Origin: Nocardia tengchongensis
GTDB taxonomy: Bacteria; Actinomycetota; Actinomycetes; Mycobacteriales; Mycobacteriaceae
Direction of reading: 5' to 3'
DNA: 64,000 nucleotides
NCBI RefSeq assembly: GCF_018362975.1
Contig: NZ_CP074371.1
Coordinates: 3,286,001 to 3,350,000, forward strand
Positions 1 to 64,000 of the stretch are shown in pieces (position 1 is the first letter of the stretch; each line of letters begins with the position of its first letter). The position numbers and the translations under genes are program-made. The notes under the pieces were generated by a model. The model did not search any database. It had not been told where the DNA came from and saw nothing but the letters and a program-made list of their open reading frames with translations.

Positions 1-463
1 CGGCCTGCTGCACTGGCGTGCCATGAGCCGCCTCGGCGACCCCGGCCTGGCCGAACACGCCGTGCAGGAAACCCTGCTGCGGGGGTGGCGGGCCTGCGCC
101 AGCTATGACCCGGACCGGGGCAGCGTGCGCACCTGGCTGCTCACCATCGAACGCAATGTGCTCACCGACATCGCGCGCTTTCGGGCCGCGCGGCCCGGCG
201 ACACCTGCTGGGACGAGATCGGGGAACAGGCGGAGAACCGGTGCGCTCGACCCGACTTCACCGAGGCGCTGACCGACGGGATGCTGGTCGCCGACCTGCT
301 GGCGCAGCTGCCCGCACCGCAGCGCGACGCCGTCGAACAGGTCATCCTGCGCGACCGCGCCTACCAGGATGTGGCCGCTGACCTGGGCATTCCTGTCGGC
401 ACGGTCAAAACCCGGGTGCACTATGCGCTGCGATCGTTGCGGCGTGTGCCGATCAGTGCGTAA
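1..463 (+). CDS. ECF-type RNA polymerase sigma factor, 5' end cut by window edge
   Basis: C-terminal part of a sigma-70 family ECF factor. The reading frame is open from base 2 with no stop, and the residues before the ATG at 23 (LLHWRA) fit the start of sigma region 2, so the true start lies left of the window. Region 2 is seen in [14 protein letters not shown] and [10 protein letters not shown]; region 4 (helix-turn-helix for the -35 element) in [22 protein letters not shown] and [20 protein letters not shown]. It ends about 90 bases before the Rieske gene on the same strand, so co-expression is possible. No anti-sigma gene is seen inside the window. Family assignment is firm; regulon is unknown. 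Confidence 0.9.
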
Positions 464-552
464 TCCGGCGGGGTGAACCGACGGGCCCTCCGGCACGTCG
501 AACAAGTAGCGGACGTATCGAACTCGTCCGCGACCCGAGCGAGGAGTTACCC

Positions 553-1011
553 ATGACCGACACCACCCCGGATCCCGGCGGCTTCCGCCTCGATCGCCGC
601 ACCGCCCTGGCAACCACCGCGGTCGCCGCCACCGCGCTCGTCGTGGTGGGCTGCGGCAGCACCTCCGACAAGCCCGCGTCGGCCGCGCCGAGAGCCGAAC
701 CCGGCGGGCCCGATCAGATGCCTGCCAAGAAGCTGGACACGCTGGCCAATACCGCCGATGTGCCGGTCGGCGGGGGTCTGATCACCGGCGGCACCGTCAT
801 CACCCAGCCCTCCGCGGGCTCGTTCCAGGGGTTCTCCGCGACCTGTACGCACCTGGGGTGCCAGGTGAATTCCGTGTCCGGTGGCCTGATCCGGTGCCCG
901 TGCCACGGCAGCACCTTCAATCTGGACGGCTCGGTGGCCGGGGGCCCGGCGCCGCGGGCGCTGGACCCGCGGGCCATTCGCGTCGAGGGCGACCAGATCG
1001 TCTCGGCCTGA
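553..1011 (+). CDS. Rieske [2Fe-2S] lipoprotein with Tat-like signal
   Basis: 152-residue exported electron-transfer protein. The N-terminus has a twin-arginine-like stretch ([10 protein letters not shown]), a hydrophobic run and a lipobox (VVVGC), so it is probably exported folded and lipid-anchored outside the membrane. The Rieske cluster ligands are visible: Cys98 and His100 in CTHLGC and Cys115 and His118 in CPCHGS, with Cys103 and Cys117 placed for the usual disulfide. A GAGGAG SD at 541-546 supports the ATG. It is a soluble-domain Rieske protein, not the long cytochrome bc1 subunit; the redox partner is not evident. A strong hairpin follows the stop codon. Confidence 0.9.
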
Positions 1012-1028
1012 CCCGGTAGAACGTGGGT

Positions 1029-1061
1029 GCGGCTCGACGCCGGGGGATTGCGTCGAGCCGC
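1029..1061 (+). terminator. Hairpin terminator after the Rieske gene
   Basis: Perfect 12-bp inverted repeat, GCGGCTCGACGC (1029-1040) and GCGTCGAGCCGC (1050-1061), with a 9-base loop, starting 18 bases after the stop. There is no T-run, as is common in high-GC actinobacteria. Confidence 0.7.
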
Positions 1062-1252
1062 TGTGGCGCGCCGTTCGGGCGGGACACGCGGGGTGCGGGA
1101 TAGTTGGCGCAGTGGTTGCTCGTCATTGCGCCCGGTAGTGCTGATGATCAGGGCATTTCGGTCGTTTGACCACTCATAACGGTTCCGTCACGACGCTTGC
1201 CAGTGGGTAACTGGTGTTGCAAGAGTGAGCCACTGGGTCTGGTGTTACTAGT

Positions 1253-1290
1253 GGGAAGGGAGGGGCGCTCTGCCCCGAGCGCCGCCGCTT
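1253..1290 (+). promoter_or_regulatory. SD-hairpin-start leader of the amidase gene
   Basis: A purine-rich SD-like run (GGGAAGGGAGG, 1253-1263) lies about 27 bases from the ATG, too far for normal use. Between them a 7-bp perfect stem (GGCGCTC 1264-1270, GAGCGCC 1277-1283, 6-base loop) would, when folded, bring the SD to about 7 bases from the ATG at 1291. An alternative 5-bp stem (GGGGC 1262-1266, GCCCC 1272-1276) would sequester part of the SD. Translation may therefore depend on leader folding. This is inferred from sequence only. Confidence 0.5.
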
Positions 1291-3075
1291 ATGAAACGAA
1301 GCATCACCAAGTCCGGAATCTGCACCGCCGTCACCGCGGCGGCCATCACCACCGTGGCCGGGATAGTCCCGGTCGCCGCGCTGGCTGCGCCGGCGCTGCC
1401 CGAACTACCCCAGAAGCTCGCGGGGAAGACCATCTTCCTGGACCCGGGTCATCAGGGGCCCAATCACAGCCAGGACACCAACAAACAGGTCAGTGACGGA
1501 CGCGGCGGCACCAAGGAGTGCCAGACCACCGGCATGACCACCCTGCACGGCATCGCCGAGCACACCATCACCTGGAACGTCGCGCAGCTGGTCCGCACCT
1601 CGCTCGAGGGCCTGGGCGCGCACGTGGTGCTGAGCCGACCCGACGACACCGGCTGGGGCGGCTGCATCGACGAACGGGCCAAGGCCGCCAACGCCTCCGG
1701 CGCCGACGTCGCCGTCAGCATCCACGCCGACAGCGGTCCCGCCGACGGCCACGGCTTCCACCTCATCGTGCCGCAGCTGCCGGTCGCCGACGCCAAGGTC
1801 AACGAGGTGCAGTCCGGCCCCGGACTGGCTGCCAGCAAGGCCATGCGCGACACCTACGTGCAGAGCGGGTACCAGGTCGCGACCTACAACGGCGCGGTCG
1901 ACGGATTGCAGACCCGCTCCGACATCGCCGGTCCCGCACTGACAACGGTGCCGGACGTCTTCCTCGAAATGGGCAATGGCGCCAACGCCGACGACGCCCA
2001 ACAGCTGGAGAGCCCGGAAGGGCAGCTCAAGCACGCGGTCACCATCACCACCGGGATCGCGTCGTATCTGCTGGGCGTGCCGGTACCCGGCGTCGAGAAG
2101 GCGGCCGATCCGGGAACGCAACCGGGACAACAGGTTCCGGCGCAGGCCGCGCCGGCTCCGGCCGCTCCCGCGGCGGTACCGGCCCCGGAGGCCACGGTGG
2201 TTCCGCAGGCCGCCGTGCCGGTTCCCGAGGCCGTCGCGCCGCAGGCTCCGGCGGCGGCTCCCGAAGCCGTCGCTCCGCCGGCTCCCGAGGCCGCGATTCC
2301 GCAGGCTGTGGCGCCCGCGGCCGTGGTGCCGCACGCGCTCGTGGTTCCCGCCCGTGCTCCGCAGGTCACGGGTCCGGCCGCGCCCGCTCCGGCGAAGCCC
2401 GGGCAGACCCCGGCCCAGCCCGGACAGACCCCGGCCCAGCCCGGGCAGACGCCGGCGCCACCGGCCCAGCTGCCCGGACAGTCGGGAGCTGCTCCCGCAC
2501 AACAGAATCCGGCACAGCAGCAGCCGGGCGACGCGGTGCTCCAGAACGGGCTCCAGGTCATCCAGCAGCTCGCCGATCAGTTCCTGAACAACTGGGAGCA
2601 CGCGCAGACTCCGCCGCAGCCGGGAATCGGGCAGAAGAGCGTGCCGCAGCCGGGAACCACCCCGCAGCAGCAGGGAACTCAGCCCGGTACCTCGCCGCAG
2701 GCGGTGCAGCCCAAGCCCGCGACCCCGGCGGTGCAGCCCAAGCCCGCCACCCCGGCGGTGCGGCCGGTCGCGGATCTGCGTGCGCCGGTGCGGCAATCGC
2801 CGGCCACGCCGGGCGGTTCCGGGAACACGGCCGTCAGCCCCGGGACACAGTCGGCGCCGGGCACGCAGGCGCTGGGAACCGACAACAACTCCAAGTCCAA
2901 TGGTCTGGGCGTGGAGGGCGTGAGCTCGCTGGTGCAGATGGCGGTCAAGTTCTTCGGTCCGCTGGCCAAGATGCTCACCGGTGATTCGGGCCTGGCCCCG
3001 GATCTGCTCAACCTGGCCTACAGCGTGGTTTCGGTGCTGAGCTCGACGTTGTTCAGTCCGGCCGCCACCAAGTAG
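1291..3075 (+). CDS. Secreted N-acetylmuramoyl-L-alanine amidase with long low-complexity tail
   Basis: 594 residues. A signal peptide (about 1-33, ending near AALAAP) is followed by an Amidase_3 zinc peptidase domain (about 40-265): FLDPGHQG carries the first His ligand, HGIAEHTITWNVAQ the Glu and nearby residues, VSIHADSGPADGHGFH the second His, and VFLEMGN the catalytic Glu. It should cut the bond between N-acetylmuramic acid and L-Ala in peptidoglycan, like mycobacterial Ami1/Rv3717, which is only about 240 residues. The remaining ~320 residues are Pro/Ala/Gln/Val-rich, with short repeats (PGQTPAQ three times, VQPKPATPA twice) and a hydrophobic last 60 residues. The tail is probably a wall-spanning stalk. 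The start fits the signal peptide despite its unusual leader. Confidence 0.88.
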   Translation: MKRSITKSGICTAVTAAAITTVAGIVPVAALAAPALPELPQKLAGKTIFLDPGHQGPNHSQDTNKQVSDGRGGTKECQTTGMTTLHGIAEHTITWNVAQLVRTSLEGLGAHVVLSRPDDTGWGGCIDERAKAANASGADVAVSIHADSGPADGHGFHLIVPQLPVADAKVNEVQSGPGLAASKAMRDTYVQSGYQVATYNGAVDGLQTRSDIAGPALTTVPDVFLEMGNGANADDAQQLESPEGQLKHAVTITTGIASYLLGVPVPGVEKAADPGTQPGQQVPAQAAPAPAAPAAVPAPEATVVPQAAVPVPEAVAPQAPAAAPEAVAPPAPEAAIPQAVAPAAVVPHALVVPARAPQVTGPAAPAPAKPGQTPAQPGQTPAQPGQTPAPPAQLPGQSGAAPAQQNPAQQQPGDAVLQNGLQVIQQLADQFLNNWEHAQTPPQPGIGQKSVPQPGTTPQQQGTQPGTSPQAVQPKPATPAVQPKPATPAVRPVADLRAPVRQSPATPGGSGNTAVSPGTQSAPGTQALGTDNNSKSNGLGVEGVSSLVQMAVKFFGPLAKMLTGDSGLAPDLLNLAYSVVSVLSSTLFSPAATK

Positions 3076-3085
3076 TCGTCCGGCG

Positions 3086-3107
3086 CTGCCGGGCAGTAGC
3101 CCGGCAG
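3086..3107 (+). terminator. Hairpin after the amidase gene
   Basis: CTGCCGGG (3086-3093), 6-base loop, CCCGGCAG (3100-3107), beginning 11 bases after the amidase stop. It is a perfect 8-bp stem without a T-run. Confidence 0.55.
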
Positions 3108-3131
3108 TCGCGTCACGGCCGGCTCGCAGTT

Positions 3132-3178
3132 CGAGATTCGCCCTCGCTCCGGATCATCCGGTGCGGGGGCGAATCTCG
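3132..3178. repeat. Nested inverted repeat in the amidase/Hsp70-like gap
   Basis: The outer arms CGAGATTCGCCC (3132-3143) and GGGCGAATCTCG (3167-3178) match over 12 bp, and an inner stem CCGGA/TCCGG (3149-3161) sits between them. It lies in the gene-free stretch 3076-3453. It could be a second terminator or a structured RNA. The rest of that gap holds no ORF with an SD. Confidence 0.55.
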
Positions 3179-3384
3179 TCGGCCTCGGCGCGAATCGAAC
3201 CGTCCGGCATCATCTGTCGCGTATCCGGAGAATGGGCGACCTCGGGCAAACATTCCGCGATCCGAACATGCGCGGGCTCGTTCACGGCCGCCTGCCTGGA
3301 CAGCAAGGTTGTTGCGGCACACCGGCGCACGACCGGACAACCGCGTGTCCGGTGGTTGGCAAGCATCCGGCGCAGGAGTTGCAT

Positions 3385-3430
3385 TGATCGGGCCGGGTCA
3401 GCGGGCCGGCGCGAGTGCTCGGCCCGATCA
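3385..3430 (+). promoter_or_regulatory. Leader hairpin before the first Hsp70-like gene
   Basis: TGATCGGGCCG (3385-3395) and CGGCCCGATCA (3420-3430) form a perfect 11-bp stem with a 24-base loop, ending 23 bases before the ATG. A hairpin of similar size and position precedes the paralogue at 7901. Confidence 0.5.
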
Positions 3431-3453
3431 GGACTCGTCGATCGAGGTGGATG

Positions 3454-4476
3454 ATGGCGTTCGGTGTGGGTTTGAGTATCGGCACGGTCAACACGGTCTG
3501 CTCCACGGCGGCGGATCGCACCGGAAAGCTTCCCCCCGGCCGTCGAAGTATTCCGCCGGCCACCTGGCGCACCACCCTCACCTTCGACAGTTCGGGCACC
3601 GCGCGGGTCGGCCGGATTCCCCGGCACGGACGCGTCATCACCGACTTCGCGGACCTCACCCAGCGGGGCGCTCCGGTCGCGCGGGTCGGGCACCGGGCGC
3701 TCTCCGCGGCCGATCTGGTGGCGACGGTCGCCTACAGCGTGGTCGCGGAAGTGCTCGGGAAACCGCCGGCGGAGGTGCTCGGCCACGGTGACACCGGCAT
3801 CGCGATCACCCATCCCGCCGGTTACCCGGCCGCGCAGGTGGCCGATCTGCGGACCGCGCTGGACGGGGTGGGTCTCACCGCGGCCACACTGGTGGCCGAG
3901 CCGATCGCCGCCGCGGGCTGGCTGGCCGCCGAACGTGGTCCGCTCACACCGGGATTGGCCCTGGTCTACGACCTAGGTGGAGCCGGGCTGGACATCACGC
4001 TGTTGCGGGTGGGCATGGGTGCGCCGAGCAATCCGATCGTCGGCCTCCCGCTGCATTCGCTCGACTACGGCGGCCGGGCCTTCGGCGACATGGTGGCGCG
4101 CACGCTGCGTCGCACGGCCGGGTCCCAGGTGGTGCCGCGCGGACTCTCGGACGCAGGTTCTGGTGAATTGCGCGGCGAGCACATCCGGCGGTCGCTGTCG
4201 CTGGTCTACAAGTGCCTGCGGATAGCTGACGTCACCATGGCCGATGTGGATCGGATCCTGGTGGTCGGCGGCGCGGCGCGCCCGCCCGAGGTGGCCCAGG
4301 TGCTGGCGAAGGAGCTGGCCCGCCCGGTGGTGGTCTCGGCCGATCCGGAGCGGACCATCGCCGATGGTGCGGCCATCGTGGCCCGGCAGGCGCTGCTGGC
4401 CCAGGAGTCGGCGAGTCACCGGCATCATTCGCTGACCGGGCTGTTCCGGCGTGTCACTCGGGTGGCCGCCCTCTGA
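3454..4476 (+). CDS. Hsp70-type ATPase-domain protein (short paralogue)
   Basis: 340 residues resembling only the nucleotide-binding half of Hsp70. Phosphate-1-like motif GVGLSIGTVNT lies at the N-terminus, a connect-1-like EPIAAAGW near 150, phosphate-2 VYDLGGAGLDIT near 170, and the adenosine motif LVVGGAARPPEV near 270. There is no substrate-binding domain or lid, so a classical chaperone role is unlikely. Start: tandem ATGs at 3451 and 3454; GAGG at 3444-3447 and alignment with the paralogue (MTVGFGMSIGTVNS) favour 3454. No membrane segment. The paralogue at 7901 lies on the other side of the oxygenase/fprB pair, suggesting a duplication around it. Function is not known. Confidence 0.75.
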   Translation: MAFGVGLSIGTVNTVCSTAADRTGKLPPGRRSIPPATWRTTLTFDSSGTARVGRIPRHGRVITDFADLTQRGAPVARVGHRALSAADLVATVAYSVVAEVLGKPPAEVLGHGDTGIAITHPAGYPAAQVADLRTALDGVGLTAATLVAEPIAAAGWLAAERGPLTPGLALVYDLGGAGLDITLLRVGMGAPSNPIVGLPLHSLDYGGRAFGDMVARTLRRTAGSQVVPRGLSDAGSGELRGEHIRRSLSLVYKCLRIADVTMADVDRILVVGGAARPPEVAQVLAKELARPVVVSADPERTIADGAAIVARQALLAQESASHRHHSLTGLFRRVTRVAAL

Positions 4477-4562
4477 GCGGGTCCGCGACGCTCTGAAGTG
4501 ATCATTTGTCCTGCTACTCGCGGGTTTGCCCGCGGACCGTGTGTGCAGGAGTGCTAACTCGT

Positions 4563-4613
4563 GCAAGCATCTTGCGAACTGTTGTTGACGCCCCTCCAGT
4601 TTGGTGTAACTAT
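4563..4613 (+). promoter_or_regulatory. Putative promoter with upstream palindrome, oxygenase gene
   Basis: A -35-like TTGACG (4585-4590) and a -10-like AACTAT (4608-4613) are separated by 17 bases, about 40 bases upstream of the ATG at 4653. Just upstream, GCAAG-CAT-CTTGC (4563-4575) is a perfect 13-bp inverted repeat in operator position. Elements were read by eye. Confidence 0.5.
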
Positions 4614-4652
4614 TGGGTACACATAACGCCACTGACTGGAGAGGTGACGACG

Positions 4653-5657
4653 ATGTCTCCGACCACGACCCCCCTTGACGACCCCGTGGTTGCCGAAGCT
4701 CAGGAGTATGCCGACAAGCTGCTGCTGCTCTCGGAAGGGTCGGTGAACAAGCACTTCGACCCGTTCGAGGACATCGACTGGGAAAACCCCGACTTCGATG
4801 CCGACGCCCGCCCCGAGCGCTGGATCCTGCCGGAGTCCGCGGACCCGCTCGGCCGCCACGACTGGTACCAGTCGCTGACGGTGGACCAGCAGATCGCGGT
4901 CGGCAAGTACCGCCAGGCCAATATCGCCAAGGTCGGCCTGCAGTTCGAGTCCATCCTGATCGCCGGCATGGTGAACCACACCTTCGCGCTGCCCAACGGT
5001 GACCCGGAGTTCCGCTACTGCACCCACGAGATGTCCGAGGAACTCAACCACACCCTGATGTTCCAGGAGATGGTGAACCGCATCGGCGTGGACGTCCCGG
5101 GCATGGGCCCGCTGGTGCGTCAGTTCCGTCAGATCGTCGTGCCTTTGGCGATCGCGTTCCCGAACCTGTTCTTCATGGCCGTGCTCGGCGGCGAGGAGCC
5201 GATCGACCACATCCAGAAGCAGATCCTGCGCTCGGGCGAGGAAGTGCACCCGATCATGCGCGGCGTCATGAGCATTCATGTCGCCGAGGAGGCGCGCCAC
5301 ATCTCCTTCGCGCACGAGTTCCTCAAGCGCCACGTGCCGGAGGGGAACGCGGCCAACCGCTTCGTGCTCTCGATCGCCATGCCGATCGTCATGTTCATCC
5401 TGGGCCGCTCCATCGCGACCCCGCCGAAGAAGTTCTTCGACGAGTTCGACATCCCGGAGCAGGTGCGCAAGGAGCTGTTCTACGGCTCCAAGGAGGCCAA
5501 GCAGGTCTTCGCCGACTACTTCATCGACGTGCGCGCGCTGGCACAGGACATCGGTCTGATGAACCCGATCTCCAAGCGGGTCTGGAAGCTGCTGGGCATC
5601 GGCGGCGCGGCCTCGCGCTACCGCTCGGAGCCCATCCGCTCCGGCAAGGCCGCGTAG
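4653..5657 (+). CDS. AurF-like diiron oxygenase (ferritin-like)
   Basis: 334 residues. Two Glu-Glu-x-x-His signatures, EELNH in CTHEMSEELNHTLMF and EEARH in HVAEEARHISFA, mark a diiron carboxylate site of the AurF/CmlI-like N-oxygenase family. The family oxidises aryl-amines or other substrates with O2 and reducing equivalents; the substrate here is unknown. The start at 4653 follows a GGAGAGG SD (4638-4644); upstream in-frame codons are leader. fprB begins 15 bases after the stop, and the same pair is adjacent in M. tuberculosis (Rv0885-Rv0886, from memory), so FprB is the likely electron donor. Confidence 0.85.
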   Translation: MSPTTTPLDDPVVAEAQEYADKLLLLSEGSVNKHFDPFEDIDWENPDFDADARPERWILPESADPLGRHDWYQSLTVDQQIAVGKYRQANIAKVGLQFESILIAGMVNHTFALPNGDPEFRYCTHEMSEELNHTLMFQEMVNRIGVDVPGMGPLVRQFRQIVVPLAIAFPNLFFMAVLGGEEPIDHIQKQILRSGEEVHPIMRGVMSIHVAEEARHISFAHEFLKRHVPEGNAANRFVLSIAMPIVMFILGRSIATPPKKFFDEFDIPEQVRKELFYGSKEAKQVFADYFIDVRALAQDIGLMNPISKRVWKLLGIGGAASRYRSEPIRSGKAA

Positions 5658-5672
5658 GAAAGGGGACGTACA

Positions 5673-7255
5673 GTGCCGTACGTTGTCACGCAGTCCTGTT
5701 GCAGCGACGCCTCCTGCGTCTACGCCTGCCCGGTCAACTGCATCCACCCGACGCCTGACGAGCCGGACTTCCTGACCGCGGAAATGCTCTACGTCGACCC
5801 GCAGGCCTGCGTGGACTGCGGCGCGTGCGCCACCGCCTGCCCGGTGGACGCCATCACCTCGTCGAAGAAGCTGACCGCCGAGCAGTTGCCGTTCATCGAG
5901 ATCAATGCCGACTTCTACCGGCAGGAGCGGCCGCGGCCGTTGCTGGCCATGCCGATTCCGGCCGCGGAGGTCAAGCCCGGCCGGGAACCGTTGCGGGTGG
6001 CCGTGATCGGCTCCGGGCCCTCGGCCATGTACGCGGCCGACGAACTGCTCACCCAGCCGGGTGTCTCGGTGACCGTGTTCGACAAGGTGACCACGCCCTA
6101 CGGGCTGGCCCGCTTCGGCGTCGCGCCCGACCACACCAAGACCCGCCAGGTCGGCGAGCTGTTCGACGTGATCTCGGCGCAGCCGGGGTTCGGCTCCTAC
6201 CTGAATGTGAATGTGGGCGAGCATGTCTCGCACGAGGAGCTGCTGGCGCACCACCACGCGGTGATCTACGCGGTCGGCGCGTCCTCGGACCGCAAACTCG
6301 GGATTCCGGGTGAGGGGCTGCCGGGCAGTTCCTCCGCCACCGACTTCGTGGCCTGGTACAACGGGCACCCGGATCAGGCGGGCCGGTTCTTCGACCTGTC
6401 GCAGCGGCGCGCGGTGATCGTGGGCAACGGCAATGTGGCGCTCGACGTGGCCCGCATCCTGACCACCGATCCCGAGCTGCTGGCCGGCACCGATGTCTCG
6501 CAGCGAGCGCTGAACGCGCTGCGGCGCAGCAATATCGAAGAGGTGGTGATCCTCGGGCGGCGCGGTCCGGCCGAATCCGCCTTCACCGTGCCGGAATTCG
6601 TGGGCCTGCTGGGCGCCGATGTCGACATCGTGGTGGAGGGTGAGATTCCCGCCGTGGTCGAGGGCATGTCGCAGAAGGTCGAGCACAACTGAAGCTGTTG
6701 CAGGGCTTGGTCGATCGGCCGGTCGGCGGGCGTAAGCGCATCGTGTTCCGGTACCTGTCGGCGCCGTTGGCGATCGCGGGCGTGGACCGGGTGACCGGGG
6801 TCGAGGTGGTCCGCAACGAGCTCGTGACCGGCGACAACGGTGCGGTGCACGCGGTTCCGACCGAGGAGGTCGAGACCCTCGACGCCGGGCTGGTGCTGAC
6901 CTCGGTCGGCTACCGCGGCGTGGCGTTGCCCGGCGTGCCGTTCGACGAGCGGGCCGGGATCATCCCGAACCTGGACGGACGGGTGCTCGAGGAGTCCGGC
7001 GGCGCGGTGGTGTCCGGCGCGTACGTGACCGGGTGGATCAAGCGTGGCCCCACCGGGTTCATCGGGACCAACAAGTCCTGTGCGCAGCAGACGGTGCGGC
7101 AGTTGGTGGACGACTTCAATGCCGGTCGACTGGCTCGGCCGGGCCGCAGCGCAGGCGATTTCGACCGACTGGTCGGTGAGCGGCAGCCGCACGCCATCCG
7201 TGGCGGCGCGGTCAACCGTCCCCGGCGCAAGCTTTCCCTGATGGTGCGCCGCTGA
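5673..7255 (+). pseudogene. fprB: FprB-type ferredoxin-NADP(+) reductase, single-base frameshift
   Basis: Flavoprotein that moves electrons between NADPH and iron-sulfur proteins, with a fused N-terminal ferredoxin. GTG start at 5673. The ferredoxin part has two cysteine clusters (CCSDASCVYACPVNC and CVDCGACATACPVDA). The FAD motif VIGSGPSAMYAA and NADP motif IVGNGNVALDVARIL follow. The frame stops at TGA 6690-6692 (QKVEHN, stop), and homologous sequence resumes at once in another frame (LKLLQGLVDRPVGGRKRIVF to 7255). One extra C (AACTGAAG read as AACCTGAAG) restores a continuous ~527-residue protein, close to the family length of about 550-575. It is either a sequence error or a very recent inactivation. 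Coupled to the diiron oxygenase upstream. Confidence 0.88.
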
Positions 7256-7280
7256 CCCCACCCCTGTCGGCGTCGTTCCC

Positions 7281-7323
7281 CGAAGGCCGCGGTACGCAAC
7301 CCCTGTGCGTGCGGCGGCCTTCG
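7281..7323 (+). terminator. Long hairpin terminator after fprB
   Basis: CGAAGGCCGC (7281-7290) and GCGGCCTTCG (7314-7323) form a perfect 10-bp stem. The 23-base apical part can fold further (GTACGCA with TGCGTGC). It lies 26 bases after the stop. Confidence 0.65.
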
Positions 7324-7839
7324 TCATTTCCGGACTCCGTGACTTTTCGTGCCGGGCAACGTATCCGGCTGTGTAGCGGCTGCGAATCTCCGGGGTCCGT
7401 GCGGACGCCTTCGCGTGGTGCCGGGCGCACTGTACCGATGGTGTTGTGCGAGTTGTAATGCCGCGTTTGCTCGGGACGACATCTCCCGTAGTAGAGAAGA
7501 ATTCGCCGGGAGTCACGGTCGGTGAAGCTGCCCGCGTGGGGTATTCCGGGGCAGCTACCGACCAGTGATCGGTAATCCGTCCGCACGTACTGACGTTGCG
7601 GTTTTGTTTTTCGGACACTACTCGCCTACCGGTCGGTATGAATTTGATGTTCGCTGTGTTGTAGCCACCGCGAAGGACTGTACGGTTGCTTTTGTTCGGC
7701 GGTTAGATTCGATCTTGTTGCCGCGATTTCCTGACCAGTGGATTCGCCATCTTCGCTACTGGGCGCGAGATCTTTTCTCCTGATTCGATATTCAAGTCCC
7801 GCAAACGCCAGCTAACCTGAACGCGCTGTTTGGAAAACG
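7324..7839. other. Gene-free stretch with paired TACCG palindromes
   Basis: No supported gene. A 72-codon frame at 7565-7783 has no SD and no recognisable protein character. Base composition becomes noticeably more AT-rich from about 7570 to 7800. Two related palindromes stand out: TACCGA-N7-TCGGTA (7556-7574) and TACCG-GT-CGGTA (7627-7638), with a further half-site near 7433. They may be operators for the Hsp70-collagen gene at 7901. Confidence 0.4.
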
Positions 7840-7883
7840 ACCGCGACCACATGGTTGGTACGCCTGAGGGCCGTGGTCTCGGT
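7840..7883 (+). promoter_or_regulatory. Leader hairpin before the second Hsp70-like gene
   Basis: ACCGCGACCAC (7840-7850) and GTGGTCTCGGT (7873-7883) pair over 11 positions with one mismatch and a 22-base loop, ending 17 bases before the ATG. Geometry matches the hairpin at 3385-3430, but the sequences differ. Confidence 0.45.
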
Positions 7884-7900
7884 GCGTTGACGGGATAGCG

Positions 7901-10129
7901 ATGACAGTTGGCTTTGGCATGAGCATCGGCACAGTGAACTCCGTATGGGCCACCACGGCCGGCGATCGAAACCGACCAGCCGTGCGGGTTCGTCGGACCG
8001 CTGTGACCTTCGACAGTGCCGGCGGCCCGCGTATCGGGGGGACGCCCCGGTTCGCCCCGGTGGTGACCGACTTCGCCGACCTGACGGCCGAGCCCGACCC
8101 GGTGGTCATCGGCGGGCGCATCTGGTCCCCGGCGGACCTGATCGCGGCGGTGGTGAACGGGCTCATCGAATCCAATGCGCCCGAAGCGCCCGCCGTAACC
8201 ACCTATCCCGCTTGCTATTCGGACAAACACGTCACGCGTTTGCGGCGGGCGCTGGACTGGTCCGGCGCGGCCGGGGTCACGCTCATGCCCGAACCGGTGG
8301 CCGCCGTCGAATGGCTCGACCAGGAATACGGCATCTCCGACAACGGCCTCACCCTGGTCTACGACCTCGGCGGCAACTGCCTCGACCTCGCCGTGGTGCG
8401 CACCGAAGCCGATGTGGAGGAACGCGGCATCCTCGGGCGCGCCGAACGCTCCTACGAGTACGGCGGCCGGCCGCTCGGCACGCTGCTGGCCCGCTACGCG
8501 CGCAGCATCGCACCCGACTCGACCCAGCCGGTGTCGGCCGTGGTGCCCGCCTCCGATACGAATCGGCTGCGCAGCTGGCATATTCGCAACTCGCTACGAC
8601 TGGTCCGGTCCGTCGTGCACCGGGCCGGACTGCACATGGAGGAGATCGATCGGGTGCTGCTGATCGGCGGCGCCGCCCGGCCCGTCGAAGTGGAGCGGGT
8701 GCTGGCCGATCTCGGTCGCCCGGTAGTCATTTCGCCCGATCCCGCCCACACCTCGGCGGTAGGCGCGTCCATCGCCGCGTTTCGCAGCGTCGATACCGGC
8801 TCCGCCATCGGCCGCTACGCCCCCCGCGCCGCCGTGATCTCCGGCGCCGCGGTCGCTTCCGCGCTCGCCATGTCCGCGGCCACCGTACTCGGCGGCCCCG
8901 TCGCCGGCCCGCCCGGAATGCAGGCCGCCCCCGAACCCACCGAACCGCCCGTCGGCACCGCGGCCCTCGGCACCGGCGACGTCATGGTCCTCGAGGACTC
9001 CGCCGCCCCCGCCGGCGCCCGCTCCCATGCCGTGGCCACCGTCGCCGCCGTCCGCAGCCACGCCGCCCAGGCCCCGACGGTCACCTCCACCTGGTTCAAC
9101 GGCCGCCCCGTCGACACCACCGGCGGCGGCACCCACTGCGAAACCCGCACCCTCACCGTCACCAACCCCGCTGTCACCTACGCCAACCCGGCCCAGTTCA
9201 TCAACCCGCTGCCCTTCCAGAACCCCGTCCTCGCGGGCTGGACCATCGGCGGCTACGTCGGCCAAACCCCCACGGTCAGCGTCCCCGGCACCCCCTCCGG
9301 CACACCCATCTCCGGAACCCTGCCCGGCGGAACCGCCCCCGGCGCAACCCAGCCCGGAACCGGCCATCCCGGCACCACCCAGCCGGGCACCGGCCAACCC
9401 GGCGGGACCCAGCCCGGCGCAACGCAACCCGGCGGCGCCCAGCCCGGCAGCTCCACGGGCGGCACGCCCGGCGGGACAAACCACGGCGGCACCGGAACGC
9501 CCGGCGGCTCCAAGCCCGGCGGCGGCACCGACGGAACCACCACGGGCGGTACGGCATCCGGCGGCGGTCCCGGCACCTCCACGCCCGGCGGCGCAACGGG
9601 CACCCCGGCCGGAGCGAATACGGGTGGCTCGACCCCCGGCTCCAACACCGGCGGTTCCAACCCTGGTGGTTCGAACCCCGGTGGCTCTAACCCAGGTGGT
9701 TCCAATCCCGGTGGGTCGAACCCGGGCGGTTCCAACCCTGGTGGTTCCAACCCGGGTGGCTCGAATCCCGGTGGGTCGAACCCGGGCGGCTCTCACCCAG
9801 GTGGTTCCAACCCGGGTGGTTCCAAGCCCGGCGGCGCCACCAGCGGCGTCGGAACCGGCGGCAGCGCAGCATCTCCCGGCGGCTCGACACCCGGCGGCGG
9901 CTCCCCGGGCGGCATGTCCGGTGGTGGTTCCCAGACCGGTGGCGGCGTATCCAAGGGCGGCGTAGGCAGCCCCGGCGGCTCCTCGACCGGCGGCAGCCAC
10001 AGCGGTGGCGGCATGGGCGGCGGAACCGGTGGCGGCATGGGCGGTGGCGGCGGCATGGGCGGCGGCGGCATGGGCGGCGGCGGCATGAGCGGTGGCGGCA
10101 AGGGAGGTGGCGGTGGTGGCAAACACTGA
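7901..10129 (+). CDS. Hsp70-type ATPase domain fused to membrane helix and collagen-like tail
   Basis: 742 residues in three parts. Residues 1-300 are an Hsp70 nucleotide-binding domain like the protein at 3454 (GMSIGTVNS, EPVAAVEWL, VYDLGGNCLDLAVV, LLIGGAARPVEV). Residues about 305-327 are a hydrophobic Ala-rich helix (ISGAAVASALAMSAATVLGG). The rest is a linker with one Cys (GTHCETRTLTVTN), then a Gly/Pro/Thr/Ser repeat region including about a dozen PGGSN units, and a final Gly/Met-rich run ending GGKH. The inferred topology is ATPase in the cytoplasm, helix in the membrane, and stalk outside. No substrate-binding domain is present. Function unknown; a role in surface assembly or secretion is only a guess. 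Confidence 0.8.
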   Translation: MTVGFGMSIGTVNSVWATTAGDRNRPAVRVRRTAVTFDSAGGPRIGGTPRFAPVVTDFADLTAEPDPVVIGGRIWSPADLIAAVVNGLIESNAPEAPAVTTYPACYSDKHVTRLRRALDWSGAAGVTLMPEPVAAVEWLDQEYGISDNGLTLVYDLGGNCLDLAVVRTEADVEERGILGRAERSYEYGGRPLGTLLARYARSIAPDSTQPVSAVVPASDTNRLRSWHIRNSLRLVRSVVHRAGLHMEEIDRVLLIGGAARPVEVERVLADLGRPVVISPDPAHTSAVGASIAAFRSVDTGSAIGRYAPRAAVISGAAVASALAMSAATVLGGPVAGPPGMQAAPEPTEPPVGTAALGTGDVMVLEDSAAPAGARSHAVATVAAVRSHAAQAPTVTSTWFNGRPVDTTGGGTHCETRTLTVTNPAVTYANPAQFINPLPFQNPVLAGWTIGGYVGQTPTVSVPGTPSGTPISGTLPGGTAPGATQPGTGHPGTTQPGTGQPGGTQPGATQPGGAQPGSSTGGTPGGTNHGGTGTPGGSKPGGGTDGTTTGGTASGGGPGTSTPGGATGTPAGANTGGSTPGSNTGGSNPGGSNPGGSNPGGSNPGGSNPGGSNPGGSNPGGSNPGGSNPGGSHPGGSNPGGSKPGGATSGVGTGGSAASPGGSTPGGGSPGGMSGGGSQTGGGVSKGGVGSPGGSSTGGSHSGGGMGGGTGGGMGGGGGMGGGGMGGGGMSGGGKGGGGGGKH
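9651..9830 (+). repeat. 15-bp tandem repeat coding PGGSN units
   Basis: About 12 tandem copies of a 15-bp unit of the type GGTGGTTCCAACCCG encode G-G-S-N/H/K-P (residues about 584-643 of the Hsp70-collagen protein). Third-position variation between copies (GGT/GGC/GGG, TCC/TCG/TCT) shows selection on the protein, while the copy number could change by slippage. Confidence 0.9.
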
Positions 10130-10598
10130 TCCCTTGCGGCACAGTGCAATCCGCCGAATCATTCCCTGCCGAGGCGGTCCGGGAGTGGCGGCGCGTCCGT
10201 TCCGCTCGGTCGACGGTGGCGCGCAGGTGCCGGCGGCGCTGAGCCTCGGGACCTGGCTGCACCGGTCCGGGCCGGGATCGGGCTGGGGGCGAAGGGCTTT
10301 CGGTCAGACCCTCGATATCAGGCGCGTTGTCCCGCGCGCCGGCGGGGGTTGCGGGGGAGTTCGGGCGGTGGCGTCCCACCATCGGCTCGCTTCCCGCGGT
10401 GACGTAGGTGGGGGCGGGACCGATCATCCCGCCCCGCCTCGTCCCGTCGAGTGAGGGTGATCCCTCTCCTGGACCGGCGTCGGGGGAGTGGGGAGCTGCG
10501 GGCTCCGCTGCTTCGGCGTCGACAATGACCGGCCCACCCCGCGTTCCAGTGCCCGGGTCGCGGTGGTGGGCCTGTCTCTGTGGTGTGAGTGGCCGCGA
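10130..10598. other. Convergent intergenic region with terminator hairpin
   Basis: No gene is supported between the Hsp70-collagen gene and the minus-strand SDR. The main feature is GGGGCGGGA (10411-10419), 7-base loop, TCCCGCCCC (10427-10435), a perfect 9-bp stem able to end transcription from either side. Confidence 0.5.
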
Positions 10599-11363
10599 TC
10601 AGCGGGCGGTGAAGCCGCCGTCGATGGCGAGGGCCGCACCGGTGATGAAGGAGGCTTCGTCGCTGAGGAGGTAGGCGCAGAACGCGGCGATCTCCTCCGG
10701 GCGGGCGATGCGTCCGAGGGGGTGCAGGGCCGCGATGGCGGCTTCGCCTTCGGGGGTGGCGCCCATGGAGGCACGGAAGGCGGGGGTGTCGACCGCGCCG
10801 GAGACCAGGGCATTGACCCGGACCGACTGTTCGGCACCTTCCAGGGCGACGGCGCGGGTCAGGCCCACGACGCCGTGCTTGGCCGCCGTGTACGGGGCGA
10901 CCTGAGCCATGCCGACGACGCCGAGGTTGGAGGCGTTGTTGAGGATCGCGCCGCCGCCGGCGGCCGCGAGCGCCGGAACCTGGTGGCGCAGGCCGTAATA
11001 GACGGCCGTCAGGTTCAGTTCCAGATCGGCCCGCCAGGCGGCGTCGTCGATGTCCTGCACGGGGCCGAACGCGTTGATCGCGCCCGCGTTGTTGAAAGCC
11101 GCGTCCAGGCGGCCGAATTCGGTGACGGCCGCGGCGGTGAGTCGTTCCACGTCGGCTTCGACGGTGACGTCGGTGGGCACGAACAGCGCCCGGCCACCCT
11201 GGTCGCGGATCTCCTCGGCCATCCGGTCGCCGGCTTGTTCGGCGCGGGCGCCGAGCACCACGGTCCCGCCTTCGGCGGCGATCCGCCGGGCCACGGCCGC
11301 ACCGATTCCCGAGGTGGCTCCGGTGATCAGGACGACCTTGGCGGCGAAGCGGGTATCGGACAT
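10599..11363 (-). CDS. Short-chain dehydrogenase/reductase (classical SDR)
   Basis: 254-residue NAD(P)-dependent oxidoreductase. The cofactor motif TGATSGIG is at 14-21, NNAG at 91-94, and the catalytic set is Asn117, Ser145, Tyr158 and Lys162 (YTAAK). The Rossmann fold covers the whole chain and the length is typical. The start at 11363 has a strong AAGGAGA SD (11371-11377); in-frame codons upstream belong to the leader. Substrate unknown. An inverted repeat about 30 bases upstream of the start suggests its own control rather than read-through from the HAD gene. Confidence 0.88.
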   Translation of the reverse strand: MSDTRFAAKVVLITGATSGIGAAVARRIAAEGGTVVLGARAEQAGDRMAEEIRDQGGRALFVPTDVTVEADVERLTAAAVTEFGRLDAAFNNAGAINAFGPVQDIDDAAWRADLELNLTAVYYGLRHQVPALAAAGGGAILNNASNLGVVGMAQVAPYTAAKHGVVGLTRAVALEGAEQSVRVNALVSGAVDTPAFRASMGATPEGEAAIAALHPLGRIARPEEIAAFCAYLLSDEASFITGAALAIDGGFTAR

Positions 11364-11393
11364 GTCGGTGTCTCCTTGCGGTAGCACTGATTT

Positions 11394-11415
11394 CGTTGAC
11401 GTGTCATAGTCAACG
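11394..11415 (-). promoter_or_regulatory. Inverted repeat operator upstream of the SDR gene
   Basis: CGTTGAC (11394-11400), 8 bases, GTCAACG (11409-11415): a perfect 7-bp dyad of TetR/MarR size, 31 bases upstream of the SDR start. On the minus strand it contains TTGACT, which could serve as a -35. Confidence 0.45.
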
Positions 11416-11480
11416 CCGCGGGAGACCGGTCGCTGGCGGAAAACGGCCGTCACACTTGATGCGTCATGTACCTGTCGCCG

Positions 11481-12128
11481 TCAGGCGGGCGCGAGCAGAT
11501 CCGGCAGTTCGTCGAGGCCGTCGATCACGGTCGCGAGGGCGGCATCGGGCAGCTCGGCCGACAGGTAACCCCAGGGTCCGCGCCGGATCAGCACCGGCCG
11601 CATGCCCGCGGCGAGCACCGGCACCACATCGTTGTCGACGCGATCGCCGACGTAGCAGATCTCGCCCGGCTCGACGCCCGCCACGTCGGCGACCTTGGTG
11701 AAGAACGCGGGATCCGGCTTCTCCAGGTCCCATTCGGCCGAGGTGTAGACCGCGTCCACCGGCAGGTCCATGCGCTCCAGCGCGGACTTCGCCTGCGGCG
11801 GCTGGTTTCCCGCGATGATCACCGTGATCCCGCGCCGCTGGAGCTCCCGCAGCGCGCGCCGCACGTCCGGGTAGAGGTCCTCGTCGTCGAAGTTGTTGCG
11901 GAGGCTGCCGGGTTCCTCGGCGGCCCAGGCCTGTTGCTCGGCGTCGAGGTCCAGGCCCGGCCGGAACAGCTCGAAGGTGTCGGTGACGGGCCGTCCGGTG
12001 GCCGCCATGCCGCCGATCACGCCCAGGAACGCGAAGCGGGGCACGCCGAGCCGGTCGGCCCAGCGGCACCAGATGCGCGTCTCGTCGATCAGCGTCTCGC
12101 CCACATCGAATACCGCAGCCTTGATCAT
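11481..12128 (-). CDS. HAD-superfamily hydrolase-like protein
   Basis: 215 residues. HAD motif I is DVGETL (Asp8 nucleophile), but the usual second Asp is Gly10. Motif II reads IIAGNQ where Ser/Thr is common; motif III is the Lys of EKPDP, and motif IV is GDRVDND. A cap domain lies between motifs I and II. Loss of the general acid/base Asp makes standard phosphatase activity doubtful, so it may be a dehalogenase-type or divergent member. It begins 24 bases after the stop of the iron-boxed membrane protein and is probably transcribed with it. Confidence 0.75.
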   Translation of the reverse strand: MIKAAVFDVGETLIDETRIWCRWADRLGVPRFAFLGVIGGMAATGRPVTDTFELFRPGLDLDAEQQAWAAEEPGSLRNNFDDEDLYPDVRRALRELQRRGITVIIAGNQPPQAKSALERMDLPVDAVYTSAEWDLEKPDPAFFTKVADVAGVEPGEICYVGDRVDNDVVPVLAAGMRPVLIRRGPWGYLSAELPDAALATVIDGLDELPDLLAPA

Positions 12129-12152
12129 CCGCCCAGCGTATCGGGCGGTCGT

Positions 12153-12719
12153 TCAGCGCTGGGCGTTGAGGAAGCCGATGGCGGTCGCACCCCACCAGCA
12201 GACCTGCGACACCACTCCGGTGGTCGCGCCCCAGGCCAGCAGCCGCGGGGTCAGTGGCAAGTCGCCGCGCGCCTTCAGGTGGCGGTTGAGCGAGTAGGCC
12301 TGAATTCCGTTGAGCGTCAGCACCAGGACCAGGACCAGCTTGGTGCGGGTCATGGTGGAGGCCAGGTTCGGTTCCAGGACGCAGCCGCTGGTCACCAGGC
12401 CCGCGAGGCCCAGCCAGATCGGCACGTGCAGGCGGCTCACCGCGCTCAGCGCCGCGGCGAGGTCGAGACGGCCTGCGGCCCAGCGCAAGACGAAGGAGTC
12501 GGCGGTGAGCACGCCGCCGAATCCGAGCACCAGGGCGGTGAGGTGGACGAACACGCCGCCGGTGTGCACGGCGGGGCTGGCGGTGACGTGGGCGGCGATC
12601 CAGACGGCGGCGGTCAGCGCGCCGGTGGCCAGGACCGCGGACGCGGACGCGATTCGCCAGGAATCGTGGGGGATTCCCGCTGTCCCGGTGGGAAACCGGG
12701 CGCCACTGGTCTGGAGCAT
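12153..12719 (-). CDS. Small multi-pass membrane protein, probable iron regulon
   Basis: 188 residues with about five predicted membrane helices (segments around ASAVLATGALTAAVWIAA, FVHLTALVLGFGGVL, IWLGLAGLVTSG, LVLVLVLTLNGIQAY and the C-terminal WGATTGVVSQVCWWGA). Several His residues sit near helix ends (HTGGVFVHL, RLHVPIW), which would suit metal or haem contact, but this is not shown. I do not recognise a named family. Fourteen bases upstream of the ATG is a good IdeR/DtxR-type box, so expression should rise when iron is low. Confidence 0.7.
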   Translation of the reverse strand: MLQTSGARFPTGTAGIPHDSWRIASASAVLATGALTAAVWIAAHVTASPAVHTGGVFVHLTALVLGFGGVLTADSFVLRWAAGRLDLAAALSAVSRLHVPIWLGLAGLVTSGCVLEPNLASTMTRTKLVLVLVLTLNGIQAYSLNRHLKARGDLPLTPRLLAWGATTGVVSQVCWWGATAIGFLNAQR

Positions 12720-12732
12720 GCCGAGCCTTCTG

Positions 12733-12751
12733 TTAGGTAAGGAAAGCCTAA
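12733..12751 (-). promoter_or_regulatory. IdeR/DtxR-type iron box
   Basis: TTAGGTAAGGAAAGCCTAA matches the 19-bp mycobacterial IdeR consensus (TTAGGTTAGGCTAACCTAA, from memory) at 15 of 19 positions, including both TTAGG and CCTAA ends. It lies just upstream of the membrane protein start at 12719 and in the shared space with the divergent AIM24 gene at 12854. Confidence 0.75.
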
Positions 12752-12853
12752 TTTACTGAAGTGGTCGGCCCGGTGGCAAGTCGGCAACGATCGCGACACG
12801 ACCGGCTTCGGGGCACACTGGGGTGAATTGTGAAACACGGGAGGGGAAGTCTG

Positions 12854-13561
12854 ATGGACGCCAGAATCCGGGGCACCGTCATGCCTGTGCTGGAGGTCAC
12901 GCTCGACCCCGGCGACGCGCTCATCGCCGAAGCCGGTCAGCTGTCGTGGATGACCGACTCCATCCGGCTCAGCACCTCCACCCGGGGCGCGGCCGGCGGC
13001 GTCTTCGGGGCGGTCCGTCGCGCCATGGCCGGGGCCGGGCTGTTCATGACCGAATACACCGCCCATCGTGAGCCCGGCAGCGTGTCCTTCGCCGCCAAAC
13101 TGCCCGGCCAGATCCTGCCGGTGCAGATCCACAAGGATCGCGAGTACCTGGTGCACCGGAACGGATTCCTTTGCGCCGCAGGCGATGTCCGCGTGGCCCT
13201 GAGCTTCCAGCGCCGCCTCGGCGCGGGCATCTTCGGCGGCACCGGCTTCACCCTGCAGCGGCTCAGCGGCGACGGCTACGCCTGGGTGGAACTCTCCGGC
13301 GAGGTGATCCCCTACGACCTGGCCGCCGGCGAAACGCTGCGCGTCCACCCCGGCCACGTCGGATTGTTCGACGCCTCGGTCAGTTTCGACATCACCATGA
13401 TGAAGGGCATCCGCAATGTCCTCTTCGGCGGCGACGGCCTATTCCTCGCCGCCCTCACCGGCCCCGGCCGAGTCTGGCTGCAATCCCTCACCATCACCAA
13501 CCTCGCCCACTCCCTCATCCCGTATCTGCCGTTCCCCGAGCCCGGAGCCCAGTCCTGGTGA
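12854..13561 (+). CDS. AIM24 / TIGR00266 family protein
   Basis: 235 residues, beta-rich and Gly-rich with no signal or membrane segment. It shows the usual AIM24-family run: opening lines about ALIAEAGQLSWM, the block GAVRRAMAGAGLFMTEYTA, and LFGGDGLFLAALTGPGRVWLQSL near the end. The family is widespread and poorly characterised (the yeast homologue affects mitochondrial inner membrane organisation). The ATG at 12854 follows GAGGGGAAG at 12841-12849. It is divergent from the iron-boxed gene and convergent with the sulfate operon. Confidence 0.85.
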   Translation: MDARIRGTVMPVLEVTLDPGDALIAEAGQLSWMTDSIRLSTSTRGAAGGVFGAVRRAMAGAGLFMTEYTAHREPGSVSFAAKLPGQILPVQIHKDREYLVHRNGFLCAAGDVRVALSFQRRLGAGIFGGTGFTLQRLSGDGYAWVELSGEVIPYDLAAGETLRVHPGHVGLFDASVSFDITMMKGIRNVLFGGDGLFLAALTGPGRVWLQSLTITNLAHSLIPYLPFPEPGAQSW

Positions 13562-13606
13562 GCAGACGCTGAATCCGCGCGCGCCGCACGGGATGGTGGC
13601 GAGCGG

Positions 13607-14532
13607 TCAGGCGGTGAGTTCGAGCGGGAGTGCCGCGGTGGCGTAGCGGTCCAGTGCTACCTCGGCCAGCAGGGGGTGTGCGCCGATGGTGTCGGCGTGG
13701 CGGACCAGCGGTAGGGCGTCGCACAGGCGGTCGGTCAGCAGGCCCGGGGCGAGGAACCAGGGCGCGACGAGGATGCGCTCGGCGCCGCGGGCGCGTAGGC
13801 GGGCGAAGGCCTTCTCGACCGTGGGTTGTGTGGTGGCGAAGCAGATTTCGGTGTCCCAGCCGGTCATGGCGGTCAGCAGGCGGGCCACGTCACCGGTGCG
13901 GGTGTTGGCGGCCGCGGACGACGAGCCGACGGCGGCTACGGCGATGCCCCAGCGCGGACCGGTCATCCGGCGCAGGCGGCCGGTCGCGGCGTCGGTGACG
14001 GCTGCGGGTCGGGGGTCCGAGCCGGCGGTCATGGCGGCTGCGATGCGGTCGCGCAGGGCGATGATCAGGTGCGGGTCTGGACCGAGGACCTCGGCCTGCG
14101 TCAGGCGCAGCCGGGGTGCCGGTCGCGGGCGGCATCGAGCAGGCCGGGCAGGTCGACGCGGGCGTGGAAGGCGTTGCCCAGCAACAGGGGGACCACGACG
14201 GCGTGGGAATGTCCGTCGGCGGCAACGGCATCGATGACCTGATCCACCGAGGGCGTGCTCAGATCCAGGAACGCCAGTCGCACATCGAGATCCGGGCGCT
14301 GCGCCGCGATCCGTTCGACCACGTCCCGCATGGTCGCGGCCGAACGCGGATCCCGGCTGCCGTGCGCCACGGCAATGAGCGCGGGCGGGCGTGTGATGGC
14401 TGTCGGCGGGAAAGGGGTGGCCGCCCCGCCGCGCACCACCGACACGTTTCCGAGTGCCGGTTCGGGTGCGCGGCGGACGGACCGTCCGCCCTGCGGAACG
14501 GCCGGAATTGCGCCGTGGCCGGGCGGATTCAT
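13607..14532 (-). pseudogene. Sirohydrochlorin chelatase (CbiX/Che family), single-base frameshift
   Basis: Should insert Fe2+ into sirohydrochlorin to make sirohaem, the cofactor of the SirA sulfite reductase in the same operon. The N-terminal half (from 14532) has the family signature IAVAHGSRDPRSAATM. The frame ends at TGA 14103-14101 (RHPGCA). Coding continues immediately in another frame (LRLTQAEVLGPDPHLIIALR) into the second chelatase-like half ending at 13607 (VGSSSAAANTRTGDVARLL). Restoring one C (GGCTGCGC to GGCCTGCGC on the coding strand) gives a single ~308-residue protein, like Rv2393 (281). Last gene of the operon, starting 1 base past the cysN stop. Confidence 0.85.
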
Positions 14533-14533
14533 C

Positions 14534-15823
14534 TCAGGCTCCGACTTCGACCGCGGTCAGCGCGTCGCCGACCAGGCCCGCGGCCAGGGTGTTGCCGCCC
14601 GCGGGGTCGATCAGCAGGAAGGAGCCGGTGTGGCGGTTGACGCTGTAGTCGTCGGCCACGATCGGGTCGGCCACGCGCACCGAGATGCGGCCGATGTCGT
14701 TGAGCGACAGCGACTCCGGGTCGGGGTCGGCGGCCAGGTGCTGCTCGTCGAAGCGCTCGATGAGCGCGCCGACGATGGCCTGGGTGGTGCGGGTGCCGTG
14801 CTTGAGCAGCAGGCGCGCGCCCGCGCGCAGCGGCTTGTCGCCGAGCCAGCAGACCGTCGCGTCGAAGGCGTCGATCGGCTCGGGGGCGCCGACGGCGGCG
14901 GCGATCACGTCGCCGCGCGAGACGTCGACGTCGTCGGCCAGTACCAGGGTGACGCTGCGGCCCGGCTGGGCCGAGGCGAGTTCACCGTTGGGGGTGTCGA
15001 TGCGCTCGACCGTGGTGCGGGTGCCCGAGGGCAGCACCACGACCTCGTCGCCCTTGGACACCAGGCCCGCCGCGACCTGACCCGCGTAGCCGCGGTAGTC
15101 GGGGTATTCGGCGGTGCGCGGCCGGATCACGTACTGCACCGGGAAGCGCAGGCCGATCTCGTGGCGGCCGTGCACGTCCGCGTCCACCGGCACCGACTCC
15201 AGGTGCTCGATGAGCGAGGGCCCGTCGTAGTAGGGGGTGTTCTCCGAGCGCGAGGCGACATTGTCGCCGTGCAGCGCGGAGACCGGGATCTCCTGCACGT
15301 CTTCGGGAGCCCAGCCGAGTTTCGCGGTCAGCTCGCTGAATTCGGCGGTGATCTTCGCGTAGACGCCGGCCGGGTCGTCGACCAGATCGATCTTGTTGAC
15401 GGCCAGCACCAGCTTCGGCACGCCCAGCAGCGCCATCACGGCGGCGTGCCGGCGGGTCTGCTCGATGACACCCTTGCGGGCATCCACCAGCAGGATCACC
15501 AGCTGCGCGGTCGACGCGCCGGACACCGTGTTACGGGTGTACTGCACGTGGCCGGGGGTGTCGGCGAGCACGAAAGACCGCTTCGGCGTGGCGAAGTAGC
15601 GGTACGCGACGTCGATGGTGATGCCCTGCTCGCGTTCGGCGCGCAGGCCGTCGACGAGCAGCGACAGGTCCGGAGTCGACAGACCCTTGTCGACCGACGC
15701 GCGGGTGACGGCGTCGATCTGGTCCGCGAGCACGGACTTGGTGTCGTACAGCAGTCGTCCGACCAGGGTGGACTTGCCGTCGTCGACCGATCCGGCGGTG
15801 GCCAGTCTCAGGAGGTCGGACAT
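14534..15823 (-). CDS. cysN: Sulfate adenylyltransferase subunit 1 (GTPase), CysN without CysC
   Basis: 429 residues. A translational-GTPase-like subunit that drives ATP sulfurylase: G1 GSVDDGKST, switch region GITIDVAYRYF, G3 DTPGH, G4 NKID, followed by two EF-Tu-like beta-barrels. Mycobacterial CysNC carries a fused APS kinase (about 610 residues); this protein stops after the barrels, so no PAPS-making domain is present here. That fits the APS-type reductase in the same operon. The start overlaps the cysD stop by one base. Confidence 0.95.
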   Translation of the reverse strand: MSDLLRLATAGSVDDGKSTLVGRLLYDTKSVLADQIDAVTRASVDKGLSTPDLSLLVDGLRAEREQGITIDVAYRYFATPKRSFVLADTPGHVQYTRNTVSGASTAQLVILLVDARKGVIEQTRRHAAVMALLGVPKLVLAVNKIDLVDDPAGVYAKITAEFSELTAKLGWAPEDVQEIPVSALHGDNVASRSENTPYYDGPSLIEHLESVPVDADVHGRHEIGLRFPVQYVIRPRTAEYPDYRGYAGQVAAGLVSKGDEVVVLPSGTRTTVERIDTPNGELASAQPGRSVTLVLADDVDVSRGDVIAAAVGAPEPIDAFDATVCWLGDKPLRAGARLLLKHGTRTTQAIVGALIERFDEQHLAADPDPESLSLNDIGRISVRVADPIVADDYSVNRHTGSFLLIDPAGGNTLAAGLVGDALTAVEVGA

Positions 15824-16758
15824 CAGAAGTAACCCTCTCGCTTGCGGTCTTCCATGGCGGCCTCGGAGACACGGTCGTCGCCGCGGGTCGCGCCACGTTC
15901 GGTGAGCCGGGACGCGGCGACCTCGGCGAGAATCGCGTCATTGTCGGCGGCGTCGGAAATGATTGCGCCGGTGGTGGATCCGTCGCCGACGGTGCGGTAG
16001 CGCACCGACTTGACGAGCAGCTCCTCGCCCTCGGCCGGGCCGCCCCACACGCCGGGGGTCATCCACATGCCGTCGCGCTGGTACACCGGGCGCTCGTGGG
16101 CGTAGTAGATGCTGGCCAGCTCGACATCCTCCCGCGCGATGTAGCGCCAGATGTCCAGCTCGGTCCAGTTGGAGATCGGGAACACGCGCACGTGCTCACC
16201 CGGAGCGTGGCGGCCGTTGTACAGGTTCCACAGCTCCGGACGCTGCCGCTTGGGGTCCCAGCGGCCGAATGCGTCGCGCAGCGAGAAGATGCGTTCCTTG
16301 GCGCGCGAGCGCTCCTCGTCGCGGCGGCCGCCACCGAAGACCGCGTCGAAGCGGTTCTCGTTGATGGCGTCCAGCAGCGGCACCGTCTGCAACGGGTTGC
16401 GGATGCCGTCGGGGCGCTCGGTCAGGCGGCCGTCGGCGAGGTAGTCCTCGACCGCGGCGACATGCAGTCGCAGGCCGTACTTCTCGACGATCTTGTCGCG
16501 GAACTCCAGGACCTCGGGCAGGTTGTGCCCGGTGTCCACGTGCAGCAGTGCGAACGGCAGCGGCGCCGGCCAGAAGGCCTTGATCGCCAGGTGCAGCAGG
16601 ACCGTGGAGTCCTTGCCGCCGGAGAAGAGGATCACCGGCCGCTCGAATTCGCCTGCCACCTCACGGAAAATGTGGATGGACTCGGATTCGAGCGCGGCCA
16701 GGGTGTCGAATTCTTCCCCGAGCGGAGCGAGGACATCAGGCACTGTGAGTGAGGTCAT
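15823..16758 (-). CDS. cysD: Sulfate adenylyltransferase subunit 2
   Basis: 311 residues, PP-loop ATP pyrophosphatase fold: SGGKDST near 45-51, then HVDTGHNLPEVLEFRD, GGGRRDEERSRAKER and the conserved VRYRTVGDGSTTGA near the C-terminus. It makes adenosine 5'-phosphosulfate from sulfate and ATP, coupled to GTP hydrolysis by CysN. The ATG at 16758 overlaps the cysH stop by four bases (ATGA); upstream in-frame codons lie inside cysH. Firm assignment. Confidence 0.95.
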   Translation of the reverse strand: MTSLTVPDVLAPLGEEFDTLAALESESIHIFREVAGEFERPVILFSGGKDSTVLLHLAIKAFWPAPLPFALLHVDTGHNLPEVLEFRDKIVEKYGLRLHVAAVEDYLADGRLTERPDGIRNPLQTVPLLDAINENRFDAVFGGGRRDEERSRAKERIFSLRDAFGRWDPKRQRPELWNLYNGRHAPGEHVRVFPISNWTELDIWRYIAREDVELASIYYAHERPVYQRDGMWMTPGVWGGPAEGEELLVKSVRYRTVGDGSTTGAIISDAADNDAILAEVAASRLTERGATRGDDRVSEAAMEDRKREGYF

Positions 16759-17465
16759 GAGGCGTGCAACCCGCATTCGGTCTTGGCGAGCCCGGCCCAG
16801 CGGCCGGATCGCGCGTCGGATCCCGGTTCCGGCTTCCGCGTGCACGGAGCGCAACCGATGGAGGGATAGCCCTCTTCCACAAGGGGATTGACGAGAATTC
16901 CGTTGGCCTCGATGTAGTCGGCCATCTCGTCATCGGACCAGGCGGCGATCGGGTTGATCTTCACCAGGCCGAAGCCCTCGTCGTAGGAGATGAGGGGTGC
17001 GTTGGCGCGAGTCGGCGCCTCCACTCGACGGATGCCGGTCACCCAGGCGTTGTATCCGACGAGGGACTTCTTCAGGGGGACAACCTTGCGCAGGCGGCAG
17101 CATTCGGCGGCGTCGCGCGCGAACAGGTCCTTGCCCAGCAGCTGATCCTGTTCGGCGACAGTGTTTTCCGGCTGCACGTTGACGATGTTCACGCCGTACA
17201 CCAGCTCGACCGCGTCACGGGTGCCGATGGTCTCGGCGAAGTGGTAGCCGGTGTCGAGGAACAGCACGTCCACGCCGGAGCGGACCTGCGAGGCCAGCTG
17301 CACCAGGACGGCGTCCTGCATGTTCGAGGCGACGATGTAGTTGGAACCGAAGGTGTCCTCGGTCCACTGCAGCAGTTCCTGCGCGGTGGCGTTCGGGCCC
17401 AGCTCGGCGTTGCCCTTCTCGACCAGCGCGCGCAGCTCTGACTCAGCCAGTTTGGTTGTGGTCAT
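16755..17465 (-). CDS. cysH: Assimilatory APS reductase, [4Fe-4S] type
   Basis: 236 residues. Reduces APS to sulfite and AMP. The paired cysteines CCRLRK and later CAPC are the [4Fe-4S] ligands that separate APS reductases from cluster-free PAPS reductases. The C-terminal ECGLH carries the redox-active Cys that takes the sulfonate. Start: GGGAGAA at good distance supports the ATG at 17465 over a TTG at 17480. It follows sirA by 15 bases and overlaps cysD. Confidence 0.95.
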   Translation of the reverse strand: MTTTKLAESELRALVEKGNAELGPNATAQELLQWTEDTFGSNYIVASNMQDAVLVQLASQVRSGVDVLFLDTGYHFAETIGTRDAVELVYGVNIVNVQPENTVAEQDQLLGKDLFARDAAECCRLRKVVPLKKSLVGYNAWVTGIRRVEAPTRANAPLISYDEGFGLVKINPIAAWSDDEMADYIEANGILVNPLVEEGYPSIGCAPCTRKPEPGSDARSGRWAGLAKTECGLHAS

Positions 17466-17480
17466 CGATGTTTCTCCCAA

Positions 17481-19223
17481 CTACCGCAGGTCTGCTTCAT
17501 CGGCACGAACAGCCCAGACCGCGAAACGCTCACCCTCGTTACGGTTCTTCACGAAGTTGCGAACGACGCGCTCGATGTAGTCGCCCAGTTCTTCGCTGGT
17601 GACCTTGTGCTGGCGCAACTTCCGGCCGAAGCCGGAGTCGAGTCCGAGGCTGCCACCGAGGTGAACCTGGAAGCCCTCGATCTGATTCCCGTCACCGTCG
17701 TCGACGAGCTGGCCCTTGAAGCCGATGTCGGCGATCTGGGACCGGCCGCAGGAGTTGGGGCAGCCGTTGATGTTGATCGTGATCGGCACGTCGAGCTGCG
17801 CGTTGATGTCGGCGAGCCGCTGCTCCAGCTCGGGCGCGAGCACCTGCGAGCGCTTGCGGGTCTCGGTGAACGACAGCTTGCAGAACTCGATGCCGCTGCA
17901 CGCCAGCAGGTTTCGACGCCAGATGGACGGACGGCCGTGCAGGCCCAGCGGTTCCAGCGCGTCGATCAGCTGCTCGACCTTGTCGTCGGGGACGTCGAGG
18001 ACGATGAGCTTCTGGTAGGGGGTGAAGCGCACCCGATCCGAGCCGACCGCCTCGACGGCGTCGGCGACCTGGGTCAGGATGGTGCCCGAGACGCGACCGG
18101 CGATGGGGGAGAAGCCGATGGCGTTGAGGCCGTTGCGCAGCTTCTGCACACCGATGTGGTCGATCGGGCGCTCTGGCTGGACCGGCGCGGGACCGTCGAT
18201 GAGCTTGCGCTTCAGGTACTCGTCCTCGAGCACCTGACGGAACTTCTCGACACCCCAGTCCTTGACCAGGAACTTGAGGCGGGCCTTGGTGCGCAGGCGG
18301 CGGTAGCCGTAGTCGCGGTAGAGCGAGACGACCGCTTCCCACACGTCGGGCACCTCGTCGAGGGGCACCCACGCGCCGAGGCGCTGGGCCAGCATCGGGT
18401 TGGTGGACAGCCCGCCGCCGACCCACAGGTCCAGGCCGGGCCCGTGCTCGGGGTGCTCGACGCCGACGAACGCGATGTCGTTGATCTCGTGGACGACGTC
18501 CTGCTGTCCGGAGATGGCGGTCTTGAACTTGCGCGGCAGGTTGGAGTATTCCTTCTTGCCGATGTAGCGCTTGACGATCTCGTCGATGGCCGGGGTCGGG
18601 TCGAGGATCTCGCCGAAGGACTCACCGGCGAGCGGGGAGCCCAGCACGACGCGCGGGCAGTCGCCGCACGCCTCGGTGGTCTGCAGGCCGACCGCTTCGA
18701 GGCGGCGCCAGATCTCCGGCACGTTCTCGATCTCGATCCAGTGGTACTGGACGTTCTCGCGGTCGGACAGATCGGCGGTGTCGCGGCCGAACTCGGTGGA
18801 GATGCCGGCCAGGGTGCGCAGCTGGGCGAGGTTCAGCGCGCCCGCGTCGCACCGCACCCGCATCATGAAGTAGCGGGCCTCGAGCAGGTCGATGTTCTCG
18901 TCGCCGGTGTAGGTGCCGTCGTAACCCTGCTCGCGCTGGGTGTAGAGACCCCACCAGCGCATGCGGCCGCGCAGATCGCTCTTGTCGATCGAGTCGAATC
19001 CGCCCTTGGCGTAGATGTTCTCGATGCGCGCGCGCACGTTGAGCGGGTTGTCGTCCTTCTTGGACTGCTCGTTGGCGTTGAGCGGCTCGCGGTAGCCGAG
19101 CGCCCACTGGCCCTCCGACTTGCGCTTCACCGGACGGGCCGTGCGCTCACGCCGGACGGGCTGCGCCGAATCGGGCACAGACTGCGGCGTATCGGAACTG
19201 GTGGCGTCGGTGCTCGACGTCAT
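17481..19223 (-). CDS. sirA: Ferredoxin-dependent sulfite reductase (sirohaem, 4Fe-4S)
   Basis: 580 residues, first gene of the operon. Reduces sulfite to sulfide with six electrons from ferredoxin. Two nitrite/sulfite reductase half-domains are seen; the sirohaem-[4Fe-4S] ligands are in CSGIEFCK and NGCPNSCGR. The Tyr-rich stretch GLYTQREQGYDGTYTG and ACGDCPR correspond to the Tyr-Cys region near the active site in mycobacterial SirA. SD AGGAG lies 8 bases before the ATG. A palindromic operator overlaps the likely promoter. Confidence 0.95.
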   Translation of the reverse strand: MTSSTDATSSDTPQSVPDSAQPVRRERTARPVKRKSEGQWALGYREPLNANEQSKKDDNPLNVRARIENIYAKGGFDSIDKSDLRGRMRWWGLYTQREQGYDGTYTGDENIDLLEARYFMMRVRCDAGALNLAQLRTLAGISTEFGRDTADLSDRENVQYHWIEIENVPEIWRRLEAVGLQTTEACGDCPRVVLGSPLAGESFGEILDPTPAIDEIVKRYIGKKEYSNLPRKFKTAISGQQDVVHEINDIAFVGVEHPEHGPGLDLWVGGGLSTNPMLAQRLGAWVPLDEVPDVWEAVVSLYRDYGYRRLRTKARLKFLVKDWGVEKFRQVLEDEYLKRKLIDGPAPVQPERPIDHIGVQKLRNGLNAIGFSPIAGRVSGTILTQVADAVEAVGSDRVRFTPYQKLIVLDVPDDKVEQLIDALEPLGLHGRPSIWRRNLLACSGIEFCKLSFTETRKRSQVLAPELEQRLADINAQLDVPITININGCPNSCGRSQIADIGFKGQLVDDGDGNQIEGFQVHLGGSLGLDSGFGRKLRQHKVTSEELGDYIERVVRNFVKNRNEGERFAVWAVRADEADLR

Positions 19224-19295
19224 GGGGGTCGCTCCTGAAGGTCTTGCGGGCAGGCGGGAGGGGCTGGCTCACGCCTCCGATATCAGAGAACCGGC

Positions 19296-19325
19296 TCTAT
19301 ACGGCGTCAGGTGACGCCGGATTCC
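19296..19325 (-). promoter_or_regulatory. Promoter/operator of the sulfate assimilation operon
   Basis: CGGCGTCAGGTGACGCCG (19302-19319) is an 8-bp-arm perfect dyad with a 2-base centre. On the minus strand it abuts a -10-like TATAGA (19301-19296), about 75 bases before sirA. A repressor bound there would cover the space between -35 and -10. Its regulator is not identifiable from the window. Confidence 0.55.
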
Positions 19326-19600
19326 GGGAGAATGGGAGCCGATCTACCGGAGGCTTCCGGGCAGACAGCTCGCGCTGCAGACACGCTTGAAGTCGACATG
19401 GCGGCGTGCCACGAGTCGTACTCCAAGTCCGGTCATGACGGTTATTGTGCCACGTCAGACGGGTCGTTCCGACTGCCGGATCGAATTTTCCGCAGTTTTC
19501 CGGGAAATCCCCTGGATACATTGTCCGATTTGTGACGGGCATCATAGATCAGCCCGAACCAAACCACTTGGACGGTTGACCTGAACGGATGCGTGTGAGT
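19326..19600. other. Intergenic, no gene seen
   Basis: Between the sulfate operon promoter and the Imm49-like gene end. Part of the stretch (about 19480-19560) is clearly more AT-rich than its surroundings. No ORF with an SD and no strong hairpin was found. Confidence 0.4.
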
Positions 19601-20464
19601 CTAGGACGTGCGATCGGCGTCGGTGTCGGCGAGGCGGGCCTTCGCGGCCGCGAGGCGGGCCAGTTCGTCGCTCAGTTCGGGGGAGAACATCCAGTCCGGG
19701 CGGTCGATGAACCCGGCCGGTAGGTACTCGGATCGGATGGCGGTGCGGTAGCCGAGGTCTCGGGCCCAGCAGGCCAGGCCCAGTAGGGGCAGCGAGAAGA
19801 CGCCCTCGGGGTCGTTGCGCCACACGTCGTTGTCGAAGAACGCTCGATGCCGGCGCAGGGCGTGGTTGAGCTCCCGGTCGAAACCCTCGGAATCGCCGTC
19901 CGCCAGGCGGATGAATACTTCGACGGCTGGACGGAAGAGCAGGTCGGTCACGCCTTGCGCGCCCATGCGGCTGGTCATGTCCAGCGCCCACGCGGCCTCG
20001 TACACGCTCTTCGGGCCGAACCGCCACGCCGTCTGCAACAGGCGCACCCACTCGTATTGGAAGTCGTCGAACGCGCCGTCGCCGTACTCGCGCAGCCGCT
20101 CGATCGGGTAGTCGACGAGTTCGTTGATGGCCTCCGCGTCGCGGGCGATCAGCGTCCACCAGAACGCGGCCCGCCAGCCCGCCACCTTGTCGTGGCGGTC
20201 GAAGCCGGACTCGATGCCGTCCGACCGGAACCGCCGCGTCACCGTCTGCTCGGTCGAATGGGCGAAATACCAGGTCCGCGACCGCAAGGCCGCCGGATCC
20301 GGCAGCAGCATGGTCGCCAGCAGCACCCCGTCCATGGAGCGGGAGAAGTTCGGGCCGTCCGGGCGGACCGGCCGTCGCGAGCGATAGACCACCGGGGCCA
20401 CCGACCCCTCGTCTACTTCCCTGATCGACTTGGCGTCGATCCCGTGCCGCGGCACCTCGATCAT
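19601..20464 (-). CDS. Imm49-like protein (possible toxin immunity protein)
   Basis: 287 residues, soluble, helical, without signal or membrane segment. The pattern WYFAHSTEQ, KVAGWRAAFWWTLIARDAEAI and the repeated helical hairpins resemble the Imm49 family of polymorphic-toxin immunity proteins; this rests on memory of the family and is not certain. Start: the ATG at 20464 gives a compact protein; the frame extends upstream through Arg-rich sequence that looks non-coding. No toxin, PT/LXG/WXG gene or secretion gene is beside it. If the call is right, it is an orphan immunity gene. Confidence 0.5.
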   Translation of the reverse strand: MIEVPRHGIDAKSIREVDEGSVAPVVYRSRRPVRPDGPNFSRSMDGVLLATMLLPDPAALRSRTWYFAHSTEQTVTRRFRSDGIESGFDRHDKVAGWRAAFWWTLIARDAEAINELVDYPIERLREYGDGAFDDFQYEWVRLLQTAWRFGPKSVYEAAWALDMTSRMGAQGVTDLLFRPAVEVFIRLADGDSEGFDRELNHALRRHRAFFDNDVWRNDPEGVFSLPLLGLACWARDLGYRTAIRSEYLPAGFIDRPDWMFSPELSDELARLAAAKARLADTDADRTS

Positions 20465-20706
20465 CGGCTCGTCCCCGTCCGCACCCCGGACCAGCTCGCG
20501 CCCGGCCCGCCGAAATCTCTTGGAATGTACCCGGATTCGCCGATAGTCGCCGGGTGAGACGTGGGCGGTGGCGCCGGCGGGCCGGGGACCGCGCACGCAC
20601 CGCCCGCCACCGGGTCCGAGCGTCGCCGCCCCACCGGGTCTCGGTCGCCCGTGGATCAGCCGCCACCGGGTGCGCTGTGATGCGGGCAACCGGTCACACT
20701 GAAGGG

Positions 20707-21930
20707 GTGACCTCGACTGCTCCCGCACCGACCTCCGGCCCGGCCGCCGCGGACGACTCCGCCGCGCCGGTGCTGCGCGACTTCGGGGGCGGGCCGTTCG
20801 GGATCTACATCCACGTGCCCTTCTGCGCGACCCGCTGCGGGTACTGCGACTTCAACACCTACACGGCGGGGGAGCTGGGCAGCTCGTCCTCGCCGCAGTC
20901 CTGGTTCGAGGCGCTGCGGGGCGAGCTGGCCACGGCGGCACAGGAATTCGACGCGCTCCCGACGTCGACGCCCGCAGTGGAGACGGTGTTCGTGGGAGGC
21001 GGCACGCCGTCGCTGCTCGGCGGTGATGGGCTGGCCGGGGTGCTCGACGCGATCCGTGACAACTTCACCCTCGCGCCCGGGGCGGAGGTGACCACCGAGT
21101 CGAATCCGGAGTCCACCTCGCCCGAATTCTTCGAGCGGCTCCGCGCGGCCGGGTACACCCGGATCTCGCTGGGCATGCAGTCCGCCGCCCAGCATGTGCT
21201 GAAGATCCTGGACCGCACCCACACGCCGGGCCGGGCCGTGGCCGCCGCGCGGGAGGCGCGCGCCGCGGGCTTCGACCACGTCAATCTGGACCTGATCTAC
21301 GGCACGCCCGGCGAGACCGACGCCGATCTGGACGCGAGCCTCGATGCCGTGCTGTCGGCGGGCGTCGACCACGTCTCGGCCTACTCGCTGATCGTGGAGG
21401 ACGGCACCGCGCTGGCCCGTCGCGTGCGCCGTGGTGAACTGCCCGCGCCCGACGACGACGTCCTCGCCGCCCGCTACGAACGTATCGACAGTCGCCTGGC
21501 CGCCGCGGGCCTGCACTGGTACGAGGTCTCCAACTGGTCCGCCTCCGATGCGGGCCGCTGCCGCCACAACCTCGGCTACTGGGACGGCGGCGACTGGCTC
21601 GGCGCGGGCCCGGGCGCGCACAGTCACGTCGGCGGCGTCCGCTGGTGGAACGTGAAACACCCGGCGCGCTACGCGGATCAGGTCGCCACCGGCGGGCTGC
21701 CCGCCGCGGGCTGGGAGGCCCTCACCGACGAGGAGCGCTACACCGAACGGGTCATGCTCACCGTGCGCCTGCGCACCGGGCTGCCGCTCGACGACCTGGA
21801 CGCCGATGGTCGCGCCGCCGCCGCGAAGGTCGTCGCCGACGGCCTCGCCGAGATCGTCGCCGATCGCCTGTTCCTCACCGACCGCGGCCGCCTGCTCGCC
21901 GACGGTGTGGTCCGCACCCTGCTGACCTGA
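20707..21930 (+). CDS. hemW: Radical SAM haem chaperone HemW (HemN-like)
   Basis: 407 residues. The radical SAM cluster motif is CATRCGYC in IYIHVPFCATRCGYCDFNTY, with GGGTPS and the later E/S/N-rich strands of the HemN fold and the HemN C-terminal domain. HemW lacks the N-terminal features of true oxygen-independent coproporphyrinogen oxidase and is thought to deliver haem to target proteins. The GTG at 20707 is preferred from family alignment; an ATG at 20680 is the alternative. Same neighbourhood as hemN (Rv2388c) in M. tuberculosis. Confidence 0.9.
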   Translation: MTSTAPAPTSGPAAADDSAAPVLRDFGGGPFGIYIHVPFCATRCGYCDFNTYTAGELGSSSSPQSWFEALRGELATAAQEFDALPTSTPAVETVFVGGGTPSLLGGDGLAGVLDAIRDNFTLAPGAEVTTESNPESTSPEFFERLRAAGYTRISLGMQSAAQHVLKILDRTHTPGRAVAAAREARAAGFDHVNLDLIYGTPGETDADLDASLDAVLSAGVDHVSAYSLIVEDGTALARRVRRGELPAPDDDVLAARYERIDSRLAAAGLHWYEVSNWSASDAGRCRHNLGYWDGGDWLGAGPGAHSHVGGVRWWNVKHPARYADQVATGGLPAAGWEALTDEERYTERVMLTVRLRTGLPLDDLDADGRAAAAKVVADGLAEIVADRLFLTDRGRLLADGVVRTLLT

Positions 21931-22077
21931 CCTGCCGAATCGCCCAACCGCGAGTGAAACCGCCCGGTCCGGACTAGATTGGTCAGCGGAGAATTCCTGC
22001 AACCGGTCTGGATCGCGGCGGAGTCTCGGCCGCGGTCCGCGCAATGAAGCGAACACCCTTCGGCCCGAGGACATCTC

Positions 22078-22926
22078 ATGGTGAAGCCCCAGATGCGGCC
22101 CGTCGAGCGCGCGGATCGCCCCCGTACCCGTCGCGTAGCCCGCGCGACCGCCGGCGCGGCCGCGGTCCTGGCCCTGGCCGCGAGCCCGATCGCCGCCGTC
22201 CCCGCGACCGCCGCGCAGCTGCCCACGGTCGTGCTGGTGCACGGCGCGTTCGCCGACGTCTCCAGCTGGGACGGGGTGGCCGCGCAATTGCGCGCGGACG
22301 GCTATCCCGTTGTGACACCGGATAATCCGTTGCGCGGCCCCGCCTACGACGCGGCCGCGATCCAGCGCACGATCGACGGCATCACAGGCCCGATCGTGCT
22401 GGTCGGGCATTCCTACGGCGGCACCGTGATCAGTAATGTGCACGACCCCAAGGTCGAATCGCTGGTCTACATCTCCGCTTTCGCGCCGACCCAAGGCGAA
22501 GCCGCACTGCTGGAACTGAATCCGATCCAATATCCGGGCTCGCAACTCACGCTGGCACTGCGGTTGAAGACGGTCGACGACACCCAGGGGGTCGCGGGCA
22601 AGAACCTGGACGCCTACGTCGACCCGGCCCGCTTCCCCGAGGTCTTCGCCCAGGATGTCGACCCGGCGACCGCCGCCGACATGGCCGCCCGCCAGCATTC
22701 GCTGGCCCTGTCGGCCAACCTGGAACCCTCCGGCGCACCGTCCTGGGCCTCGACGCCGAGCTGGTACCTGGTCTCCACCGCCGACCGGGTGATTCCGCCC
22801 GCGTCCCAATGGCACATGGCCGAGCGCATGAACGCGCACACCTCCTCGATCGACGCCTCGCACGCCGGTCTGGTCTCGCACCCGGGTGACGTGGCGGCGG
22901 TGGTGGAGGCCGCCGCGGCCGGCTGA
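22078..22926 (+). CDS. Secreted alpha/beta hydrolase
   Basis: 282 residues. A basic N-terminus (RPRTRRVARATAGAAA) and hydrophobic core ending ATAAQ give a signal peptide with a cut near residue 46. The hydrolase has the oxyanion motif LVHGAF, nucleophile elbow GHSYGG, the acid in STADRVIPP and the catalytic His in DASHAGLVSHPG. Members of this subgroup act as esterases or lactonases; substrate unknown. It occupies the place of the mycobactin cluster in M. tuberculosis (between hemN and hrcA). Confidence 0.85.
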   Translation: MVKPQMRPVERADRPRTRRVARATAGAAAVLALAASPIAAVPATAAQLPTVVLVHGAFADVSSWDGVAAQLRADGYPVVTPDNPLRGPAYDAAAIQRTIDGITGPIVLVGHSYGGTVISNVHDPKVESLVYISAFAPTQGEAALLELNPIQYPGSQLTLALRLKTVDDTQGVAGKNLDAYVDPARFPEVFAQDVDPATAADMAARQHSLALSANLEPSGAPSWASTPSWYLVSTADRVIPPASQWHMAERMNAHTSSIDASHAGLVSHPGDVAAVVEAAAAG

Positions 22927-23086
22927 CCCGACCGAGGGTGCGAGGGCGGTCACGCGGCGAGCTGCGCGACGCCCACTATCCTGGAGTGGATAATCCGGGA
23001 AATCCGCGTGGCCGGTGCCGAGTGCCCGCCGCGGAGGGCTCGGGCGTGCACGAGGCGTTCCCGAGGTCGAGCGAGGAGGTGGGGCC

Positions 23087-24127
23087 ATGTCGAGCACCGA
23101 GCAGCGCCGGCTCGAGGTCCTGCGGGCCATCGTCGCGGACTACATCGCGACGAAGGAGCCGATCGGGTCCAAAACGCTGGTGGAGCGGCACAATCTGGGT
23201 GTTTCCAGCGCCACCGTCCGCAATGACATGGCCGTGCTCGAGGCCGAGGGCTATATCGCCCAGCCGCACACGTCCTCGGGACGGATCCCGACCGACAAGG
23301 GCTACCGGCAGTTCGTCGATCACATCTCCGAGGTGAAGCCGCTCTCGGGCGCGGAACGCCGGGCCATCATGGAATTCCTGGAGAGCGGCGTCGATCTCGA
23401 CGATGTGCTGCGCCGCGGGGTCCGGCTGCTGGCACAGCTGACCCGGCAGGTCGCCATGGTCCAGTACCCGACGGTGTCGGCGTCGACCGTGCGGCACATC
23501 GAGGTGGTGGCGCTGAATCCGGCGCGGCTGCTGCTGGTCGTGATCACCGACACCGGGCGCGTCGATCAGCGGCTGGTGGATCTGGGCAACCTGATCAGCG
23601 ACGACGATCTGGCCGCGCTGCGCGGCATGCTGGGCAAGGCGATGGAGGGCAAGCGGCTGGCCGCCGCCTCCGCCTCGGTGGCCGAGCTGCCCGAGCACTC
23701 CCCGGTCAAGTTGCGCGACGTGCTGATTCGCGTTTCCACGGTGTTGGTGGAGACCCTGGTCGAGCACGCGGAGGAACGGCTGGTGCTGGGTGGCACCGCC
23801 AACCTCACCCGCAATGCCGCCGATTTCCCCGGCAACGGTTTCCCGGGTTCCCTGCGTACCGTCCTGGAGGCGCTCGAAGAGCAGGTGATCGTGTTGAAGC
23901 TGCTGGCCGCGGCACAGCTGCCGGGTACCGTGACGGTGCAGATCGGTGAGGAGACCAAGGTCGAGCAGATGCGCGGGACGGCCGTGGTGTCCACCGGTTA
24001 CGGGCTGACCGGTACGGTGCTCGGAGGTATGGGGGTGCTGGGGCCGACCCGCATGGACTATCCGGGGACCATTGCCTCGGTGGCGGCCGTCGCCCGGTAC
24101 ATCGGTGAGGTGCTCGCCGAACGGTGA
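23087..24127 (+). CDS. hrcA: Heat-inducible transcription repressor HrcA
   Basis: 346 residues. N-terminal winged helix ([39 protein letters not shown] and [14 protein letters not shown]) followed by the HrcA dimerisation/GAF-like domain and the conserved end [20 protein letters not shown]. It represses chaperone genes through CIRCE elements; no full CIRCE is seen near it in this window. SD AGGAGG before ATG 23087. dnaJ2 starts 34 bases downstream. Confidence 0.95.
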
Positions 24128-24161
24128 GCAAGCACGAGACGAAACAGGACTAGAGACGCAC

Positions 24162-25316
24162 GTGGCACGGGACTATTACGCACTGCTCGGAGTCGCACGG
24201 GGTGCGACCGACCAGGAGATCAAGCGCGCCTATCGGAAGCTGGCGCGTGAACTGCATCCCGACGTGAATCCGGAGCCGGAGGCGCAGGAGAAGTTCCGCG
24301 AGGTCTCCACGGCCTACGAGGTGCTGTCGGATGCGGAGAAGCGGCGCATCGTCGACCTCGGCGGTGACCCGATGGAATCCGGCGGCGGCATGGGCGGCGG
24401 GTTCTCCGGCGCCGGCTTCGGCGGCCTCGGCGACGTCTTCGAGGCGTTCTTCGGCGGCATGAACACCGCCGGCGGCGCCCGCAAGCCGCGCGGCCGCGTA
24501 CAGCCTGGCGCGGATTCGCTACTGCGGACCCGGCTTTCGCTGCAGGAGTGCGCGGTCGGTGTCACCAAGCACCTGACCGTCGACACCGCGATCCTGTGCG
24601 ACCTGTGCCAGGGTTCGGGCACCAACGGCAATTCCAAGCCGGTGCGCTGTGAGACCTGTGGCGGCGCGGGCGAGGTGCAGACCGTGCAGCGGTCCTTCCT
24701 CGGCCAGGTGATGACCTCGCGTCCCTGCCCGACCTGCCGTGGTGCGGGCGAGACCATTCCGGATCCCTGCCGCAAGTGTGGCGGCGACGGCCGGGTGCGT
24801 TCGCGCCGCGAGATCGCCGCGCCGATCCCGGCCGGTGTCGCCAACGGCATGCGGGTGCGGCTGGCCGCGCAGGGTGAGGTCGGCCCCGGCGGCGGTCCCG
24901 CGGGCGATCTGTACGTGGAGATCGTGGAGCAGCCGCACGACACCTTCGTGCGCGACGGCGACGACCTGCACTGCACCATCCGGGTTCCGATGGTGGACGC
25001 GGCGCTGGGCACCACGGTCGTGGTCGACACCATCCTCGACGGCCCGGTGGAGCTGACCATCCCGGCCGGCACCCAGCCGGGCGAGGCGTCGGTGCTGCGC
25101 GGCCACGGTATGCCCAAGCTGCGCGCCAACTCTCGCGGCGACCTGATCGCGCACCTCGACATCGTGGTGCCGACCAAGCTCGACGCCAAGCAGACCGACC
25201 TGCTGCGCAAGTACAAGGGCCTGCGGGCCAACGAGCACACCGAGGTGTTGTCGGCGCAGTCCGAGCACAACTCGGGCCTGTTCGCCCGTCTGCGCGCCTC
25301 CTTCAGCGGACGCTGA
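24162..25316 (+). CDS. dnaJ2: Chaperone DnaJ (DnaJ2)
   Basis: 384 residues, Hsp40 co-chaperone that stimulates DnaK ATPase. J-domain at the start with HPD ([12 protein letters not shown]), a Gly-rich linker ([15 protein letters not shown]), four zinc-binding repeats [24 protein letters not shown] and CRKCGGDG, then the C-terminal substrate-binding domain. GTG start at 24162 ([11 protein letters not shown]). In the order hrcA-dnaJ2-rsmE, as in mycobacteria; only 4 bases separate it from rsmE. Confidence 0.95.
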
Positions 25317-25320
25317 TCCG

Positions 25321-26060
25321 TTGGCCGCCACCGTCTTCTACCTCGACGAGATCCCCGAACCGGGTGCGACCGCCGTGCTGGACGGCCCCGAGGGCCGCCA
25401 TGCCGCCACGGTGCGCCGCATCCGGGTGGGGGAGCCGATCACGTTGTCCGACGGGCACGGGATTCTCGCCGATTCGGAAGTGGTTGCGGCCCAGAAGGAT
25501 CGCCTCGAACTGAAGGTGCTGTCCAAGCGGGTCGCGGAGCCGTGGACCCGCAGGTGACGGTGGTCCAGGCGCTGCCCAAGTCCGACCGTTCGGAATTGGC
25601 GATCGAGCTGATGACGGAGGCGGGCGCGGACGCCATCGTGCCGTGGCAGGCCCTGCGCTGTGTCTCCAAGTGGGAAGCCAAGGCCCACAAGGCGGTCGAG
25701 AAGTGGCGCGCCGCGGCCAAGCAGGCCGCCCGCCAGTCCCGCCGCGCCTACATCCCGGATGTGACGGAGCTGCACAGCACTCGGGAACTGCTCGAACTGG
25801 TGCGGTCCGCGAAGGCGGGCGGCGCGGTGGTGGCGGCCCTGCACGAGTCCGGTGAATCCCGTTTGACCGAACTGTCTTTCGACGGGGTTCCGGAGATCAT
25901 CCTCATCGTCGGCCCCGAAGGCGGCCTCGACGACTCCGAACTGCACGCCCTGTCCGAGGCGGGAGCCGACATCGTCCTGCTCGGCCCCACGGTGCTGCGC
26001 ACCTCCACCGCCGCGGCCGTCGCCCTCGGCGCCTTGGGCGCTCTCACTCCGCGCTGGTAG
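25321..26060 (+). pseudogene. rsmE: 16S rRNA m3U1498 methyltransferase RsmE, single-base frameshift
   Basis: SPOUT methyltransferase that modifies U1498 of 16S rRNA. TTG start at 25321 (MAATVFYLDEIPEPG). The N-terminal PUA-like part ends at a TGA (25555-25557) after VAEPWTRR. The catalytic part continues in another frame from about 25542 (DPQVTVVQALPKSDRSELAI, then ILIVGPEGGLDDSEL and LLGPTVLRTSTAAA, the knot/SAM motifs). Restoring one G (GAGCCGTGGAC to GAGCCGGTGGAC) joins them into ~246 residues, near the 262 of Rv2372c. Either a sequence error or recent loss. Confidence 0.85.
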
Positions 26061-26233
26061 ACCCGCATCCGCCCGGGTTCGCCACGGAATGGATTCGGGG
26101 GTGCGGCAGTTGCGTGTCGCACCGGCATTCTGCCTGCTGGTAGCGGCTTATTCACTGGGCGGTGTCGGTGGGCGGCGGTAAACTTCTGTCAACGACGATG
26201 GCTTCGAGACCGGAAAGCAGGCTATAGCCACTT

Positions 26234-27340
26234 TTGAGAACACCAGGCGAAATCGGCGATCAGAGCACACCCACTGCCCGAATCGGCGGTGGCGACGGTT
26301 CCGGACCGGCGGGGCGGACCGTTCGTTCCAGCATCGAATTGGCACCGGAGTCGGTATTCGGATTCCTGGGTTCGGCCGATGAGAACCTGCGTGAACTCGA
26401 GCGCCTCCTAGATGCCGACATCCACGTCCGCGGCAACTCCGTCACCCTCACCGGCAAGCCGGCCGATGTCGCGCTGGCCGAGCGGGTGGTGGCACAGCTG
26501 GTCGCGTTGACCGCGCGCAACCGGGTGGTCACGCCCGAGGCGGTGCGGCACACCTACTCCATGCTCACCGAGGGCTCCTCGGATTCGCCGGCCGAGGTGC
26601 TGAGCCTGGACATCCTGTCGCGGCGCGGCAAGACCATCCGGCCCAAGACGCTCAACCAGAAGCGCTACGTCGACGCCATCGACAAGCACACCATCGTGTT
26701 CGGCGTCGGCCCGGCCGGTACCGGCAAAACGTATCTGGCCATGGCCAAGGCCGTGCAGGCGTTGCAGACCAAGCAGGTCAACCGCATCATCCTGACCCGG
26801 CCTGCGGTCGAGGCGGGCGAGCGGCTGGGCTTCCTGCCCGGCACGCTCAACGAGAAGATCGACCCGTACCTGCGCCCGCTCTACGACGCGCTGCACGACA
26901 TGATGGATCCCGAGGCGATCCCGAAGCTGATGGCCGCCGGTGTCATCGAGGTCGCCCCGCTGGCGTACATGCGCGGCCGCACCTTGAACGATTCGTTCAT
27001 CATCCTCGACGAGGCGCAGAACACCACGGCCGAGCAGATGAAGATGTTCCTCACCCGCCTGGGCTTCGGCTCCAAGATCGTGGTGACCGGTGACATCACC
27101 CAGGTCGACCTGCCGAACAACGCGCGGTCGGGTCTGCGGGCGGCCACCGACATCCTGCACGGCATCGACGACATCCATATCGCGGAGCTCACCAGCGCCG
27201 ATGTGGTCCGGCACCCCCTGGTCGGGGCGATCGTCGACGCCTACGACCGGTACGAGTCGGAGACGCGGGCGCCCTCGGCGGTGCACTATCCGGGCAATCG
27301 GGCGCAACGGCGTGCCGCGAGCCGGGGAGACCGGCACTGA
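26234..27340 (+). CDS. phoH: PhoH-family ATPase (PhoH1)
   Basis: 368 residues. N-terminal KH-like segment (about 35-115), then a RecA-like ATPase with Walker A GPAGTGKT and Walker [11 protein letters not shown], and GDITQVDLP. PhoH proteins are RNA-associated ATPases; the position before ybeY is conserved across bacteria and points to RNA metabolism. TTG start at 26234 is the best available; the preceding 170 bases hold no gene. The C-terminus is Arg-rich. Confidence 0.9.
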
Positions 27341-27362
27341 ACTCGACCACTACGCTGATCGG

Positions 27363-27920
27363 GTGAGTATCGAGATCGCCAACGAGTCGGGTATCGAGGT
27401 ATCCGAAGAAGAACTGGTCAGCGTCGCGCGGTTCGTGATCGGTCAGATGGATGTGCATCCGGCGGCCGAGCTGTCGATGGTGCTGGTCGATCTCGACACC
27501 ATGGCGGATCTACATATGCGCTGGATGGACCTGCCGGGTCCGACCGACGTGATGTCGTTCCCCATGGACGAACTGGAGCCGGGCGGGCGGCCCGATGCAG
27601 CCGAGCCCGGTCCCTCCATGCTCGGTGACATCGTGCTCTGCCCGGAGTTCGCGGCCCAGCAGGCCGAGAAGGCCGGGCATTCCATGGATCACGAGCTGGC
27701 GCTGCTGACCGTGCACGGCGTCCTGCACCTGCTCGGCTACGACCATGCCGAGGAGGAAGAGGAGAAGGAGATGTTCGCGCTCCAGGCCTCCCTGCTGGAG
27801 GGCTGGTACGAGAACGTGCGCCAGGAGATGCGCCGCGCGGAGCTCGCCGAGCGCGACCAGCGCCTGCTGGGCAAGACCGGATTCACCGATACGACCGGTG
27901 ATCCGCTGGGCCCGGCGTGA
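27363..27920 (+). CDS. ybeY: Endoribonuclease YbeY
   Basis: 185 residues. The zinc motif [11 protein letters not shown] (H-x3-H-x5-H) is present, with the Arg/Asp-rich fold strand [28 protein letters not shown] ahead of it. YbeY trims 16S rRNA 3' ends and takes part in ribosome quality control. GTG start at 27363, 22 bases after phoH. Its stop overlaps the next gene by four bases. The C-terminus is about 30 residues longer than the enterobacterial form, as in mycobacteria. Confidence 0.93.
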
Positions 27921-29254
27921 ATTCATTCGTTCTGCTGTTGCTGGCGATCGTCCTGGTCCCGGCCGGCGGGGTGTTCGCGGCGCTGGATTCGGCGCTGAAC
28001 ACCATTTCGCCCGCGCGCGTGGAGGATCTGGTGCGCGTCGAGCGCACCGGGGCCACGCGGCTGGCGCGCATCATCGCCGATCGTCCGCGCTATGTGAATC
28101 TCATGGTGCTGCTGCGCCTCACGTGTGAGATCACCGCGACGGTGCTCTTGGCGGCGGTGCTGCTGGACTGGCTGGGGGAAGCGCCGGCGCTGCTGATCAC
28201 GGCCGCGGTGATGGTGCTGGTCGACTACGTGGTGATCGGTGTCGGACCGCGCACGCTGGGCCGGCAGCACGCGTATTCGCTGGCGCTGGGGGCGTCGCTG
28301 CCGTTGCAGGCGATCGGTTCGCTGCTGGGCCCGATCAGCCGGCTGCTGATTCTGATCGGTAACGCGATCACTCCCGGTAAGGGATTCCGCAACGGCCCTT
28401 TCTCTTCCGAGATCGAGCTACGTGAAGTGGTGGATCTGGCGGGCGAGCGCGGCGTGGTGGATGCCGACGAGGCGCGCATGATCCAGTCGGTCTTCGAACT
28501 CGATTCGACTCCGGCGCGTGAGGTCATGGTGCCGCGCACCGAGATGGTGTGGATCGAGGCGGACAAGAACGCCGCGCAGGCCATGTCGCTGGCGGTGCGG
28601 TCCGGGCATTCGCGGATCCCGGTGATCGGGGAGAACGTCGACGACGTGCTCGGCGTCGTCTACCTCAAAGACCTTGTCCCGTACGCGGATCGGAGCCGCA
28701 AGGTGCAGGTCCGGCAGGTCATGCGGCCGGCGGTGTTCATCCCGGACTCCAAGCCGCTGGACGCGCTGCTCGACGAGATGCAGCGCCATCGCAACCATAT
28801 GGCGGTGCTGGTCGACGAGTACGGCGGCATCGCGGGCCTGGTCACCATCGAGGACATTCTCGAGGAGATCGTGGGCGAGATCGCCGACGAGTACGACAAG
28901 GACGAGATCGCCCCGATCGAGCAGATCGGGCCCGGCAAGTACCGGGTCTCGGCGCGACTGCCGATCGACGACCTGGGCGAGCTGTTCGACCTGGAGATCG
29001 AGGAGGAGGACGTCGACACGGTCGGCGGTCTGCTCGCGCACGCGCTGGGCCGCGTCCCGCTGCCCGGATCCAAGGCGGTCGTCCACGGTCTGCAGTTGAA
29101 GGGGGAGGGCGGGGCCGACACGCGTGGCCGCATGCGAATCCACACGGTGGTGGTGCGCCAGGCCCAGGAGAAGACGAAAAGCGAACCGGCGGATCAGGAT
29201 CCGGGCGGCGCACACGATGACGGAGAGGCCGATGACCGAGATGAACGCCGATGA
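27917..29254 (+). CDS. CorC/HlyC-type CNNM-CBS membrane protein
   Basis: 445 residues. An N-terminal CNNM domain with about three to four membrane helices ([48 protein letters not shown]), a CBS pair ([34 protein letters not shown] and [20 protein letters not shown]) and a C-terminal CorC_HlyC domain. The family takes part in Mg2+/Co2+ transport or efflux. GTG start overlaps the ybeY stop (GTGA); the next gene overlaps its end by four bases. Acidic C-terminal tail. Confidence 0.9.
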
Positions 29255-29700
29255 TTGAGCTGGACGCCGAGGACGACAAGCTGCGGGTGCTGGCCCGCGG
29301 CGCGATGGGCCGCACGGGCGGTCGCGGCGGCGCGGCCGTACGCGACAGCGACGGGCGCACCTACGCGGCCGGGACCGTGGAGCTGGCCGCGCTCGGGCTG
29401 ACCGCGTTGCAGGCGGCGGTGGCGGCCGCGATCTCCAGTGGCGCAACGGGTTTCGAGGCGGCCTTGGTGGTGGCGGGCAAGCTGTCGGACCCGGGTGTGG
29501 CCGCTGTGCGTGAGGTATCGCCGTCGGCGCGAATCGTTTTCACCGATGTCAAGGGCGCGGTGTTCGACGTGCTGGAGGGTGACGGCGACTACGGCGTCGA
29601 GAATCCGATCGCGGCGCTGCCGCCCTCGGACAATGTCGCGGGGGCGCGTGAGGTCCCGGCGGGCTTCGATCTGGACACCGAGTCGGAGGTTTTCGAATGA
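29251..29700 (+). CDS. Cytidine-deaminase-like conserved protein (Rv2365c type)
   Basis: 149 residues, small acidic protein between the CorC-like gene and era, overlapping both by four bases. Patterns such as [28 protein letters not shown] resemble the cytidine deaminase fold, but the zinc-binding HAE and PCxxC motifs are absent. It is therefore unlikely to deaminate. The gene occupies the same place in mycobacteria; role unknown. Confidence 0.75.
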
Positions 29701-30638
29701 GTGGCAAGGACGAATTCCGTTCCGGTTTCGTATGTTTCGTGGGCCGGCCGAACACCGGCAAGTCCACGCTGACCAATGCGCTGGTGGGGCAGAAGATCGC
29801 CATCACCTCCTCGCGTCCGCAGACCACGCGGCACACGATTCGCGGCATCGTGCACCGCGAGCACACGCAGCTGATCCTGGTCGACACCCCCGGTCTGCAC
29901 CGGCCGCGCACGCTGCTCGGTCAGCGCCTCAACGACCTGGTGCGCGATACCTATTCCGAGGTCGACGTGATCGCGGTGTGCATTCCGGCCGACGAGAAGA
30001 TCGGTCCCGGTGACCGCTGGATCGTCGACCAGATCAAGACCATGGCGCCCAAGACGACGCTGCTGGGTGTGGTCACCAAGATCGACAAGGTGAGCCGCGA
30101 CCAGGTCGCCCACCAGTTGATGGCCGTCTCCCAGCTGCTGGGTCCCGAGGCCGAGGTGGTTCCGGTCTCCGCGGTCAAGGGTGAGCAGGTCGAGGTGCTC
30201 ATCGACGTCATCGCCTCGCAGATGCCCGAAGGCCCGGCCTTCTATCCGGACGGCGAGCTCACCGACGAGCCCGAGGAAGTCCTGATGGCCGAGCTCATTC
30301 GCGAGGCCGCCCTGGAGGGCGTGCGCGACGAGCTCCCGCACTCGCTGGCCGTGGTGATCGAGGAGGTCCTCGAGCGCGAGGAGAACGACGACCAGGAGAC
30401 CGAGGGTCGCCGTTCGGCCGAGGGCATGCTCGACGTGCACGCCCTGCTCTACGTGGAGCGCCCCAGCCAGAAGGCCATCATCATCGGCAAGGGTGGCGCC
30501 CGCCTCAAGGAGGTCGGCACCAACGCTCGCAAGCAGATCGAGCACATCCTCGGCACCCGCATCTACCTGCACCTGCACGTGAAGGTGGCCAAGGACTGGC
30601 AGCGCGATCCCAAGCAGCTGGGCAAGCTCGGCTTCTGA
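29697..30638 (+). CDS. era: GTPase Era
   Basis: 313 residues. GTPase with G1 GRPNTGKST, G2 at QTTRHTIRG, G3 DTPG and G4 TKID, then a C-terminal KH domain with IIIGKGGARLKEVGT. It binds the 3' end of 16S rRNA and helps 30S assembly. Era uses GRPN-T-GKST where most have GRPNVGKST. ATG overlaps the previous stop (ATGA). A very strong terminator follows. Confidence 0.95.
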   Translation: MSGKDEFRSGFVCFVGRPNTGKSTLTNALVGQKIAITSSRPQTTRHTIRGIVHREHTQLILVDTPGLHRPRTLLGQRLNDLVRDTYSEVDVIAVCIPADEKIGPGDRWIVDQIKTMAPKTTLLGVVTKIDKVSRDQVAHQLMAVSQLLGPEAEVVPVSAVKGEQVEVLIDVIASQMPEGPAFYPDGELTDEPEEVLMAELIREAALEGVRDELPHSLAVVIEEVLEREENDDQETEGRRSAEGMLDVHALLYVERPSQKAIIIGKGGARLKEVGTNARKQIEHILGTRIYLHLHVKVAKDWQRDPKQLGKLGF

Positions 30639-30654
30639 CCGGAGCTCTCACGCG

Positions 30655-30695
30655 AGTGGCACATCACCCATCGGTGATGTGCCACTTCGTTTTTC
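30655..30695. terminator. Bidirectional intrinsic terminator between era and the amidase gene
   Basis: AGTGGCACATCACC (30655-30668), 4-base loop, GGTGATGTGCCACT (30673-30686): perfect 14-bp stem followed by TCGTTTTT. Sits between two convergent genes, 16 bases after the era stop. Confidence 0.9.
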
Positions 30696-30704
30696 GGGGC
30701 CGGA

Positions 30705-32120
30705 TCAGGGCTGGGGCCACCACGGCGTGGGCCGGGTCTTGTGCCACTGCAATTCCGATTCCAGCTGGGCCGCAACCGAAACCAGCAGTTCCTCGGAGTT
30801 GTCGGGCCCCATCAGCTGGGAGCCGACCGGGAGCCCGGCGGCGGTGAAGCCGGAGGGGATGTTCACCGCGGGCCAGCCCAGCACGTTCCACGGCCAGGTG
30901 TAGGGGCAGGCGGCGGTGATCAGTTCGTCGGTGGCCCAGGAGCCGATGCCGTCGATCTCGCGGACGCCCGGCGGCGGGGTGGCGGTGGTGGGGGCCAGCA
31001 CCAGGTCGAAGTCGTCGAAGATGCGTCCGGTCTGCTTGCGCAGCAGCGGTTCCGCGCGGCGGGCGGCGAACAGCAGCGGGGACAGCAGGCTGCCAACGGT
31101 GGCGTTGTGGTCGGTGCGCGGGTCGACTTGCGCACCGGGCAGGCGGTCGAGGGCGTCGCGGATGCCGACCATGGAGCGCGGCAGGAAGGTCGCGCCCATC
31201 AGCACGCCGTAGTGGACGTCGGCGAGGGTGACCTGGTGGCCGAGGCGGCGCAGGGTGGCGGCGGTGGCGTGGACGCGGGCCTCGACCTCGCGGTCGAGCG
31301 CGGTCTTGGTGGCGGTGAACGGGATTCGCAGCGACAGCGCGATACGCAGCCGGCCCGGGTCGCGGCCGACGGCGTCGCTGACGCGCAGGGCGGGCGGGGT
31401 GTGCAGGTCGCCGGGGTGCGGGCCGGCGGCGGCGTCGAGCAGCAGGGCGGCGTCGGCGACGGTGCGGGCCAGGGGGCCGTTCACGGTGAGGCCGTGGAAC
31501 GCTTCGGGCAGTGGCCAGGTGGAGATGCGTCCGCGCTGGGGTTTGATGCCGAACAGGTTGTTCCAGGCGGCGGGGATGCGGACCGAGCCCGCGCCGTCGG
31601 AACCCAGTGCGGCGGGCACCAATCCGGCGGCGACGGCTGCGGCGGATCCGCCGGACGAACCGCCGGGGGTGTGGCCGGCACTCCACGGATTGGTGGTGTG
31701 CCCGAAGGCGTCTCCGCTGGTGAACGGCAGCTGGCCGAGCTCACAGGTATTGGTCTTGCCGACGATGACCGCGCCCGCGGCGCGCAGCCGCCGGACCGCT
31801 TCGGCGTCCTCGGCCTTGGCCGGGAAGTCGCCGCCGCAGCCGAACGCGGTCGGGGTGCCGGCCAGGTCGGTGTCGTCCTTGATGGCGAGGGGGACGCCGA
31901 GCAGTGGATCGCGTTGTCCGGCTGCGAGTTTGCGATCTGCTTCGGCGGCTTCGGCGAGGGCTTCGGCCCGGCGCACGATCCGGAAGGCGTTGAGCGCGCC
32001 TTGGCTGGCTTCGATCCGATCGAGGACGGCGGTGGTCGCCTCGACCGAGGTGAAGGTGCCTGCCGCCAGTGCCGCCGCGAGTTCCGTCAGGCCGAGTTCG
32101 CCGACCGCCGCCATCGTCAT
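30705..32120 (-). CDS. Amidase-signature family amidase (AmiA2-like)
   Basis: 471 residues. Ser-cisSer-Lys hydrolase: Lys in GVPLAIKDDTD, the Gly/Ser block TPGGSSGGSAAAVAAG with the cis-Ser, and the nucleophile region LGSDGAGSVRIPAAW. It hydrolyses amides; substrate unknown. Start: ATG 32120 with a GAGACGGGA SD-like run; ATG 32141 is also possible. Opposite in strand to era and recO, as amiA2 (Rv2363) is in M. tuberculosis. Confidence 0.88.
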   Translation of the reverse strand: MTMAAVGELGLTELAAALAAGTFTSVEATTAVLDRIEASQGALNAFRIVRRAEALAEAAEADRKLAAGQRDPLLGVPLAIKDDTDLAGTPTAFGCGGDFPAKAEDAEAVRRLRAAGAVIVGKTNTCELGQLPFTSGDAFGHTTNPWSAGHTPGGSSGGSAAAVAAGLVPAALGSDGAGSVRIPAAWNNLFGIKPQRGRISTWPLPEAFHGLTVNGPLARTVADAALLLDAAAGPHPGDLHTPPALRVSDAVGRDPGRLRIALSLRIPFTATKTALDREVEARVHATAATLRRLGHQVTLADVHYGVLMGATFLPRSMVGIRDALDRLPGAQVDPRTDHNATVGSLLSPLLFAARRAEPLLRKQTGRIFDDFDLVLAPTTATPPPGVREIDGIGSWATDELITAACPYTWPWNVLGWPAVNIPSGFTAAGLPVGSQLMGPDNSEELLVSVAAQLESELQWHKTRPTPWWPQP

Positions 32121-32583
32121 GTGAGTCCCGTCTCTATCCATACTCGGGAGTAACATAGTGCGACTTTGGTCACACGTCCAACAGGTGGTGGAGGCGTGAC
32201 CAACAGGCGGAGGTTGTGAAAAGTGCCCGTCCTCCGGGCTCAGTGATCCCCGGTGGGCTCGCCCGAGGGCGCACTGCCGTCCGGCCCACCCCTCCGGGGC
32301 CGGACGGCAGTACACGGGTGGATCGCCCCGCCCACGCGGCGGGCGATGCGCAGGGACCGAGGCGCGGACGGCACGGCCGCCCACCGGGAGCCGGCGGCGG
32401 GAGTCTGGCGTGTCATGGAGTCCTCCGGTGGCTGATCCGAATTCTCGGCGCTGTGGGTTTCAGCCTGGTTTCCGTCGCCAACCGCGGGCCAACGAACTTC
32501 TAATCGCGCCGGCCCGGTGACCCGCCGCGCTACACGCCGTGACTCGTCACCGCCCGGTCGGTCCCGCGTGCGAGACTGTTGCG
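32121..32583. other. Divergent intergenic region with twin strong hairpins
   Basis: Between the amidase and recO starts. Two consecutive GC-rich stem-loops dominate. The first has arms ACTGCCGTCCGGCCC (32273-32287) and GGGCCGGACGGCAGT (32297-32311), 15 bp perfect with a 9-base loop. The second pairs ATCGCCCCGCC (32322-32332) with GGCGGGCGAT (32338-32347) with one bulge. No T-run and no ORF with an SD. A 95-codon frame at 32216-32503 is not convincing. Candidate structured RNA, or terminator of an unseen transcript. Confidence 0.5.
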
Positions 32584-33357
32584 GTGCGGTTGTATCGGGA
32601 TCATGCGGTGGTGTTGCGCCAGCACAAGCTGGGCGAGGCGGACCGTATCGTCACGCTGCTGACCCGCCAGCACGGTCTGGTGCGTGCGGTTGCCAGGGGT
32701 GTGCGGCGCACTCGCTCCAAGTTCGGGGCCCGCCTGGAACCCTTCGCCTACGTGGACATCCAGCTACATCCGGGCCGCAATCTCGACACCGTCACCCAGG
32801 TGCACACGGTCGAAACCTTCGCCGCCGACATCGTCGCCGACTACGGCCGCTACACCACCGCCTGCGCGGTCCTGGAAACTGCCGAACGCCTGGCGGGCGA
32901 GGAGGGCGCCCCCGCCGCCCGCCTGCACACCCTCACCGCGGGCGCCCTGCGCGCCATCGCACTCGGCCGCCGCCCGCACGAACTGATCCTCGACGCATTC
33001 CTGTTGCGCGCCATGGCCTTCGCCGGTTGGGCCCCCGCCCTCGACGACTGTGCCCGCTGCGCCACCCCCGGCCCGCACCGCGCCTTCCACGTGGCCGCCG
33101 GCGGCGCGGTCTGTGTCCACTGCCGCCCGCCCGGCGCGGCCACCCCCATCCTCGGCGTCCTCGACCACATGAGCGCCCTCAACCGCGGCGACTGGTCCGG
33201 CGTCGACGCCGTCCCCGAAACCCACCGCCGCCAGGCCAGCGGCCTCATCGCCGCCCACCTCCAATGGCACCTCGAACGCCAACTCCGCACCCTCCCCCTC
33301 ATCGAACGCACCCGCCCCCACGACTCCGTCGACCGCACCCCAGCCGCCCTCGGCTGA
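32584..33357 (+). CDS. recO: DNA repair protein RecO
   Basis: 257 residues. N-terminal OB fold opening MRLYRDHAVVLRQHKLGEADRIV, then the helical domain and a zinc site in DCARCATPGPHRAFH and AVCVHCRPPG. RecO loads RecA on gapped DNA with RecR. The GTG at 32584 gives the conserved family N-terminus; a GTG at 32539 would add 15 residues unlike the family. Same position as Rv2362c. Confidence 0.93.
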   Translation: MRLYRDHAVVLRQHKLGEADRIVTLLTRQHGLVRAVARGVRRTRSKFGARLEPFAYVDIQLHPGRNLDTVTQVHTVETFAADIVADYGRYTTACAVLETAERLAGEEGAPAARLHTLTAGALRAIALGRRPHELILDAFLLRAMAFAGWAPALDDCARCATPGPHRAFHVAAGGAVCVHCRPPGAATPILGVLDHMSALNRGDWSGVDAVPETHRRQASGLIAAHLQWHLERQLRTLPLIERTRPHDSVDRTPAALG

Positions 33358-33475
33358 CCGGGGATCACCCGGCGTCGTCCCTGGGAGTCTCGGTCACCGG
33401 CCGCGCGAATACCGTTCCGGATCAGTGAGATTCGATACAGGGCCGAGGAACCTTAGGGAGCCTAAAGTTCTCGGC

Positions 33476-34693
33476 ATGTCGGGTTCTCGAAATCGAAAGT
33501 TCGCAGGGGTGGGCGGACGCCTGTCGGTGGCCGTGGTGGCCGGACTCGTTGCCTCCGGGGCTGCCGTCGCAGCCGCCGAGCCGGTGCTGCCCGGCTTGCC
33601 GTTCGGCGGACTCGCGTACACGGTGAAGGTCGAGAAGGACGGGGTGGGTGACGGGTTCATCTACTACACGACCGGGGTGAGTGCGGCGGCGCTGGTGCCG
33701 GGGTTGGGGACTGTCGCGGGGGCGCTGCCGGGTGGGCGGCCGGCGAATGTGATCGCGGATCGGGCCGGGAAGGAGATTCGGCGGTATGAACCGCCTGCGG
33801 GGCAGGATGTCTCGAACTTCCGGACGCAGGTGTATCAGGGGCGCAAGGTGCTGACCTGGTGGCAGGGGAGCACGGTGGCGGGGCACGGGTCGGGGGTGGG
33901 GATCATCGCGGATGAGAACTTTCAGGTGTTGGCGACCGTGGATCCGGGTGGGGCCGGCGCGGATGTGCACGAGTTCCGGCTGACTCCGGACGGGCATGCG
34001 CTGGTCACCTCGTATCCGCAGGTCGGCGCGGATCTCACCGCGATCGGCGGCCCGGCGAACGGGAAGATGTTCGACACCGTCGCGCTCGTGATCGACGTGG
34101 CCTCGGGTAGGCAGCTGTTCCGGTGGAGCGCGGCCGAGCACGTGCCGCTGAGCGAATCGGAGACCTCCGGCAAGCTCACCGGCGACGTCTACGACCCGTA
34201 TCACGCCAATTCGATCAGCCTCGATCCGTCGGGGAATCTGGTGGTGTCGCTGCGCAATACGGCAGCCGTCTACGACATCGACCCCGTCACCGGCGCGATC
34301 CGCTGGCAGCTCGGCGGCAAGCACCCCACGCTGGCCGCCGACCCGGATGTGCGATTCGCCTTCCAGCACGACGCCGAATTCACCGATGCCTCGACGCTGC
34401 GCCTGTTCAACAACAACTCCGACGGCCCGGAATCGCGCGGCAAGTCGAGTGTGGAGTGGATCCGTATCGACGAGGCCGCCCAGCGCGCCACCCTGGTGCG
34501 CAATCAGGAACATCCCGAAGGGCTGGTGACCATGGCCATGGGCAACGCCGAGGCCCTCCCCAACGGCAATACCCTCGTCAGCTGGGGCATGACGCCCCGC
34601 ATCTCGGAGTTCGCCCCGAACGGCGAGCTCGTCTACGACGCGGTACTGCCCTTCGGCACCTACCGCGCCTACCTCGACGCCCTCCCGAGCTGA
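33476..34693 (+). CDS. Secreted arylsulfotransferase-like beta-propeller protein
   Basis: 405 residues with a signal peptide ([24 protein letters not shown]). The body has beta-propeller repeats and typical ASST-family stretches: [53 protein letters not shown] and [13 protein letters not shown] enzymes transfer sulfate between phenols; the conserved His of HDAEF and HANSI could be catalytic, but activity is not shown. ATG 33476 fits the signal peptide. A TTAGG-GAG-CCTAA dyad (33453-33465) sits just before it. Confidence 0.75.
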
Positions 34694-34707
34694 CCGGCCG
34701 AGCGCGC

Positions 34708-34733
34708 GGCGGGGAAATGCCGGTTTCCTCGCC
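34708..34733 (+). terminator. Hairpin after the arylsulfotransferase-like gene
   Basis: GGCGGGGAAA (34708-34717), loop TGCCGG, TTTCCTCGCC (34724-34733): 10 bp with one G-T pair. Confidence 0.5.
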
Positions 34734-34817
34734 GCCGCGGGCCGTCCTGTGGACCGAATGTGGAGGTCTCGTGCCAATCGTGTGGGCGGCGTTCGGCGCT
34801 GTGCGGCGTCGGGCAGG

Positions 34818-35621
34818 ATGGTGGGCGTGATCGGTAACCGGAAGTCATCGACTGAGCAGCGTGTTGTGCGGCCGCCGTCGCCGCATCCGTCGGGGGCGGT
34901 GCCGCCGGCGATTCCGGCGGAGTTCGTGCCCAGGCACGTCGCGCTGGTGATGGACGGGAACGGCCGCTGGGCGCAGGAGCGCGGGCTGCCGCGCACCGCG
35001 GGGCACGAGCGCGGCGAGGCGGTGCTCATGGACACCGTCGAGGGCTGCATCGAGATGGGTGTGAAGTGGCTGTCGGCGTACGCGTTCTCCACCGAGAACT
35101 GGCGGCGCAGCCCGGACGAGGTCCGGTTCCTGATGGGCTTCAACCGCGATGTGATCCGCCGCCGCCGCGACGAGATGCACGAGATGGGTGTGCGGGTGCG
35201 GTGGGCCGGTCGGCGACCGCGCCTGTGGCGCAGCGTGATCAAGGAATTGGAAGTCGCGCAGGAGCTCACCAAGGACAATACGGTGATGACCCTCACCATG
35301 TGCGTCAACTATGGTGGCCGCGCCGAGATCGCCGATGCCGCACGAGAAATCGCGCGCCGGGTGGCGGCGGGTGAACTGGATCCGGAGAAGGTCACCGAGG
35401 CGACGGTGGCCCAGTACCTGGACGAACCCGATATGCCGGATGTGGACCTGTTCCTGCGGCCCTCGGGTGAGCTGCGCAGCTCCAACTTCCTGATCTGGCA
35501 GGCCGCGTACGCCGAATTCGTGTTCCAGGAAACGCTTTTCCCCGATTTCGATCGCCGCAACCTCTGGGCCGCCTGCCTGGAGTACGCCAAGCGTGACCGC
35601 CGTTTCGGAGGTGTCAAGTGA
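34818..35621 (+). CDS. uppS: cis-Prenyltransferase (decaprenyl/undecaprenyl diphosphate synthase)
   Basis: 267 residues. Catalytic Asp in [16 protein letters not shown], then [25 protein letters not shown] and the C-terminal [21 protein letters not shown]. It extends short prenyl diphosphates with isopentenyl diphosphate to the carrier lipid for cell-wall synthesis; close in sequence pattern to Rv2361c, which makes decaprenyl diphosphate. Start is uncertain between ATG 34818 and GTG 34827. The next gene overlaps the stop by four bases. Confidence 0.93.
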
Positions 35622-36025
35622 CCGATCAACTCACTCCCGCAGAGGAATTGCAGGAGCGCGCCCGCGCCCTGCTGCTGCGCTACGGCGTGGACGTCCGGGA
35701 GGAGGAGGGCGGTCTCGGCTTCGAGTACGAGGGCGCGCTGTGCTCGCTGCGCGGCGTCAATCTGTCGCCGGGCCTGGATGTGCTGGCGCTCATGTGCATT
35801 CTGGCCTGGGATCGCCCGGTGAAGCCGCAGTTGCACAAGCGGGTCGCCGAACGCAATGCCGCGCTCCAGTTCGGCACGCTGACGGTGGTGTCGCGCGACA
35901 AGCTCGCCGATGTCATCCTGCGCTTCACGTTCCCGGCCGCGGGCCTGGAGGACGAGCCGCTCGCCACCATGCTGCTGTTGACGCTCTCCGGTGCGGGCCG
36001 GGCCCGTCAGGGCCTGCTGCCCTGA
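35618..36025 (+). CDS. YbjN-like small protein
   Basis: 135 residues, acidic, no signal or membrane segment. It opens with a helix ([14 protein letters not shown]) followed by alternating strands and helices like the YbjN / type III chaperone fold; identity is tentative. Overlaps uppS by four bases (GTGA), so the two are translationally coupled. Function unknown. Confidence 0.6.
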
Positions 36026-36047
36026 CGGTCGCGCGTCCGGGATCGGT

Positions 36048-36677
36048 TCAGGCTCGGGCGGTTTCGGGTTCCCCGGCGGCGCTGCGGTAGCCGGGGAGGA
36101 TGTCGGTGATGCCGCGCGCGAAGGTGTCCGGGTCGGCGTCGCCGAGGATCAGATGCTGCAGGATGAACCCGGGTAGGAGCCCGAGGAGGATCTTGGCCAC
36201 GGCGTCGGTGTCGGCGTCGGGGGACAGCCAGCCCGCGTCACGCATGCGGTTGGCGTAGTCGAACCAGAGGCGGCGGAAGCCGAGGATGTTGGTGCGGACG
36301 TAGTCGGCGATTTTGGCGTCGGTGAGGGCCAGCGCCCAGGCCTGGGGGATGACCCGGACCGGCCCGCCGGGCGCGCTGAGCTTGATGACGTCCGCGCTGA
36401 TCAGGCGGACCAGTTCGGGCGGGGTGAGCAGGGGGTCGCTGTAGACGGCCTCGGTGAGGGTGGCGCGCAGGTCGACGGTGGCCTCGGTGGCCAGCGCCTC
36501 GATGATGTCGTTCTTGGATTTGAAGTAGCGGTAGACCGCTCCGGCGGAGAGCCCGGATTCGGCGAAGACGTCCTGCATGGTGGTGGCGTGCAGGCCTTTG
36601 CGGGCGAAACAGGTCTGAGCGGCGTCGAGAATCTGCTGTCTACGGCGTTCCAGGTGATCCGCGCTGACTCTGGGCAT
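36048..36677 (-). CDS. TetR-family transcriptional regulator
   Basis: 209 residues. N-terminal helix-turn-helix (RRQQILDAAQTCFARKGLHATTM, GLSAGAVYRYFKSKNDII) and a ligand-binding helical domain. Target and ligand are unknown. An AT-rich dyad 14 bases upstream of its ATG is a likely autoregulatory operator. Converges with the uppS pair. Confidence 0.9.
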   Translation of the reverse strand: MPRVSADHLERRRQQILDAAQTCFARKGLHATTMQDVFAESGLSAGAVYRYFKSKNDIIEALATEATVDLRATLTEAVYSDPLLTPPELVRLISADVIKLSAPGGPVRVIPQAWALALTDAKIADYVRTNILGFRRLWFDYANRMRDAGWLSPDADTDAVAKILLGLLPGFILQHLILGDADPDTFARGITDILPGYRSAAGEPETARA

Positions 36678-36690
36678 GCGCCAAAACTAA

Positions 36691-36704
36691 AACGAATATC
36701 CGTT
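36691..36704 (-). promoter_or_regulatory. Probable TetR operator
   Basis: AACGAATATCCGTT: 14-bp dyad (AACG..CGTT ends, ATAT core, one symmetric mismatch pair), immediately upstream of the TetR gene. Confidence 0.5.
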
Positions 36705-36782
36705 CTCAACAAGCTGACAATGGCATGTCAGCCTTGTCCATTCGGTTGCGAATTTGCAAGGGCCGAACGGGATTCCGGCAGG

Positions 36783-37196
36783 TCAGCCCGCGGCGGCGCT
36801 GCATTCGCGACAGGTGCCGAAAATTTCCATGGTGTGGCTGATATCGGTGAATCCGTGCTCGGTGGCGATCGTGTCGGCCCAGGCCTCCACGGTCGGTCCC
36901 TCCACTTCGACGGTCCGTCCGCAGCGGCGGCAGACCAGGTGATGGTGGTGTCCGCTCGAGCACTGCCGGTACACCGATTCGCCGGTGTCGGTACGCAGTA
37001 CGTCGACCATGCCGGCGTCGGCGAGGGACTGCAGGGTGCGGTACACGGTGGTCAGTCCGATGCCCTCACCGCGTTTGCGAAGTTCGTCGTGTAGTTCCTG
37101 CGCGGAACGGAATTCGTCGATGTCGGCCAGCAGCGCGGCGATGGCGCTGCGCTGGCGGGTGCTGCGGACCCCGACCGTCTTCTCGGTTGTTCCCAC
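36783..37196 (-). CDS. zur: Zinc uptake regulator Zur (Fur family, FurB)
   Basis: 137 residues. Fur winged helix (STRQRSAIAALLADIDEF, GIGLTTVYRTLQSLADAGMV) and metal sites: HHHHLVCRRCG and the C-terminal CRECS giving the structural CxxC pairs. In mycobacteria the homologue (Rv2359) represses zinc uptake and alternative ribosomal protein genes when zinc is bound. Translated 3 bases after smtB in one operon. Confidence 0.92.
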   Translation of the reverse strand: MGTTEKTVGVRSTRQRSAIAALLADIDEFRSAQELHDELRKRGEGIGLTTVYRTLQSLADAGMVDVLRTDTGESVYRQCSSGHHHHLVCRRCGRTVEVEGPTVEAWADTIATEHGFTDISHTMEIFGTCRECSAAAG

Positions 37197-37199
37197 GGG

Positions 37200-37595
37200 T
37201 CACCCTTCCTCGGCGTGCGCGACCGCGTCGATGACGATGTGCGCGAGATGCTCGTCGACCAGTTCGTAGATGACCTCGCGGCCGGTGCGCTCTCCGCGCA
37301 CCACTCCGGCGGATTTGAGGATCCGCAGGTGCTGGCTGATCAGCGGCTGGGTCACCCCGAGCGTATCGACGAGCTCGTGTACGCAGCGCGGCGACTCCCG
37401 TAGTTGCAGCACGATGGCGATGCGCACGGGCGCCGCGAGGGCGCGCAGCAGTTCCCCGGCGGAGTCCAGAATGGTGCGTGACGGCACCACAGGCGGCTGT
37501 GGCGACCGGTACGGATACTCGTCGTGGGGAATCGCGGCCGGAGCCTCGGTCGCGACGTGCGAGCGCCGCAGGGGCGCGCCGCTGTCCGTGGTCAT
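37200..37595 (-). CDS. smtB: ArsR/SmtB-family metal sensor
   Basis: 131 residues. Winged helix with LLRALAAPVRIAIVLQL, CVHELVDTLGVTQPLISQHLRIL and VVRGERTGREVIYEL; the C-terminal helix DEHLAHIVIDAVAHAEE holds Asp/His residues for the alpha-5 zinc site. In mycobacteria the homologue (Rv2358) represses its own operon with zur when zinc is low. Upstream dyad between -35 and -10 fits that model. Confidence 0.92.
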   Translation of the reverse strand: MTTDSGAPLRRSHVATEAPAAIPHDEYPYRSPQPPVVPSRTILDSAGELLRALAAPVRIAIVLQLRESPRCVHELVDTLGVTQPLISQHLRILKSAGVVRGERTGREVIYELVDEHLAHIVIDAVAHAEEG

Positions 37596-37623
37596 CGAAC
37601 CAACTCCTTATTGGAAACCGATG

Positions 37624-37654
37624 CCATTCTTATATGCACGGGTGCGCATGTCAA
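37624..37654 (-). promoter_or_regulatory. smtB-zur promoter with SmtB-type operator
   Basis: On the minus strand, -35 TTGACA (37654-37649) and a -10-like AAGAAT 17 bases on. The imperfect dyad ATATGCAC-GG-GTGCGCAT (37632-37649) lies between them, where a bound ArsR/SmtB dimer would block polymerase. Confidence 0.55.
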
Positions 37655-37790
37655 ACGCGACACTCTGACGATCTCGCGCCCGCCGCAGGGGCGGCGGGGC
37701 GCGGGGCATCGGTGTAAAAGGGCTGGCGGTGTGCAGATAGTCTGGACCTAATCCTTTGCAATCTTCCGGACACGGATGGAGAACTGTTCA

Positions 37791-39182
37791 GTGGCACCCA
37801 AGTCGAAGGTGGACACCGTCGCCAATCTCGCCAAGCGTCGGGGTCTCGTGTACCCGAGCGGTGAGATCTACGGCGGAACGAGGTCGGCCTGGGATTACGG
37901 TCCGCTGGGCGTGGAGCTCAAGGAGAACATCAAGCGGCAGTGGTGGCGGTCCATGGTGACCAGCCGCGACGACGTGGTCGGTCTGGACTCGTCGATCATC
38001 CTGCCGCGTCAGGTGTGGGTGGCCTCGGGTCACGTCGCGGTGTTCAACGACCCGCTGGTGGAATGCCTCAACTGCCACAAGCGGCACCGGCAGGACCACC
38101 TGCAGGAGGCGTACGCCGAGAAGAACAAGCTCGACGACCCGGACTCGGTGTCCATGGAGCTCATCGTGTGCCCCGACTGCGGCACCGTGGGCAAGTGGAC
38201 CGAGCCCAAGGACTTCAACATGATGCTGAAGACCTACCTGGGCCCGGTCGAGTCCGAAGAGGGCATGCACTACCTGCGCCCGGAGACCGCGCAGGGCATC
38301 TTCGTCAACTACGACAACGTGGCGACCACCGCGCGCAAGAAGCCGCCGTTCGGCATCGCGCAGATCGGCAAGTCGTTCCGCAACGAGATCACCCCGGGCA
38401 ACTTCATCTTCCGCACCCGCGAGTTCGAGCAGATGGAGATGGAGTTCTTCGTCAAGCCGGGCGAGGACGAGCAGTGGCACCAGTACTGGATCGACACCCG
38501 CATGGCCTGGTACACCGACCTCGGCATCGACCCGGAGAACCTGCGGCTCTACGAGCACCCGAAGGAGAAGCTGTCCCACTACTCCACCCGCACGGTGGAT
38601 ATCGAGTACCGCTTCCGCTTCGCCGGCAGCGAGTGGGGTGAGCTCGAGGGTGTCGCCAACCGCACCGACTTCGACCTGAAGACGCATTCGGAGCACTCGG
38701 GCAAGGATCTGGTCTACTTCGATCAGCAGACCGGTGAGCGCTACACGCCGTTCGTGATCGAGCCGGCGGCCGGTCTGACCCGTTCGCTGATGGCGTTCCT
38801 GGTCGACGCCTATCACGTCGAGCAGGTGCCGACAGCCAAGGGCGGCGTGGAGGATCGCACCACGCTGCGCCTGGATCCGCGGCTCTCGCCCGTCAAGGCG
38901 GCCGTACTTCCGTTGTCGCGCAACGCCGATCTGTCGCCGAAGGCCAAGGATCTGGCCGCGCAGCTGCGCCGGAACTGGAACGTGGACTTCGACGACGCCG
39001 GCGCGATCGGCCGCCGCTACCGCCGCCAGGACGAGATCGGCACCCCGTTCTGCATCACGGTCGACTTCGACACGCTCGAGGACCACGCGGTCACCGTGCG
39101 TGAGCGGGACTCGATGGCTCAGGAGCGGGTCGCTCTCGATCAGGTAGAGGGCTACTTGGCCGCGCGCCTCATCGGCGCCTGA
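37791..39182 (+). CDS. glyS: Glycyl-tRNA synthetase (alpha2 type)
   Basis: 463 residues, class II synthetase. Motif 1 region [22 protein letters not shown], motif 2 [25 protein letters not shown], motif 3 [16 protein letters not shown], and an anticodon-binding domain at the C-terminus. A zinc site is suggested by CLNCHKRH and CPDCG. GTG start at 37791 ([18 protein letters not shown]); length equals Rv2357c (463). Divergent from smtB-zur. Confidence 0.95.
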
Positions 39183-39196
39183 AGATAGTTTCTCGG

Positions 39197-39233
39197 AAAG
39201 ACCGGTCAATGGCTGACCGGTCTTTTCTTTTTT
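39197..39233 (+). terminator. Intrinsic terminator of glyS
   Basis: AAAGACCGGTCA (39197-39208), 5-base loop, TGACCGGTCTTT (39214-39225), then CTTTTTT-rich tail. Textbook stem plus T-run, separating glyS from the NRPS locus. Confidence 0.92.
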
Positions 39234-39267
39234 CGTCACCCAGAAATTCGGAGTGACGAACTGAAAT

Positions 39268-39285
39268 TGAGTAACCGACTACTCA
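39268..39285 (+). promoter_or_regulatory. Dyad upstream of the NRPS locus
   Basis: TGAGTA-ACCGAC-TACTCA, 6-bp arms, in an AT-rich stretch (39230-39330) that is the only likely promoter region for the two-gene NRPS locus. Confidence 0.45.
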
Positions 39286-39373
39286 TGTTAACGACCCATG
39301 GCCGGCGCACTATTTAAATGTACGTGGGCAACGGCGCCTTCTCCTGCCGAAGCTCGATCAGCCGAGGTGAGTC

Positions 39374-40084
39374 ATGAGCGAGCGTGTTATCGGCCCCCGC
39401 TCGGGGCTGCAGTGGGTCCCCCTGCGGGATGCCGGATCGACCTGTCCCGCCGCCCGAACCACGGTGGCGGCCTTCCGGTCCTGGGCGGATTCCCATCTGA
39501 CCCAACCCAAGGACGAAATGGGTCGTGACGGGCCGGTCTGTCCGTACGTGCTGCCGTCGATCCGGCGGGATCTGCTGTGGCTGGCGCAGGTGCCGGCCGC
39601 CGACCCGCAGCCCGAGTGGATGCGCGCGATCATCCGCGACGCGCTGGAGCTGTATCCCGGACTGCCCACCGGGAACGGTAGTTCCAGTTCGGTGTTGCGC
39701 GCATTGATCACGATATTCCCGAATATGACTGACTATTCGCTGATCGATGAAATTCACGACGAATTCAAGACCATTTTCGTGAGCCACGGCTTCATGCTCG
39801 GACAGTTCTATCCGGGGTGCGATCAACCGGGTCTGTGGAACAAGGAGTTCAAGCCGCTGGATGCGCCGCTGCCGATGCTGGTGGTGCGCCCCATGATGAC
39901 AACCGATTTCCCGTTCCTGGTCGAGAAGCCGGAGTGGGCGGATGCCTATGTGCGCAAGTTTGCGCCGACGCTGCCCGCGCACGTGCGTTCGGTCATGGTG
40001 GGGCGCTTGACCTCTCGGGCCGCGTCCCGGCTACCCGCCTACCAGGTGCGACCGGCCGGCGAATCCTGCTCGACCGGCAGTTAG
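39374..40084 (+). CDS. Uncharacterised NRPS-linked protein (DUF6875-like)
   Basis: 236 residues, no signal or membrane segment. Conserved-looking stretches are [17 protein letters not shown] and [20 protein letters not shown] followed by [18 protein letters not shown]. They recall proteins labelled DUF6875 found beside peptide-biosynthesis genes (from memory, not certain). Cys and His are few, and no catalytic motif is recognised. GAGGTGA precedes the ATG. It ends 10 bases before the NRPS start with no clear NRPS SD, so NRPS translation is probably coupled to it. Confidence 0.55.
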
Positions 40085-40094
40085 GTATTGCTTG

Positions 40095-43000
40095 ATGGCA
40101 CGCGTTTCGGAGCACACCTTTCCGCTCTCCCCGGCGCAGCTCGGGATGTTCTACGCCCAGCAGCTCGACCCGGGGGTTCCGCTGTCGGAGGCCCAGTACA
40201 TCGAGATGCACGGCCCGCTGGACGTGACCACGTTGCGCCGGGTCGCCGCCCAGGCGGGGCGCGAATTCGGTTCCGGTGTGCTGCGTTTCGTCGAGATCGG
40301 GGATCGGCCGTATCAGGTGGTCGAGGCCGGGGTGGAGCCCGCGGTCGGGTTCCTGGATTTCCGGGACCGGACCGATCCGGTCGCCGCGGCGCTGGCGTGG
40401 ATGCGCGCCGATGTCGCGGAGCCGATCGACATGTTCGGCGCGTCCGCCGGGGTATCCACAGTGATCCGGGTCGGGGAGTCCCATCACCTGTGGTACACCA
40501 GAGCTCACCACCTTCTCATCGATGGATTCGGTTCGGTGACCATGCTGTATCGGGTCGCCGAGCTGTACAACGCCGCGGTGCGCGGGCAACCGGCGCCTCC
40601 CGGCACCGCGGCCTCGTTGCTGGATGTGCACGAGGCGGAGATGGCGTACCGGGAGTCCTCCCGGTACGCCACCGACGAGCACTACTGGCGCGAGGCCACC
40701 GCGGGCATGCCGGACCGCTGCAGCCTGGTCGCGTCCACCGCCCCCGCCTGCGCCCTGGGCCGGGAAGCGCGCGCTCGACTGGGCGACCGCACCGCGGCCC
40801 GGCTGGAAGCGGCCGCGCGCCGCTTCGACACCAGTTCCGCGACCGTGGTGATGGCCGCCGTCGCCCTCTACTACGCCCGCCTGACCGCCACCGAGGACGT
40901 GGTCCTGAGCCTGCCCGTCTCCGGCCGCACCACCGCGTTGCTGCGGCGTTCGGGCGGCATGATCGCCAATGTGGTGCCGCTGCGCGTGCCGGTGCCGCGC
41001 ACGGGACTGGTCGGCGAGGTGCTGGACGCGGTCCGCGTCGCGGCCTCGGGCGCCCTGCGCCACCAGCGTTTCCGCCACGAGGACATGCACGCGAGTCAGG
41101 ACGGCTCGCGTGCGCGGGCGGACGATGTCCGCGTGGACGGCGGGCGCGGAGACACCGGCGGACCCGGCGTCGACGCGAGCGGTCGTCACGAGGACGGGGA
41201 ACGGCGGGCGGAATTCGGGCGGGGGATGACCGGGCCGGTCATCAACATCATGTTGTTCCCGGCCGGGATCGATTTCGAGGGGGTCGAGTCGAGCCTGCAC
41301 GTGGTGACGTCGGGGCCGATCGAGGATCTGTTCGTCAACTTCTATCAGCACGGGGCGGGTGCGCCGATCCATGTCGACTTCGCGGCGAATCCGCGGTTGT
41401 ACGACGAGGATTCGCTGACCCGGCATCATCGCCGGTTCCTGGCGCTGCTGGATTCGCTGCTGTCGGCCGAGCCCCGGACGCCGGTTGCCGAGCTGGATTA
41501 TCTGGTGGCGGACGAGAAGCCGCTGCTGGCGGGCGCGCACGGCGCGGCCGCGCCCGAACCGCGAGTGCTGCCGGAGATTCTGGCCGCCGGTCTGCGCCGG
41601 GCGGGTCCCGACGCGATCGCGGTGATGGCCGGGGAACGGCGGCTGACCTACGGTGAGCTCGACACACTGTCGAATCGGCTGGCGCGCAGGATCTTGCGCG
41701 CGGGCGCCGCCGAGGCCGGCGCGCGTGGCCCGGCGGTCGGCCCGGAATCGACCGTGCTGCTGGCACTTCCACGATCTATCGAGGCCGTGGTCGCGCTGTG
41801 GGCCGTGGCCAAGACCGGTGCGGCGTTCGTCCCGGTCGGCACCGCGTTGCCCGCGGAACGGCTGGCACGGATCGCCACCGAGTCGGGTGCGCAACTCGGG
41901 CTGGGACTCTCGGATTCGAGTGCTGTACAGCCGGATTCGGTGCACTGGATAACCCTCGACGGCCTGCTGCAAGGCGGTTCTGTCGCGGGGCTGCCGGATG
42001 GGCCATTGACCGATGTCGAGGTCCCGGTGCGGGCGCGGGTCGGGAATCCGGCGTATGTGGTGTTCACGTCGGGGTCGACCGGTGTGCCCAAGGGCGTGGT
42101 GGTGACTCATACCGGGTTGGCGGGGCTGGCGGCGGCGATCGTGGCGGCGTATCGGGTCGATCCGGGTTCCCGGGTCCTGCAGTGCCTGAACCCGAGTTTC
42201 GACGCGGCGGTGCTGGAGTGGTTGATGGCGTTCGCCTCCGGTGCCACGCTGGTGGTGGCCGAGCCGGACCCGGTGGTGGGCGCCGAATTGGCCGGGCTGG
42301 TCCGGGATTACGGCATCACGCAGGTGTGTTCCACGCCTGCGGTGTTGTCCACGCTGGAGTCGGATGCGCTCGACGGTGTGCACGCGGTGTCCTCGGGCGG
42401 CGAGCCGACGCCGCCGGATATCGTGGCGCGGTTCGGGATCGGGCGGGATCTGCTGAACTCGTACGGGCCCAGTGAGACCACGGTGGCCGTCACCTACACC
42501 GGCGGCCTGGTCGCGGGCGTCGACTCCGGCCTCGGCGATCCGATCCCGGGCGCGGGGATGTTGGTGCTGGATCGCTGGCTGCGGCCGGTGCCCATCGGTG
42601 TGGCGGGCGAGTTGTACGTGAGTGGTCCGGGGGTGGCGCGCGGATATCTGGGCCGTCCCGGTCCGACCGCCGAACGGTTCCTGCCCGCGCCGGACGGTGC
42701 GGCCGGGGCCCGCATGTATCGCACCGGAGATCTGGTGCGCTGGACCGAGCACGGCGTGATCGAGTACGTGGGTCGCGGCGATTTCCAGGTGAAGTTGCGG
42801 GGCATGCGGGTCGAGCTGGGGGAGATCGACGCCGTCCTGAACACGCATGCCGCGGTGGAGATCGCGGTGACCGTGGCGCGGCCGGGTCCCGGCGGCGGCA
42901 CCGTGCTGGCCGCGTACGTGGTGCCGCACGCGGGTTCCGCGATCACCGAGACCGAGCTGCTGGATCATGCGACGCACCGGCTGCCGCCGTACATGGTGCC

Positions 43001-46000
43001 CGCGACGGTGACGGTGCTGGGCGCGCTGCCGTTGACCGCCAACGGCAAGGTGGATCGCCGGGCCCTGCCGGAACCCGTTGTGGCGCAACCGGTCGAGGCC
43101 GCTGTGGCCGCCTCCGAGACCGAGCGGGTGCTGTGCACCCTGTTCGCCGAGGTCCTGGGCGCCACCGAGGTCGGTCCGGGCACGTCGTTCTTCGCCCTGG
43201 GCGGCGATTCGATCATGGCCATCACCCTGGTCTCGCGGGCCCGCGCGGCGGGGCTGGTCTTCTCCGCCCGCGAGGTCTTCGAACACCGCACTCCCGCAGG
43301 CCTGGCCGCCGTGGTGACTCATCTGGAGGATCGCCACGAGCGTCTACCCGAACTGCCGGGCGGCGGCGTCGGCCACCTGCCGCTCACGCCCGTCGCGACG
43401 TGGCTGCTGAGCCGTCCGGGCTGGCAGCATTTCGCCCAATCGATGGTGGTCCAGGTTCCGGCGGGAGCCGAACTCCCGGTGCTGCTGGATGCCGTTCAAG
43501 CCGTGATCGACCGCCACGACATGTTGCGCGCCGCCCTCGTCGATACCGACGACGGGCTCCGATTGGATGTCGCCCCACCGCATGCCGTGGCTGCCGAGAC
43601 CCTGTTGACCCGCATCGACTGCACTGCGGCGCACGGCCGGGGCAACGGGCACGGGGGAACGCCGGACGCCGAGGCCATTTCCGGAGCGGACATCGAGCAG
43701 GCCCTGTCCGCGGCCGTGGACCGGTTGGATCCGCGGGCGGGTGTGATGCTGGGGCTGACCTGGCTGGACGCCGGCCCGGAACGCTCGGGCCGGTTGGCCG
43801 TCGCCGTCCATCACCTGGCCTGTGACGCGGTGTCCTGGCGAATCCTGCTGCCCGACTTGATGTCGGCCTGGGCGCAGGCCCGCGTGGGCACCCGGCCCGA
43901 GCTGCGCGAGACCGGCACCTCGATGCGAACGTGGTCCTCCGCGCTCGCGGCCCGGGCGGTCGTGGGCGCCGACCCGGCCGCGACCGAAACGCCGTGGCCG
44001 GTCAGCGAACTCGGCTACTGGCGTGCGGTGTTGTCCGGGGGCGCCCCGATCGGACGGCGTGCCCTGAACCCGTCGGTGGACACGCACCGGACCGCCGGAC
44101 GGATCGACCTCGAAGTGCCGGAGGAGGTTTCGGCCACGCTGGTCGCCCGGCTGGCGGGAACCTATCGCTGCGGCGTCGAGGACGCGCTGCTGGCGGCGCT
44201 GACCCTGGCGGTGGCGCGGTGGCGCGCGGGCCGAGGCGAGCCAGACGACGCGGGAACCGTGGTCGCGGTCGAACGTCACGGTCGTGACGAGACGGCGGTG
44301 GCCGGGGCGGATCTGTCGCGGACGGTCGGCTGGTTCACCGCCCAGGTCCCGGTGCGGCTGGGACCGGTTGCCATGGACGGCGATTCGAGCACCGGACCGG
44401 TGGAGCAGGTGTTGAAGGCCGTCAAGGAGCAGCTGCGGGCGGTGCCACGCGGTGGCCTGGGCTACGGGCTGCTGCGCTATCTGAACCCCCGGACCTCGGC
44501 CGATCTGGCCGCGCTGCCGGAGCCGCGGTTCGGATTCAACTACCTCGGACAGATCCCCGATATCGAGGTCGAGGGCGATTGGCTGCCGGTGTCGGTGGTG
44601 GATCGGCTCGGCGGGCACGCCGACCCGGATATGCCGCTGGCGGCGCTGGTTTCGGTGGATGCCGTCACCCTGGAGTCGACGATGGGGCCACGGATCCGCG
44701 CGGTGTGGCAGTACGCCAGCGAGGCGATCGCGGCCGACGACGTGGAAATGCTGTCGCGGGAGTGGCTTTCGGCGCTCGGCGAGATCGCCGAGCTGCTGGT
44801 GTGCCCGGAGGCCGGTGGCCTGACCCCCGCCGATCTGCCGTTGCTGGACGTCTCTCAGTCGCAGATCGACACGTGGGAACGGACTTTCGGCCGACTGACC
44901 GATGTTTGGCCGTTGACGCCGTTGCAGCGTGGGCTGTTGTTCCAGGCCCAACTGGCCGAGGGCGGCGCGGACGGCTATTCGGTCCAGGCGATCATCGACG
45001 TGGAAGCGGACCTCGACCGTGATCGGCTGACGGCCGCCGCCCAGACGCTGGTCGATCGTCACGATGTGCTGCGCGCCGGATTCCTTACCTCCGATACCAG
45101 TGCCGTCCAGGTGATTCCGGCGGAGGCGGCGGTGCCGTGCGAGTACCGCGAGGCGATCGGCGCGTCCACCGCGGAGCTGGACGCCATCGCCGCGGCCGAG
45201 CTGCGCGTCCCCTTCGCGGTGGACCGCCCCCCGCTCATCCGGTTCCTCTGCATCGCGGCCGGGGATCGCCGTTTCCGGCTGGTCATCGCCAACCATCATC
45301 TGATCCTCGACGGCTGGTCGATGCCGCTGCTGTTCGCCGAACTCATCGGCCTCTACGAAACCTCCGGTGACGACACCGGTTTCGCGACCCCGGTCCCGTT
45401 TCGCACTCACCTCGAATGGCTGGCCGCCCGTCCCTCTGAACGGGCTCGCACCGCGTGGACGCACGCCTTGGCGGGTCTCGACGGCCCCACCCTGATCGCG
45501 CCCACCGCCCCGCGCGCCGACGCCGCGACCACGCCCGTCGCCCATGAGGTCCCGCTGCCCGAGGGCCTGCCCGACGCCCTGCGGCGAACTGCCGCGGCCT
45601 GTCAGGTCACGGTCAACACACTGGTCCAGGCCGCCTGGGCGCTGTTGCTGGCCGAGCGGACCGGAGCCACCGACATCGTCTTCGGCGCCACGGTGTCCGG
45701 CCGTCCGCCGGAACTCCCCGGCTCCGACCGCATGGTCGGCATGCTGGTGAACACCGTCCCGGTCCGGATCACCCTGAATCCGGCCGAATCCATCGCGGAT
45801 CTGCTCGCCCGCGTTCAGCGCGAACAGGCCGCCCTGGCCGAACACCAGCACCTGGGCCTGGACGAGATCCACGCCGCCACCGGCCAGGGCCAGCTCTTCG
45901 ACACGGCCACGGTCTTCGAGTCCTACCCGGTGGACGCGGCCACCCTGGCCGCCGCCACCCGCCACGCCGACCTCACCGTCACCGACCTGCGCGCCCAGGA

Positions 46001-49000
46001 CGGCACCCACTACCCCCTCTCGCTGGCCGCTTACGCCCAGGACGGCCTTCGCCTCGAACTCACCCGCTCACCCCGCTATTTCGATGCCGCCCAAGCCGAT
46101 TCGATCGCCGAGTCCCTGTGCCGCCTCCTCGTCGCCCTGACCGGACAGTCGACCCGCCGCACCGCCACCCTCACCGGTGCGACCCCGGACGCCGATTTCG
46201 CGATTCGCCATGGCCGGCCCGCGAGCGCGCCTCGCCTCCTGCCGGACCTGCTGGGTTCCAGTGCGTCCCCGGACGCGGCCGCGATCCGCGATGCCTCCCC
46301 ACTCGCCGCCGGAGTGGACGCCGCCGTGCCCGTGGATGCCGGAAGGGATGCCGCCGCATCCCGTGCCGCAGAGTCCACCGCGGCGGGCACGGGTCGGTAT
46401 GTGGACGCTCGGCTCGGCCGGAATGTCCACGAACTCACCTACGGACAACTGGAGGTCGCGGCGAATCAGTTGGCGCGCCGGCTGATCGCGGCGGGGGCTG
46501 GCCCGGAGCGGACCGTGCTGGTCGCCCTGCCGCGGTCGATCGAGTCCATGGTCGCGGTGTGGGCTGTCGCGAAGACCGGTGCGGCGTTCGTTCCGGTGGA
46601 CATCACCCAGCCCGCCGCGCGGACGAGTGCGATCGCCGCGGAATGTGGCGCGGTACTGGGAGTTACCGGTGCGGTCCGGGAATCGGACCGGGAGGGCGCC
46701 GAGCTGCCCGGCGAGGTGGAGTGGCTGCGGATCGGCGATGCGCGGTTCGCCGCCGAGTGCGCCGCGCTGTCCGGTGCGGCGGTCACCGATGCGGATCGCA
46801 CCGCGCCCTTGCGTCCCGAGCACGCCGCCTATGTCGTGTTCACCTCGGGTTCCACGGGCACGCCGAAAGGTGTCGTGGTCTCGCATGTCGGGCTGGCCGA
46901 CATGGTGGCGGCCACGATGGTGCGCGGCGGGATCGATGCCGGTGCGCGTGTCCTGCATTGCGTGAACCCGGCTTTCGACGCCGCGATGCTGGTGTGGATG
47001 TCCGCGTTCGCGGCCGGGGCGACGCTGGTCGTCGCGCCGCCGGAGGCGAGCGCCGGCGCCGAACTGGCCGCGGCGATCCGCGCGGGCGCCGCCACCCACC
47101 TGGTCTGCACACCGGGCGTGCTCGGTACGCTCGACGCCGCCGATCTGGACGGGGTCGGAAGCGTCATCGTGGGTGGCGAGGTCTGCCCGCCCGCGCTCGT
47201 CACCCGGTTGGGTGCCGGTCGCGCGCTGGTGAATTCGTATGGTCCGGCCGAAACCACCGTGGCCGCGAGCTTCGGCGACCCGATGACGCCCGAGACGTCG
47301 GCCCTGATGGGCACACCGGTGCCCGGAACGACGTTGCAGGTGCTCGACCGTTGGCTGCGCCCGGTGCCGCTCGGCTCGGTGGGCGAGCTGTATGTGCGTG
47401 GCCCCGGGCTGGCGCGTGGTTACGCGAGCCGCGCCGCGCTGTCCGCGAGCCGGTTCGTCGCCGACCCGTTCGCGGCCGGTCAGCGCATGTACCGCACCGG
47501 CGATCTGATGCGCTGCACCACAAGGGGTTTCGAGTACGCGGGTCGCACCGACTTCCAGGTCAAGATCCGCGGGATCCGCGTAGAGCCGGGTGAGGTCGAT
47601 GCCGTCCTGCTGACGCATCCGCGGGTGGAGGCCGCGGTGACGGTGGCGCGCCGGAATCCGGCCGGGGCGATGACATTGTGCTCGTACGTCACCCTCGATG
47701 CCCCGGTCCCGGTCCCCGACTTGCCGGCGTGGGCGGCGAACCGGCTGCCGCGCTATCTTGTGCCCGCGACGCTGCAGGTTCTCCCGGAGCTGCCTCGCAC
47801 CGTGTCCGGCAAGGTGGATGTGCGTGCCCTCCCGGAACCGTCACTGGTCCAGGTGGAATACGTCGAGCCGACGGGTACGGCGTCGACAGTCGCCGAAACC
47901 TACGCCGAGGTGCTGGGCCTGGATCGGGTCGGCGCTCGCGACGACTTCTTCTCCCTCGGCGGCGATTCCCTCATCGCGACCCGCGTCGCCGCCCGCTTGG
48001 CCGCGCACTTCGACCGGGCGGTCCCGGTCCGTCTGGTGTTCGAAGCCCCGGTTGTCGAGGACTTGGCCCAGCGCCTGGTAGCCGCCGAAACTGGCACTGC
48101 CGCACCCCTGCTGGCCCGCGCTGACCGGGCCGGGCTGGTTCCGCTGTCCCCGGCCCAGCAGCGCATGTGGTTCGTGAACCGCTTCGACCCGGAGTCCCCG
48201 GCCTACAACGTGCCGGTGGCCCTGCGGCTTTCGGGCCACCTCGACCACGCGGCCCTGCACGCGGCCCTGCGTGACGTCCTCGAACGGCACGAAACCCTGC
48301 GGACCGTGTACCCCGACGTCGACGGCGTGGGCAGGCAACGTGTTCTCCCCGCCGCGGAGGTCCCTCTGGACCTCGACCCGATCCCGGTGCCAGCCGATGC
48401 ACTGCCCGCGATGGTCGCGGACACGATCGGCCGGGGTTTCGACGTCACCGCGGCGGTCCCGCTGCGGGTTCGCGTATTCCGGATCGCCGCCGCGTCGCCC
48501 GCTGGTCCGCCGGTCGGGAACGGGGCCGTCGGCGCCGGGCCGATCGATGATCATGTCGTGGTGCTCGTCGCCCATCACATCGCGACGGACGGGTTCTCGA
48601 TGGCCCCGCTGACCCGGGATGTGGCGGCGGCCTACGCGACCCGGGCGTCCGGGGAGGTCCCGGCGTGGGAGCCGCTGCCGGTGCAGTACGCGGATTACAC
48701 CCTGTGGCAACGGGATCGGCTGGGGGAGGAGAGTGATGCGGGGTCGCTCGCGGCCCGGCAGGTGACCTTCTGGTCGGACACGCTGGCAGGGGTGACCGAT
48801 CACCTGGATTTGCCCGCGGATCGTCCGCGCCCGGCCCGGGCTTCGCATCGGGCGGCCGAATGCTCGGCGCGCGTGGACCGCACGGTTTCCGCCGCGATCG
48901 AGCGGTGTGCCCGGGAACATCGGGCGACCCCGTTCATGGTGGTGCACGCGGCGCTGGCGGTGCTGCTGTCCCGGCTGAGCGGGACCGGCGATGTGGTCGT

Positions 49001-52000
49001 CGGTACCCCGGTCGCGGGTCGTGGCGTGCGCGAACTCGATGATCTGGTCGGCATGTTCGTGAACACGCTGGTACTGCGCACCGACATCCGGCCCGGGGAG
49101 GGTTTCGGAGCCCTGCTGGATCGGGTGCGTTCCACCGATCTCGCGGCGTTCGAACACCCGGACGTGCCGTTCGAGCGGCTGGTGGAGGTGCTGTCCCCGG
49201 CCCGGTCCGAGGCCCGGCACCCGCTGGTCCAGGTGATGCTGGTGTTCCAGAATCTGCCCATGCCGGAACTGCGGCTCCCCGCGTTGACCGTGGCCCCGCT
49301 CGAATTGCCGCAGACCAACAGCCGATTCGACCTCAGCGTGACCGTCGTCGGCGACGAGGACGGCCTGGATCTGCGCTGCTGCTACGCGACCGACTTGTTC
49401 GACGCCGCGACCATGACCGACTTTACCGACCGGTTGGTGCGGGTATTGGCCGAGGTCACCACCGAATCCGTTCGCCCGGTCGGCGATCTGGACCTGCTCA
49501 CCGATGCTGAACGCCAGAGTCTGGGCGGCGGCGTCGAACCCGCCACCGCCGCGCGCACGCTGCACGACCTCATGGCCGCCGCGGTGGCCGCGAACCCCGA
49601 CGGGATCGCCGTGGTCTGCGGTGACCGGAGCCTGACCTACCGCGAGCTCGATGCCCGCGCCGACCGCATCGCCCGGCGACTCGCTGCCGCCGGAGCCGGT
49701 CCGGAAAGCCTGGTGGCCGTCGGTATCCCGCGCTCGATCGAGTCGGTGCTGGCGGTCTGGGCGGTCGCCCGGACCGGTGCGGCCTTCGTGCCCGTGGATC
49801 CGACGTACCCGCCAGAACGCATCGCGCGCATCGTCGACGTCTCCGGTGTCTGCCTCGGTTTGACGGTCACGCAACAGCGCCACCGGCTGCCGGGCACCGT
49901 GCAGTGGTGGTGCCTGGACGAGTCCGACACCGATACCGATGCACCCGGATTGCGTGAAATCCTCAGGCACACAGCTTACCCCGCGTACGTCATCTTCACC
50001 TCGGGATCGACAGGCGCCCCCAAGGGTGTGGTGGTGTCCCACGCGGGTCTGGCGAACCTCGCTGCCGCACAGCGGGAACGGGACGAGATCACCCCGGATT
50101 CCCGCGTCCTGCATGTCGCTTCACCGAGTTTCGACGCTTCGGTGGTGGAACTGCTGATGGCGGTGGGCGCGGCCGCGACCCTGGTCGTCGCGCCGCCCGA
50201 TGTCTTCGGCGGCCCCGAACTCGGCGAACTGCTGTCCCGCGAACGGGTCTCGCACATCGCCCTCACCCCGTCGGCCCTGGCCACCGTGGACCCCGCCGGC
50301 CTGGATGACCTACGCCTGATCGTCACCGGCGGCGAGCCCTGCCCGCCGGAACTGGTCACCGCGTGGGCAGCCGAGGGCCGCAGCCACTTCAACGATTACG
50401 GCCCGACCGAGGCCACCGTGTGGGCCGCCGGCGGCGCGGTCCGCCCCGGTGCGCCGATCACCATCGGCGAACCCGCGCCGGGTGTCCGCGCCCTGGTCCT
50501 CGACGAGCGGCTGCGCCCGGTTCCCGATGGTGTCGTCGGCGAGCTCTACTTGGCCGGAATCTGCCTGGCCCGTGGCTATTTCGGCCGCTCCGACCTGACC
50601 GCCGCCCGGTTCGTGGCCGACCCGCACGGTGCACCCGGCGACCGCATGTACCGCACCGGCGACCTGGTGCGCCGTCGCACCGGAAGCCTGGAGTACCTGG
50701 GCCGCACCGACACCCAGGTCAAACTGCGCGGCCTGCGCATCGAACTCGGCGACGTCGAGGCGGCGCTGACCGCCGAATCGTCGGTGGCGCGGGCGGTCGC
50801 GGTCGTGCGCGACGACGGCCGCGGCGGCCTGCTGGCGGCCTACGTGGTCGCCGCACCCGGAGCTGAGCCGGTGTCGGCCGACCTGAAGAAGGCTGCCGCG
50901 CAACGACTCCCTTCCTACATGGTGCCGTCGGTGGTCATGGTGTTGCCGGACCTGCCGCGCACCGCCAACGGCAAGCTGGATCTCGACGCACTGCCCGCCG
51001 CGCAGCAGGCGGCCCGCGCTCTCCGGGCGCCCGAAGGGCCCGTGGAGACCGCGGTGGCGGCGGCCTTCGCCGAGGTGCTCGGCGTCGAGCGGGTGTGGCG
51101 CGACGACGATTTCTTCGCTCTGGGCGGCAATTCGCTGATCGCCACCCGGGTCGTGGCCCGGGTGGGCGCCGCACTGGACGCCGCCGTGCCGGTGCGCGCG
51201 CTCTTCGACGCCCCGACTGTCGCCGAGTTGGCCGCGCTCGTAGCGGCGGGCGCCGCGTCCGACCGCCCACGTCCGGGACCGCGCCCGCGCCCGGCGCGGA
51301 CTCCGCTCTCGGCGGCACAGCAGCGCATGTGGTTCCTCAACCGCTACGACCCGGGCTCACCGCTCTACAACATTCCCGGCGCCTTCGAAATCGACGGTGC
51401 GCTCGATGTCTCGGCGCTCCGCGCCGCCATCGACGATGTCGTGGCCCGGCACGAGACGCTGCGCACGATCTATCCTGCCGGGCCCGACGGCCTGCCGGAC
51501 CAGCGGATCCTGCCGCCGACGCCGGGTTCCACGCCGATCACCGAACTCGATGTCGCCGCGGACGATATCCGCGCCGCGCTGCTCACCCAGTTGTCGCGGG
51601 GCTTCGACATCACCCGCGAAACCCCGTTGCGCGTCTGCGTACTCCGTGTCGAGCCCGAGCGCACCGTTCTGGCGCTGGCGGTCCACCACATCGCGGCCGA
51701 CGGCTGGTCGATGGCTCCGTTGGCACGAGATGTCGTGTACGCGTTCGCCGCTCGCACCGCGGGGGTCGCACCCGAATGGACGCCGCTGCCGCTGCAGTAC
51801 GCCGACTATGCCCTGTGGCAGCACGAATTGCTGGGCGCGGAGCGCGATCCCGACAGCCTGGCGAGCCGTCAGCTGGAGTTCTGGCGCGCCACCCTGGCCG
51901 GTCTGCCCGAGGTCCACGCCCTGCCCACCGACCGCCCCCGCCCGAGCCTGCCGTCCGGCTCCGGCGATCGCATCGAATTCACCATTCCCGCAACCGTTCA

Positions 52001-53723
52001 CGACCGTGTGCAGCTGCTGTCCCGAGCCCACGGAGCGACCCCGTTCATAGTGGTGCACGCCGCCCTCGCGGTGCTGCTGGCGCGGGTGACCGGGCACCCG
52101 GACGTCGCCCTCGGCTCGGTGGTCGCGGGCCGCGGCGACGGCGAATTCGACGACCTCGTAGGCATGTTCGTCAATACCGTGGTGTTGCGCTCGCAGGTCG
52201 ATCCCACCGCCGGATTCGCCGCCACCGTCGATGCGGTCCGCCGGGCCGACCTGGCCGTCTACGGCAATCTGGACCTGCCGTTCGAACGACTGGTGGAGGC
52301 GCTGGCCCCGGTCCGCTCCACCGCCCACCACCCCCTGTTCCAGGTGCTGCTGGCCTTCCAGAACGTGCAGACCGAGCGAACGGCGTTGCCGGGCTTGGCG
52401 GTCCGCCCGCTGGACGCGCCCGCACCCGGTTCCAAGTTCGACCTCGAATGGATGCTGGCCGAACAGTTCGGCGCCGCGGGGGAGCCCGCGGGAATGACCG
52501 CCTCCCTCACCTTCGCCACCGACCTGTTCGACCGGTCCACCGCCGCGGCCCTGGCGGACGGCTTCCTCGCGATCCTGGACGCGATGACGGCCGATCCCCT
52601 GGCAGCGGTCGGCGCCATCGAGGTGGCCGGGGCCGGACTGCCGACGCTCACGGTGAATCCCTGCGACGAGCCGAGCCATGCGTCGCCGGCTCCGATCCGT
52701 CGCCCCTATCGCACCGCGCGGACCGAGGCGGAACGCATTCTCGTCGCCGCCTACGAAGCCGTGCTGGAGTCGCCGCGAGTCGGCGTGGACGACAACTTCT
52801 TCGATATCGGCGGCAACTCCATGGGCGCGGTCCGCGTCGTCACCCAGGTGCGGGAGGCGACCGGCATTCCGATGCGGCTGCAGTGGATGTTCCTCGATCC
52901 CACCCCTGCCGTGCTGGCGCGACGACTCGGCGAAGCCGCCGCGCAACCGGGCGTGGAGCAGTCGATGCGGGTGCTGCTGCCCATGCGCCCGCAGGGCGAG
53001 GGCCCCGCCCTGTTCTGTGTGCATCCCGCCATCGGATTGGCCTGGTGCTACGGCGGATTGGTCCGCCACATCGATGGGGCGCACCCGATCTACGGCATCC
53101 AGTCCCCGGGCGTGACCGACGGTGGCACGGCCGACCGCACCGTGCGCGACCTGGCCGTGCGCTATGCCGAGGAGATCCGCCACGTTCAGCCCGAGGGCCC
53201 CTACCATCTGCTCGGCTACTCGGCGGGCGGTCCGCTGGCGCACGCTACGGCCGTCGAACTGCGCCGCCGGGGCGCGGAGGTGCCAGCGCTGATCATGCTC
53301 GACTCCCGCGCCGATGTCGCGGTAGCGGACGACACCGCTATTCCACCGTTGTCCCTGCTGCTGGCTGAATTCGGCGGCATCGACGTCCCGCCCGAACTCG
53401 ACCAACTCACCGCCGACCGGGCGGCCGAACTGCTGGAGTCGGCCGGAATCAGTTTCACCGCAACCGAACTGGAGAACGTCTACGGGGACATGTGTCATCT
53501 GCTGCGCCAGATCACCGCCCACGAGCACGAGGTCTTCGACGGCGACCTGCTGTTCGTCGCGGCCGCCGGCAACCCGGACCCCACCCCGAACGTCAGCACC
53601 TGGCGGCCCTACATCACGGGCCGGATCGACCACCGCCCCGTGGAATTCGGCCACAACCGGCTCACCACCCCGGAGGCGTGGGAGGCGATCGGCCCTATGG
53701 TCGCGGCGTATCTGAGCCGCTGA
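40095..53723 (+). CDS. Four-module non-ribosomal peptide synthetase, C-A-T-E-C-A-T-C-A-T-C-T-TE
   Basis: 4,542 residues. C1 (1-475, HHLLIDG at 138) resembles the EntF/DhbF starter-type C domains, with a ~48-residue Gly/Asp/Arg insertion near 332-379. A1 490-990; T1 Ser1039 (GGDSI); E domain 1090-1575 ([10 protein letters not shown] at 1239, VGWFT, FNYLGQ), so residue 1 should be D. C2 1600-2050 (HHLILDGWS). A2 2050-2580, with an Ala/Asp-rich insertion near 2054-2112; T2 Ser2625. C3 2680-3130 (HHIATDGFS), A3 3150-3635, T3 Ser3680. C4 3735-4180 (HHIAADGWS) is followed directly by T4 Ser4242 (GGNSM), then a TE with Ser4376 (GYSAGG), Asp4403 and His4520. Module 4 has no A domain. All three A domains keep Asp235 and the A10 Lys, so they take alpha-amino acids. 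No MbtH-like gene is in the window. ATG at 40095 is used (a TTG lies just before). Product unknown: probably an N-acylated tri- or tetrapeptide. Confidence 0.93.
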
Positions 53724-53795
53724 TCCTGACCGTGAGCGCGCCGACTGGGGAAGAATGGGCCCGGAAACCCGCTCGGCTACGGAAGGTTCGAACAA

Positions 53796-55238
53796 GTGTC
53801 GATGAACGAGCAGGTGTCGGCGCGTAAGAAGGGGCTGCTGCACGCGGTCGCGGTGGGGGTGGGCGCGGTCGGCGCGGGCGAGCTGCTCGCCGCGGCGCGG
53901 GGCGGGTCCATGCTCGACGGGATCGGGCGGCTGGCCGCGGATTACGCGCCCGTGCAGGTGGTCGAGACGATGGTGGCGCAGGCCGGGGAACACGACAAGG
54001 AGATGACCCGGTTCGGCGTCGCGCTGTGGGGTGTGGGCGCGGCCGTCGGCACGGCGCTGCTCCCGCCGCGGCTGCGCACGCCCGCGACCGCCGTGTTCGG
54101 GGCCGCGACGGCGGCCGCCGCCCTGCGCAGCGCCGACCGTTCGGTGCCGGGTGCGCTCGGTGCGGTGGCGGCCGCGGCCGTGCTGCGGGCGGGACTGCGC
54201 AAGCCCACCGGACACGGATTGCTGTGGGCGGCAGCGGGAACCGGAATGTTCGCGGCCGCCGAAACCCTGGTACGCCGCGCGGATCAGTCGCACCGGGAGC
54301 GGGCGCGCAAGGTCGGGCCGATGGGCGCGCACGTCCCGGTCCCCGAGGACGGCATCGGCGGCGAACCGGGCCTCACGTCATTGATCACTCCCGCGAGCAA
54401 ATTCTATGTGGCGGACGTGAATTCGCGGCCGCCCCGCGTCGACCCCGCCGGCTGGCGGCTGTCCATCGGTGGCCGCGTCGCTCACAATCTACGGTTGTCG
54501 CTGGCCGATCTGGCCGAGCAGGCGGTGGAATTCGACGCCGTCATGGTGTGCGTGCACAACACCGTGGGCTCCGGCCGCTGCGCCAACGCCCGCTGGCTCG
54601 GCGTGCCGCTGACCGCCCTGCTCGAACACGCCGTCCCCGAGACCGGTGCGACCAGGCTGGTCACCCGGGCTGTCGACGGCTACACCATCTCGCTGCCGCT
54701 GGAACCGCTGCGCACCGGCGAATGGCCCGGCTACCTGGTCATCGGCATGAACGGCGAACCGCTGCCGCCCGAACACGGCTTCCCCGCACGGGTTTTCGTG
54801 CCCGGCATCTACGGCCAGTACTCCGGCGCGAAATGGGTCGGCGAACTCGAGCTCACCGACGACAGCCACGTCGACTACTGGTGGAAACGCGGCTGGCCCG
54901 CCGAACCGCTGTGGGTGCGGCCGCAAGCCCGCATCGACGTGGCCTCCGGCTCCGGCTCCGGCAAGTTCACGGTGGCGGGCGTGGCCTGGGCCCCGCCGCA
55001 CGGGATCTCGGGAGTGGAGATCCGCATCGGCGAAACTGACTGGCTCCCCGTCGAACTCGGCTCTGAACTGGCCCCCGCCGCCTGGCGGCGCTGGCGCACC
55101 ATCGTCGACGTGCCGCCGGGCACCCACACCATTCAGGCCCGCGCCATCAGCCGCTCCGGCGAAGTCCAGGACGCCGAGGAACGCCCGCCGTTCCCGATCG
55201 GCCCGGGCGGTTTGCACAGCGTCACCGTCACCGCCTGA
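53796..55238 (+). CDS. Membrane-anchored molybdopterin oxidoreductase (sulfite-oxidase fold)
   Basis: 480 residues. About 160 N-terminal residues hold four to five hydrophobic segments. Then comes an oxidoreductase molybdopterin-binding domain (WRLSIGGRV, CVHNTVGSGRCANARWLGVPL with the likely Mo-ligand Cys, GYTISLPLE, GYLVIGMNGEPLPPEHGFPARVFVPG) and a C-terminal Mo-co dimerisation domain (ISGVEIRIGETDWLPVEL). Substrate unknown. GTG 53796 with GGAAGG at 53781-53786. It follows the NRPS by 72 bases and may or may not share its transcript. Confidence 0.85.
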   Translation: MSMNEQVSARKKGLLHAVAVGVGAVGAGELLAAARGGSMLDGIGRLAADYAPVQVVETMVAQAGEHDKEMTRFGVALWGVGAAVGTALLPPRLRTPATAVFGAATAAAALRSADRSVPGALGAVAAAAVLRAGLRKPTGHGLLWAAAGTGMFAAAETLVRRADQSHRERARKVGPMGAHVPVPEDGIGGEPGLTSLITPASKFYVADVNSRPPRVDPAGWRLSIGGRVAHNLRLSLADLAEQAVEFDAVMVCVHNTVGSGRCANARWLGVPLTALLEHAVPETGATRLVTRAVDGYTISLPLEPLRTGEWPGYLVIGMNGEPLPPEHGFPARVFVPGIYGQYSGAKWVGELELTDDSHVDYWWKRGWPAEPLWVRPQARIDVASGSGSGKFTVAGVAWAPPHGISGVEIRIGETDWLPVELGSELAPAAWRRWRTIVDVPPGTHTIQARAISRSGEVQDAEERPPFPIGPGGLHSVTVTA

Positions 55239-55324
55239 TCGTCGCCTCGCCCGTGACATCCGTCATGGGCGACCGGTGACGGACGGGGGAGGCGCGGCGG
55301 GCCCGCGTGCGTGACGGTGGACGC

Positions 55325-56524
55325 ATGAACGTTCCCGTGACACCGATCGCCGACCGGCGCCCGCGGCTGTGGGCTCGGGTAGCGTCCGGCGGTGTGGACG
55401 CGGAGGAAGCGGGTATTCGGCGGCGGCGACGGTTCGGGACGCTGCTCGCGGCTGTATGGGCGGTGTACCTGTTCGACCCGCTGCGGCAGGGCTGGCAGCT
55501 CGAGAATCCGGTGGCCCGCGCGTACACGATCGCGGTGATCGTCGCGTTCGGCGTCGTCTATGTCGCGTCGTATTGGCTGCTGGTGCGCGGCCCGTCCGAC
55601 CAGGGCTGGCCGCCGCGTCCGCCCTGGCTGGTCGTGGCCGCATCGCTGGCCGTGCAGGCGGCGCTGATCGCGGCCGCGGCGGTCACCCTGCACTCGCAGA
55701 TGCTCGGGTTGGGCGTCTACATGGCCTCCTACATCGCGTTCACATTGCCGGTGCGGCGGGCGGTCCCGCTCGAACTGGCGTTGCTGATCGGGTTCGCGGT
55801 GCTGCCGCAGCTGCTCACCGGGCAGCCGCCCGCGTACTCGCTGATGCAGTCGATCGTGTTGGCGGCCTTCGCGGTCGGCGGGATCCGGGTGATCCTGCAA
55901 CGCAATCACGAACTGCACATCGCCCGGCAGCAGCTCGCCGAACTGGCCGTGGCGGAGGAAAGGCTGCGGGTCGGGCGCGACGTGCACGACATCCTCGGCC
56001 ACTCGCTTACCGTCATCACCGTGAAAACCGAACTGGCGCAACGGCTCATCGACGTCGCTCCGGAGCGTGCGAAGACGGAGATGGCGGATGTGGAGCAGCT
56101 GGCGCGGGAGGCGCTGGCCGGGGTGCGCTCGACCGTCGGTGGGCTGCGGGCGGTTTCGCTCGCGGGCGAGCTGACCAATTCCCGCACCGCGCTGAACGCC
56201 GCCGAGATCGAGGGCGTGCTACCGGATCCCGGCGACCTGCCGTCGCGGCACAGCGTCGTGTTCGGCTGGGTGCTGCGCGAGGCCGTCACCAATGTGGTGC
56301 GGCACAGCGGCGCGGCGCACTGCTGGGTGCGGGTGACCCCGAACAGCATCGAGATCGCTGATGACGGTGTGGGCCCGCGCGACTCGGCCCGCACCGGATC
56401 CGGCCTGTCCGGACTACGCGAGCGGGTCCGCGCCACCGGCGGCGAACTCGCCCTCGGCGCGCGCCCGGAGGGCGGATTCCGGGTGCTGGCAAGCTTTCCG
56501 GAGACGATCGAGGAGTCGGAATGA
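55325..56524 (+). CDS. Sensor histidine kinase, HisKA_3 (NarL/DesK type)
   Basis: 399 residues. About six membrane helices between residues 35 and 195, then a HisKA_3 dimerisation helix with phospho-acceptor His221 (RVGRDVHDILGHSLTVI) and an HATPase_c domain (VLREAVTNVVRHSGA, IADDGVG, GSGLSGLRERV). Signal unknown. ATG 55325 is preferred; a GTG at 55307 is possible. Overlaps the response regulator by four bases (ATGA). Pattern is close to DesK-like kinases that sense membrane state. Confidence 0.9.
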   Translation: MNVPVTPIADRRPRLWARVASGGVDAEEAGIRRRRRFGTLLAAVWAVYLFDPLRQGWQLENPVARAYTIAVIVAFGVVYVASYWLLVRGPSDQGWPPRPPWLVVAASLAVQAALIAAAAVTLHSQMLGLGVYMASYIAFTLPVRRAVPLELALLIGFAVLPQLLTGQPPAYSLMQSIVLAAFAVGGIRVILQRNHELHIARQQLAELAVAEERLRVGRDVHDILGHSLTVITVKTELAQRLIDVAPERAKTEMADVEQLAREALAGVRSTVGGLRAVSLAGELTNSRTALNAAEIEGVLPDPGDLPSRHSVVFGWVLREAVTNVVRHSGAAHCWVRVTPNSIEIADDGVGPRDSARTGSGLSGLRERVRATGGELALGARPEGGFRVLASFPETIEESE

Positions 56525-57126
56525 TCAAACTGCTGCTCGCCGACGACCAGGCCCTGGTGCGTGGCGCTCTGGCGGCCCTGCTGAGCTTGGAACCCGACCT
56601 GGACGTGGTCGCCGAGGTCGGCCGCGGTGACGAGGTGCTGGCCGCCGTCGAGCGCACCACCCCCGACGTGGCCCTGCTGGACGTGGAAATGCCCGGCCTG
56701 GACGGCATCTCGGCCGCCGCCCAGCTGCACGCCGCCCACCCCGGCGTCCGCATCCTCATGGTCACCACCTTCGGCCGCCCCGGCTACCTGCGCCGCGCCA
56801 TCGACGCGGGCGCCTCCGGCTTCGTCGTCAAGGACACCCCCGCCCGGGAACTGGCCGACGCCGTCCGCCGTGTCCACATGGGCCTGCGCGTCGTCGATCC
56901 GGCCCTGGCCACCGAAACCCTCACCGCCGGAACCTCACCCCTCACCGCCCGCGAACGCGAAGTCCTCGCCGCGGCCGCCGACGGCGCGACCGCGGGCGCC
57001 ATCGCCAAGCTGCTGCACCTGTCCGAGGGTACGGTCCGCAACCATCTGTCCTCCGCCATCGGCAAAACGGGTACTCGCACGCGGGCCGAAGCGGTCCGGG
57101 CCGCCGAGCGCCTGGGCTGGCTCTAG
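56521..57126 (+). CDS. NarL/LuxR-type response regulator
   Basis: 201 residues. Receiver domain with acidic pair (LADDQ), phospho-acceptor Asp54 (ALLDVEMPG), Thr in MVTTFG and Lys in VVKDTP. C-terminal LuxR helix-turn-helix (SPLTAREREVLAAAADGATAG, LHLSEGTVRNHLSSAIGKTG). Partner of the kinase just upstream. The next gene on this strand is the 31-codon peptide gene, a possible target. Confidence 0.93.
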   Translation: MIKLLLADDQALVRGALAALLSLEPDLDVVAEVGRGDEVLAAVERTTPDVALLDVEMPGLDGISAAAQLHAAHPGVRILMVTTFGRPGYLRRAIDAGASGFVVKDTPARELADAVRRVHMGLRVVDPALATETLTAGTSPLTAREREVLAAAADGATAGAIAKLLHLSEGTVRNHLSSAIGKTGTRTRAEAVRAAERLGWL

Positions 57127-57265
57127 CCCCTCGGGGGATTAGCTGAATCATGACCATGGGTGGCCGATTGCGGGAAATGTTCTGAAATAAGCTACTTTCT
57201 CAAGTTTGCTGGGCTAGGTTCACGGCTACACCGGACAGTCGGTGAGGATGAAGTCGGAGGACACC

Positions 57266-57361
57266 ATGGGAATTCTCAGCCTGATCGCGGGGCTCGCACA
57301 GATGGTCATCGGCACCATCGTGGCCAACACTGGTTCGGGTGGTACCGGCTCCGGTTGGTGA
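57266..57361 (+). CDS. 31-residue hydrophobic peptide with Gly-rich tail
   Basis: Very short gene easily missed by annotation. ATG at 57266 is preceded by CGGAGG (57255-57260) at 5-base spacing, one of the best SDs in the window. The peptide opens MGILSLIAGLAQM, continues hydrophobic through a VIGTIVAN segment and ends TGSGGTGSGW. The first ~21 residues can form one membrane or amphipathic helix with GxxxG-like spacing. The stop (57359-57361) is followed after 7 bases by an 11-bp terminator stem. It lies 139 bases after a response regulator gene. No family recognised: a small membrane peptide, toxin-like peptide, or secreted pore-type peptide are options. Confidence 0.65.
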   Translation: MGILSLIAGLAQMVIGTIVANTGSGGTGSGW

Positions 57362-57368
57362 GTGCGCG

Positions 57369-57399
57369 GGGTTCGGCTCGCCTCCTGTGAGCCGAACCC
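57369..57399. terminator. Terminator of the small peptide gene (and of the convergent TPM gene)
   Basis: GGGTTCGGCTC (57369-57379), 9-base loop, GAGCCGAACCC (57389-57399): perfect 11-bp stem between convergent genes. Confidence 0.8.
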
Positions 57400-57418
57400 A
57401 CTGCCTTCGCGGTACGTC

Positions 57419-59428
57419 TCAGAACCGGCCGCCGCGGCTGATCCGGCGGGAGCCGTCGGAGCCGCCGAAGGAGCCGGGGCCGTAGCCACCGCTGCGGCCA
57501 CCGCCGCCGCCGAAACCACCACCGCCGCGGCGGTATTCGTTACCCATGCCGCGCAGCATGCCGTCGATGAGGATGCCGCCGAGGATGGCCCCGGTCTGGG
57601 AGCCGCGGGGCGTCACGCGTTGCTGCTGCTGGGCCTGCCATTCCTGAACCGCGGCCTGCGCGGTGTGCAGGGCGCGGGCGCCGAGTTCGACGGCCAGCTG
57701 GGCGGATTGGAGAGCCTGCTCGGGATTCGCGGCGGCGAGCTGATCGGCCTGTGCCAGATTGCGCTGCGCCTCGGCGAGTCGGGTCCGTGGTTCGGCGTCG
57801 ACTCCGCCGCGGCGGGTGCTGATGTAGTCGGCGGCGGCATTGACCTGGCTGCGGGCCGCGGTCAGCGTCTGGTCGAGGCGGCGACGCAGGTCATCGGCCG
57901 CCCGCTTGCGATCACCGGCCGCGGCGATCGCCTGATCCAATGCGGCGTCGGCGGCCACGGCCAGCCGGAAGATCCCGAGCGGATTGGTGGCCCCGTCGGC
58001 GGTGGCCTGATCGAGGGCGGTGCGGGCGGCGGCCGTCGCGGCGGGCAGATCGGTGCCGCCGTGCTCCGACAGTCCTGCGGCGGTGGCCAGATCGCGGCGC
58101 AGTTCCTCGATCATGGCCGGCAGTCCGGCGCGGGCCTGCTCGATATCGGTGGCGGCAGTGTCGACCGCGTCCAGCAGCGTGCGGGCGGCGTCCACGGCCG
58201 ACTCGGCGGCGCGAATGTCGCCGACCGCCGCGCCCTGCTGCCCGACGGGTTTGGCGGCGGCCGCGCGCCCGTCCGCGATCGTCTTCTCCGCGAATCCGAT
58301 TCGCTCGCTCGCCATGCTCACGTTGTCGTGGATCGGCGCGAGCACCGATGCCGGATGCGCGGCCACCAGGGCGGCGAGGGTGGTCTGCGACCCGGGTACG
58401 CGCGCGGTGAGTTCCACCAGATCGCGGGTCAGCGCGTCGAGGCGGTCTTCGGCATTGATGAGCAGGTTGCGCATGGCGTCGAATTCGCCGACCTTGGCGT
58501 CGAGGTCCCGATTGGCGCGGCCGCAGCTGCTGACCAGGTCGATCAGCATACGCTGCTGCTGATCCGGGGTTTCGGGAATGTCGTCGTCGAGCTGCTGGCG
58601 GATCGAGAACGCCTTGGCCAGCGCCCGTTTCGCGCCGTCGAGGGCAGCGGTGAAGGGCGCGGTGGCGGTGGCCCCGAATTCGTCGGTGGCCAGCCGCAAT
58701 TCCTCGGTGCTGGTCCGGATGGCGTTGTCGGTGTCGACCAGGGTCTCCTTGGACAGCGCGTCGAGTACGACCAAGGGCAGGGCTTCCAGTGCCCGGGTAT
58801 CGGTCGGGTCGGTCTTGCGCGCGGAGTCCATGATCGAGCGTTCCCGCCGCGTCTGGCGCCGCCGCGACCACAGCCACACACCCAGTACGACCAGCGCCAC
58901 CATGAGTGCCAGGAGCAGCAGCGGGAACAGGCCGATGCCGCCGGATCCGCTCATGGCGTCCGACAGCCCGGTGGCGGTGGCCAGTCCGGCTCCGGCCCAG
59001 TTCCCGTCCCGCAGTTTCGGCTCGACCTGGTTGGTGAGCAGCCGATCGAGTTCCTTGTCACTGACGGACTTGGGCAGGGTCCCGGTGAACGCGTAGGCGC
59101 GATCGTCGACGGCCACCGACAGCAGCACATCGCGGTCCCCGAAGCCGGACAGTTTCGCGGTCTGCTCGCCCCACGCGTGCGAGTCCATCCCGCTGAAGTC
59201 GCGCACGTAGACGACCCACAGCCGTTCGTGGTCGCTGGAGTACAGCGAGTCGATGGCCTGCTGCAGCTCGGCGGTCTGCCCGCGGTCGAGCGCCCCGGCG
59301 TTGTCGGTGACGTAACCGGGCAGCCGCAGGGGCGCCTCGGCCGCGGCCGGCGCGGCAGTGCCGCCGACCAGGGCCAAGGCCAGGAGCAAGCCGGTCACGA
59401 GAAGGGACAGCTGCTTCGGTGGCCGCAT
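57419..59428 (-). CDS. TPM-domain membrane protein (Rv2345 type)
   Basis: 669 residues. Signal peptide or first helix (LLVTGLLLALALVGGTAA), an exported TPM/Psb32-like domain (about 35-150: YVTDNAGALDRGQTAELQQAI, RLWVVYVRDFSG, VAVDDRAYAFTG), and a membrane helix (FPLLLLALMVALVVLGVWLW, about 170). Then comes a ~400-residue Ala-rich helical coiled-coil region and a Gly/Arg-rich tail (YRRGGGGFGGGGG). It matches the place and length of Rv2345 (660). Function unknown; thought to act in membrane protein upkeep. Divergent from the MBL-fold gene. Confidence 0.85.
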   Translation of the reverse strand: MRPPKQLSLLVTGLLLALALVGGTAAPAAAEAPLRLPGYVTDNAGALDRGQTAELQQAIDSLYSSDHERLWVVYVRDFSGMDSHAWGEQTAKLSGFGDRDVLLSVAVDDRAYAFTGTLPKSVSDKELDRLLTNQVEPKLRDGNWAGAGLATATGLSDAMSGSGGIGLFPLLLLALMVALVVLGVWLWSRRRQTRRERSIMDSARKTDPTDTRALEALPLVVLDALSKETLVDTDNAIRTSTEELRLATDEFGATATAPFTAALDGAKRALAKAFSIRQQLDDDIPETPDQQQRMLIDLVSSCGRANRDLDAKVGEFDAMRNLLINAEDRLDALTRDLVELTARVPGSQTTLAALVAAHPASVLAPIHDNVSMASERIGFAEKTIADGRAAAAKPVGQQGAAVGDIRAAESAVDAARTLLDAVDTAATDIEQARAGLPAMIEELRRDLATAAGLSEHGGTDLPAATAAARTALDQATADGATNPLGIFRLAVAADAALDQAIAAAGDRKRAADDLRRRLDQTLTAARSQVNAAADYISTRRGGVDAEPRTRLAEAQRNLAQADQLAAANPEQALQSAQLAVELGARALHTAQAAVQEWQAQQQQRVTPRGSQTGAILGGILIDGMLRGMGNEYRRGGGGFGGGGGRSGGYGPGSFGGSDGSRRISRGGRF

Positions 59429-59477
59429 ACGTCGAATCTAACTGTGGAACGCGAAGGGCCGGTTTCTTCTGCACACT

Positions 59478-60185
59478 GTGTCGGAAGCCTTGACTACGAT
59501 CGATGTCGTGATCACGATCGATTCGCCCTACACGGGCCACGTCTCGCCCGGCTCCAATCCGCAGCAGCGTGAGGTTCCGGGCGCGCGCATCGTGAAGATG
59601 TCGGTCGGCGGCATGGACAACAACACCTACCTGGTGCAGTGCACCACCACCGGTGCGACCCTGCTGATCGACGCCGCCAACGAGGCGGACCGCATCCTCG
59701 AGCTCATCGGTCAGGAGGCGCCGGGCCGGGTGGAACTCATCGTCACCACCCATCAGCACCGCGACCACTGGATCGCGCTACCGGATGTGGTGTCGGCCAC
59801 CGAGATTCCGACCGCGGCGCACGCGCTGGACGCCGCGCCGCTGCCGGTCGTCCCGGCCCGGCTGCTGGCCGACGGTGACAAGGTCCGGGTCGGCGAGCTC
59901 GAACTCGAGGCGATCCACCTGCGCGGGCACACCCCCGGCTCGGTCGCGCTGGCGCTGACCGACGGCGCGGGCGGCATCCACCTGTTCACCGGTGACTCCC
60001 TGTTCCCGGGCGGCGTGGGCCGGACCCAGTCGCCCGAGCAGTTCGACTCGCTGCTCGGTGATGTCGAGTCCAAGCTGTTCGCCCGGTATCCGGACGAGGC
60101 CGCGGTGTATCCGGGCCACGGCGACGACACCACCCTCGGCGTGGAGCGTCCGCAGTTGCCCGAATGGCGGCAACGCGGTTGGTGA
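59478..60185 (+). CDS. Metallo-beta-lactamase-fold hydrolase
   Basis: 235 residues. Glyoxalase-II-like MBL fold: metal motif THQHRDH, then HLRGHTPGS, FTGDSLFPGG and YPGHGDDT. No signal peptide, so a cytoplasmic thioester or similar hydrolase is likely; substrate unknown. The GTG at 59478 has no clear SD; the GTG at 59508 is an alternative start. Confidence 0.85.
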   Translation: MSEALTTIDVVITIDSPYTGHVSPGSNPQQREVPGARIVKMSVGGMDNNTYLVQCTTTGATLLIDAANEADRILELIGQEAPGRVELIVTTHQHRDHWIALPDVVSATEIPTAAHALDAAPLPVVPARLLADGDKVRVGELELEAIHLRGHTPGSVALALTDGAGGIHLFTGDSLFPGGVGRTQSPEQFDSLLGDVESKLFARYPDEAAVYPGHGDDTTLGVERPQLPEWRQRGW

Positions 60186-60229
60186 AACTCCGCCACCACC
60201 GAGCCGAACCAGACTGGCTGGTAACGGAC

Positions 60230-60886
60230 ATGACCGCCACCTCCGCCACCGGACGGGGCGGCGGCCCGCTGCGCTGGGTCCGGCGGCTCCTGCTCGGCGC
60301 GCTGTTGATGGGCCTGGTCGTGGTGGGCGGCACCGCCCTGCACGTGTGGCAGGTGGCCCGCATCGACGACTACTCGCGGGCCGACGCCATCGTGGTACTG
60401 GGCGCCGCCCAGTACGACGGCACGCCGTCCTCGGTGTTCGAGGCGCGACTGGACCAGGCCTACAAGCTGTATCGCAAACAGGTCGCGCCGATGATCGTCA
60501 CCGTGGGCGGCAAGCGGGTCGGCGACAACTACACCGAGGCGGCCTCCGGCAAGACCTATCTCGAGAACCAGGGCGTGCCCGACGATCGGATCCTGGCCGT
60601 CGAAACCGGCTCCGACACCTTGCAGAGCGTGGAGGCGGTGTCCAAAGCGCTGCTGGCGCGCGGCAAATCGTCGGTGGTGCTGGTCAGCGACCCGTGGCAC
60701 TCGCTGCGCACCCGCACCATGACGCGCGACGCCGGGCTGGCCGCCTGGACCGCGCCCACTCGCACCGGCCCCGCCGTGTACACACGGGAATCACAGGCCC
60801 ACGGCATATTCCGGGAGACCTTCGCCTTGCTCTGGTATCAACTGACCCACTTCTCCGCGGACTTCAAATACACAGCGGATCAGTGA
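60230..60886 (+). CDS. DUF218 / YdcF-SanA-like membrane protein
   Basis: 218 residues. One N-terminal membrane helix (LLLGALLMGLVVVGGTAL), then a DUF218 domain: DAIVVLGAAQYDG, ARLDQAYKLY, IVTVGGK, ESxDT-like TGSDTLQSVEAV and VVLVSDPWHSLRT. The family (ElyC, SanA) is linked to envelope precursor handling. ATG 60230 is chosen; a frame from 60164 overlaps the previous gene. Three bases separate it from dgt. Confidence 0.82.
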   Translation: MTATSATGRGGGPLRWVRRLLLGALLMGLVVVGGTALHVWQVARIDDYSRADAIVVLGAAQYDGTPSSVFEARLDQAYKLYRKQVAPMIVTVGGKRVGDNYTEAASGKTYLENQGVPDDRILAVETGSDTLQSVEAVSKALLARGKSSVVLVSDPWHSLRTRTMTRDAGLAAWTAPTRTGPAVYTRESQAHGIFRETFALLWYQLTHFSADFKYTADQ

Positions 60887-60889
60887 GCC

Positions 60890-62158
60890 ATGAACGCACG
60901 CATCGACTATGACGGGGTCTACACCGACGCCGACCGGGAACGGATGGTTCCCGAGACCGAGCACACGGCCGGACTGAGCTGGTCACCGTGCCCGGCCCGG
61001 CGCAGCGAGTTCGCGCGCGACCGGGCCCGGGTGCTGCACTCGGCCGCGCTGCGCCGGCTCGCCGACAAGACCCAGGTCATGGGTCCGCGCGACGGCGACA
61101 CCCCGCGCACCCGGCTCACCCATTCGCTCGAGGTCGCCCAGATCGGCCGCAGCATCGCCGACAGCCTGGGCTGCGATCCCGACCTGGTGGACCTGGCCGG
61201 GCTCGCGCACGACATCGGGCATCCGCCCTACGGGCACAACGGTGAGCAGGCGCTCGACCAATTCGCCGACGCGCACGGCGGTTTCGAGGGCAACGCGCAG
61301 AACCTGCGCATCCTCACCCGGCTCGAACCCAAGGTGCTCGACGACCGCGGAGTCAGCTTCGGGCTCAACCCGACCCGCGCCGCTCTCGACGCTGTCATCA
61401 AATACCCTTGGGGCAGAACGGGTCCCGGCTCCAAGTTCGGCGCGTACGGGGTGGACATGGACCGCCTCGACTGGGTCCGCAAGGGTGCGCCCGACCGCCG
61501 GCAATGCCTGGAATCGCAGATCATGGACTGGGCCGACGACGTCGCCTACTCGGTGCACGATGTCGAGGACGGGGTCATCGCCGGTCGCATCGACCTGCGC
61601 GCCCTGGCCGACCCGGCCGAGCAGGTGGCGCTCGCCGAACTCGGTGTGCGGCGACACTCTTCGATGACCGTGGACGAGATGTCCGCCGCGGCGCAGCGCC
61701 TCTCCGAGCTGCCCGTGGTCTCCGCCGCCGCCGAGTACGACGGCTCCCTGCTTGCCTCGGTCGCGCTCAAACGGCTGACCAGCGATCTGGTGGGCCGCTT
61801 CGCCACCGCCGCCGTCGAGGCCACCCGCGCCGCCTGGGGCGGCCGCCAATTGTCGCGCTACACCGCCGATCTGGAGGTGCCGCGGATCGTGGCCGCCGAG
61901 GTCGCGGTGCTCAAGACCATGGCGTTGCGCTACGTGCTGTCCGACCCCATTCACCGGGTGCGCCAGGCCGGGCAGCGCGAACGCATCCTGCTCGTCGCCA
62001 ACCGGCTGCTCGAGGCCGCCCCGCACGGGCTGGACCGGCTGCTGCTGCCGTGGTGGGAGGCCGCCGGCGACGACACCGCGCGGGTGCGGGTGATCGTCGA
62101 CCAGATCGCCTCCTACACCGAGAGCCGCCTGGAACGCATCGCCGCCGCGATACCCTGA
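60890..62158 (+). CDS. dgt: Deoxyguanosinetriphosphate triphosphohydrolase-like (HD domain)
   Basis: 422 residues. HD-domain dNTPase: [16 protein letters not shown] with the first His, [16 protein letters not shown] with the His-Asp pair, and [15 protein letters not shown] with the last Asp. It hydrolyses dNTPs to nucleoside and tripolyphosphate. Length and position match Rv2344c (431), which in mycobacteria precedes dnaG; here the next genes are a 2OG oxygenase and bioM/bioY. Confidence 0.93.
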
Positions 62159-62188
62159 TTCCGGATGGGTCCGGCGGCAGGGGGCGTG

Positions 62189-62893
62189 ATGACACGCGAG
62201 GTGGACAGCACAGTCGACCTTGATCGATATCCGCTCGACCGGCGGTCCGTGACGCGGTTGCACGAGGTGATCGAGCGCGCGCAGGCGGACTTCCTGGTCA
62301 GCGGTGTCACCGTGCTGCCCGAATTCCTGCGGCCCGCGGCGGTCACCGAGATGGCCGCGGATGTGCTCTCCGACGGGCTCGGGGACGCCATGCGATTCGA
62401 GTACACCGTGGCCTGCGACCGGATCCCCGACTCCTCCCCGCTGAAAGCGCTCTATCGGTGGGAACCGTTGCGGGAGTTCGTCTCTCAGCTGGTGGGGGAG
62501 CAGGCGTACCGGTCCGCCGACGAATTGGGCGCGATGACGGTGCAGATCCACGAGAACGGGGACGTGCAGGACTGGCATTACGACATGTCCGACTACACGG
62601 TGATGCTGCACATCGTCGCGCCCCAGCGGGGCGGGGCGCTCGAATACATTCCGTTGCCCGGGGCGTTCATCGAGCGCGGGGGCGGGCTGCCGATGCGGCA
62701 TCGGCACATGGTGAAGATGCTGCCGACCGTGCCGGGGACGCTGGTGCTGCACGCCGGGCGGCGGTCACGGCATCGGGTGACGCCGGTGCAGGGCGAGATT
62801 CCGCGGGTGAGCGTGCACATGGCGTTCAACGCACGGCCGGGGCAGCGGTTGAACGCGCATGTGCGGCGGCATCTGTTCGGGCGCGAGGACTGA
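62189..62893 (+). CDS. 2OG-Fe(II) oxygenase-like protein
   Basis: 234 residues. The metal triad is visible as His130-x-Asp132 in DWHYDMSDY and a distal His195 in RRSRHRVTPV, with Arg residues nearby for 2-oxoglutarate and a cupin-like strand pattern (VMLHIVAPQRGGALEYIPL). Substrate unknown. ATG 62189 has AGGGGG 5 bases upstream. It lies 30 bases after dgt on the same strand. Confidence 0.75.
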   Translation: MTREVDSTVDLDRYPLDRRSVTRLHEVIERAQADFLVSGVTVLPEFLRPAAVTEMAADVLSDGLGDAMRFEYTVACDRIPDSSPLKALYRWEPLREFVSQLVGEQAYRSADELGAMTVQIHENGDVQDWHYDMSDYTVMLHIVAPQRGGALEYIPLPGAFIERGGGLPMRHRHMVKMLPTVPGTLVLHAGRRSRHRVTPVQGEIPRVSVHMAFNARPGQRLNAHVRRHLFGRED

Positions 62894-62926
62894 GGCGGGG
62901 CCGACGCTTCGAATCCGGGCGCACGC

Positions 62927-63604
62927 TCAATCCGTATGCATCTCCACGTAGTACGGGATGGTCTCGGCGGGCGGGCCGTCGGCCACGATGCGGCCCTCGT
63001 CGAACACCAGCACCCGATCGAAATCGGCGAGCAGGTCCAGATCGTGCGAGACCACGACCAGCCGCTGCGGCAGCTCGTGCAGCAGCCGGGTGATGCGGCG
63101 CTTGTTGCGCAGGTCGAGCAGGGTGGTGGGTTCGTCGAACACCACGTACTCGGGCCGGACCGACAGCACCGCGGCGATGGCGAGCAGTTGCTTCTGGCCG
63201 CCGCTGAGCAGATGCGCGGGGTGGTCGCGAAATTCGGTGAGGCCGTAGGCCGCGAGGGTCTCGGTGACCCGGTCCGGGATCTCGTGTTTGGTGACGCCGT
63301 GGTGTTTGAGGCCGAACGCGAGGTCCTCGGCGACCGTCGGCATGACGATCTGCACATCCGGATCCTGGAAGACGAATCCGACCAGTTTGCGAACGGCCCG
63401 GCCCTGCTTGCGGGTATCGAGACCGTCCACCCGCACCTGGCCCGCGGTCGGCGTCTGGAGTCCGTTGAGCAGGCGCGCGAACGTGGACTTGCCCGAACCG
63501 TTCGCGCCGACGACGGCGATCCGGTTCTCGCTCAACCGCAGATTCAGATCGCGCAGCACCTCGCGCTCCCCGAATCGATGCGAGACGCCGTCGAGTTCGA
63601 TCAT
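62927..63604 (-). CDS. bioM: ECF transporter ATPase, biotin type (BioM)
   Basis: 225 residues. ABC ATPase with Walker [10 protein letters not shown]-loop FQDPD, signature [10 protein letters not shown], Walker [13 protein letters not shown] and H-loop VVVSHDLDL. Energises biotin uptake with BioY. ATG 63604 overlaps the bioY stop (ATGA). The usual third partner bioN is not downstream: a convergent gene lies 33 bases away. Confidence 0.88.
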
Positions 63605-64000
63605 GCGCGCGCCGGAATCATCGGATACGCCCTGCGGACCGCCACCGCGGCCAGCGACCCGATGACGGTCTTGACCACGTCGCCGGGCAGGAACGCCACC
63701 GAGGTGGTGATCGCCTTGCCCAGCGAGATGTGCGCGGCGGCGGCCATCCACGGAATGCCGATGGCGTACAGCACGATCGCGCCGCCCAGGAAGTTGATCA
63801 GCAGGGCGATGGGCAGGTTGTAGTGCTTCCACGCCCGTTCGGTGAGCAGTCCGATCACCAGTGCGCCGATCGGGTAGGCGATCACGAAGCCACCCGTCGG
63901 ACCCATGATCACCCCCATGCCGCCGCGCCCGCCCGCCAGCACCGGCAGGCCCGCGAACACCAGCACGTCGAAGAGCACGATGGCCAGCGCACCGCGCTTG
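63601..64000 (-). CDS. bioY: BioY biotin transporter substrate-binding subunit, 5' end beyond window
   Basis: C-terminal ~132 residues; the frame is open to the window edge ([19 protein letters not shown]), so the start lies to the right. Typical BioY sequence: [28 protein letters not shown], then membrane helices including [20 protein letters not shown] and [23 protein letters not shown]. Binds biotin in the membrane. Confidence 0.88.

Follow-up and report, generated by a model that had tools for sequence, protein, structure and literature searches.

The locus

The window analysed here is a stretch of 64,000 nucleotides from Nocardia tengchongensis, the genome of which consists of 8.0 Mb in one contig. 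An NRPS open reading frame covers positions 40092-53723 of the forward strand. Its likely start is the ATG at 40095, and its product comprises about 4542 residues. Five Condensation-type stretches, three AMP-binding stretches, four PP-binding stretches and one Thioesterase stretch were recognised in this frame (Table 1). A gene for a DUF6875 protein lies directly upstream, its stop 10 bases before the ATG of the NRPS.

Table 1. Features of the NRPS locus, in positions of the window
Feature	Position	Strand	Evidence
DUF6875 (PF21780) protein, 236 aa, heme-enzyme candidate	39374..40084	+	Pfam 194.5 bits, cut-off 24.5
NRPS gene	40095..53723	+	C1-A1-T1-E-C2-A2-T2-C3-A3-T3-C4-T4-TE
E (epimerisation), module 1	43389..44771, limits approximate	+	HHLACDA at 43809; position; own clade in tree
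A3, last adenylation domain	49578..50990	+	PF00501 best stretch 3163-3497; P-loop, A5, A7, A8 present
T3 carrier	50994..51206, limits approximate	+	FALGGNS at 51114
C4 condensation domain	51273..52622	+	PF00668 268 bits; HHIAADG at 51684
C4-T4 linker, about 31 residues, expected A position	52623..52715	+	no adenylation match
T4 carrier	52716..52930, limits approximate	+	FDIGGNS at 52800
TE thioesterase	52959..53720	+	PF00975 89 bits; GYSAGG at 53214

The sequence-only reading had described the terminal module as a C-T-TE unit without an adenylation domain, and the domain stretches and motifs bear this out: A1, A2 and A3 are the only PF00501 matches in the window. The catalytic motifs of C4, T4 and TE are all intact, which agrees with the earlier statement on HHxxxDG and GGNS. 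The estimate of ~35 residues between C4 and T4 was also fair; the linker length given in Table 1 depends on the end of the PF00668 match of C4 (~52622) and on a start of T4 (~52716) that was estimated from the alignment. By sequence, the closest solved chains of C4 are 5u89 and the PCP-C didomain 7kvw.

Pfam was run on 20 genes of the window, and the names inferred from it make both flanks housekeeping regions (upstream hrcA, dnaJ, phoH, era, uppS, glyS; downstream dgt). NCBIfam offered no name for five window proteins. On the 3' side of the NRPS (53796-57126) a molybdopterin oxidoreductase, a histidine kinase and a response regulator are found, which have no evident link to a peptide. Among the fetched relatives, 10 show the oxidoreductase, 6 the kinase and 4 the regulator, with several of these loci stopping short of the genes in question.

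Distribution and conservation of the A-less end

The stretch from the end of C4 through the linker and T4 to TE was used as query against 118 Nocardia genomes, our own included. Since NRPSs are common, some match was obtained in all 118. A contiguous C-T-TE end is present in 22 of them, again with our own genome. The 21 relatives (L010-L025, L028-L032) are 51-75% identical across the matched part; the loci of all of them were fetched and the order of their motifs was read. The alignment holds the window and 20 relatives, as L058 (G112) fell to a length filter despite an identical motif order. The DLF motif of C and the motif of T are 81-94 residues apart in the 21 C-T-TE rows that were measured, the window being one of them.

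Could the A-less end simply be what such a query finds everywhere? The lower-scoring Nocardia ends sampled among the matches listed speak against this: 16 out of 16 have an A domain before T-TE, each with a P-loop and an A10 motif spaced as usual, although the A8 pattern missed five. The A-less end is therefore exceptional in Nocardia. Two genomes, G006 and G069, have the same kind of TE at an A-T-TE end (loci L055 and L056, see below).

Of 301 genomes scanned within the family, 11 gave a match at E 1e-85: five Nocardia with C-T-TE, one of which (G244) is absent from the first scan, and six of another genus. The latter matches begin near T, and the two that were read (L152, L153) are both A-T-TE. 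At the level of the class, 4 of 394 genomes matched at E 1e-70, among them G683 from a different family, where C-linker-T-TE stands at a contig end. Among the matches listed for named records (78 loci), at least 5 cover almost the entire unit without a break; they belong to Nocardia sp. SYP-A9097, N. yamanashiensis, N. inohanensis, N. amikacinitolerans and N. uniformis. Two oddities came up on the way. P0231, a stand-alone protein of 812 residues, consists of C-T-TE alone and shows, between its C and its T, an A10-like remnant suggestive of an excised A domain. In L042:1695-15534 (G028) the NRPS extends over three open reading frames with one break between the A3 and T3 motifs, which may be a split, a frameshift or a sequencing error.

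An assembly collapse at the C4-T4 junction, which had been named as a possible refutation, is excluded because independent assemblies, those of the 21 relatives, share the same C-T-TE. Nor does any of the 22 C-T-TE genomes have an A domain at the junction; L055, L056 and more distant relatives end in A-T-TE. The A-less terminus is thus confirmed as real.

The catalytic motifs of C4, T4 and TE are conserved across the 22 C-T-TE genomes, those of C4 and T4 at two separate genomic sites. The serine of T4 is retained in all C-T-TE relatives aligned, within either GGNS or GGTS depending on the relative. Identity to the window was measured domain by domain across 8 relatives, with 59-82% for C4, 50-76% for T4 and 51-80% for TE, compared to 58-82% for C3, 63-82% for A3 and 65-79% for T3. 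The range of C4 matches that of C3, and the two thus evolve alike. Among the four carriers, T4 shows the lowest conservation in 8 of the 8 relatives (tied with T2 in L041), which speaks mildly against an ordinary role.

Natural variants around the junction

Not all lines of this type have the same architecture, something that the sequence-only reading was in no position to see. At L055:4805-15544 and L056:4766-15733 a three-module line occupies the glyS-DUF6875 site. It is devoid of E and of T3-C4, and A3 sits directly on a T4-type carrier; A3 must therefore load this carrier, if the line works. At L054:9691-15486 (G115) the DUF6875 gene precedes a line C1-A1-T3-C4-T4-TE, one A domain with two carriers, in a single assembly in which a collapse is possible. 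The short line apparently arose by an internal deletion that joined A1 to T3.

The history of these variants was approached by trees. FastTree trees of T4-TE and of DUF6875 place L055/L056 outside one C-T-TE clade. A careful T4-TE tree settled neither alternative: the AU test gave p 0.33 for all C-T-TE together and 0.195 for L055/L056 joined to the glyS-site group. Trees of C1, C2 and C3-A3 group L055/L056 with the C-T-TE lines of the glyS site, with supports of 98/96 (C1), 98/96 (C2) and 99.9 (C3-A3), and a single C-T-TE clade is rejected with p 0.0265 (C1), 0.0315 (C2) and 0.00037 (C3-A3); these p values are optimistic, as the groups tested were defined with earlier trees already in view. 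If L055/L056 indeed belong inside the glyS-site group, the C-T-TE line is the older one and the shorter line reflects a loss of E and T3-C4. Gain by transfer may have occurred instead. In a small tree C4 formed a pair with the last C domain of a C-A-T-TE line (0.967); the pairing was lost in a sample of 182 C domains.

Who loads T4?

In the sequence-only reading three ways were left open: loading in trans, loading by A3, or a free nucleophile. Judged from sequence, the A3 option is best supported, the other two less so.

Our proposal, to which we grant a nearly even chance, is that one A domain serves two carriers in cis. The terminus would be a working one, in keeping with the intact motifs of C4, T4 and TE and with a C4 no less conserved than C3. 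A3 would activate one amino acid and load its neighbour T3; it would then reach past C4 and load T4 also. C4 would link the peptide carried by T3 with the amino acid of T4, TE would presumably release the chain, and the residue would be added twice. The product might be (acyl-)D-aa1-aa2-aa3-aa3. The DUF6875 protein could oxidise one of the building blocks, possibly tryptophan. The code of A3, DAVAVGDVW in the window, is near-constant and reads DA[LVA][AG][IV]GD[VI]W across the relatives examined; the codes were read against GrsA as yardstick, with a pattern that missed some A domains, e.g., one each in L044, L055 and L056. Taken together, this code, the variants L055/L056 and L054 and the missing partner (see below) favour cis loading by an adjacent A domain, as in HMWP2. 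The natural variants, and they alone, suggest that T4 is aminoacylated by the A domain of another module. Against sharing by A3, the identity between T3 and T4 is only about 40%, and recognition of both carriers by one A domain would for this reason not be obvious; the low conservation of T4 among the carriers counts against it as well. Also, as A1 is the only A domain of L054, A3 cannot be the loader in every line.

L054 fits a rule of the nearest upstream A domain and a loader acting in trans equally well, having retained C4-T4-TE after the loss of A3. That T4 is served from elsewhere, by an A domain in a different NRPS or by a free A or A-T protein with or without a shuttle, we consider unlikely, despite clear precedents: the C-T-TE end of SyrE takes its last residue from SyrB1 (PMC8949500), and T2 of AmbE is loaded by AmbB, according to the accessible part of PMC4357302. 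Candidates would not be scarce. TIGR01733 has 126 matches in the own genome, 64 of them above the cut-off and three of these being A1-A3; many other A domains could therefore act in trans. By eye, the majority of the 64 fall within NRPS regions that also contain condensation domains, and one is in a 675-residue frame beside NRPS pieces. However, the nearest PF00501 matches outside the window are about 120 kb off on either side. The two MbtH genes of the genome are each >1 Mb distant. The flanks of 23 loci, mostly 1-5 kb per side (~139 kb and 1478 open reading frames of ≥50 residues in total), revealed no A, T or MbtH motif by coarse patterns. The partner enzyme that the sequence-only reading had implied thus did not turn up: neither a free A or A-T protein nor an MbtH protein was found as a conserved partner in the own genome (PF00501, TIGR01733, MbtH), in the window or in the flanks of the 23 loci.

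Two proteins nevertheless deserve mention. A free NRPS-like A protein of 539 residues (L069:6792-8408, below cut-off) has a degenerate P-loop, which speaks against loading in trans. In the 21 C-T-TE relatives it is found as a separate frame in 2 and within larger frames in 6, and 13 gave no match at 1e-100; its inclusion in larger frames makes it look like a remnant. A Pls-like protein of 1323 residues is a stand-alone A-T above the TIGR01733 cut-off. It was set aside as T4 loader, since its layout resembles poly-lysine synthetase, an enzyme common in Nocardia according to PMC4035055.

In a further reading T4 would never be charged with a monomer. C4 might use a soluble amine or hydroxyl acceptor, the free nucleophile proposed earlier, or C4-T4-TE might join chains to a dimer or ring on the TE. 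The closest solved chains of the TE by sequence are 7crn and EntF (2roq, 3tej), and the TE of EntF oligomerises. Yet a free acceptor would leave T4 idle, while its serine is kept in the rows aligned and the domain retains the identity given above; we regard this reading, with an acceptor or with chain joining, as improbable. We are similarly sceptical about C4-T4 being skipped or vestigial, with the peptide passing from T3 to TE and a tripeptide as product. L055/L056, which lost or never had T3-C4, indicate that a three-residue line can suffice, and T4 is the least conserved carrier. C4, however, does not show any excess divergence, and the motifs of C4 and T4 are preserved at two separate sites in the genomes.

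To return to cis loading: if one A domain indeed loads two carriers across an ordinary C domain, the product has more residues than a count of A domains would suggest. With A3-T3-C4-T4-TE, A3-T4-TE and A1-T3-C4-T4-TE, nature provides a matched set of proteins on which the choice of carriers by an A domain can be studied. A more far-reaching idea, which we consider rather doubtful, is that T3-C4-T4 is a movable cassette for residue duplication, placed after A3 where aa3 would be added twice, after A1 in L054, and removed in L055/L056, where the residue would be added a single time. If true, nature would change the number of repeats without altering any A domain.

Relation to known systems

A-less modules are already recognised in SyrE, AmbE, CmnI and HMWP1/2, and the window NRPS is a further member, having an intact C and T with no A domain in between. 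The last step is thus unusual, as the sequence-only reading had held, but it has characterised precedents.

The closest parallel in layout is HMWP2 of yersiniabactin synthesis, where in A(E)-PCP1-Cy2-PCP2 one A domain loads both carriers in cis (PMC9547227, as far as the available text goes). As in the window NRPS, one A domain is followed by a carrier, a condensation-type domain and then another carrier that has no A domain for itself. It differs in its heterocyclisation domains and in ending at PCP2, whereas in the window C4 is ordinary and TE directly follows T4. SyrE, the syringomycin synthetase, has the same terminal order without A, C9-T9-TE (PMC8949500), but works with SyrB1 (A-T), SyrB2 and SyrC; no dedicated free A-T gene was found beside the NRPS in the window or in the fetched flanks of the relatives. 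CmnI and VioI, of capreomycin and viomycin synthesis, are A-less modules loaded by the A domain of another module, CmnA-A1 in the case of CmnI (PMC12400406, available part). Unlike the end studied here, they are separate proteins, represent an internal module 3 and are loaded in trans. AmbE of AMB synthesis has one A domain, two carriers, C and TE, its second carrier being loaded by another A domain (PMC4357302, accessible text). This loader, AmbB, is a separate protein, and the C domain of AmbE is atypical. Less usual in the present case are the conservation within a genus, the constant partner, a candidate heme enzyme, and the natural variants around one junction. Our literature search yielded no description of the locus; an NRPS row in figures or supplements of PMC4035055 and PMC7413640 could be this gene.

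The DUF6875 partner

In all 18 C-T-TE relatives with a fetched 5' end, and also in L055/L056, the gene immediately preceding the NRPS encodes a DUF6875 protein; the sequence-only reading had made no mention of this paired gene. For the family, also called cytochrome P422, heme binding and tryptophan oxidation have been reported (PMC13307353, in the part available, citing a preprint). By analogy, the window protein is possibly a heme enzyme that oxidises tryptophan. Cys56 and Cys149, invariant in 22 DUF6875 sequences, are candidates for the heme ligand. This constant partner ties the pathway to a newly reported family of heme enzymes.

The predicted fold may resemble the sandwich fold of AglA, a heme N-hydroxylase of the YqcI/YcgG type with a Cys-ligated heme, yet the Pfam family differs: the DUF6875 protein matches PF21780 alone and not the YqcI/YcgG profile. 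The match of the model to AglA is weak (Foldseek E only 0.018, 12% identity). Foldseek found nothing at E 0.001 or better, and a sequence search of the PDB gave chance-level matches only.

A second DUF6875 gene (G000:C1:7919770-7920282; L066, L072) is located about 165 bases downstream of another NRPS, which has an A-T-TE end. The same order, a DUF6875 gene after an A-T-TE NRPS, is seen at L062 in another genome. Finally, a protein of the HalD family (PF23169, 48 bits) is encoded at 62165-62893, after dgt and 8.4 kb downstream of the NRPS. It could be a tailoring enzyme or be unrelated; it carries a HYD motif, which we take to suggest a hydroxylase, not a halogenase.
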